Source of the DNA: an uncultured bacterium
GTDB taxonomy: Bacteria; Verrucomicrobiota; Kiritimatiellia; RFP12; UBA1067
Reading direction: 5' to 3'
NCBI GenBank assembly: GCA_902780865.1
Contig: CACZHC010000013.1
Span: 1 to 33,163, forward strand
Length of the DNA: 33,163 nt
A model generated the notes under the pieces. That model searched no databases. It was given only the letters and a program-made list of their open reading frames with translations, and was not told the DNA's origin. Within the stretch, counting starts at the first letter, position 1. Every line of letters starts with the position of its first letter. This document shows positions 1 to 33,163 of the stretch, one piece after another. The position numbers and the translations under genes are program-made.

Positions 1-2
1 GG

Positions 3-34
3 CCACCCCCATGGGGGTGGTGCAGTTTGTTTTT
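3..34 (+). terminator. Putative Rho-independent terminator of an upstream gene
   Basis: Bases 3-20 form a perfect 18-bp palindrome, CCACCCCCATGGGGGTGG, followed after a few bases by a T-rich run (about 26-34). This is the expected shape of an intrinsic terminator for a gene ending just outside the left edge. The spacing between stem and T-run is slightly long, and a hairpin with almost no loop would rearrange to a shorter stem, so it could instead be a binding site or another repeat. Confidence 0.45.
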
Positions 35-134
35 CGTCTTCGTCGATCCCCACGGCCTTCCTCTCTTTTTTGCTGACCCGTTAGATATTACCATTCTCAG
101 GTGCACAATCAATCTGCAACCGACAGTGCAAATA

Positions 135-143
135 TGATATAAT
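135..143 (+). promoter_or_regulatory. Extended -10 promoter of the chaperone-like pair
   Basis: TGATATAAT matches the extended -10 form TGnTATAAT seen repeatedly in this window. No good -35 hexamer is visible 17 bp upstream. The predicted transcript would have a leader of about 36 nt containing the AGGAGGA Shine-Dalgarno at 174-180, unlike the leaderless units elsewhere. Bases 35-134 show no gene. Confidence 0.6.
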
Positions 144-186
144 ACAAACCAACGAAAGCGGCTCATTGCCGACAGGAGGAAACGAC

Positions 187-633
187 ATGGAATTCGATCA
201 ACTGATTGCCGACTTTGCGAAACGCCACAAAGTGGAGAACCTTGTGTCCGTTGATGGAGCCGCCGCGCTCGACATCGACGGAATCATCGTCACCATTGTC
301 GCCAAGGGGGAGCTGCTGAACTTTTCCGCGGAAATCGGCGAACCGCCTGCTGACGGTGCGGCCCTGTTTGCCAATCTCCTGCTTGAGGCGAACACGCAGC
401 CCGACGCGTTTTTCGCAAAGATCCCGGATCCGGGTCCGTATGTCATCGCGCGGCGGATTCCGCTCTCCCAGGTCGACGACGATGCCTTTGACGCCACACT
501 AGAGGCGTTTGTCAACAATGCCGAGACCTGGCGCCGGCTCCTTGTCGACTTCCGTCCGGCGGCAAAGGCCGCTGCCGAAAGCGCAGCCGCGGGAAGCCCG
601 TCCCTTGGTTCTTCTGGCCTCATGCCTGTGTAA
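187..633 (+). CDS. CesT/Tir-type type III secretion chaperone-like protein A
   Basis: This is a 148-residue acidic protein without signal peptide or membrane segment. Residues 1 to about 120 have the order expected of CesT-family secretion chaperones: an N-terminal helix (LIADFAKRHKV), strands around DIDGIIVTIV and LNFSAEIG, a central helix (ALFANLLLEAN), a strand (YVIARRIPL) and a C-terminal helix (FDATLEAFVNNAETWRRLL). These chaperones bind effectors in the cytoplasm and keep them export-competent. The alanine/serine-rich tail after residue 125 looks disordered. The ATG at 187 is chosen because AGGAGGA (174-180) sits 6 nt upstream; an in-frame TTG at 166 lies before that site. The next gene is a second protein of the same type. 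No secretion apparatus is in the window, so the secretion role is inferred from fold similarity. Confidence 0.7.
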   Translation: MEFDQLIADFAKRHKVENLVSVDGAAALDIDGIIVTIVAKGELLNFSAEIGEPPADGAALFANLLLEANTQPDAFFAKIPDPGPYVIARRIPLSQVDDDAFDATLEAFVNNAETWRRLLVDFRPAAKAAAESAAAGSPSLGSSGLMPV

Positions 634-692
634 CCTTCTGCATTCCTTGAAGAAAGAGCGGAAATAAAACCGACGTCGCAGGGGGACGAATC

Positions 693-1175
693 GTGAATGG
701 CATAGAAGACTACAAGGCATTTCTGACGAAGGTCAGTGAAGAGGCGGGAATACCGGCCTTCAAACCGAGCGAAGATGGTCTCGTCAGTATGCGCGTCGAT
801 GACGCATACAACGTCAATTTCCAGTTTGTCGAGGCGACGGGCAAGGTCCTGTGCTTCATAGAGGTGATGGAGCTGCCGCCTGACACGCCGAAGGCGGTGT
901 ATCGCGACCTTCTTGCGGGCGGGCTTTTCGGCAAGGACACGGCGGGTGGCTACTTTTCGCTTGAGCCCGAGACCGAGACAGTCGTATACAGTTACTTTTT
1001 CGACCTTGAGACTGCGGCGAACGACATTGAGGAATTCATCCATACCATCGAGAAGATCCTCCAGCTCTGCGACCTTTGGGCCGAGCGCATAAAGGGGGAC
1101 ATGTCGGCGGATGGCGCTGAAAAGCCCTCTGATTCCAGTGAGATGACTATGGGGCACGCGATATTCAGGGCTTAA
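693..1175 (+). CDS. CesT/Tir-type type III secretion chaperone-like protein B
   Basis: This is a 160-residue acidic soluble protein with the same architecture as its upstream neighbour: N-terminal helix (YKAFLTKVSEEAGI), strands (VNFQFVEA, VLCFIEVMEL), a central helix (YRDLLAGGLFG), a strand (TVVYSYFFDL) and a long C-terminal helix (DIEEFIHTIEKILQLCDLWAERI). The last 25 residues are low complexity. A GTG start at 693 follows GGGGGA (681-686) at a workable distance; the nearby ATG at 697 is out of frame. It lies 59 bp after gene A with no promoter between them, so the two are probably co-transcribed. A pair of chaperones might act as a heterodimer or serve two effectors, but no effector is adjacent. 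Confidence 0.68.
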   Translation: MNGIEDYKAFLTKVSEEAGIPAFKPSEDGLVSMRVDDAYNVNFQFVEATGKVLCFIEVMELPPDTPKAVYRDLLAGGLFGKDTAGGYFSLEPETETVVYSYFFDLETAANDIEEFIHTIEKILQLCDLWAERIKGDMSADGAEKPSDSSEMTMGHAIFRA

Positions 1176-1226
1176 ATGGCATGTAATCTTTTCGACCTTT
1201 GCATATGGCAATTCTCAACCGAAGTA

Positions 1227-1235
1227 TGGTATAAT
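1227..1235 (+). promoter_or_regulatory. Extended -10 promoter predicting a leaderless lipoprotein mRNA
   Basis: TGGTATAAT ends at 1235 and the ATG of the next gene starts at 1244, leaving 8 nt between. Bacterial transcription usually starts 6-9 nt after the -10 hexamer, so the transcript should start at or within a base or two of the AUG. No Shine-Dalgarno is present. Confidence 0.65.
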
Positions 1236-1243
1236 ACATAAAT

Positions 1244-1762
1244 ATGAAAACTAAGTACGGAAACTTGGCCGATGCGTGGCGGGTGCTGTTTAAGCCCCTT
1301 GCTTTCGTCGGTGTTATGGCGTCGCTTGTCGGTGCGGCAGGTTGCGCCACGGTCTACAGGACTACGCCAGGCTCGCTCACGGGCATGGGGTACAAGGATG
1401 CGGACGCCATTCCGCTGGAGCAAGTGTACATAACGACGACGGGCTATTACTGCCTGTGGACGATCCCGCTTGTGTCAGGCGACCTGCGCTGGAACGAGGA
1501 GAAGCAGTCCATCAACGGCGGCACGTGCCTTTTCAGCGACCAGGTTGGCGCGGCGGAGCTGCAGGACGCGCTGCTCAAGATCGCCGAGTCCCGCAACTGC
1601 GACGTGATCGACATAATGTTTGACGATTCCGACACCACTTTTGCCAACGTGAGCTATGGCGGGATCATCGGGGCGTTTTTCGGATCTTCGCATATGGGCG
1701 TGTCCGGCGTGTTGGTGCCGAAGAAGACGCAGCCCGAGACGCAGGAAGGTGGTGCGAAATGA
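1244..1762 (+). CDS. Small lipoprotein of unknown function (first of a paralogous pair)
   Basis: The 172-residue protein starts with a basic segment, then a hydrophobic stretch (about residues 18-33) ending at Cys34 in the context GAAGC, consistent with a lipoprotein signal peptide, although the -3 residue is alanine rather than leucine. The mature part contains TGYYCLWTIPLVSGD, and the equivalent region of the next gene reads FSYQLFGVIPLCTG, so the two proteins look paralogous. Both then have a stretch ending in a conserved-looking strand (DVIDIMFDDSD here). The next gene overlaps by ATGA. The start is fixed by the promoter 8 nt upstream and by the signal peptide. I do not recognise a named family; an envelope location and processing by Lnt, encoded at 31490, are inferred. 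Confidence 0.7.
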   Translation: MKTKYGNLADAWRVLFKPLAFVGVMASLVGAAGCATVYRTTPGSLTGMGYKDADAIPLEQVYITTTGYYCLWTIPLVSGDLRWNEEKQSINGGTCLFSDQVGAAELQDALLKIAESRNCDVIDIMFDDSDTTFANVSYGGIIGAFFGSSHMGVSGVLVPKKTQPETQEGGAK

Positions 1763-2166
1763 GGAAGCTTCTCTATGTGGCCGCGGCTCTTGCGCTTGCG
1801 GGATGCAGTTCCTACAGCGAAATCGCGCGGTGGGATTCCGATACGCTGACCAATGACGGCGAGAGGCCGGTGGCGTCGTTCGTCACCCAGAACTTCTCCT
1901 ACCAGCTCTTCGGCGTGATTCCTCTCTGCACCGGGCTGCCCTGGACGGAGGGGGACGAGGACGTCAAGGACGAATTCAACGTGCGGCTTTTCGCGGACGA
2001 GGCGACGATCGACAACAACCTGGTCTCCCTCAGGCACGCGCTTGACCGCGCCGGTGGTTCGCACCGCATCGCACAGCTGCACACGAAGGTCGACAACGAC
2101 TACTTCTGGAGCCTGTTGATCGTGAACAGGCATGAAGTGCGCACGCAGTGCCTGATACTGCCGTAG
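1759..2166 (+). CDS. Small lipoprotein of unknown function (second of a paralogous pair)
   Basis: This is a 135-residue protein with a short clear lipoprotein signal, MRKLLYVAAALALAGC, giving lipobox LAGC and Cys16. The mature part contains NFSYQLFGVIPLCTGLPW, which parallels the TGYYCLWTIPLVSGDLRW region of the upstream gene, followed by a helical region and a C-terminal strand pattern (YFWSLLIVNRHEVRTQCLIL). Its ATG overlaps the stop of the preceding gene (ATGA at 1759-1762), implying translational coupling. Function is unknown. The tandem arrangement suggests a duplicated outer-membrane or periplasmic lipoprotein that may act together with its neighbour. Confidence 0.7.
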   Translation: MRKLLYVAAALALAGCSSYSEIARWDSDTLTNDGERPVASFVTQNFSYQLFGVIPLCTGLPWTEGDEDVKDEFNVRLFADEATIDNNLVSLRHALDRAGGSHRIAQLHTKVDNDYFWSLLIVNRHEVRTQCLILP

Positions 2167-2223
2167 CGTTGCCAACCTCTCGCGGCAGGTGCTGGCGGAC
2201 AAAATGATTTTCGGAGGTTCTGC

Positions 2224-3336
2224 ATGGTCAACTACGAAGAACTCATAAAGCGGCTCTCGCGTTCCTCAGAGCCGTTTGGTCTTCTCACCATGCAGGCGAC
2301 CAGCACTACTGCGCGCCTCAAGAGGGAGTTCAACGCTCGTCTAAGGGCGCTCTACGCCGCGGAGCACGGTTTTTTCGGCACGACCGCGAACGGCGAGGTC
2401 ACGCACGGTTCGTACCATCCGTTCTTCAACCTGCCGATCCATTCGCTTTTCGGAGAGTACAGGAAGCCCACTCCCGAGATGCTCTCTTCAATCAAGCGCA
2501 TGGTGATCGACCTGTGCGACATCGGCGTTAGGTGCTACTCATACCTTGCAACGCTGCGCAACACGCTCGAGGCCTGTGCGGAGAACGGCATTCCCGTCAC
2601 CGTGCTCGACCGCGAGGTTCCCATGGGCAACGTGGTGGACGGTCCGATGCGCGAAGCCGGCTTTGAGAGCTTCCTTGCTCCGATCAACGTGCCGTTCTGC
2701 CACGGAATGACCCCCGGCGAGTGCGCGCTGTGGATTCGCGACAACGAGAAACTCGACCTCGACCTCGACCTCGATGTCGTCCCGATGGTTGACTGGAACC
2801 ACAGGAAGCACGAACCATGGCCTAACTTCATACCGCCGAGCCCCGACATCAGGAGCTGGGACTGCGCGGTGGCCTATCCGATGACGATCTTCACCGAGGC
2901 GTATCCTGCTCTCGACTGCGACCGTGACGGTCCGCTCGCGTTCCGCGTCATCGGCGCGCCGTGGATGGACGCGCTCGGGCTTATGCAGGATCTCCGCGTC
3001 GGGCTCGACACCTGCGGCGTCGAGATGCGCCCCTACCGCTACATGCCGCGCGGCGGACGCTATTCGTGCTTCAACTTGAACGGAATACTTTTCTCGGTGT
3101 CGCGTCCATACGGCTACAACCCCGTCGCGGCCGGCGCGCTGATTCTCTCCGCCATAATGAGGCGTTACGGCGACAAGGCGCTGATAGGGTCCAAGCCAGA
3201 GCACCTCGACAAGCTGATGGGCACGAAGACCGTGAGAAACGCAGTCGAGAGGGACGATCTTGGCGATTTGCTGCAGAGCTGGGTCGATGCGCATGACGAG
3301 TTCGAGAAGACAAAGGTCTGCCTCTACTCGGCGTGA
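2224..3336 (+). CDS. namZ: DUF1343/NamZ-family exo-beta-N-acetylmuramidase
   Basis: The 370-residue protein matches the DUF1343 (glycoside hydrolase family 171, NamZ) pattern: a Rossmann-like N-terminal part with LYAAEHGFFG (about residues 43-52), then LPIHSLFGEYRKPTPEML and a helix-strand segment reading IDLCDIGVRCYSYLATL, followed by VLDREVPMGNVVDGP and a C-terminal auxiliary domain. Characterised NamZ enzymes remove terminal MurNAc from peptidoglycan fragments. The EHG motif in the acidic active-site region is retained. No signal peptide is visible, suggesting intracellular cell-wall recycling, although many relatives are exported. GGAGG precedes the ATG. A short CTCGAC hexamer repeat (2752-2775) encodes an LDLDLDLD run in the middle of the protein. 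Confidence 0.8.
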   Translation: MVNYEELIKRLSRSSEPFGLLTMQATSTTARLKREFNARLRALYAAEHGFFGTTANGEVTHGSYHPFFNLPIHSLFGEYRKPTPEMLSSIKRMVIDLCDIGVRCYSYLATLRNTLEACAENGIPVTVLDREVPMGNVVDGPMREAGFESFLAPINVPFCHGMTPGECALWIRDNEKLDLDLDLDVVPMVDWNHRKHEPWPNFIPPSPDIRSWDCAVAYPMTIFTEAYPALDCDRDGPLAFRVIGAPWMDALGLMQDLRVGLDTCGVEMRPYRYMPRGGRYSCFNLNGILFSVSRPYGYNPVAAGALILSAIMRRYGDKALIGSKPEHLDKLMGTKTVRNAVERDDLGDLLQSWVDAHDEFEKTKVCLYSA

Positions 3337-3389
3337 CGTGGCGAGGAGAGACGGCGTGCGGCGCTTAAGGTTTTAAATGGAGCACATAG

Positions 3390-3683
3390 ATGAAGATAGA
3401 AAAGAAACTCGATGACGGAAACCTCACCATAAAGGTCGAGGGACGGCTTGACACCAACACATCGCCCGAGCTTGAGGACGAGATGAATCTTGAAGGCGTG
3501 AGCAAGCTTGTGTTCGATTTTTCCGGGCTTGAGTACATCTCTTCTGCCGGGCTCCGCATACTGATCGCCGCTCAGAAGGCAATGTCTGCCAATGGCGGGT
3601 CGATGGAGATCGTCGGCCCGAACGAAGCGGTCCGCAGCGTGTTCGAGATCACTGGATGCTCCGAGATATTCACCATTTCCTGA
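3390..3683 (+). CDS. STAS-domain anti-sigma factor antagonist (RsbV/SpoIIAA-like)
   Basis: This 97-residue protein is a single STAS domain. The segment LVFDFSGLEYISSAGLRILI (residues 40-59) holds the phosphorylation loop, with adjacent Ser51 and Ser52 where SpoIIAA/RsbV proteins are phosphorylated by their partner kinase. In partner switching, the dephosphorylated antagonist binds the kinase/anti-sigma protein and frees its other target. GGAG lies 8 nt before the ATG. The operon supplies the expected opposite activities: the gene two places downstream encodes a PP2C phosphatase and an RsbW-like ATPase domain in one polypeptide. The end of this gene overlaps the next ORF by 28 bp. No sigma factor is nearby, so the regulated output is unknown. 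Confidence 0.85.
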   Translation: MKIEKKLDDGNLTIKVEGRLDTNTSPELEDEMNLEGVSKLVFDFSGLEYISSAGLRILIAAQKAMSANGGSMEIVGPNEAVRSVFEITGCSEIFTIS

Positions 3684-4393
3684 CGGCAGCCGCGATGGTT
3701 GCCGCACTCGTCGCCTTTGCTCCGGGTTGCGACGACGGCAGACCCCGCGAAGAGAAGGTTCACCGCGACGATGGCACCATAGTGGTGATCACTCCTGCCG
3801 ACATGCCGCCGTATTCCTACTACGACGAGGAAGCCAAGGAGTTCAAGGGCATCGAGATAGACTTCGTGCGCACTGCGGCGAAAAAGCTCGGGCGAAAGGT
3901 CGAAGTGAGGCAATGCCCGTTCGACGAACTTCTCGGTCGGGTGAAGTCGGGCGAGGCCGATGTCGCCGTGTCCGTGATAACCATTACCGACGCGCGAAAG
4001 GAGGACGTCGACTTTTCGATTCCCTACGAGACGGGCGGCGCCTCGTTCCTCTACCGCGTGGGTGATCCGATGCCGACGATGATTCGCGCCGAGACGCTCC
4101 GTGTGGCGGCGGTCGAGTCGATGACGCACGACTTCTATCTTTCGATCCACGGAATAGACCCGATTCGTTTCGAGGTTTACCAAGATGCGGTAGAGGCGTT
4201 GAACGAAGGTCGCGTGGACACGGTGTTCTTTGACGACGGGGTGGTGCGCCATACCGCAGAGACTTCCGGCGGCAAGCTTGCCGCTTCGCGTCGCGAGACG
4301 CGCGAACATTTCGCCTTGGTAATACGCAAGGGAGAGCCAGAGCTGATGGCCGCGGTAAACGCGGCAATCTCCGAAAGGGCGCACGCGAAATGA
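3656..4393 (+). CDS. Periplasmic solute-binding lipoprotein (SBP family 3 type) linked to a signalling operon
   Basis: The protein has 245 residues. A hydrophobic signal sequence (about 8-24) ends in APGC, making Cys25 a candidate lipidation site. The mature part is a bacterial family 3 solute-binding domain, the fold used by amino-acid ABC transporters: IVVITPADMPPYSYYDE, FKGIEIDFVRTAAKKLG, VEVRQCPFDELLGRVKSGEADVAVSVITITDARKEDVDFSIPY, then the second lobe. No transporter permease or ATPase is next to it. It overlaps the STAS gene by 28 bp and the sensor phosphatase by 4 bp (ATGA), so it is probably a ligand-sensing subunit of the signalling pathway. That role is inferred from context; a component of a distant transporter is the alternative. 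Confidence 0.8.
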   Translation: MLRDIHHFLTAAAMVAALVAFAPGCDDGRPREEKVHRDDGTIVVITPADMPPYSYYDEEAKEFKGIEIDFVRTAAKKLGRKVEVRQCPFDELLGRVKSGEADVAVSVITITDARKEDVDFSIPYETGGASFLYRVGDPMPTMIRAETLRVAAVESMTHDFYLSIHGIDPIRFEVYQDAVEALNEGRVDTVFFDDGVVRHTAETSGGKLAASRRETREHFALVIRKGEPELMAAVNAAISERAHAK

Positions 4394-6438
4394 CTAGGCA
4401 GCAGAAGTTGCTCGTCTTACGGCTTCTGGCGGCCGTCGTGACGGCGTTTGTCGCGTCGATGGCGCTCAACTGGATACTGCACGGCCATGTCGCCGACCGT
4501 GAACGGCGGAAGCTTTTTGAAAAGGTGTTCAACGACGTCGGCGCAGACATTCGATGGCGTGTGGACGTTCGGATGATCCGCCAGGCGATGCTTGCGCGCG
4601 ACCGGTACTACGATATGCGCGAAGAGTCGTGGTGGAACGATCCGGACGAGTCGAGCCGCCGTCTGCGCGCCTTGGCGAACGAACTTGGCGTCGACGAGAT
4701 CTGCGTGGCCGACGCCGAAGGCAACCTTACCCACAGCGCACGGCGCGAAGAGGTCGGGGCTCTCAACTTCCGCACGGACAAGGGCCAGGCGCACGAATTC
4801 GTCGTGCTTCTCGACAGCGAGACGGAGTTCGCCCAGCCCCTCATGCCGAATTCGCTGCGCGGCGAAATGATCAAGTATGTCGGCGTCTGGCTGCCGGACG
4901 GCGGCTTCATACAGGTTGGGGCGGGGGAGAAGAGCGTGCGCAACCTCGCTCGCACGTCGGTCACCGGCATTACGAACGACTGGCATGTGAGCGGCGAAGA
5001 CGGCGGCATATACATAACGACCGGCAGCGGCACGATAATATCCCATCCCAACGAAGACGGCGAAGGAGGCGTCTGGACCGAGCCGTCGGATGACTTCTAC
5101 TGGGAGAAGCGGATTATAGAGGGCTTCCCTGTCTACATCGTCTTCCCCCGGCATACGTCCGTCGTGGAGCGTCGGCTTCTGGTTGCCACGTCTGCCCTTA
5201 TCAACTGCATCGCCCTCGTGTTTGCCTCCATACTTGCGGGAATAGTCTTCGCGGGCTTTGCAAAGGAGCGCATGCGCGAGCGCGTGGCCAAGGACATGGC
5301 GATGGCGGCCAACATACAGGAGAACTCGATTCCCCGGGTCTTCCCCCCGTTTGCCGACGAGCGAAGGATGGATATCTTCGCCACGATGCATACCGCACGC
5401 TACGTAGGCGGCGATTTCTACGACTTCTTCTTCACGACTCCTTCGACAGTCGCTTTTCTTGTTGCGGACGTCAGCGGGAAGGGGGTGCCGGCGGCGCTTT
5501 TCATGATGCGCGCCAAGGCCACCATAAAAGGAGAGACTCAGTCGGGCCTTCCGCTCAACGAAGTAATGGCCCGCGTAAACGATGCGCTCAGCAGGGACAA
5601 CGACGCCAACATGTTCGTGACTGCGTGGATGGGCGTCATCGACCTTGAGACGGGCGAGGTGACGTTCGTGAACGCGGGCCACAACCCTCCGATTCTCATC
5701 GAGCGCCCTGGCAACGGCGAACACAAGTTCCTTCGCGAACGGTCTGGAATGATGCTCGGCGCAATGCCGGGGCTAAAGTACCGTTTGCATACCGTGCACC
5801 TTTCGCCCGGAGACATGATATACCTCTATACCGACGGCATAACAGAACAGCCTAACGGCAAGGGCGAGCTCTTCGGCGAGGATCGGCTGCTGTTTGCGAT
5901 AGGAACGATGCGTTCCGCAGGAGTCGGTGCCATTGACGGGGCGAAGTCGCCTCTTCTGTCGGCAATCTTTGACGCTGTTATTGCCCATGGCGCAGACGTA
6001 GAGCAGGCCGATGACTGCACGCAGCTGGTCATACGCTACAACGGCGCGGGCGAAAAGCGCAGGTTCACGGTAGCGCAGTCCGGCATAGCCGAGGCGTCCG
6101 CATGGCTCGACGAGTGGATAGAAAAGGCCGAAGTCAACGGGCTGTCGGCGGCTCTCCATGTCATTCTTGACGAAATCTGCTCGAATATCGTGAAGCACTC
6201 CGGCGCTTCGTATTTTGAGCTTGGCCTCTCGCGGCTTTTGGAGCCGTCGGGCGTCAAAATGGAGTTTATTGACGACGGCGTAGCATACAATCCGCTTTCC
6301 CACGAAGACCCCGATACGACACTCCCTGCGTCGAAGCGCCCGATCGGCGGACTTGGAATCATGATGGTCAAGAAGATGTCCAGGTCCATGGAATACGAGC
6401 GTCTACACGACTGCAACATGCTCACGGTCGTGAAGTGA
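4390..6438 (+). CDS. Membrane sensor with PP2C (RsbU/SpoIIE-like) phosphatase and RsbW-like ATPase domains
   Basis: This 682-residue protein has TM1 at about residues 8-30, an extracytoplasmic sensor region (31-262) resembling Cache-type domains (LGVDEICVADAEGNL, then YVGVWLPDGGFIQVG), and TM2 at about 263-290. The cytoplasmic PP2C-type phosphatase (about 300-555) has the metal-binding motifs GGDFYDFF (about 338), VADVSGKGVPAALFM (about 359), NAGHNPP (about 428), YTDGITEQ and ADDCTQL. The C-terminal GHKL ATPase domain resembles RsbW/SpoIIAB, with N-box DEICSNIVKHSG (about 594), DDGVAYNPL and GGLGI. The protein could therefore both phosphorylate and dephosphorylate the STAS protein encoded at 3390. 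It overlaps the solute-binding gene by ATGA. No HAMP domain is obvious between TM2 and the phosphatase. Confidence 0.88.
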   Translation: MTRQQKLLVLRLLAAVVTAFVASMALNWILHGHVADRERRKLFEKVFNDVGADIRWRVDVRMIRQAMLARDRYYDMREESWWNDPDESSRRLRALANELGVDEICVADAEGNLTHSARREEVGALNFRTDKGQAHEFVVLLDSETEFAQPLMPNSLRGEMIKYVGVWLPDGGFIQVGAGEKSVRNLARTSVTGITNDWHVSGEDGGIYITTGSGTIISHPNEDGEGGVWTEPSDDFYWEKRIIEGFPVYIVFPRHTSVVERRLLVATSALINCIALVFASILAGIVFAGFAKERMRERVAKDMAMAANIQENSIPRVFPPFADERRMDIFATMHTARYVGGDFYDFFFTTPSTVAFLVADVSGKGVPAALFMMRAKATIKGETQSGLPLNEVMARVNDALSRDNDANMFVTAWMGVIDLETGEVTFVNAGHNPPILIERPGNGEHKFLRERSGMMLGAMPGLKYRLHTVHLSPGDMIYLYTDGITEQPNGKGELFGEDRLLFAIGTMRSAGVGAIDGAKSPLLSAIFDAVIAHGADVEQADDCTQLVIRYNGAGEKRRFTVAQSGIAEASAWLDEWIEKAEVNGLSAALHVILDEICSNIVKHSGASYFELGLSRLLEPSGVKMEFIDDGVAYNPLSHEDPDTTLPASKRPIGGLGIMMVKKMSRSMEYERLHDCNMLTVVK

Positions 6439-6459
6439 CCGCCCGCAAAAAACAAGAAG

Positions 6460-7353
6460 TCAGGAAGCCGGCTTAAGATATGGCTTCATGTCGTCTGGGA
6501 TTGGAGCTTCGAAGGAAAGCTTTTCGCCTTTTATCGGATGCCACAACGCAAGCTTCCACGCATGGAGCATCTGTCTTGCTGGCGGTGGTTCGAGATGCTT
6601 GTCGAGCGCGGGTTTTCCGTATGTGCGATCTCCGACGACGGGACAGCCGAGCGATGCCATGTGAACACGAATCTGGTGCGTGCGCCCCGTTTCGATTCGG
6701 CAGACAATGGGGGTGATTGGTGCTTGCGCGCTTTTGGCGAGGACCTGCCAGTTTGTTATGGCGACCTTTCCGTTCTTCTCGACGATCGCCATTCGCTTTC
6801 GGTCCACTGGGTGCCTACCGATGAGGTTTTCGATTCGGCCTGAGTCGAGCCGAGGACGGCCGTGGACTATCGCAAGATATGTCTTCTCGATGTGTTCGTG
6901 CGACGCGAACGCCTTGGCGAGTCCTTCCATCGCCTTTTGCGACTTTGCGACGACAATTAGCCCCGAAGTGTCCTGGTCGAGACGGTGTACGATTCCGGGG
7001 CGCGCGACGCCGCCGATTCCGGCGAGAGCGGGGCAGTGGTGGAGAAGGGCGTTGACGAGCGTTCCCGAGAAATGGCCTGGCGCCGGGTGGACGACCATTC
7101 CCGGCGCCTTGTTGATGACTATCATGTCGTCGTCTTCGAAAACGACGTCGAGCGGAATGGCCTCAGGTTCTGGAATCGCAGGGACTGGTGGCGGAATCTC
7201 TACTTCGATCTCGTCGGAATCTGAAACCTTCATTCCCGCCTTCTCGGCGGTTGCGCCGTTTACCGTTACGTGCCCGGACTTGACAAGGCCCTCTATTCGC
7301 GACCGGGAGAAGTCGGGAAAGAGTTCAAGTATTTTCTTGTCGAGGCGCTGCAT
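6460..7353 (-). CDS. RluA/RluD-family 23S rRNA (or tRNA) pseudouridine synthase
   Basis: The 297-residue protein has an N-terminal S4 RNA-binding domain (about 1-52; FPDFSRSRIEGLVKSGHVTVNG) and a RluA-type catalytic domain. The active-site motif HRLDQDTSGL (residues 123-132) carries the catalytic aspartate Asp126, and GRTHQIRVHMASLGCPVVGD forms the conserved C-terminal motif. Family members convert specific uridines of rRNA or tRNA to pseudouridine; the S4-RluD-like architecture best fits RluD, but sequence alone does not fix the target. It converges on the sensor-phosphatase gene with only 21 bp between the stops. The promoter at 7361-7369 sits 7 nt from the ATG, predicting a leaderless mRNA. 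Confidence 0.88.
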   Translation of the reverse strand: MQRLDKKILELFPDFSRSRIEGLVKSGHVTVNGATAEKAGMKVSDSDEIEVEIPPPVPAIPEPEAIPLDVVFEDDDMIVINKAPGMVVHPAPGHFSGTLVNALLHHCPALAGIGGVARPGIVHRLDQDTSGLIVVAKSQKAMEGLAKAFASHEHIEKTYLAIVHGRPRLDSGRIENLIGRHPVDRKRMAIVEKNGKVAITNWQVLAKSAQAPITPIVCRIETGRTHQIRVHMASLGCPVVGDRTYGKPALDKHLEPPPARQMLHAWKLALWHPIKGEKLSFEAPIPDDMKPYLKPAS

Positions 7354-7360
7354 TGACGAT

Positions 7361-7369
7361 AGTATATCA
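7361..7369 (-). promoter_or_regulatory. Extended -10 promoter of the pseudouridine synthase, predicting a leaderless mRNA
   Basis: Read on the minus strand the bases are TGATATACT, followed by 7 nt and then the ATG. No Shine-Dalgarno precedes the ATG. The layout matches the -10/AUG spacing at 1227, 7801, 22442 and 22982. Confidence 0.6.
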
Positions 7370-7377
7370 TATTAGAA

Positions 7378-7459
7378 CGGCGGTGGACGAAGGCTCCTCC
7401 TCGCGGAACCTCGGCGAATACGCCGTATCCATTCGCTCGGACCTTCGCTCCACCGCCAA
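7378..7459 (-). repeat. ~80-bp palindromic dispersed repeat, copy 1
   Basis: This stretch is nearly identical, in reverse complement, to 16483-16564. Its ends are inverted repeats of one another (GGCGGTGGA, then CGAAGG, at one end and their complements at the other), and it holds an inner GGCG-AATA-CGCC stem-loop. It lies directly beside the structured cassette beginning at 7460. It looks like a REP/BIME-type intergenic repeat. No transposase is present. Confidence 0.75.
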
Positions 7460-7774
7460 CTTCGCCGCGCCGCCCGATGAATAAAGGAAGAAGGAACTCC
7501 GAGCGTTAGGGCTCCCGCTACCGCTCCGCAGCTTCACGATGTCCCAACGGCAATTCAGTGCGTCGAATTGTCTTCTTAAGCTGCCTTCGGCAGGGTTGGA
7601 AGACATGACAACCAATCCCTGCGCGCCAGAGGAGGTCTGGAGGAGACCTCCTCCAGCTCAAAGCCGACATGCGTTGCTCAGCGAGACGCGAATGAAGGGT
7701 GCGACGCAAATGAATTCTGCGGAGCGGTAGCGAGAGCCCTGCTGATCGGAGTTAAATTCGGCGGCGCGGCGAAG
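7460..7774 (-). repeat. Structured repeat cassette, copy A (core 7496-7752), bounded by 15-bp inverted repeats
   Basis: The core 7496-7752 has 36-nt imperfect inverted arms (7496-7531 and 7717-7752) around several internal stem-loops. It is about nine-tenths identical by eye to the reverse complement of 22544-22800. Outside the core, CTTCGCCGCGCCGCC at 7460-7474 is the perfect inverse of 7760-7774, an outer pair that copy B does not have. Short ORFs cross it, but their frames are not kept between copies, so it is treated as non-coding. It lies between the divergent pseudouridine synthase and aroKB genes. Confidence 0.8.
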
Positions 7775-7800
7775 GCAGAAGCCACGCCAGCGGGCAAATA

Positions 7801-7809
7801 TGGTATAAT
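7801..7809 (+). promoter_or_regulatory. Extended -10 promoter of aroKB, predicting a leaderless mRNA
   Basis: TGGTATAAT ends at 7809 and the aroKB ATG is at 7818, 8 nt later. The shikimate kinase P-loop begins only about 17 residues into the protein, so no later start codon would keep the fold. The promoter comes 27 bp after the outer inverted repeat of the upstream cassette. Confidence 0.7.
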
Positions 7810-7817
7810 TTCAACTT

Positions 7818-9335
7818 ATGCGCGACAAAAGCGGAATAGAGTGCCTGAAGAGGGCGATCTTCTTGTACGGTGCGCCTGCGAGCGGAAAGTCAACGCTCGG
7901 CAAGGCGCTTGCCGAGCGGCTTGGGCTCGGCTTTGTCGACCTTGACGAGCGCATTGTCGCCGAAGCGGGCATGTCTATCCCAGAGATATTCAAGACTCGC
8001 GGCGAGGCGGCTTTTCGCGACATTGAAAGCAAAGCTCTTAAAGAAGTTGTTTCGGGTATTATCCCAAGACTTCCAACTTCAAATTCAACTCTCGCTGTCG
8101 TCTCGCTCGGCGGCGGAACTCTTCTGCGCGACGAGAACAGAGCGCTTTGTGAAGAGAACGGCACCGTCTTCTGCATAGACACTCCGTCAGATGACGAGCT
8201 TGCGCGTCGCATCGGTGCGGCACCTGGGTCGCGGCCGCTCGGTGACAAGGCAAAAGAACGCGCCGCGCATTACGCGTCTTTCCCGAACCGCGTCGCCGCG
8301 TTTTTCGACGCACAGTCGTCGCTTGTCGTGGTTGGCCGCGGCATCGCGCCTGCAATCCTCGCGGGGCGCAACGTAGTTGCAGACGAGACTGTTGCTCGGC
8401 TCTGGGCTGGTCGGCTTGGAATTTCGCCTTTTGCGATCATTCCATCTGGCGAGGAGCACAAGACGCCTGTTGCTGTCGCCAAACTCTGGCGCGCATTTTC
8501 CGAGAGAGGACTTGGCCGCAAGGACACGGTTGTTGCGCTTGGCGGCGGCGTCACGGGCGATTTGACCGGCTTCGCCGCCGCTACTTGGATGCGCGGCATC
8601 TCCTGGATCAATGTTCCGACTACGCTTCTTTCGATGGTCGACGCGTCGACTGGCGGCAAGACAGGGTGCGATCTTCCGGATGGCAAGAACCTTGCGGGCG
8701 CTTTCCATTTCCCCAAGCTCGTCGTGATCGACACCGACTTCCTCGAGACGCTTTCCCCGAAACTCATCTCCGACGGCCGCGCCGAGATGATCAAGCATGA
8801 GGCGATAGGGGGGAAGGGGGCAGGAGTCAGGAGTCGTAACCGCCCCTTGCGGGTGGGCGCGACCCTTGGGGAAGCGACCGAGCCGAGCGGAGCGAGTGCC
8901 GAGGAGTCAGGGGTTAGCGCGAAGGAGATTGCCGCGAATTTGATGGTGAAGGTCGGAATCGTGCGCGAGGATCCGCTTGAGACGCTTGGCCGCAGGATTC
9001 TTCTCAACTGCGGGCACACTGTAGCGCATGCAATCGAAAAGGCGACTGGCTATCGCGTTTCTCATGGCGAGGCGGTCGCAATCGGCTGCGTAGAAGAGGC
9101 GAAGATCGCCGTTCGCCGCGGCCTTGCCCCAGCATCGTGGCCTGAAGAATTTGCCGCGCGCTTCGCCGCCGCGAATCTTCCGACTTCGCTCCCGGGCGGG
9201 TTTTCGCTCGATGAACTTGTGCCATTGATGCGCGGCGACAAAAAACGAGATGGCGGCGCTGTGACGTTCGCCTTGCCGTGCGGCTGGGGCGACGTGCGCG
9301 GAGTTAAGATAGATCTTTCGAAGGAGAGTCTTTGA
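7818..9335 (+). CDS. aroKB: Shikimate kinase / 3-dehydroquinate synthase fusion (AroK-AroB)
   Basis: This 505-residue bifunctional enzyme catalyses steps 5 and 2 of the shikimate pathway. The shikimate kinase domain (about 1-165) has Walker A GAPASGKS (18-25), DLDERI and SLGGGTLL. The dehydroquinate synthase domain (about 185-505) has the NAD-binding stretch VVALGGGVTGDLTGFAAATWMRG (from about 238), VPTTLLSMVDASTGGKT and GHTVAHAIE with a metal-ligand histidine at about 400. Bases 8807-8924 (about residues 331-369) replace the usual helical segment after MIKHEAIG with a low-complexity stretch encoded partly by AGGAGTC heptad repeats that also occur between genes at 22927. The frame stays open and the downstream catalytic motifs are intact. 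aroA follows immediately. Confidence 0.93.
   Translation: MRDKSGIECLKRAIFLYGAPASGKSTLGKALAERLGLGFVDLDERIVAEAGMSIPEIFKTRGEAAFRDIESKALKEVVSGIIPRLPTSNSTLAVVSLGGGTLLRDENRALCEENGTVFCIDTPSDDELARRIGAAPGSRPLGDKAKERAAHYASFPNRVAAFFDAQSSLVVVGRGIAPAILAGRNVVADETVARLWAGRLGISPFAIIPSGEEHKTPVAVAKLWRAFSERGLGRKDTVVALGGGVTGDLTGFAAATWMRGISWINVPTTLLSMVDASTGGKTGCDLPDGKNLAGAFHFPKLVVIDTDFLETLSPKLISDGRAEMIKHEAIGGKGAGVRSRNRPLRVGATLGEATEPSGASAEESGVSAKEIAANLMVKVGIVREDPLETLGRRILLNCGHTVAHAIEKATGYRVSHGEAVAIGCVEEAKIAVRRGLAPASWPEEFAARFAAANLPTSLPGGFSLDELVPLMRGDKKRDGGAVTFALPCGWGDVRGVKIDLSKESL
8807..8924 (+). repeat. Heptad (AGGAGTC) repeat-derived in-frame insertion inside aroB
   Basis: AGGGGGC-AGGAGTC-AGGAGTC at 8815-8835 and AGGAGTC-AGGGGTT at 8902-8915 flank a G+C-rich stretch. 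The 17 bases 8815-8831 are identical to 22934-22950 in the ddl-murCB intergenic repeat array. The encoded peptide is Gly/Ala/Ser/Arg-rich and unlike surrounding AroB sequence. Confidence 0.7.
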
Positions 9336-10435
9336 TGACCACGATTCAACCCGGCAAACGTACCGGCTCAGTCTCGATACCACGCTCAAAGTCGCACGAA
9401 CACCGCCTACTCGTCGCCGACTTTCTCGCCGGCAACTACTCCCGCCTTGCGCCAGCCGAGGGCGATAGCGAGGACATCATCGCCACGAAACGGTGCCTCG
9501 AGGCGCTGAAGGGCGACGGCCAGCTCGCAATTCTCGACTGCGGCGAAAGCGGCTCTACGCGGCGTTTCCTCGGGCCTGTCGCCGCCGCGCTTGGCAAGTC
9601 GGTGACCTTCCTTACGCGCGGGCGCCTTTCGGAACGTCCGCAGCTTGACTACTCCGATCTCAAGAGCGGGCTCCACGAACTCGCCGGCGACATCTCCTCG
9701 CAGTTCGTGACGGGACTTCTCTTCGCGCTTCCGCTTCTCGAAGGGGATTCGCAGATACGCTTCACGACTCCGCTCGAGTCGCGCGGCTATGTCGACATGA
9801 CTCTCCGCGTCCTTTCGGGCGCTGGCATCTACGTCGCGGTCAGAGACGACGGCTTTGACGTTCCCGGCGGCCAGAAATACGTTGCACAGCCTGACGCCAA
9901 GGTCGAACTCGACTGGTCTGGCGCGGCGTTTTGGTACGCGATGAATTCAATGGGAAGTCTCGTCATGTTCGAGAAGCCCGACGCGCATTCCTCGCAGCCC
10001 GACCGCGCCATAGTCGAGCTTGCGCCGAGGATCGCCTCGGCGTGGAAGGGCGAGAATGTCGACGTCAGCGTCTCGGGATGCCCCGACCTATTTCCCGCCC
10101 TTGCCGTGCTCGCGGGCGCGTCTGCGGGTGTGACGCGCTTCTCGGGAACGCGCCGCCTGAAGCTCAAGGAGTCGGACCGCGTGTCTGCGATGGCGGACGT
10201 CTTGAAGCGCTTTGGCGTCGATACTGAGGTGGGCGACGATTCGTTCCTCGTCCGCGGCGAGGGCGGCAAGTTCGACGGCGGCGAGTTCCATGCGTTCGAC
10301 GACCACCGAATCGCCATGGCGATCGCCGTCGGTGCGACGATTGCGGACGGCCCAGTCGAAATCGACAACGCCGAATGTGCCGCGAAGTCCTACCCTGGGT
10401 TCTTCGATGAATTCGCTCGCCTGAGGAACATCTGA
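9335..10435 (+). CDS. aroA: 3-phosphoshikimate 1-carboxyvinyltransferase (EPSP synthase), compact form
   Basis: This 366-residue enzyme condenses shikimate-3-phosphate with PEP, the sixth shikimate step. Motifs present are IPRSKSHEHR (residues 15-24, substrate-binding Lys19/Ser20), DCGESGSTRRFL, the SQFVTGLLFALP region, LKESDRVSAM and FDDHRIAMA near the C-terminus. The usual GNAGT/GNSGT loop that contacts PEP reads GESGS here. The protein is about 60 residues shorter than the E. coli enzyme. ATG at 9335 is chosen because AAGGAG (9321-9326) lies upstream at normal spacing; an in-frame TTG at 9332 is possible. The stop of aroKB overlaps this ATG by one base, so the two genes form an operon. Confidence 0.92.
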   Translation: MTTIQPGKRTGSVSIPRSKSHEHRLLVADFLAGNYSRLAPAEGDSEDIIATKRCLEALKGDGQLAILDCGESGSTRRFLGPVAAALGKSVTFLTRGRLSERPQLDYSDLKSGLHELAGDISSQFVTGLLFALPLLEGDSQIRFTTPLESRGYVDMTLRVLSGAGIYVAVRDDGFDVPGGQKYVAQPDAKVELDWSGAAFWYAMNSMGSLVMFEKPDAHSSQPDRAIVELAPRIASAWKGENVDVSVSGCPDLFPALAVLAGASAGVTRFSGTRRLKLKESDRVSAMADVLKRFGVDTEVGDDSFLVRGEGGKFDGGEFHAFDDHRIAMAIAVGATIADGPVEIDNAECAAKSYPGFFDEFARLRNI

Positions 10436-10445
10436 ATTTTTCTTA

Positions 10446-10475
10446 AATTTCACCCTTGCGCCGAGCGGTGAAATT
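10446..10475. promoter_or_regulatory. 9-bp inverted repeat overlapping the potA promoter
   Basis: AATTTCACC (10446-10454) and GGTGAAATT (10467-10475) are perfect inverse copies separated by 12 bp. The pair brackets the proposed -35 box and fills the -35/-10 spacer, as a repressor operator would. It could also be a weak transcript-end hairpin for aroA, but no T-run follows. Confidence 0.5.
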
Positions 10476-10484
10476 ATGTATCAT
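10456..10484 (+). promoter_or_regulatory. Probable potABCD promoter
   Basis: TTGCGC (10456-10461) and TATCAT (10479-10484) are separated by 17 bp. The predicted start lies near 10491, giving a leader of about 40 nt that carries GGGAGG (10514-10519) before the TTG start of potA. Because the ATG at 10476 lies across the -10 region, it is unlikely to be the potA start. Confidence 0.5.
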
Positions 10485-10529
10485 TCCACACACAACACCA
10501 AAGCTTGTCCTAAGGGAGGCATACCTGAA

Positions 10530-11636
10530 TTGAGCAACGATTTTCTCGTCTTCGATCATGTAACGAAGCGGTTCGGCGCGTTGACTGCGGTCAACGACGT
10601 CTCTTTTTCGGTAAACAAAGGCGAGTTCTTCTCGTTGCTTGGTCCTTCGGGATGCGGCAAGACTACGCTCCTCAGGATGCTCGGCGGCTTCGAGAAGCCC
10701 GATTCCGGCCGCATCTTCCTCGAAGGCAAGGACATAACGAGCCTCGCCCCGAACGAGCGCCGCGTCCACACGGTGTTCCAGAACTACGCTCTCTTTCCGA
10801 CGATGACGATCTGGGACAACATCGCGTTCTCCCTGCGACTTGCAAAACTCCCGAAGAAGGAAATCGAGGAGAAGGTCGACGCGATACTAGACATGATCCA
10901 GATGAGCGAGCACGCGTGGAAGTACCCGAACCAGCTCTCGGGCGGCCAGAAGCAGCGCGTCGCGATTGCGCGCGCCCTCGTCGACCGCCCGAAGGTGCTG
11001 CTCCTTGACGAGCCCCTCGCCGCGCTCGACCTGAAGCTTCGCCAGCACATGCTTCTCGAGCTCGACACGATCCACGACCAGGTCGGCATCACGTTCATGT
11101 ACGTCACGCACGACCAGGGCGAGGCGATGTCGCTCTCCGACCGCATCGCGGTCATCAACCGCGGCACGATCGAGCAGTTAGACGGCCCAGCGAAAATATA
11201 CGAGGCGCCCGCGTCGCGCTTCGTCGCCTCGTTCATCGGCGACACCAACTTCTTCTCCGGCGAGATCGTCGCGACCGAAGGCGACTACTGCACGATTCGC
11301 CCCAAGGGGTTCCCGGACATCCGCGCCTACAACGACAAGCAGCTTAAGGTCGGCCAGAAGGTCGATCTCTCCGTCCGCCCCGAGAAGATCCGCGTGACGC
11401 TCGCGCCGCCTCCGCCCGAGAAGGGCGCGTCCATCAACGTCTACCCCTCTACGGTCCAGGACATCGTCTACCAGGGCGTCTACACCAAGTACTGGATCAA
11501 GAGCTCCGACTTCCGTATCGCGGCCCTCAAGCCGCACTCGCGCTTCCTTCTCGACCAGGAGCCGATCACGTGGAACGACAAGGTCTTCGTCTGGTGGCAT
11601 CCCGACGACGGCTACATGGTGGAAGCGCAGCAATGA
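10530..11636 (+). CDS. potA: Spermidine/putrescine ABC transporter ATPase PotA
   Basis: The 368-residue ATPase has Walker A GPSGCGKTT, a Q-loop (FQNYALFP), signature LSGGQKQRVAIARAL, Walker B VLLLDEPLAALD and the switch histidine in YVTHDQGEAM. A C-terminal TOBE/OB domain (about 245-368) is typical of PotA/CUT1-type ATPases that power polyamine, iron or sugar importers. A TTG start at 10530, preceded by GGGAGG, gives the typical N-terminus SNDFLVFDHVTKRFG; the longer in-frame ATG at 10476 lies inside the predicted promoter. The next gene overlaps by ATGA. The assignment to polyamines rests on the whole potABCD set. Confidence 0.92.
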   Translation: MSNDFLVFDHVTKRFGALTAVNDVSFSVNKGEFFSLLGPSGCGKTTLLRMLGGFEKPDSGRIFLEGKDITSLAPNERRVHTVFQNYALFPTMTIWDNIAFSLRLAKLPKKEIEEKVDAILDMIQMSEHAWKYPNQLSGGQKQRVAIARALVDRPKVLLLDEPLAALDLKLRQHMLLELDTIHDQVGITFMYVTHDQGEAMSLSDRIAVINRGTIEQLDGPAKIYEAPASRFVASFIGDTNFFSGEIVATEGDYCTIRPKGFPDIRAYNDKQLKVGQKVDLSVRPEKIRVTLAPPPPEKGASINVYPSTVQDIVYQGVYTKYWIKSSDFRIAALKPHSRFLLDQEPITWNDKVFVWWHPDDGYMVEAQQ

Positions 11637-12547
11637 ACAGTCCGCTTCGCACACGCAGGGCCGAATGGCTCGTAACTGCGCCGTCGTTCCTCTGGCTCGC
11701 GCTCTTTTTCGCGGTGCCGGCTGTTATCGTCCTCGCTTTCACCTTCCACGGGCACGACATCTCCGGCGGCGTCGGGGAGTGGTCTCTTTCCACCTGGCGC
11801 GAGCTCGTCGATCCCGACTACCCCGCGATCATCTGGAACACTATCAAGATATCCGTCGAGGTGACGATCTGGTCGATCGTGCTTGCCGTGCCGTGCGCCT
11901 ATGCGATTGCTCGCATGAACTCGCGCTGGCGTGCGATCGTCGCGGGTTCGATAATGCTTCCGTTCTGGACGAGTTTCGTCGTGCGTGTGTTCGCGTGGAA
12001 GACGATGCTCCATCCCGACGGCTGGCTGCAGGCGTGCTACAACTTTCTTTCGATCGGTTCCGAACATTCGACGATACTCGACTCCGAGACGGCGGTTGTG
12101 CTCGTGTCGGTGTACTCGTTCCTCCCGTTCGCGATCATGCCGATCTACACGGCTGCCGAGAAGTTCGACTTCTCGCTCCTCGAGGCGGCGCGTGATCTTG
12201 GAGCCAAGAACTTCTACGCGTTCCGCAAGATCTTCCTCCCGGGGATCAGACAGGGTCTCGTCTCCGCGGTCCTCATGGTGTTCATCCCTGCGATCGGCTC
12301 GTACGTCATCCCCCAGATGCTAGGCGGCACGAACTGCGTCCTCATCGGCAACAAGATATTCATGCGCGCGATCCAGAACCGCAACATCCCGCACGCGTCG
12401 GCGCTCGCTACTGTAATGGCGGTCAGCGTCCTCATTCCGATCGGTCTTTCGATGTGGTGGAAGAGGCGGCAGGACATGCGCGACCGCCAGCGCCTCGAGG
12501 AGCAGACGGCGAGGCTCTTCACGGCAGGAGAGGGGGCTGCGAAATGA
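11633..12547 (+). CDS. potB: Spermidine/putrescine ABC transporter permease PotB
   Basis: This 304-residue inner-membrane permease begins with a cytoplasmic basic segment and a first membrane helix (WLVTAPSFLWLALFFAVPAV), followed by about five more. The EAA motif that contacts the ATPase is EAARDLGAKNFYAFRKIFLPGIRQG (about residues 184-208). ATG at 11633 overlaps the potA stop (ATGA), and an upstream in-frame extension within potA is not conserved in type. The gene overlaps potC by ATGA at its end. PotB and PotC form the heterodimeric membrane channel. Confidence 0.92.
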   Translation: MNSPLRTRRAEWLVTAPSFLWLALFFAVPAVIVLAFTFHGHDISGGVGEWSLSTWRELVDPDYPAIIWNTIKISVEVTIWSIVLAVPCAYAIARMNSRWRAIVAGSIMLPFWTSFVVRVFAWKTMLHPDGWLQACYNFLSIGSEHSTILDSETAVVLVSVYSFLPFAIMPIYTAAEKFDFSLLEAARDLGAKNFYAFRKIFLPGIRQGLVSAVLMVFIPAIGSYVIPQMLGGTNCVLIGNKIFMRAIQNRNIPHASALATVMAVSVLIPIGLSMWWKRRQDMRDRQRLEEQTARLFTAGEGAAK

Positions 12548-13374
12548 AGCGCTCGATGGTTTCCGTCATGATCCTCGCCGCGGTTCTGGCGTTCCTCTAC
12601 GTGCCGATCATCCTCGTGGTCGTCTACGGGTTTGTTCCCAATGGCATATCCATGAGCTTCTTCGGGTCGGATGGCTCCTTCCTCGGCTTCACTGGGAAGT
12701 GGTACAAGTACATCTTCACAGGCCACCAGTCCGTCAGGTCGCTTCTGGAGAGCTTCTGGCTTTCGCTGATCATCGCGGGGCTCTCCACTCTCGCCTCGTG
12801 CGCAATCGGCACGACCTCGGCGCTCGCCCTCCACAAGTGGAAGGACCGCCTGCAGTCAGTGCACCACGCGCTCGTCTACACGCCGCTCATCATGCCGGAC
12901 ATCCTGATCGGCATTTCGCTCCTGATGCTCTTTGCGGCGTGCCACGTGAACTGCGGCTTCTGGACGATCCTCATCGCCCACATCACGTTCTGTGTCTCGT
13001 ATGTCGCGATGACTGTGCTTGCGCGTCTCCAGGACTTTGACGACCGCATTACCGAGGCGGCGTACGACCTCGGCGCAGGGCCGTGGTACGCGTTCTTCCA
13101 CGTCGAGCTGCCGATACTTCTCCCCGGCATCGTCGCGGGCGGGCTTCTCGCGTTCACGCTTTCCATCGACGACGTCGTCATCACCTCGTTTGTGAACGGC
13201 GCGGGCACCAACACGTTCCCGACGTACGTCTCGTCGATGACGAAGCACTCGCGCAACCTGCCGTCGGTCTTTGCGCTTTCGACCCTAATGCTCGTCTTCA
13301 CGTGCGTGCTCGTCGGCCTCTCGAAGTTCATTACTTCAAAAGGACAGGCGAAGATCAAGCCAAAGGCGTCGTGA
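12544..13374 (+). CDS. potC: Spermidine/putrescine ABC transporter permease PotC
   Basis: The 276-residue permease has an N-terminal membrane helix (MVSVMILAAVLAFLYVPIIL) followed by about five more. Its EAA loop reads EAAYDLGAGPWYAFFHVELPILLPG (about residues 176-200). The ATG overlaps the potB stop, and a purine-rich GGAGAGGGGG tract lies just upstream. Motifs such as YTPLIMPDILIGISLLML and LSIDDVVITSFVNG are typical of PotC and separate it from PotB. Confidence 0.92.
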   Translation: MKRSMVSVMILAAVLAFLYVPIILVVVYGFVPNGISMSFFGSDGSFLGFTGKWYKYIFTGHQSVRSLLESFWLSLIIAGLSTLASCAIGTTSALALHKWKDRLQSVHHALVYTPLIMPDILIGISLLMLFAACHVNCGFWTILIAHITFCVSYVAMTVLARLQDFDDRITEAAYDLGAGPWYAFFHVELPILLPGIVAGGLLAFTLSIDDVVITSFVNGAGTNTFPTYVSSMTKHSRNLPSVFALSTLMLVFTCVLVGLSKFITSKGQAKIKPKAS

Positions 13375-13411
13375 TTTGCCGCGATTTGCGCGTCACAAGT
13401 CGCCTCGTTTT

Positions 13412-13420
13412 TGTTATAAT
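13412..13420 (+). promoter_or_regulatory. Extended -10 promoter for potD (and lepA)
   Basis: TGTTATAAT lies in the 97-bp gap between potC and potD. It would give potD a separate transcript with a leader of about 45 nt, allowing more binding protein than transporter to be made. Confidence 0.6.
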
Positions 13421-13430
13421 GTCCTCCAAA

Positions 13431-13448
13431 CGCGACAATGGTGTCGCG
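13431..13448 (+). promoter_or_regulatory. Stem-loop in the potD leader
   Basis: CGCGACA and TGTCGCG form a perfect 7-bp stem closed by the four bases ATGG. It lies a few bases after the predicted transcription start and 10 nt before the GAGGGA Shine-Dalgarno of potD. It may stabilise the 5' end of the transcript, or act as a weak processing or attenuation site between potC and potD. Confidence 0.55.
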
Positions 13449-13471
13449 CCTTGAAATGAGGGAATGACAAA

Positions 13472-14617
13472 ATGATGAATCTGTGGAAAGTCTCCGCCGT
13501 CGCAGCGGCGGCCGTTGCCGTCGCGGGCTGCACCCAGTCCGAATCCGTTGACCTCTCGCCGCAGGCGCGCGCTGCCGCGGAGTCGAGCGGGATAACTCCA
13601 GAAAGCGCGAAGGGCGGCGAGCTCCACATCTACACTTGGTCCGACTACCTCGCGCCCGAGCTGATAGTCGGCTTCGAGAAGGCCCTTGGCGTCAAGGTTG
13701 TCGTCGACACGTTCGATTCCAACGAGGCGATGTACGCCAAGCTAAAGGCGGGCGGCACGGGCTACGACCTGATGACGCCGAGCTCCTATCAGATTCCGCA
13801 GATGGCGCGGGAGGGGATGATCGAAAAGATCGACCACTCGAAGTGCCCTAACGTAAAGAAGAACTTCGACCCGTCCTTCGCGGCTCAGATCGTCGATCCT
13901 TCGTTCACGTACAGCGTGCCGTATACCGTCACCTACACCGGCTTCATGTACGACAAGAGCAAGGTTCCGGAAGGCGCCGACGTCAACACTTGGAAGATTC
14001 TCGAGAATCCCGCGATTAAGGGGCGCGTCACGCTCTTGGACGATTTCCGCGAAGTCATCGGAGGCGGCCTCATGTCGCTCGGGTATTCGATCAACTCGGC
14101 CGACCCCGCCGAGATCGACGCGGCTGTCGCCGAGGTGCTCAAGTGGCGCCGCAACGCACGCAAGTTCGACGCCGAGAGCTACAAGACCGAGGTCGCCGCC
14201 GGCTCGATCTGGATCGGACATGGCTATTCGACCGACGCTACGCAGGTCATCGTCGGCGACGAGGAGGAGGGCATGGAGCCGCGCGACGACATCGGCTTCG
14301 CGCTTCCGAAGGAGGGCTTCACGATTTCGTTTGACGAATTGGTCGTCGCGAAGGACGCGAAGCGCAAAGATCTCGCCTATGCGTTCATCAACTTCATCTA
14401 TGAGGGCGAGGCCGCGAAGGTTAACATGGAATATCTCTGCGGTCCCAATCCCGTAAAGCCCGGCATCGAGCTTCTCGACGACGAGACGCGCGAAATCGTC
14501 CTTCTCGACCCGGATGTCCTCAAGAGCGGTCAGGTGCTCAAGAGCATCGACGACCCCAAGGTCATGGAGCTTTACAACAAGGCCTGGGACAGGATCAAGG
14601 CGACCGATACAAAGTGA
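13472..14617 (+). CDS. potD: Spermidine/putrescine-binding lipoprotein PotD
   Basis: The 381-residue protein has a lipoprotein signal ending in VAGC (Cys20), a short linker, and a PotD/PotF-type two-lobed binding domain beginning GGELHIYTWSDYLAPELIVG. Further family features are GYDLMTPSSYQIPQM, YTVTYTGFMYDKSKV and the C-terminal NFIYEGEAA region. It captures polyamine at the outer face and delivers it to PotBC. Two in-frame ATGs occur (13472 and 13475); the first is better placed from GAGGGA at 13458. It follows potABC but has its own promoter. The stop overlaps the GTG of lepA. Confidence 0.92.
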   Translation: MMNLWKVSAVAAAAVAVAGCTQSESVDLSPQARAAAESSGITPESAKGGELHIYTWSDYLAPELIVGFEKALGVKVVVDTFDSNEAMYAKLKAGGTGYDLMTPSSYQIPQMAREGMIEKIDHSKCPNVKKNFDPSFAAQIVDPSFTYSVPYTVTYTGFMYDKSKVPEGADVNTWKILENPAIKGRVTLLDDFREVIGGGLMSLGYSINSADPAEIDAAVAEVLKWRRNARKFDAESYKTEVAAGSIWIGHGYSTDATQVIVGDEEEGMEPRDDIGFALPKEGFTISFDELVVAKDAKRKDLAYAFINFIYEGEAAKVNMEYLCGPNPVKPGIELLDDETREIVLLDPDVLKSGQVLKSIDDPKVMELYNKAWDRIKATDTK

Positions 14618-16425
14618 CTCTCGACAACATACGCAACTTCTGCATCATTGCGCACGTCGACCACGGGAAGACGACGCTTTCCGACCGTATCCTCGAGCTT
14701 ACGCATGCGATATCGCAGCGTGAGCTCAAGGAGCAGACTCTCGACGCGATGGACCTCGAGCGCGAGCGCGGCATCACGATCAAGTCGCACCCCGTCTCGA
14801 TGCACTACACCGCGAAGGACGGCAAGAAGTATCTCTTCAATCTCCTCGACACGCCCGGACACGTTGACTTCGCCTACGAAGTCAGCCGCTCGATGGGTGC
14901 GTGCGAAGGGGCGCTTCTCGTCGTCGACGCCGCCCAGGGAGTCGAGGCCCAGACCGTCGCCAACACCTACTTCGCCCAGGACGCGAAGCTCGAGATCGTC
15001 CCCGTTCTCAACAAGGTAGACCTTCCCGGTGCCGACGTGAAGGAGGTATCGCGCGAGATCGAGGACATTCTCGCGATTCCGATGGACGACCCGCTTCTCG
15101 TCTCCGCGAAGACAGGCATGGGCTGTCCCGATGTCCTGGAGGCGATCGTGAAGCGCATACCGCCGCCCACGACGCTTGGCGTAGACGCGCCGCTTAGGGC
15201 GCTCGTCTTTGACTCCGTGTTCGACGAGTTCCGCGGTGTGATAACTTATGTCCGTGTCATGGACGGCTCGCTAAAGGCGGGGCAGGGCGTCGTATTCATG
15301 GGGAGCCATGTCTCGACTACCGTTCACGAAGTCGGCATCTTCTCCCCGACGAAGAAGCCGGTCGACCATCTCGAGGCTGGGCAGGTCGGCTACATCGTCG
15401 GCACGGTGAAGGACCCGAGCGAAATCAAGATCGGCGACACGGTGACGACGGCGAAGCTTGGCGCGACGGAACCGCTTCCCGGTTTCCAGGACATCCACCC
15501 GACTGTGTTTTGCGGCATATACCCGATGTCGACGGACGAGTTCCCCAAGGTTTCGGCGGGTCTTGAAAAGCTTCACCTCAACGATTCGGCGTTTACGTTC
15601 CACCACGAAAGTTCGCTCGCGCTCGGCTTTGGTTTCCGCTGCGGCTTCCTTGGGCTTCTCCACATGGAGATCGTCCAGGAGCGCCTGAGGCGCGAGTTCG
15701 GGCTCGACATAATCTCGACGTCCCCCGGTGTAGTCTACAAGCTGAAACTAAAGAACGGCGAGGAGAAAGATCTCGACAACCCGCTTCAAATGCCCGATCC
15801 TTCTGCGCTCGAGACAATCTCCGAGCCGATCCTAAAGTCGCGCATCATCACGCCGTCCGAGTCGATAGGCGACGTGATGCGCATCGTGATGGACCGCCGC
15901 GGACAGGTCGAGGGAACGGAGACGATTGACGCAAAGCGCGTGATGCTTCACTGCATGCTTCCCCTTAACGAGATACTGATCGACTTCCACGATACGCTTA
16001 AGTCGGTGAGCCACGGCTATGCCTCTATGGACTATGAGCCCGCGGGATATCAGGTCTCCGACATCGTGAAGATGGACATCCTCCTCAACGGCGAGACCGT
16101 CGACGCGTTCGCGACGATGGTACACCGCGCCAAGGCGCGCGCGAGGGGGCTTCAGATGTGCAAGGCGCTTGCCGAGACGATCCCCCCGCACCAGTTCAAG
16201 ATTCCGGTGCAGGCCGCGATTGGCAAGGAGATCATAGCGCGCGAAGACATCAGGCCTTTCCGCAAGGACGTTCTCGCGAAGCTCTACGGCGGCGACGTGA
16301 CGCGAAAGATGAAGGTCTTGGAAAAGCAGAAACGCGGCAAGGCGAGGATGAAGGAGTTCGGCCACGTCAACGTTCCTCAGTCCGCGTTCATCGCAGTCTT
16401 AAAGGGCACCATCAAGGACAAGTAA
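14614..16425 (+). CDS. lepA: Elongation factor 4 / back-translocating GTPase LepA
   Basis: This 603-residue translational GTPase has its full motif set: G1 AHVDHGKTTL, switch regions with RERGITIKSHPVSM, G3 DTPGHVDF, G4 NKVDLP and G5 SAKTG. The domains specific to LepA follow, including FRCGFLGLLHMEIVQERL and the C-terminal stretch ending in GKARMKEFGHVNVPQSAFIAVLK. Length matches the family. The GTG start at 14614 overlaps the potD stop (GTGA), so translation is likely coupled to a transporter gene, an unusual pairing. LepA acts on ribosomes and associates with the membrane in some bacteria; a functional link with polyamine uptake is only inferred from the overlap. Confidence 0.96.
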   Translation: MTLDNIRNFCIIAHVDHGKTTLSDRILELTHAISQRELKEQTLDAMDLERERGITIKSHPVSMHYTAKDGKKYLFNLLDTPGHVDFAYEVSRSMGACEGALLVVDAAQGVEAQTVANTYFAQDAKLEIVPVLNKVDLPGADVKEVSREIEDILAIPMDDPLLVSAKTGMGCPDVLEAIVKRIPPPTTLGVDAPLRALVFDSVFDEFRGVITYVRVMDGSLKAGQGVVFMGSHVSTTVHEVGIFSPTKKPVDHLEAGQVGYIVGTVKDPSEIKIGDTVTTAKLGATEPLPGFQDIHPTVFCGIYPMSTDEFPKVSAGLEKLHLNDSAFTFHHESSLALGFGFRCGFLGLLHMEIVQERLRREFGLDIISTSPGVVYKLKLKNGEEKDLDNPLQMPDPSALETISEPILKSRIITPSESIGDVMRIVMDRRGQVEGTETIDAKRVMLHCMLPLNEILIDFHDTLKSVSHGYASMDYEPAGYQVSDIVKMDILLNGETVDAFATMVHRAKARARGLQMCKALAETIPPHQFKIPVQAAIGKEIIAREDIRPFRKDVLAKLYGGDVTRKMKVLEKQKRGKARMKEFGHVNVPQSAFIAVLKGTIKDK

Positions 16426-16482
16426 TTTATTTGGGCGGTGTCCGATTGTTGCCATGCGCTTTTAGTCTGTGGCGAAGTGTGG

Positions 16483-16564
16483 TTGGCGGTGGAGCGAAGG
16501 TCCGAGCGAGCGGATACGGCGTATTCGCCGAGGTTCCGCGAGGAGGAGCCTTCGGACGCCGCCA
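16483..16564 (+). repeat. ~80-bp palindromic dispersed repeat, copy 2
   Basis: It is nearly identical to the reverse complement of 7378-7459, with a few substitutions at the flanks. It lies in the 160-bp gap between the converging lepA and mutL genes, where its stem-loops could also serve as a bidirectional transcript end. No T-run typical of an intrinsic terminator follows. Confidence 0.75.
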
Positions 16565-16585
16565 ACAAGCAAGCCGTGTGAATAG

Positions 16586-18379
16586 TTAGTTCTTCGCGAA
16601 GCGTCTGTCCAACTCGCGCGTCGACGTGAAGATCATCGTCGGCTTTCCGCCTGGGCTTATGTAGGGCATACGGCACGAGGCGAGTTCCTCGACGAGCTTT
16701 GTCGCGCCAGATTCGTCGAGCGCAAGAGACATTCCAGCGAAGGATCGCGCAATCGACTTCGCTACAAGCTCTTCGCGCCAGCGTTCGCCGCGCTTTGCGC
16801 CGCCTTCCGAGAGATCGCGTGCTACCGTAGAAATGACGTCGGCGGGAGAAAGCGCGCCGACAAGCTGAGGAACGGCGTCGATCTTGAATGTGTCGCGGCC
16901 GAAGGGCTCTATCTTGAAGCCCATCTGCTCGATGTCGCCTATCGCGGCCGTAATCCGCGCCGCGTCGACTGGCGAGAGGCGAATGGTCTCCGGGATTAGA
17001 AGCTGCTGCGATACCGCTGTCGGCTCTCCATTTCCCGAACGCGCAAGAAGACGCTCGAATGCGATGCGTTCGCGGGCGGCGTGCGGGTTTATGGTGACGA
17101 GCCCCGCATCGGTTTCGATGATAAGATAGCCGCTTGCCGTCGTCGCAAGGAATTTGAACCACTTCCACGGTCTTGCGTCAGTGTCGGCGGCGGCGATGGG
17201 AAGCTCGGTTGGAGTTGGAGTTGGAGTTGGAGTTGGAGTTGGAGTGGGAGTGGAGGAGTGAGGGAGTGGGGGAGTGGAGGAGTGAGGGAGTGGGGGAAGT
17301 GGAGTTTTTGCCCCGTTGGTTTCGATAGTCGTCGCTTCACTCGTCGTCTCGCCGCTTGTCGTTGGTCTAAGTCCGAGAGCTCCTTCAATCGCCTCTGCAA
17401 TCGCGCGCTTTACCGCGATGTTGTCGCGAAAGCGGACTTCTCTCTTTGTCGGATGGACATTGACGTCGACCTGGTTCGGCGGCAGCTCGATGAAAAGGAA
17501 AAGCGCCGGCTTTACGTCGCCCTGCCTGTGCGGATACGCCTCGCGTACGGCGTAGGCGATCGAAGGGGCCGTCGCCGGGCGTCCGTTCACAAACACATAC
17601 TGGTCGCGCCGCGTCGGCATCGAGAGATTTGGTTTTTCTATGTAGCCCGAGACACGTACGATGTTTCTCTGTGCGTCGGACGGTGGCGGAAGGGGAATCA
17701 AGCTCTCTACGAAGTCCGCCCCGTAGATGTCGAGCAGGCGGTCGGAGAGCGAAGTTGCGGGCGCGAGGCGGTATAGCTCTCGTCCGTCAACGACGAGCGA
17801 GAAGCCGATTCCGGGGTGCGCGAGCGCATGGACTGTGAATATCCCCTTTACGCGGCCTTCCTCCGTTGCGAAAGACCTGAGAAACTTGCGCCGCGCGGGG
17901 ACATTGCAAAAGAGGTCGCGAACCTCCACGAGCGTCCCCGGGGGACATCCCGCAGTGCTCGTCTCGACGAGCTCTCCTGCGTTTACGACTATTTGCGTTC
18001 CCTCGTCCGCATCGTGGCGGCGGGTCACGAGGGTAAAACGTGATACCGAAGCGATTGACGGAATCGCCTCTCCTCTGAAGCCGAGAGTGTCGATGTTCTC
18101 TATGTCGTCTACATCGAGGATTTTCGACGTCGCCTGCCTCTCAAGCGAGAGAAGGGCGTCGTCCTTCGTCATTCCGCAGCCGTCGTCGCGTACCGATACG
18201 AGCTTTCGCCCGCCCTGCGCGATGGAGACCTTTATGTTGGCGGCGCCTGCGTCCACCGAGTTCTCGACAAGTTCCTTCACGACGGACGCAGGACGTTCCA
18301 CGACCTCTCCCGCCGCGATCTTGTTCGCGACGTGCAGAGGGAGAACGTGGACGTGTCCGTCGCGTGCGGCCATTGTCAC
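16586..18379 (-). CDS. mutL: DNA mismatch repair protein MutL
   Basis: This 597-residue protein has the N-terminal GHKL ATPase of MutL: VANKIAAGEVVERPASVVKEL, VENSVDAGA, RDDGCGM and GFRGEAIPSIASVS, then the transducer domain ending with VNVHPTKREVRF. A linker (about residues 335-395) is Pro/Thr/Ser-rich and encoded by tandem repeats. The C-terminal dimerisation domain has NPHAARERIAFE where endonuclease-type MutL proteins have DQHA(X)2E(X)4E, and SPGGKPT where they have CPHGRP, so metal-dependent nicking may be lost. The GTG at 18379 overlaps the ftsZ stop; an ATG six bases further in (18373) is the alternative. It is the last gene of the division operon. Confidence 0.93.
   Translation of the reverse strand: MTMAARDGHVHVLPLHVANKIAAGEVVERPASVVKELVENSVDAGAANIKVSIAQGGRKLVSVRDDGCGMTKDDALLSLERQATSKILDVDDIENIDTLGFRGEAIPSIASVSRFTLVTRRHDADEGTQIVVNAGELVETSTAGCPPGTLVEVRDLFCNVPARRKFLRSFATEEGRVKGIFTVHALAHPGIGFSLVVDGRELYRLAPATSLSDRLLDIYGADFVESLIPLPPPSDAQRNIVRVSGYIEKPNLSMPTRRDQYVFVNGRPATAPSIAYAVREAYPHRQGDVKPALFLFIELPPNQVDVNVHPTKREVRFRDNIAVKRAIAEAIEGALGLRPTTSGETTSEATTIETNGAKTPLPPLPHSSTPPLPHSSTPTPTPTPTPTPTPTELPIAAADTDARPWKWFKFLATTASGYLIIETDAGLVTINPHAARERIAFERLLARSGNGEPTAVSQQLLIPETIRLSPVDAARITAAIGDIEQMGFKIEPFGRDTFKIDAVPQLVGALSPADVISTVARDLSEGGAKRGERWREELVAKSIARSFAGMSLALDESGATKLVEELASCRMPYISPGGKPTMIFTSTRELDRRFAKN
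17208..17297 (+). repeat. Tandem repeats inside the mutL linker (6-bp and 24-bp units)
   Basis: Six perfect GTTGGA units occupy 17208-17243, followed by one variant GTGGGA. Then a 24-bp unit is repeated twice without change (17250-17273, 17274-17297). On the coding (minus) strand they give a Thr-Pro run and a duplicated Pro/His/Ser/Thr octapeptide. Both unit lengths are multiples of three, so copy-number change would alter linker length without shifting the frame. Confidence 0.9.
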
Positions 18380-19482
18380 ACGTCCAGACTTATGCCGCGC
18401 CTGAGGAACGTCGGGATGTCGAGGTCTTCGCTGTTCCAGATCGTGGGCTCCGCGTTGTTGAATCGGCCTCTTCCCTGAGGGCCGACGATAAGCGTTTTCT
18501 CGGGGCGCTTTTTGCGCCTGTTGCTCATTACGCCGCCGGGGGTCTCCTCGGTGTCATCTTTGGCGTTGGCCTCAAAGAGCAGCAGGACGACGGAGATTCG
18601 CCCGGAGAACGTGTCTTCGTCGTTCACGGTTGCGAGCTCGAACGAGGTCGCCTGGTTGCCAAAGGCTGCGCGGACGCCGTCGGATATCGTGCTGATTTCG
18701 CTAAGCCTCAGATCGTCGCCGGCGAGCACGCCGCAGAGTATCGCCCTCACGGGGCCCGAGCTCGCCGCGAGAAGCGGTGCGCGTGTGAGCATGTCGCTGA
18801 TGTCCCTGGCCCGGTCGGGGCCCCGCGACGTGACCGCGGCAAATCTGCCGCGCCCCGCCTTTGCGACCAAGTGGCTTATGCGCTCGGCGTCGAGCCGCAG
18901 ATACCCTGGCTTCTCCACGAGACGCCAGAAGAGCGTGACGGCGGAGGCCATCGTGTCTACTGCGCGGCGCATTGCGTCGTCGAAGCGGTCTGCGTTTTCC
19001 ACGAGCTTGTCGAGCTGGATGAAGAAAGTCGCGCCTGCGGCTTCTTCGATCATCGGCATCACGCCGCGGGCCAGGCGCTGGCGGTCTTCGCCTTCGAACG
19101 AGAAAGGCGTAGTGGCGAAGACGATCGTCCGTATTCCAAGCGAGTCGAGCCGCTTGACGATCTCGAGCGTCGCGCCGCCGCCGGTTCCGCCGCCGAGCGA
19201 CGTCACCACTATGGCGAGCCTCACGCCTTCGATCTCCGGGTCTATCGAGTTTATGGAGTCCTCGGCGGCAAGCCGCGCCGCGACAAGGTTGCCGCCGGAG
19301 CCGTGGCCGGACAGCCTGTCTCCGCCTATCAGGAGGAAGTTCTCGTCGTCAGACGGCATTGTTGCGTCGGTGTCAACCGTGAGGAACCTCAGGTCTTCGC
19401 CGAAGGCGCGGCGAATCCCGCGCGCGATGGCGGAACCGCCGCCGCCTACGCCGATGAGCATCATGGATGACGAATTGCTCAT
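18376..19482 (-). CDS. ftsZ: Divergent cell division protein FtsZ
   Basis: This 368-residue protein sits between ftsA and mutL. The glycine-rich nucleotide loop GVGGGGSAIA (11-20) and tubulin signature LGGGTGGGA (96-104, normally GGGTGTG) are recognisable. The T7 loop that completes the GTPase site of the next subunit aligns as GYLRLDAER (193-201): relative to E. coli NxDxxD, Asn207 becomes Arg196, Asp209 is kept as Asp198 and Asp212 becomes Arg201. The C-terminal peptide DIPTFLRR (355-362) is a near-perfect match to the conserved FtsA-binding tail. A role in Z-ring assembly with FtsA is therefore likely, but GTP hydrolysis may be weak. Its ATG overlaps the ftsA stop. Confidence 0.88.
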   Translation of the reverse strand: MSNSSSMMLIGVGGGGSAIARGIRRAFGEDLRFLTVDTDATMPSDDENFLLIGGDRLSGHGSGGNLVAARLAAEDSINSIDPEIEGVRLAIVVTSLGGGTGGGATLEIVKRLDSLGIRTIVFATTPFSFEGEDRQRLARGVMPMIEEAAGATFFIQLDKLVENADRFDDAMRRAVDTMASAVTLFWRLVEKPGYLRLDAERISHLVAKAGRGRFAAVTSRGPDRARDISDMLTRAPLLAASSGPVRAILCGVLAGDDLRLSEISTISDGVRAAFGNQATSFELATVNDEDTFSGRISVVLLLFEANAKDDTEETPGGVMSNRRKKRPEKTLIVGPQGRGRFNNAEPTIWNSEDLDIPTFLRRGISLDV

Positions 19483-20675
19483 TTGAAGAACCTCCCCAGG
19501 ATTCCGTCGAGTATCGACTTGTCCTCGTCTGTGCGGCTTGCATACATGATTGCGCCGGCCACGGCCGCGAACGATGCCGGAAACTTCTCGTCGTCAAGCC
19601 CGTCGACGTGGATGGGCTTGCCGGTCCGCGCCGGCATGCCGAGCTCGCGCTGCACGAGTGCGTCGATGTCGCGCATCGCGGCGCCGCCGCCCGTCAGGAC
19701 GACGCCTGCGTGAAGGCGGTTCAGAAGGTCCTGGTCTTCGAGCGTTTCGCGTATGATCGTGAAAAGCTCCCTGAGCCGTGCGTTCACGACTGTGTCGAGC
19801 GCGCGGCGGGAGATTGTGCGCGTCTCCATGAGCGGCGAAGAGCCGGGCACCTTTACGCGCGAATCGCCGGGCGTTCCGATTAGGGCAGACGCGAAGTCGA
19901 TTTTCAGCTGCTCGGCCTGAGCGTTTGTCGTCTGGAACGCGTGGGCTATGTCGTTTGTCACGTGGTCGCCGCCTACGCCGATTACCCCGGTCGTCACTAG
20001 ATGGCCGTCGGAATAGGCCGCGTAGCCGGTGGAGCCGCCGCCTATGTCGAGGACGAGGACTCCGTTGCGCTTTTCGTGGTCTTCGAGAACAGCTTCCGCC
20101 GCGCATGTCACCGCGAAGAGCGGCTCGCGTATCTCGAGCTTTGCTTCGTCTGCTGCCGTGCGGGCGTTGTCGATCCTGTTGCGGTCGGCGTGTATCTGGA
20201 TGGTGTTGAGTTTCAGTATGCGGCCCGACATGCCGCGTGGCGCGGTTATGCCGCGAAGGGCGTCGACTTCGTAGTCCTGGTCGACGATGTCGAGGAATTC
20301 CCGGTCCCTCGGTATCTGCATCGCGCGCGAGCTCCCCAAGACCTCGTTAAGCTCCTCGGTTCCGACTTTCGAGCCCTCGATCGGCACCATCCCCTGGTAG
20401 TGGTCGGTCTTTATGTGCTGGCCGGAGACTACAAGGTAGGCGTTGCCGAGCGTTATCTTGCTCCCGGCGTCGGACTGCTTTTTTTCGATGGCGTGCAGGA
20501 CGCTCTTGATGGAGCTTGTCGCCTGCTTTATGTCGAGTATCTGGCTTTTGCGCACGCCGGTAGAGGGTATCTCGGCGTGGCAGGTGATCTTGAGGCGCCC
20601 GCCCGATTCCTCTTCCCCGATGGCGAGGACGGTCCGCGTCGTGCCTATTTCTATCGCGGCATAGAAGTTGCTCAT
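19479..20675 (-). CDS. ftsA: Cell division protein FtsA
   Basis: The 398-residue actin-like protein has phosphate loop 1 EIGTTRTVLAIG (about 8-19), an inserted 1C (SHS2) domain, phosphate loop 2 VLDIGGGSTGYAAY (about 207-220), and the adenosine loop VLTGGGAAMRDI. The C-terminal ILDGILGRFFK is a short amphipathic helix of the type that holds FtsA on the membrane. It tethers FtsZ filaments through the FtsZ tail, which is well conserved here. Neighbouring genes overlap by 4 bp at both ends, so ftsQ-ftsA-ftsZ are strictly co-transcribed. Confidence 0.94.
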   Translation of the reverse strand: MSNFYAAIEIGTTRTVLAIGEEESGGRLKITCHAEIPSTGVRKSQILDIKQATSSIKSVLHAIEKKQSDAGSKITLGNAYLVVSGQHIKTDHYQGMVPIEGSKVGTEELNEVLGSSRAMQIPRDREFLDIVDQDYEVDALRGITAPRGMSGRILKLNTIQIHADRNRIDNARTAADEAKLEIREPLFAVTCAAEAVLEDHEKRNGVLVLDIGGGSTGYAAYSDGHLVTTGVIGVGGDHVTNDIAHAFQTTNAQAEQLKIDFASALIGTPGDSRVKVPGSSPLMETRTISRRALDTVVNARLRELFTIIRETLEDQDLLNRLHAGVVLTGGGAAMRDIDALVQRELGMPARTGKPIHVDGLDDEKFPASFAAVAGAIMYASRTDEDKSILDGILGRFFK

Positions 20676-21517
20676 AGGGATTTCCTCTTTGTGTTTCCGT
20701 GTATCTCACGCTTGTGGCTGCGCGTCTCGCTTGGCGGCAGTGTCGCGTTCCAAACGCGGATGCTGTCGTCGATGCGAGCGGTATAGGCTTCCGACAGGCT
20801 TTTGAGCTGCGTTATCAGGTTCGGCATCGTCGCGGCAGAGGGTTCGTCCATGCCGTCCCAATATACATGGGCTACGCTGTAGTCGTTTCCGAGGACGATC
20901 GCGATGTAGTCTGGCGTTGATATGTCGGCTGCGACGACTGAAAGCTCCCTGAACTGTTCGCGGCAAACCTCGAGGAGCTTTAGGGCTGCAAGGGCATGGC
21001 CGGAGAGCTTGCTGCCCTTTGCCGTCCCTGGTGCGGCGGCTTCTTGGATTATGGGCAGCATCTGCGTCCCGTTCGACGAGATGAAGACGACGCCGTCGGT
21101 GTCGGCGACGCGCCCCGTGTCTTTTTTCTGCCCCTTGATTCCGAGACGTACGATTGGAACTCGTTCTTCTACTGTTATCGTCACTTTGTCGGGAAGGTGG
21201 CGCGCGATTGTGATGTCCCTGATGTTGGGAATTTTCTTCAGTGTCTCCCTGCGCCTCTCGTCAAAGTCGATTAGCGCGAGGTTCGCGCCGTTCCTAAGGC
21301 CGAACTCGTAGGCGATTATGTCCGAGCGGACCATCTTTCCGTCGGTGATCGACACCTGAGACGCAACGTCCGTTATGACGCATTGCTCAAGCCAGATGTC
21401 GCGTAGGCGGTTGTATGCCACGGCGAGGCCGATGATCGCGGCGATACATACGACGACACCGAGGGCGATCAGTATCCGCCGTCCGCCGTTCGAGCTTTTT
21501 ATCTTGTTCTCTTTCAT
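20672..21517 (-). CDS. ftsQ: Cell division protein FtsQ (POTRA-domain)
   Basis: This 281-residue bitopic protein has a short basic cytoplasmic N-terminus, one membrane helix (about 14-35, ILIALGVVVCIAAIIGLAVAY) and a periplasmic POTRA-like region (about 46-120) that includes RETLKKIPNIRDITIARHLPDKVTITVEERVPIV, typical of FtsQ/DivIB. The C-terminal beta domain is weakly conserved and ends in a basic tail. It is placed between ddl (5-bp gap) and ftsA (4-bp overlap), the classical dcw order. FtsQ links early FtsA/FtsZ assembly with septal peptidoglycan synthesis. Confidence 0.9.
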   Translation of the reverse strand: MKENKIKSSNGGRRILIALGVVVCIAAIIGLAVAYNRLRDIWLEQCVITDVASQVSITDGKMVRSDIIAYEFGLRNGANLALIDFDERRRETLKKIPNIRDITIARHLPDKVTITVEERVPIVRLGIKGQKKDTGRVADTDGVVFISSNGTQMLPIIQEAAAPGTAKGSKLSGHALAALKLLEVCREQFRELSVVAADISTPDYIAIVLGNDYSVAHVYWDGMDEPSAATMPNLITQLKSLSEAYTARIDDSIRVWNATLPPSETRSHKREIHGNTKRKSL

Positions 21518-21522
21518 CTATG

Positions 21523-22434
21523 TCAGTCGTGTTTGGCGCTTGCGAGTATGCGGTCGCAGACGCCGGCGAAGGTAAGCCCCGTCTTCATTCCCGCCTTCGG
21601 GACGAGCGAATGGGAAGTGAAGCCAGGAGAGGTGTTTAGTTCAAGCACATAGCAGCGCCCGAGCGGAGACACGCGGAAGTCGACGCGCGTGACGCCCCTG
21701 CAGCCGACGGCCTTGTAGGCGTCAACGGCGATCTTCTGCATCTTCCGTGCGAGCTCGCCGTCTTCGAGGAAGGGATAGCGCGTTTCATTCGAGTCGTATT
21801 TCTCGTGGTAGCCGTACCAGCCGTTGGGCGCGACGATCTCGAGGACGGGAAGCGGTTCGCCGTCGATCACGCCGACGGTGAATTCGCGACCGGGAATGTA
21901 TTCCTCGACGAGGACGGTCGGCGGCGACGACTTTGCGTTTTCGGCGCTGATGGCCTTGACCGCGTCTTCAAGCGCGCTTTTCCAATCCTCTTGCTTGGAG
22001 ACTTTCGAGATTCCGACGGAAGAGCCGTCGCATGGCGGCTTGACGACGACGGGAAGGGGAAGAGGGGATTTTTCCGTGTCGGGGTTCGCGAGCCCCCACG
22101 CGGCGGTCGGAACTCCGTTCATCTCGAGCACCATCTTCGTCTTGACTTTGTCCATTGCGATCTGCGAGGCCGCAGCGCCAGGGCCTGTGTAGGGAACGCC
22201 TATCTTGTCGAGAGCGAGCTGGACGCCGCCGTTTTCGCCCCAGCCACCGTGCAGGGCGATATAGGCGGCGTCAACGTCCTTTGGCATTGCATCGAGGTTG
22301 TCTGCGTCGAGGACGACAGGCACTACCTCGTATTTTCCGAGGCTTGCGAGCGCTTCTGCGACATTTCGTCCGCTCTGCAGCGAAACCTCGCGCTCGCTCG
22401 AAGTCCCACCCATCAAAACAGCAATTTTCTTCAT
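21523..22434 (-). CDS. ddl: D-alanine--D-alanine ligase
   Basis: The 303-residue ATP-grasp ligase joins two D-alanines for the peptidoglycan precursor. Recognised motifs are the N-terminal VLMGGTSSEREVSLQSG, HGGWGENGGVQ, PVVVKPPCDGSSVGISKV, VEEYIPGREFTVGVI and LELNTSPGFTSHSLVPKA, which covers metal and substrate binding. Length is normal. The first strand (KKIAVLMGG) begins right after Met1, so the start is firm, and the promoter at 22442-22450 lies 7 nt away, predicting a leaderless mRNA. It is the first gene of ddl-ftsQ-ftsA-ftsZ-mutL and diverges from murCB. Confidence 0.96.
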   Translation of the reverse strand: MKKIAVLMGGTSSEREVSLQSGRNVAEALASLGKYEVVPVVLDADNLDAMPKDVDAAYIALHGGWGENGGVQLALDKIGVPYTGPGAAASQIAMDKVKTKMVLEMNGVPTAAWGLANPDTEKSPLPLPVVVKPPCDGSSVGISKVSKQEDWKSALEDAVKAISAENAKSSPPTVLVEEYIPGREFTVGVIDGEPLPVLEIVAPNGWYGYHEKYDSNETRYPFLEDGELARKMQKIAVDAYKAVGCRGVTRVDFRVSPLGRCYVLELNTSPGFTSHSLVPKAGMKTGLTFAGVCDRILASAKHD

Positions 22435-22441
22435 TGCGGAT

Positions 22442-22450
22442 ATTATATCA
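22442..22450 (-). promoter_or_regulatory. Extended -10 promoter of the ddl-fts operon, predicting a leaderless mRNA
   Basis: On the minus strand the bases read TGATATAAT, then 7 nt, then the ddl ATG. Two AGGAGTC heptad units (22456-22469) lie in the position expected for a -35 element, reading TGACTCC on this strand. Confidence 0.68.
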
Positions 22451-22455
22451 AAAAT

Positions 22456-22469
22456 AGGAGTCAGGAGTC
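22456..22469 (+). repeat. AGGAGTC heptad repeat, two units
   Basis: Two perfect AGGAGTC units adjoin the ddl promoter. The same heptad forms a six-unit array at 22927-22968 on the other side of the inserted element and occurs inside aroB at 8815-8835. Confidence 0.8.
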
Positions 22470-22473
22470 AGTA

Positions 22474-22482
22474 CTTAGTAGT
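22474..22482. repeat. 9-bp target-site duplication, left copy
   Basis: CTTAGTAGT here is repeated exactly at 22909-22917, immediately outside the two terminal inverted repeats of the element 22483-22908. Confidence 0.85.
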
Positions 22483-22908
22483 CTGGAGTTTACCCATTTT
22501 TTAGCTTCTGCCGGTCCGCCCCTCGCCAAAGCCGTCGAATTTAACTCCGATCAGCAGGGCTCTCGCTACCGCTCCGCAGAATCACATTTGCTTCGTACCC
22601 TTCATTCGCGTCTCGCTGAGCGACGCATGTCGGCTTTGAGCTGGAGGAGGTCTCCTCCAGACCTCCTCTGGCGTGCGGGGATCGGCTGTCATGTCTTCTA
22701 ACCCTGCCGGAGGCAGCTCAAGAAGACAATTCGACGCACTGAATGACGTTAAGACATCGCGAAGCTGCGGAGCGGTAGCGGGAGCCCTAACGCTCGGAGT
22801 TTCTTTTTGTCAGGAGAAAAACGCCAATTTCACTTGTAAAAACGCACATCATCCTTTATTTATCGGGGTGAGATGCACATTGACAGTCAAAAAATGGGTA
22901 AACTCCAG
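22483..22908. mobile_element. 426-bp non-autonomous inserted element (MITE-like) with perfect 20-bp TIRs
   Basis: The left end CTGGAGTTTACCCATTTTTT (22483-22502) is the exact inverse of 22889-22908, and both ends are flanked by the 9-bp direct repeat CTTAGTAGT. These are the hallmarks of transposition. The interior has no transposase and no convincing ORF; it carries structured cassette copy B (22544-22800). It must be mobilised, if at all, by an enzyme encoded elsewhere. A 9-bp duplication is compatible with several IS families such as IS4 types, so the family is not assigned. It is inserted between the divergent ddl and murCB promoters. Confidence 0.85.
22544..22800 (+). repeat. Structured repeat cassette, copy B
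   Basis: 36-nt arms at 22544-22579 and 22765-22800 are inverse copies at 31 of 36 positions. Inside are a 10-bp perfect stem with loop CCTCC (22644-22668), and a GTCTTCT/AGAAGAC stem (22693-22699 with 22721-22727) enclosing CTGCC-GGA-GGCAG. It matches the reverse complement of 7496-7752 closely. It may be a mobile structured DNA or RNA module; it does not code for a conserved protein. Confidence 0.82.
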
Positions 22909-22917
22909 CTTAGTAGT
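22909..22917. repeat. 9-bp target-site duplication, right copy
   Basis: CTTAGTAGT, an exact copy of 22474-22482, directly follows the right terminal inverted repeat. Confidence 0.85.
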
Positions 22918-22926
22918 CAGTGAAAT

Positions 22927-22968
22927 AGGAGTCAGGGGGCAGGAGTCAGGGGTCAGGAGTCAGGAGTC
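22927..22968 (+). repeat. AGGAGTC heptad array, six units
   Basis: Six 7-bp units (AGGAGTC with AGGGGGC and AGGGGTC variants) run without gaps, ending just before the murCB promoter. Before the element inserted, this array and the two units at 22456-22469 would have been only about 22 bp apart. Confidence 0.88.
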
Positions 22969-22981
22969 AGGACATCGAATT

Positions 22982-22990
22982 TGGTATAAT
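22982..22990 (+). promoter_or_regulatory. Extended -10 promoter of murCB, predicting a leaderless mRNA
   Basis: TGGTATAAT ends at 22990, with 8 nt before the murCB ATG at 22999. MurC's Rossmann motif begins at about residue 7, so a later start is not possible, and no Shine-Dalgarno is visible. Confidence 0.7.
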
Positions 22991-22998
22991 ATCCGAAA

Positions 22999-24840
22999 AT
23001 GAACGGGCGGAGGACAGTACACTTCATTGGCATAGGCGGGGTCGGGATGGCCGCGCTGGCCGTGCTTCTTAAAGATAGGGGCTGCGCGGTGTCGGGCTGC
23101 GATCTCTCGCGAAGCGCGCGCACCGACTGGCTTGAGTCGCTTGGCATTCCTGTCGCCTTGGGGCATGACCCTGCCCATGTGGACGGCGTTGACGAAGTCG
23201 TTGCGACTCCTGCCGTCGCTCGCGACAACCCAGAGCTTGTCGCCTCTGCTGGACGCGTGCGGATGCGCGGAGAAGTGCTCGCCGAAATCGTAAACGCCGC
23301 GCCCGACTCGATCGCCGTATGCGGCAGCCACGGCAAGACGACGACGGCGACTTTCGTTGCGAAGCTACTCCTTGCGCTCGGCGAGGACGTCGAATGGGCG
23401 ATTGGTGGCGAGACAGGCGATTTTCCCGTCGCAGGCGGGAAGGGCGCACTTGTCGTCGAAGCGGACGAATCGGACGGCACCCTCGCGCTCTATCGCGCCA
23501 AGACGCTCGTCGTCACTAACTGCGACTACGACCACCCTGACCACTTCAAGACGAGAGCCGACTACGATGCCTGCTTCAATACGGCGCGGCGTCAGTCTGG
23601 AGATGTCGTCGAAGGCGAACGGCTCGCGCCGCTTGAGTTTCTAGATGCAGTAGACGCTTTTGCCGCCCTTGCGCCGCACAACAGGAAAAACGCCCGCGCC
23701 GCAGTTGAAGTAGCTCTTCGCCGCGGGCATTCTCCCGAGGCAATAGCCGCGGCGCTTCCAGAGGCAGTTGCGTCTCTTCCCGACAGACGCTTCCAGAAAC
23801 TAATAGACGGCGTATACACCGACTACGCGCACCACCCTGCGGAGATGGCGTGTGCAGTCGCGATGGCGCGGCAAATCTGCCGCGGAGTCCTGCGCGTTCT
23901 TTTCCAGCCGCACCGTTATTCGCGCACGAAGGCGCTTCTATCGGATTTCCCCGCGTCTTTTGCGCTTGCTGACGAAGTCGTGCTTTGCCCTGTCTATGCG
24001 GCATTCGAGCCGCCGATTGAAGGTGGCGACATTGCCGATCTCTATAAGGCGACGCGCGAGGCGGGCGTCAATGTGAAGCTTGCGCGAAGCTGCGAAGAGG
24101 CGTGGGAACACGCTCGCAATTCAATGGGGATTGAGGACGTCACGCTTCTTCTTGGTGCTGGCGACATAATCGCGCTCGCGCCGATCGTCAGGCGCGGCGC
24201 GGATACGGTGCTTAAGAAAATCCTTATCGGCCACGGCTCAAACACCTGGAAGAGCGACTTGAACCTCTCTGTCGAGTATGTCAAGGCCAATGGCCCAGCA
24301 GGGGAGAGCGGCGCGTCGCTTCTTGCTGCGTATCCGTCGCTATGTCCGTGGATGGCGGGAATTCCCGGGACGATCGGTGGCTGGGTGAAGATGAACGCTG
24401 GAGCGTTTGGACATTCGATTTCTGAAGTCATCTCGGCCGTCAAGGTCGATGGCGAGTGGATCCCTGCCGAGGAGTGCGGTTTTGGCTACCGCACAAGCGC
24501 GATCAACGGCGAGATTCAGGATGTGAAGTGGCGCAATTCCGTCTGCGAAGAGGGAACGCCTGCGGACTTCCTCGCAAGGCGCAAGAACTTCCCGCCTGGG
24601 ACGAAGGGGAGCGTCTTCAAGAATCCCCCTGGCGACTTTGCGGGACGGCTTCTCGAAGAAGCGGGTGCGAAGGGGCTTAGAGTCGGCGGTGCATATGTCT
24701 GGGAGGAGCATGCGAATGTCATCGTCTCTGGTCCTGGTGCGACGCCTAGCGACTTCCTTGCGCTTTCGCGGCTTATGCGAAACAAGGTCCTTTTCAAGTT
24801 CGGCATTCGCCTTGAGCCCGAGGTGACGGGCATAGCCTAA
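22999..24840 (+). CDS. murCB: UDP-N-acetylmuramate--alanine ligase / UDP-N-acetylenolpyruvoylglucosamine reductase fusion (MurC-MurB)
   Basis: The 613-residue fusion carries two early peptidoglycan enzymes. The MurC part (about 1-405) has the UDP-binding GIGGVGMAALA, the ATP loop GSHGKTTT, EADESDGTL, TNCDYDHPDHF, DYAHHPAEM and FQPHRYSRT. The MurB part (about 408-613) starts at KKILIGHGSNTW and keeps GIPGTIGGWVKMNAGAFG, the catalytic-serine region GSVFKNP and the C-terminal RLEPEV with its glutamate. MurB is about 200 residues rather than about 300: most of the first FAD-binding subdomain before the GSN motif is missing. It diverges from ddl across the inserted element. MurB acts before MurC in the pathway, so the fusion order is reversed relative to the reactions. 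Confidence 0.93.
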   Translation: MNGRRTVHFIGIGGVGMAALAVLLKDRGCAVSGCDLSRSARTDWLESLGIPVALGHDPAHVDGVDEVVATPAVARDNPELVASAGRVRMRGEVLAEIVNAAPDSIAVCGSHGKTTTATFVAKLLLALGEDVEWAIGGETGDFPVAGGKGALVVEADESDGTLALYRAKTLVVTNCDYDHPDHFKTRADYDACFNTARRQSGDVVEGERLAPLEFLDAVDAFAALAPHNRKNARAAVEVALRRGHSPEAIAAALPEAVASLPDRRFQKLIDGVYTDYAHHPAEMACAVAMARQICRGVLRVLFQPHRYSRTKALLSDFPASFALADEVVLCPVYAAFEPPIEGGDIADLYKATREAGVNVKLARSCEEAWEHARNSMGIEDVTLLLGAGDIIALAPIVRRGADTVLKKILIGHGSNTWKSDLNLSVEYVKANGPAGESGASLLAAYPSLCPWMAGIPGTIGGWVKMNAGAFGHSISEVISAVKVDGEWIPAEECGFGYRTSAINGEIQDVKWRNSVCEEGTPADFLARRKNFPPGTKGSVFKNPPGDFAGRLLEEAGAKGLRVGGAYVWEEHANVIVSGPGATPSDFLALSRLMRNKVLFKFGIRLEPEVTGIA

Positions 24841-24843
24841 ATA

Positions 24844-24852
24844 TGGTATAAT
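24844..24852 (+). promoter_or_regulatory. Extended -10 promoter of ileS
   Basis: TGGTATAAT begins a few bases after the murCB stop. The predicted leader of about 28 nt contains GGAG (24877-24880) and a small CCAATT/AATTGG stem (24858-24863 with 24873-24878) that overlaps the GG of that site. This unit is not leaderless. Confidence 0.65.
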
Positions 24853-24887
24853 ATTACCCAATTTTTTAGACGAATTGGAGCATAATG

Positions 24888-27800
24888 ATGTTCAAGCCGG
24901 TATCGAATAAAGTTGCCTTCCCGAAGATGGAGGAGGAGGTTCTCGCGTTCTGGGAGAAGGACGGAACGTTTGCGAAGTCTCTTAAGAAAAACGAAGGCAA
25001 GGAGCGCTACAAGTTCTACGATGGGCCTCCTTTTGCCACTGGTCTTCCCCACTACGGACACTTGCTCGCCGGCACTATCAAGGACATCGTTCCCCGCTAC
25101 CAGACGATGCGCGGAAAGTACGTCGAGCGACGCTTCGGCTGGGATACCCACGGCCTTCCGATCGAGGCGCTTGCCCAGGAGGCGCTTGGCGTCGCTGGGG
25201 CTCCTGAGATCAAGAAGCTTGGCGTCGACAAGTTCAACGAACAGTGCCGCTCGATGGTTCTCAAGTACGTCGGCGAATGGCGCAAGACCGTAACGCGCAT
25301 GGGCCGCTGGGTCGACTTCGACCACGACTACAAGACGATGGAGCCCGGCTTCATGGAGTCCGTCTGGTGGGTCTTCAAGCAGCTCTGGGACCAAGGCCGC
25401 GTCTACAAGTCTCACCGCATCATGCCGTATTCCTGGAAGCTTTCGACGCCGCTCTCCAACTTCGAGGCCGGCTCGAACTACAAGGACGTCCAGGACCCGA
25501 CCGTCACCGTGCGCACCAAGGCGCTCACCGGCGCGAGCGAGGAGATGAAATCGCTCCTTGCGAAGGAGCCGACCGTTTATCTCCTCGTCTGGACGACTAC
25601 TCCGTGGACGCTTCCCGAGAACCTCGCGATCTGCGCGGGCGCTGACATCGACTACGTGGCAGTGAGGGACGTTACGGACGACTCGCGGCCGATCTACGTC
25701 ATGGCGAAGGCCCGCCTTCCCCACATCTTCAAGAAGGAGGACCAGTACGAAGTCGTCGCCGAGTTCAAGGGCGACAAGCTCAAGGGCACGACCTACGAGC
25801 CGATCTTCCCGTACTTCGCGGACCAGAAGGCCAACGGAGCGTTCGTCGTCCTGAACGACGGCTATGTGACGACCGACGACGGCGTCGGTCTCGTCCACAT
25901 CGCGCCCGCCTACGGCGAGGACGACTTCCGCGTCTGCAAGGAGGCAGGGATCACCGCTTTCGCCGATCCGCTGGACGACGCGTGCGCATTCACCGACGCG
26001 ATTCCCGAATACGCGGGCCGTTTCTGCAAGGACTGCGACAAGGACATCATCAAGCGCCTCAAGACCGAGGGGAAGCTCGTCCACCAGGCGACGATCGTCC
26101 ACTCCTATCCGTTCTGCGACCGCACCGACACGCCGCTCATCTATCGCGCGATCGATGCGTGGTACGTGCGCGTCGAGGATCTCCACGAGCGCCTCGCGAA
26201 GAACAACGCGGCCGTCCACTGGACGCCCGACTATGTCGGCGAGAAGCGCTTCGGCAACTGGCTTCAGGAGGCGCGCGACTGGAACATCTCCCGCAACCGA
26301 TTCTGGGGCAGCTGCATCCCCGTGTGGGTGAACGACGACGATCCTTCCGACATGATCTGCGTCGGCTCCGCGAAGGAGCTCGAGTCGCTTTCGGGCGAGA
26401 AGGTGACCGACCTCCACAAGCACTTCATCGACAAGATCGTCATCAAGAAGGACGGCAAGACCTACCACCGCACGCCCGAAGTGCTCGACTGCTGGTTCGA
26501 GTCGGGGTCCATGCCCTACGCCCAGCAGCACTACATGGGGGAATCCGACGTTTCCGCGTTCTTCCCCGCCGACTTTATCGCCGAGGGGCTTGACCAGACG
26601 CGCGGATGGTTCTACACGCTTATGGTTCTCGGCACGTGTCTCTTCGACAAGTCGCCGTACAAGAACGTCATCGTCAACGGGCTCGTTCTTGCGGAAGACG
26701 GCAAGAAGATGTCGAAGCGCCTCAAGAACTACCCAGACCCGTCGAAGATGCTCGACACCTACGGAGCGGACGCGATTCGACTCTACATGATCTACTCGCC
26801 TGTCGTTCGCGCCGAGAACCTCAAGTTCTCGGAGAACGGCGTCAAGCAGCTCATGCGCGATCTGCTGATTCCGTGGTGGAACGCGTATTCATTCTTCGTC
26901 ACCTACGCGAATGTCGACGGGTTCAATGACGCGGAAGTCGTCTATCCCGAGTCGGACAACGTCCTCGACAAGTGGATCGTCTCTTCGATGGAGACTCTCA
27001 TCGCCGACGTCACCGCGGCGATGGACGCCTACGACCTGCAGCGTTCGGTGCGGCCGTTCGTCAAGTTCGTAGAGGACTTGACCAACTGGTACATCCGCCG
27101 CTCGCGTCGCCGCTTCTGGAAGTCCACGAACGACGGCGACAAGCTCTGCGCGTACAGGACGCTCCGCTACGTTCTCGTCCAGCTCTCGAAGGTCGCGGCT
27201 CCCTTCACTCCGTTCATCGCTGAGGAGATATACACCAACCTCAAAGGCGCGAACGACCCGGAGTCCGTCCACCTATGCGACTTCCCGACGGCAAACGCCG
27301 CCGCGCGCGACCTCGCGCTCGAGAAGCGCATGGCCGCCGTGCAGACCGTCGTCGAGCTTGGCCGCCGCTTGAGGGCCGACAACGACCTCAAGGTGCGTCA
27401 GCCGCTTAGCGCCATACGCGTCGCCGGTGCCGACGTAAAGGGGCTTGAAGATCTCATCATGGACGAGCTCAACGTCAAGAAGGTCGAATATGTCTCAGAC
27501 GAGACCGAGCTTTGCGATGTCAGCTACAAGGCGAACTTCAAGACGCTGGGCAAGAAGTGCGGGGCGAAGATGAAGGCCGTCGCCGCCGGAATCGCCGCGC
27601 TGAAGGGATTTGCCGGATCCGCTACGGTTGAGGGCGTCGAGCTTTCCGCCGAGGACGTCTTGGTCACCCGTGCGCCGAAGGCCGGGCTTGTCGTCGCATC
27701 CGAAGGCGCGACGGTCGTCGCGCTCGAGACGACGCTTAGCCCCGAGCTTGTCGCGGAGGGCCTGGCACGCGAGTTCGTGAGCCACGTCCAGGCGATGCGC

Positions 27801-27998
27801 AAGGAAGCGGACTTCGAGGTCACGCAGCGCATCAACGTCACCGTGGAGACCGACGCCGAGCTAAAGGCAGCGCTTGAGACGCACGTCGAATACGTCAAGG
27901 GCGAGACCCTGACGGTGGAGTTTGCGTTTGGCGCGGTCGAGGCCGAGTCGGTCGACCTGAACGGCCATGCCGCCAAGATCAAGATTCAGACTAGGTAA
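24888..27998 (+). CDS. ileS: Isoleucyl-tRNA synthetase, eukaryote-like type (IleRS2)
   Basis: This 1036-residue class I synthetase charges tRNA-Ile. The HIGH-equivalent is PPFATGLPHYGHLLAG and the second signature is GKKMSKRLKNYPDP; the GWDTHGLPIE editing/catalytic region, WTTTPWTLPENLAICAG in the CP1 editing domain and WFESGSMPYAQQHY are all present. PPFATGLPHYGH is the form seen in type 2 (eukaryote-like) enzymes, whereas E. coli-type IleRS has PPYANGxIHxGH. Type 2 enzymes are generally insensitive to mupirocin. Two adjacent ATGs occur (24885, 24888); the second is 7 nt from GGAG and gives the usual MFKPV start. lysA follows after 13 bp. Confidence 0.95.
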   Translation: MFKPVSNKVAFPKMEEEVLAFWEKDGTFAKSLKKNEGKERYKFYDGPPFATGLPHYGHLLAGTIKDIVPRYQTMRGKYVERRFGWDTHGLPIEALAQEALGVAGAPEIKKLGVDKFNEQCRSMVLKYVGEWRKTVTRMGRWVDFDHDYKTMEPGFMESVWWVFKQLWDQGRVYKSHRIMPYSWKLSTPLSNFEAGSNYKDVQDPTVTVRTKALTGASEEMKSLLAKEPTVYLLVWTTTPWTLPENLAICAGADIDYVAVRDVTDDSRPIYVMAKARLPHIFKKEDQYEVVAEFKGDKLKGTTYEPIFPYFADQKANGAFVVLNDGYVTTDDGVGLVHIAPAYGEDDFRVCKEAGITAFADPLDDACAFTDAIPEYAGRFCKDCDKDIIKRLKTEGKLVHQATIVHSYPFCDRTDTPLIYRAIDAWYVRVEDLHERLAKNNAAVHWTPDYVGEKRFGNWLQEARDWNISRNRFWGSCIPVWVNDDDPSDMICVGSAKELESLSGEKVTDLHKHFIDKIVIKKDGKTYHRTPEVLDCWFESGSMPYAQQHYMGESDVSAFFPADFIAEGLDQTRGWFYTLMVLGTCLFDKSPYKNVIVNGLVLAEDGKKMSKRLKNYPDPSKMLDTYGADAIRLYMIYSPVVRAENLKFSENGVKQLMRDLLIPWWNAYSFFVTYANVDGFNDAEVVYPESDNVLDKWIVSSMETLIADVTAAMDAYDLQRSVRPFVKFVEDLTNWYIRRSRRRFWKSTNDGDKLCAYRTLRYVLVQLSKVAAPFTPFIAEEIYTNLKGANDPESVHLCDFPTANAAARDLALEKRMAAVQTVVELGRRLRADNDLKVRQPLSAIRVAGADVKGLEDLIMDELNVKKVEYVSDETELCDVSYKANFKTLGKKCGAKMKAVAAGIAALKGFAGSATVEGVELSAEDVLVTRAPKAGLVVASEGATVVALETTLSPELVAEGLAREFVSHVQAMRKEADFEVTQRINVTVETDAELKAALETHVEYVKGETLTVEFAFGAVEAESVDLNGHAAKIKIQTR

Positions 27999-28011
27999 GG
28001 CGAGAATAAAA

Positions 28012-29268
28012 ATGAGAAAGCTTCCATTTGACAAGGCGTGGATCGAGGAAACGGCGAAGAAGTGGCCGACGCCGTTCCACGTCTACGATGCGAAGGCGAT
28101 CCGCGAGAACGCGCGTCGCCTGAAGAAGGCGTTTGCATGGAACAAGGGCTTCCGCGAATACTTCGCGGTGAAGGCGACGCCGAACCCGCACCTCATGAAG
28201 CTTCTGAAGGAGTTCGACTTCGGGAGCGACTGCTCGTCGATGGCCGAGCTTGTCCTTGCCGAGAAGGTTGGCAACGTCGGCGAGGCGATAATGTTCACGT
28301 CGAACGACACGCCGGCCGAGGAGTTCAAGAAGGCGTGGGAACTTGGCGCGATCATCAACCTTGACGACATTACGCATTGGCCGTTTCTGCAGAAGACGGT
28401 CGGCGCCGTCGATTGGTCTGGCCGCGTCATGTGCTGCCGCTACAACCCTGGGCCCTTGAAGGGCGGCAACGCCATCATCGGCAAGCCCGAGGAGGCGAAG
28501 TACGGCTTTACGCGCGAACAGCTGTTCGATTGCTATGCGAAGATGAAGCAGGCGGGCGTCACGCGCTTCGGCCTCCACACGATGGTCGCCTCAAACGAGC
28601 TCGATCCCGAGTACATCATCGACACCGCGAAGATGCTTTTCTTGCTCGCGTGGGAGATCCACGAAAAGGTCGGCATAGACTTCGAGTTCGTGAACATCGG
28701 CGGCGGCATCGGCATCCCCTACAAGCCCGACCAGAAGGCGATGAGCTTGGAGCGCGTGGGAGAGGGAATTCGCGACGCATACGCCGCGCTCGTCGAGGCG
28801 AAGGGCATGAAGCCGATCCGTCTCTACATGGAATGCGGCCGCTGCATCACCGGGCCCTACGGCTATCTCGTCGCCAAGGTGCGCCACGTCAAGAACACCT
28901 ACCGTCTCTACGCAGGGCTCGACGCGTGCATGTCGAATCTCATGCGCCCCGCGCTCTACGGCGCCTACCACGAGATCGTTGTTCCCGGCAAGGAAAACTC
29001 CACCGAGCGCAAAGTTTACGACGTCACGGGCTCCTTGTGCGAGAACAACGACAAGTTCGCGATCCAGCGCGAGCTGCCGGTCCTCGAGCCGGGCGACTAC
29101 GTGGTGATCTGCGACGCCGGCGCACACGGCCACGCGATGGGATTCCAATACAACGGCAAGCTCCGCTCGGCCGAGCTTCTTCTCGAGGAAGACGGCTCGT
29201 TGCGCGAGATCCGCCGCGCCGAGACTCTTGCCGACTATTTCGCCACCCTCGATTTCCCGGGACTGTGA
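28012..29268 (+). CDS. lysA: Diaminopimelate decarboxylase
   Basis: This 418-residue fold-type III PLP enzyme makes L-lysine from meso-diaminopimelate. The PLP lysine is Lys54 in EYFAVKATPNPHLM; the phosphate-binding glycine stretch is VNIGGGIGIPY, and ECGRCITGPYGYLV, then the substrate-cysteine region GSLCENNDKF and GHAMGFQYNGKLRSAELL follow. It has no aspartate kinase fusion. ATG at 28012 is preferred over an in-frame ATG at 27967, which lies inside the end of ileS. The U32 gene overlaps its stop by GTGA. Diaminopimelate is also a peptidoglycan precursor, linking it to murCB and ddl. Confidence 0.92.
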   Translation: MRKLPFDKAWIEETAKKWPTPFHVYDAKAIRENARRLKKAFAWNKGFREYFAVKATPNPHLMKLLKEFDFGSDCSSMAELVLAEKVGNVGEAIMFTSNDTPAEEFKKAWELGAIINLDDITHWPFLQKTVGAVDWSGRVMCCRYNPGPLKGGNAIIGKPEEAKYGFTREQLFDCYAKMKQAGVTRFGLHTMVASNELDPEYIIDTAKMLFLLAWEIHEKVGIDFEFVNIGGGIGIPYKPDQKAMSLERVGEGIRDAYAALVEAKGMKPIRLYMECGRCITGPYGYLVAKVRHVKNTYRLYAGLDACMSNLMRPALYGAYHEIVVPGKENSTERKVYDVTGSLCENNDKFAIQRELPVLEPGDYVVICDAGAHGHAMGFQYNGKLRSAELLLEEDGSLREIRRAETLADYFATLDFPGL

Positions 29269-31493
29269 GCGCAGAACTTCTTTCGCCTGCAGGGGACTTC
29301 GAGACGGCGCTTGCGGCGTTTGACGCTGGCGCGGACGCGGTATACTGCGGTCTCGCCGACTTCTCCGCGCGGGCCTTTGCGAAGAACCTCTCGTTTGAAG
29401 ATCTCGGCAATCTCGTCCGCTTCGCGCATGCGAAGGGCAAGAAGGTCTACGTCACGTTCAATACGCTCGTCGACGAGGTTGACGTCGAGCAAGCCGTCGA
29501 GACGCTTTCGCGGCTTGAGGAAATCGGCCCGGACGCGCTAATCGTCCAGGATCTTGGCATCGCGCGTCTTTGCCGTCGTCACTTCCCGGGCCTCGCGCTC
29601 CACGCCTCGACCCAGCTCGTCGCCCACAACTTGGAAGGCGTCCTTGCGCTAAAGGACGTCGGCTTTACGCGCGTCGTTCTCGCACGCGAGTTGTCGCTTG
29701 CCGAAATCGCGTCGATCTCCAAGCGGTGCGGCGGCCTTGAGCTCGAGTGCTTCATTCACGGTGCGCTCTGCTATTCGATCTCGGGGCTTTGTCTCTTTGG
29801 CGCGATGGAAAAGGGCAGAAGCGGCAACCGTGGCAAATGCCCCTACTGCTGCCGCATGGCCAGTTCCGCACTCGGCACCAGCTCGGCTTCGCCGAGCGCA
29901 AGCACTAGCGGCTTTGCCGCACAAGCACCAGGCACCATTTATCCCTTCTCCATGAAGGACCTGCGGCTTGGCGAGGACGTTCGAAAGCTCGTTGACGCTG
30001 GAGTCGTCTCGCTCAAGATCGAGGGCCGCATGAAATCGGCGCTATATGTCGCGGCCGTCACGAAGTTCTATCGGCAGATACTCGACTCTCGCGGCGGCAA
30101 GGGCGTTACGCTCGCCGACCTCGAGACCATCTTCTCCCGCCGCACAACGGAGCTCTATCTCGACGGCAAGGGCAAGGAGTCGCCGATAGACCCCGAGTCG
30201 CTCGGGCACCTCGGCGCGCCCATCGGAACCGTGAAGCGCGTAACGAAAGACCGCGAAGGGCGCAGGTGGCTTCGCTTCCACACGGCGCGCGCCCTTGAAG
30301 TTCACGACGGGCTTCAATTCGATACAATGTCCGACGGCAGGCACCTTGGACTCGGCATACGAGAAATGCGCCCTGCGATTTCAAGGACGCCGGTTTTCGA
30401 AGTCGCGGCTGGAACGGACGTCGAGATAGAACTACCCGAAGATTTCCAGATCCGAGAGGGAGAGAATGTCTACTGCTCGATGTCGAACGCCGTAAAGCGC
30501 ATGTTCCCCGCGCCAAGTTTCCGCCCGAGCGACTATCCTGGCGGCGTCAAGATTGACCTCGAAGTTACTATCTCCGCCGACTCTATTTCCGCTGCGGCGA
30601 ACGGCGTTACGGCGTCGATCCCCGGCACTTTTGACTCGGCGAAGAACCCGGAAAAGACTTACGGCGCCGTTGAAAAGGCGTTCTCGAAACTTGGCGAGAC
30701 GAACTATGCGCTTGGAAAGCTCTCTCTCATCGATCCCGACCGCCGCTTTGCGCCTATGAGCGTCTTGAACGACTTGAGGCGCGATCTCGTCGAGCGGCTT
30801 GACGAGGCCCGCGAAAAGGCGAGAAGGGCAAAGGTCGAGGAGGCGCTTGCTGATGACGGGGATTTGACAGAGATCCCGCAAGGGAATGTGGCCGCGCGTC
30901 GGCTTAAGATCCGCGTCGGCCAGACGGTCCCCGCAGGCGAGTGGGACGAGATCATAGTCGCTGTCACGTCGTCGACGAGCGACGTCGAAGTTGGGGCATT
31001 CGACGCTTCTACGACACGACTCGCATTGCCCGTCTACACGGCAGAGCCAGACTTCAACAAGCTGCGCGTTCTCGTGAAGCGGCTTCATCGCGAAGGTTTC
31101 GAGAAATGGGAGGCGAGCGACCTTGCTACGTTGCGACTTTTGAAGGCGGCTGGCGTCTCTGACATCACTGCCGACTGGACGCTCTATGCCTTTAACTCCC
31201 ACGCGCTTGCCGAGCTTTCTTCGCTTGGCGTGAAGCGCTTTGTGGCAAGCCCCGAGAATGTGCGCGAGAATCTCTCATATCTTGCCGAGAGCGGATACGA
31301 CATTGAGTTCCTCGCGCAACAGGCGACGCCGCTTTTTGTCTCGCTTACGAAGCCCGCCGCGGAGCAGGCCGATGGTCTTGCGATCTATCGCCGCGACAAC
31401 CTCTATGTCACGACGCGTCCAGTTCCGCGCACGTTCGACGCCCCCACTGGTGCGTCCACGCGAATCGACCTCTCCTGGAACCCGCCGGAATGA
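29265..31493 (+). CDS. Peptidase U32 family protein (RlhA/TrhP-like RNA hydroxylation)
   Basis: This 742-residue protein starts AELLSPAGDFETALAAFDAGADAVYCGL, the U32 N-terminal barrel signature, and continues with YVTFNTLV, HASTQL and the cysteine-containing HGALCYSISGLCLFGAMEKGRSGNRGKCPYCCR. This is followed by SMKDLRLGEDVRKLVDAGVVSLKIEGRMKSALYVAAVTKFYRQ and a long C-terminal region like the DUF3656-bearing RlhA proteins that hydroxylate a 23S rRNA cytidine; TrhP relatives act on tRNA. The cysteines are consistent with an iron-sulfur cluster. A Ser/Ala-rich insertion (residues 199-224) is encoded by palindromic repeats. The GTG at 29265 overlaps the lysA stop. The exact RNA target is not shown by sequence. 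Confidence 0.88.
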   Translation: MSAELLSPAGDFETALAAFDAGADAVYCGLADFSARAFAKNLSFEDLGNLVRFAHAKGKKVYVTFNTLVDEVDVEQAVETLSRLEEIGPDALIVQDLGIARLCRRHFPGLALHASTQLVAHNLEGVLALKDVGFTRVVLARELSLAEIASISKRCGGLELECFIHGALCYSISGLCLFGAMEKGRSGNRGKCPYCCRMASSALGTSSASPSASTSGFAAQAPGTIYPFSMKDLRLGEDVRKLVDAGVVSLKIEGRMKSALYVAAVTKFYRQILDSRGGKGVTLADLETIFSRRTTELYLDGKGKESPIDPESLGHLGAPIGTVKRVTKDREGRRWLRFHTARALEVHDGLQFDTMSDGRHLGLGIREMRPAISRTPVFEVAAGTDVEIELPEDFQIREGENVYCSMSNAVKRMFPAPSFRPSDYPGGVKIDLEVTISADSISAAANGVTASIPGTFDSAKNPEKTYGAVEKAFSKLGETNYALGKLSLIDPDRRFAPMSVLNDLRRDLVERLDEAREKARRAKVEEALADDGDLTEIPQGNVAARRLKIRVGQTVPAGEWDEIIVAVTSSTSDVEVGAFDASTTRLALPVYTAEPDFNKLRVLVKRLHREGFEKWEASDLATLRLLKAAGVSDITADWTLYAFNSHALAELSSLGVKRFVASPENVRENLSYLAESGYDIEFLAQQATPLFVSLTKPAAEQADGLAIYRRDNLYVTTRPVPRTFDAPTGASTRIDLSWNPPE
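29859..29937 (+). repeat. Palindromic in-frame insertion in the U32 gene
   Basis: Two stem-loops follow each other: GCTCGGC-TTC-GCCGAGC (29881-29897) and GCGGC-TTT-GCCGC (29908-29920). They are bracketed by the direct repeat GGCACCA (29874-29880 and 29931-29937). The encoded peptide is Ser/Ala/Gly-rich and falls between the CxxCCR motif and SMKDL, where relatives usually have a short loop. Confidence 0.65.
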
Positions 31494-33124
31494 TAGCGGA
31501 ATCTCTAAAGAAGCTTGCGCGGCTTTTCTGGATACTCCCGGGATTCCTTCTCTGGGCGTCGTTTCCGCCGATGGCGGAGAAGACCGACTGCGTGTTCGCG
31601 CTTGCGCCGCTTCTTTGGCTTGCCCGCAACAAAGACGCGAAGACGAACTTCTGTCGCTGGTTTCTGAACGGATTCGTCTTCTGGTTCGCTACGCTTTCGT
31701 GGATGCCTGCGATCGTCAAAAACGGTGGCCCCTGGCCGCTCGTCGTCCTCGGCTGGGGCGCACTCGCCGCGTACTGCGCGCTTTACTTCGGCGCTTTCGG
31801 CTGGCTTTCCGCGAAAGTCTGGGCGTGGGCGAAGGACGAGGGCTCTCCGTGGAGAAAACCGCCGCGCTTCCCCTACGCACGCCGCCTTTTCGCGATACTC
31901 GTCGCCGAGCCGCTTTTGTGGTGCGGGCTCGAACTTCTCCGCTCGCGTCTTTTCGGCGGCTTCTCGTGGAACCACCTCGGACTTCCGCTCGTCAATGCCA
32001 ACCTCGGCTCGCCTGCAGCCTTGGGCGGCGTCTATCTCGTAAGTGCCGTCGTCATCCTTGTCAACGGCACGATTGCGGGAATCGCCGAGCGCATAATGAG
32101 GCGCACGACCCGCTGGGCGTCGCTTGAGACTCTTATTCCGTTCCTGCTCATTTGGGGGTTGTATGCTCTTGAGGGAAGTGCAGCGCGTAGAATGGAGCTT
32201 TGGGAAAAGGAAGACTGCAACGTCGCGATGGTCCAGAGGAATTTTCCGTGCGTCTTCAAGCCGGCGGAGCGCGAGGATCCGATTGCTGTCTACTCCAACT
32301 TGCTCGCGAACGTCGCCTACACGCGTCCAGATCTCGTGGTGCTGTCGGAGAGCGCGCTAAGCGAGTTCGGCGCGGCGGCGGATTCGTCGCGCGCCCTCGC
32401 GTTTGCCGGTTGGGTTGCCAAGTCGACGGGCGCGCGCGAGGTAATCGCCGGCGGCGGGCGGTTTGCGGACGGCAAGGAGTACAATTCGGCGGCGCTGTTC
32501 TCCTTTGGCTTGGATGTGCGGCAGTCGGGGTGCGACATGCAGATCTACGACAAGGTCCACCTCGTGCCGTTTGGAGAATTTATCCCGGGCGACAAGTGGA
32601 TCACTGCGCTCCAGAAACTTGCGCCGGTCGGGAGCTGCACTCCTGGCGAGCTCAAGCTCCTTGGCGACTACGGCGTTGCGATTTGCTACGAGGACACAGA
32701 TTCCGCGCAGATGCGCGCGCTGTTGCATAAGGGCGCGCGTGCGCTCGTCTTCATAACGAACGACAGCTGGTTCTCCGATTCAATCGAGGCCGAGCAGCAT
32801 TCTTGGCAAGCCGTCGCTCGCGCGGTGGAGACTGGGCTGCCCGTCATCCGCGTGGGGAATTCGGGCGTCACCGGGACGATTGATCCCCGCGGCAGGGCCA
32901 GCTGGCTTTCCCGTGCGGACGGGCGTCCGCTCGTCGATGAGCGCGGCACTATGTGCGACACGGTGACGAAGCTCTCTCCACCCTGCCCCACCATGTCGCC
33001 GATGACATTCTACGGAACGGTTGGGGACATCCCGCTCGCCGTCTCATTTGCACTTCTCATCCTATCGATGGTTTTGGTAAAATATAGGGACACCTATGAA
33101 AAACGAAGATACCTGTCCATGTAA
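31490..33124 (+). CDS. lnt: Apolipoprotein N-acyltransferase
   Basis: This 544-residue inner-membrane enzyme adds the third acyl chain to lipoproteins. It has about six hydrophobic helices in residues 8-230, then a periplasmic nitrilase-like domain (about 244-510) with the Glu-Lys-Cys catalytic triad: Glu in VLSESAL (about 287), Lys in YDKVHLVPFGEF (about 355) and Cys in AICYED (about 398). A final membrane helix (IPLAVSFALLILSMVLV) ends the protein. ATG at 31490 overlaps the U32 stop. Its likely clients in this window include the lipoproteins at 1244, 1759, 3656 and 13472. Confidence 0.93.
   Translation: MIAESLKKLARLFWILPGFLLWASFPPMAEKTDCVFALAPLLWLARNKDAKTNFCRWFLNGFVFWFATLSWMPAIVKNGGPWPLVVLGWGALAAYCALYFGAFGWLSAKVWAWAKDEGSPWRKPPRFPYARRLFAILVAEPLLWCGLELLRSRLFGGFSWNHLGLPLVNANLGSPAALGGVYLVSAVVILVNGTIAGIAERIMRRTTRWASLETLIPFLLIWGLYALEGSAARRMELWEKEDCNVAMVQRNFPCVFKPAEREDPIAVYSNLLANVAYTRPDLVVLSESALSEFGAAADSSRALAFAGWVAKSTGAREVIAGGGRFADGKEYNSAALFSFGLDVRQSGCDMQIYDKVHLVPFGEFIPGDKWITALQKLAPVGSCTPGELKLLGDYGVAICYEDTDSAQMRALLHKGARALVFITNDSWFSDSIEAEQHSWQAVARAVETGLPVIRVGNSGVTGTIDPRGRASWLSRADGRPLVDERGTMCDTVTKLSPPCPTMSPMTFYGTVGDIPLAVSFALLILSMVLVKYRDTYEKRRYLSM
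33075..33083 (+). promoter_or_regulatory. Extended -10-like box before the SEC-C gene
   Basis: TGGTAAAAT inside the end of lnt is 12 nt from the next ATG (33096), predicting a leader of only about 5 nt. It is a weaker match than the other promoters. Confidence 0.45.
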
Positions 33125-33163
33125 GAGCGGCAAGACCTTTGGGGAATGCTGCGGTCCTATCAT
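33096..33163 (+). CDS. SEC-C motif protein (YchJ/UPF0225-like), N-terminal fragment cut by the window edge
   Basis: Only 22 complete codons are visible, starting MKNEDTCPCKSGKTFGECCG. The CPCxSGKxFxxCC zinc-binding motif is the SEC-C motif, found at the start of YchJ-family proteins and at the ends of SecA. Starting at a SEC-C motif on an own ATG fits a YchJ-like protein. It overlaps the 3' end of lnt in another frame. Confidence 0.7.
   Translation, partial: MKNEDTCPCKSGKTFGECCGPI

Follow-up and report, generated by a model that had tools for sequence, protein, structure and literature searches.

The window, the whole 33,163-nt stretch of DNA analysed here, is contig C13 of the host genome, one of the Kiritimatiellae (G000; other G numbers denote related genomes), and it holds two copies of a short cassette on opposite strands. 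Copy 1 lies between genes for an S4/pseudouridine synthase and a shikimate kinase/dehydroquinate synthase fusion, copy 2 between genes for a D-Ala-D-Ala ligase and a MurC/MurB fusion, and the neighbours of the copies are mutually unrelated. Sequence comparison gave 93% identity over 257 nt, confirming the repeated cassette that an earlier note had described from the letters of the window, in opposite orientation and about nine-tenths identical. An inverted-repeat search gave arms of 36-37 nt that are 86% complementary (about 31 of 36 positions) in both copies, in agreement with the 36-nt arms matching at 31 positions reported in that note. The features of the cassette are as follows.

7495 to 7753, plus strand: inner structured cassette, copy 1, left arm to right arm (whole-genome search and inverted-repeat search)
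22543 to 22801, minus strand: inner structured cassette, copy 2 (same searches)
7495 to 7531 and 7717 to 7753: inverted arms of copy 1
22543 to 22579 and 22765 to 22801: inverted arms of copy 2
7495 to 7531, plus strand: left arm of copy 1, AACTCCGA, then CGTT, then the nearly invariant core GGGCTCCCGCTACCGCTCCGC
7717 to 7753, minus strand: right arm of copy 1, read on the minus strand as AACTCCGATCAGCAGGGCTCTCGCTACCGCTCCGCAG
7504 to 7549, plus strand: helix inside the left arm, CGTT (7504-7507) with AACG (7546-7549), from the arm covariation test
7678 to 7745, plus strand: helix inside the right arm, TCAGC (7678-7682) with GCTGA (7741-7745), from the same test
7581 to 7593, plus strand: hairpin with a UNCG tetraloop, CTGCC TTC GGCAG, from the sequence
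7593 to 7629, plus strand: slot in which the GxxExxY gene sits in ORF-bearing relatives, missing from the 220-nt class
7637 to 7656, plus strand: conserved hairpin CTGGAGGA-GACC-TCCTCCAG, from comparison of related copies

Both ends of the cassette follow a single family pattern, in which the terminal AACTCCGA and a 21-nt core, GGGCTCYCGCTACCGCTCCGC, are nearly invariant and are separated by variable bases. The intervening four bases are not the same in left and right arms and vary by species, and their complement is found further in. On the left, the pairs were CGTT/AACG (n = 31), GGTT/AACC (n = 20) and, by inspection, one CGGTAT/ATACCG; on the right, given on the arm-reading strand, they were CAGC/GCTG (n = 28), CCGT/ACGG (n = 11), CTGT/ACAG (n = 3) and CGGT/ACCG (n = 1). 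Complementarity within the arm was kept in 51 of 53 left arms and 43 of 46 right arms, where the maxima over 1000 shuffles were 36 and 32; because related copies are not independent, this covariation is strong yet carries no probability. The stem formed across the two arms is also conserved, but is mostly invariant with few double changes. Minimum-energy folds of single arms do not pick the covarying helix, which would therefore need a protein or a particular state in order to form. The earlier note had proposed a search for covariation; it is present, mainly in this short helix inside each arm, which the note had not seen. In two species, the GGTA/TACC at the center of the arm core is replaced, at the same position, by structured inserts of about 70-80 nt (locus L113, approximately 1787-1870; locus L196, near the right arm).

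Between the arms, the UNCG tetraloop reads TTCG in copy 1 and TCCG in copy 2. The loop change from GAA to GGA that had been noticed previously does exist, and on the left-to-right strand it is a change of CUUCGG to CUCCGG, i.e., of the N of the tetraloop. The 10-bp stem that was said to expose GGAGG/CCTCC can be drawn in both window copies (GAGGAGGTCT/AGACCTCCTC) but is lost in relatives, the stem that is kept being CTGGAGGA/TCCTCCAG, and given this loss an exposed Shine-Dalgarno or anti-Shine-Dalgarno sequence is not supported. No reading frame is conserved across the cassette, as anticipated: copies are 219, 220, 255, 256 or 257 nt long and every frame has stops in most of them. That the cassette is structured and non-coding, is dispersed and keeps its arms was borne out, and a search of Rfam returned no match above the gathering score.

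A whole-genome search of G000 yielded about 12 full-span copies at 72-100% identity, which excludes chance, in addition to more diverged or contig-end copies. Further copies occur in 9 of 23 same-genus genomes and in closely related MAGs, and outside the genus a single short, marginal match was found, in 1 of 16 same-order genomes. Exact matches to the arms are gut MAGs of Kiritimatiellae/Lentisphaerae. Viral contigs gave no match to the arm or to the GxxExxY protein described below, and plasmids gave none to the cassette. The insertion sites differ between related genomes, even between closely related species.

In many G000 copies similarity extends beyond the cassette, to about 425-427 bp, and this outer unit ends in CTGGAGTTTACCCATTTTTT and its inverse. 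The inserted DNA at the two window sites comprises the following features.

22483 to 22908, minus strand: 426-bp MITE containing copy 2, with ends CTGGAGTTTACCCATTTTTT...AAAAAATGGGTAAACTCCAG
22474 to 22482, no strand: target-site duplication CTTAGTAGT, left
22909 to 22917, no strand: target-site duplication CTTAGTAGT, right
about 7459 to 7796, plus strand: insert with copy 1, absent from the orthologous site in G040 (contig C43; orthologous-site comparison)

Direct repeats of 8-9 bp (with at most one mismatch) lie outside the outer ends in eight copies, namely copy 2 (CTTAGTAGT, 9 bp) and seven others. An end search in relatives identified an autonomous 1541-bp insertion sequence with the same 18-20-bp ends in G044 (contig C132); its ORF encodes a DDE_Tnp_1 domain (PF01609) and is weakly nearest to IS4/IS701 models, below NCBIfam cut-offs, making the IS4 assignment a weak one. 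In the host genome, a search for an autonomous element with these ends gave only contig-end fragments. Since the ends are common to the 1541-bp element and target duplications are present, we regard the outer unit as a MITE of an IS4-like element, and the sequence around copy 2 indicates that it, and by the same signs at least seven other copies, spread inside this MITE of about 427 bp. The outer unit of copy 2 has both terminal inverted repeats common to an autonomous insertion sequence and a target duplication of fixed length, while copy 1 is missing both outer ends and has no clear duplication. The ends at 7496 and 7752 assigned in the earlier note therefore hold for the inner unit and not for the inserted DNA, which spans 22483-22908 for copy 2 and approximately 7459-7796 for copy 1.

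Other repeats occur around these sites. The copy 1 insert abuts one copy of a dispersed repeat of about 80-93 nt (window positions 7379-7471 and 16471-16563) that has inverted ends of its own, GGCGGTGGMCGAAGG...CCTTCGCTCCACCGCC, and dozens of copies in related genomes. At the copy 2 site of G042 the MITE is missing and this different repeat is found in its place. The copy 2 MITE is inserted into runs of a 7-nt repeat (GGAGTCA; window positions 22452-22473 and 22918-22988), and in relatives the inverted arms of S23 genes consist of similar heptad runs. Some G012 cassettes (loci L077, L105 and others) are bounded by outer inverted ends of another type, approximately GGCTCTTCAAAGAATTTAGTGGAA, perhaps representing another MITE family.

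An ordinary MITE could by itself account for the repeat, the cassette being simply the middle of a non-autonomous IS4-like element with an internal inverted repeat that has no role. The shared 18-20-bp ends and the duplications at eight copies are in line with this, as is the fact that every place in G000 with outer ends contains the cassette or is cut off next to it by the end of the contig. Across the whole family, however, this account is already contradicted. The cassette occurs without MITE ends and with unrelated flanks in several species (G012, G001, G009, G010 and G021), its arms are far better conserved between species than their flanks, and the covariation lies inside the arms. In addition, on contig C90 of G042 (locus L291, 155-426) the slot that the cassette occupies in the MITE is filled by a different inverted-repeat cassette, AACTGGTATACTTTTAGCCG...CGGCTAAAAGTATACCAGTT. 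The resemblance to MITEs of IS4-like DDE elements, seen in copy 2 and at least seven others, is thus confined to the outer 427-bp unit, as the inner cassette also occurs alone and has relatives of its own. A MITE is part of the answer for the spread of copy 2, but as a complete explanation we consider it unlikely.

In several relatives, arms of the cassette type are associated with a gene. On contig C34 of G001, a GxxExxY ORF of 135 aa separates two sequences that match cassette nt 1-98 and 134-257 at 78% identity and lie about 525 nt apart, and similar intact ORFs bounded by cassette-type arms are present in G021 (contig C78) and G009 (contig C208). These one-unit full forms of about 0.75 kb have the order arm, nuclease gene, arm, while in G012 (contig C1) and G010 (contig C45) the GxxExxY gene is positioned between two complete cassettes in direct orientation. 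Full-length members thus carry the nuclease gene, inside one cassette or between two; the window copies are without it, and the 220-nt class is without exactly the stretch where the ORF would sit. The ORF products belong to the PDDEXK_3/GxxExxY family (PF13366, E values of 1e-31 to 3e-33; TIGR04256, E values of 1e-33 to 1e-34; 110-119 bits). Among five intact proteins, the others are 70-78% identical to the first, and residues E29, D69, E80 and K82, i.e., the GxxExxY glutamate, the RAD aspartate and the ELK residues, are kept. Values of dN were 0.12-0.27 where dS was saturated or 1.5. Promoter-like and ribosome-binding-like sequences are found inside the element at the ORFs, and a sequence search for a solved structure of the protein returned none. 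In G008/G044 and G040 the GxxExxY gene is broken, with part missing, and holds a nested 202-nt family member; this nested member has two left-type arms and lies within the gene of a larger member (loci L067, 4267-5024; L073; L041). The host genome yielded no intact nuclease gene of the family, its only GxxExxY sequence being a fragment in a different context. At the majority of GxxExxY loci in the genus the arms have other sequences, and the inner arms showed no target duplication.

As the gene-bearing relatives share its ends and their genes are intact, the window cassette is most simply a gene-less form. The earlier note had interpreted it as a structured element not described by the usual feature types, and this is only partly supported: copy 2 is enclosed by an ordinary MITE of the IS4-like kind, and relatives of the inner cassette bear a GxxExxY ORF, which places the cassette with mobile elements and not with free-standing RNAs. 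We therefore favor, as the probable explanation, that the 257-nt cassette belongs, as a non-autonomous and gene-less member, to a family of inverted-repeat elements traveling together with a GxxExxY nuclease gene (PD-(D/E)XK, PF13366/TIGR04256), and that cassettes in G000 spread at least partly as passengers of the MITE. Both ends would offer the same nearly invariant sequence, each folding on itself via the short helix, and the nuclease would presumably recognize them as folded single strands or hairpins. Gene-less copies may then be moved, or maintained, in trans by the GxxExxY protein. In G000, the cassettes would ride at least partly in the 427-bp MITE, moved by the IS4-like DDE transposase via its own 18-20-bp ends and leaving 8-9-bp target duplications. 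GxxExxY could instead be a passenger or stabilizer and not a mobility gene. The sequence evidence, as we read it, covers the dispersal, the MITE-mediated spread of copy 2, the linkage of family and nuclease, and the covarying structure of the ends.

Somewhat less probable again than the MITE alone is a structured regulatory or small RNA of intergenic regions, comparable to the intervening sequence (IVS) of 23S rRNA that is processed by RNase III. Long complementary termini, UNCG tetraloops on one strand and compensatory changes would all suit such an RNA, as would the analogy with the Coxiella IVS (PMC4990558). On the other hand, it has no Rfam match, and its sites differ between closely related species. 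Because the neighbor genes are unrelated and the right ends are commonly followed downstream by promoter-like TATAAT sites, the copies are not leaders of those genes. In structural terms the rRNA IVS is still the closest analogy that we can offer, sharing a length of a few hundred nucleotides, long complementary termini and a small ORF inside; it has been called selfish, with a mobility role proposed and unproven for its ORF (PMC4990558). The cassette differs from it in being intergenic, with no rRNA around the copies at 16 G000 and 2 G012 loci, and in the ORF, which encodes GxxExxY here and an S23 four-helix bundle in the IVS. Intergenic S23 genes in the same order do sit between inverted repeats.

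REPIN-RAYT systems consist of REP doublets with a REP-associated tyrosine transposase, and they appear to be the closest working analogy of the cassette: dispersed gene-less hairpin units, a one-gene partner flanked by the same units, and ends probably recognized as folded DNA. That the cassette is itself a REPIN moved by a RAYT (Y1 HUH) transposase is nevertheless improbable. Points in its favor are the long hairpin that the two inverted arms form, the dispersal of the intergenic copies, the short pairing near the ends, and the Y1_Tnp genes of 17 genomes (24 were searched), the host among them. However, the arms were found at 0 of 30 Y1 loci, and the genes inside or between cassettes encode the PD-(D/E)XK protein GxxExxY, not a Y1 HUH enzyme. 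Two loose arm matches were inside coding sequence, and a Y1/RAYT partner gene (Y1_Tnp, PF01797) was rejected on this ground. The RAYT-like gene of the host (locus L298, contig C21 of G000) is surrounded by repeats of its own, with translated repeated GRDGV/AAKMAA stretches, which are unlike the cassette arms. Nor does the cassette conform to the IS200/IS605 family, which has no terminal inverted repeats and a Y1 transposase inside, as it has inverted arms and an inner PDDEXK_3 gene. An integron-like attC or other tyrosine-recombinase attachment site might be suggested by the imperfection of the inverted arms and by the gene that has a direct copy on each side. It can be practically dismissed, as single copies are spread over many contigs and no inverse core RYYYAAC is seen at the left end.

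Returning to the linkage with GxxExxY, we aligned the upstream flank of each gene with the reverse complement of its downstream flank, accepting inverted repeats at z > 6 and a score of at least 18. They were detected at 39 of 53 GxxExxY loci (21 of 25 in relatives and 18 of 28 in the phylum; of the 21 in relatives, one contains runs of N, and leaving it out gives 18 of 24) and around 21 of 24 S23 genes (PF05635), and at 0 of 27 loci of the ParE toxin control. A direct-orientation control weakens the link with inverted repeats in the close relatives, where direct repeats were found at 14 of 24 GxxExxY loci versus 18 of 24 for inverted ones, which is due at least in part to complete cassettes lying to either side of the gene. 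Elsewhere inverted repeats clearly exceed direct ones (18 versus 4 of 28 for GxxExxY in the phylum, 21 versus 3 of 24 for S23). Arm sequences vary between loci and frequently take the form of 7-9-nt repeat runs. This is a correlation within one phylum. The cassette, read as a gene-less relative of nuclease-bearing elements, suggests that GxxExxY, a widespread gene usually flanked by inverted repeats, is part of its own mobile element.

In the non-subscription literature covered by our search, two papers name the GxxExxY family; neither has a title on mobility or inverted repeats, and one of them mentions it only as a neighbor of a reverse transcriptase. GxxExxY is not mentioned in an analysis of rRNA insertions in CPR bacteria (PMC11270868), and the origin and movement of rRNA intervening sequences are still open (PMC4990558). 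It is tempting to speculate, although we hold this as a minority view, that a widespread, undescribed class of hairpin-ended elements, in which the arms change rapidly, has GxxExxY nucleases as its mobility genes, with S23 four-helix-bundle proteins in the parallel role. The cassette would then be a gene-less form of this class, and 23S rRNA intervening sequences would be its S23 branch, landed in rRNA. No role is known for GxxExxY or S23 genes, which are distributed over many phyla. A family in which some members carry the gene and others do not, and in which the ends are defined and their structures covary, provides concrete substrates for testing whether such small proteins mobilize or maintain their own inverted-repeat elements.
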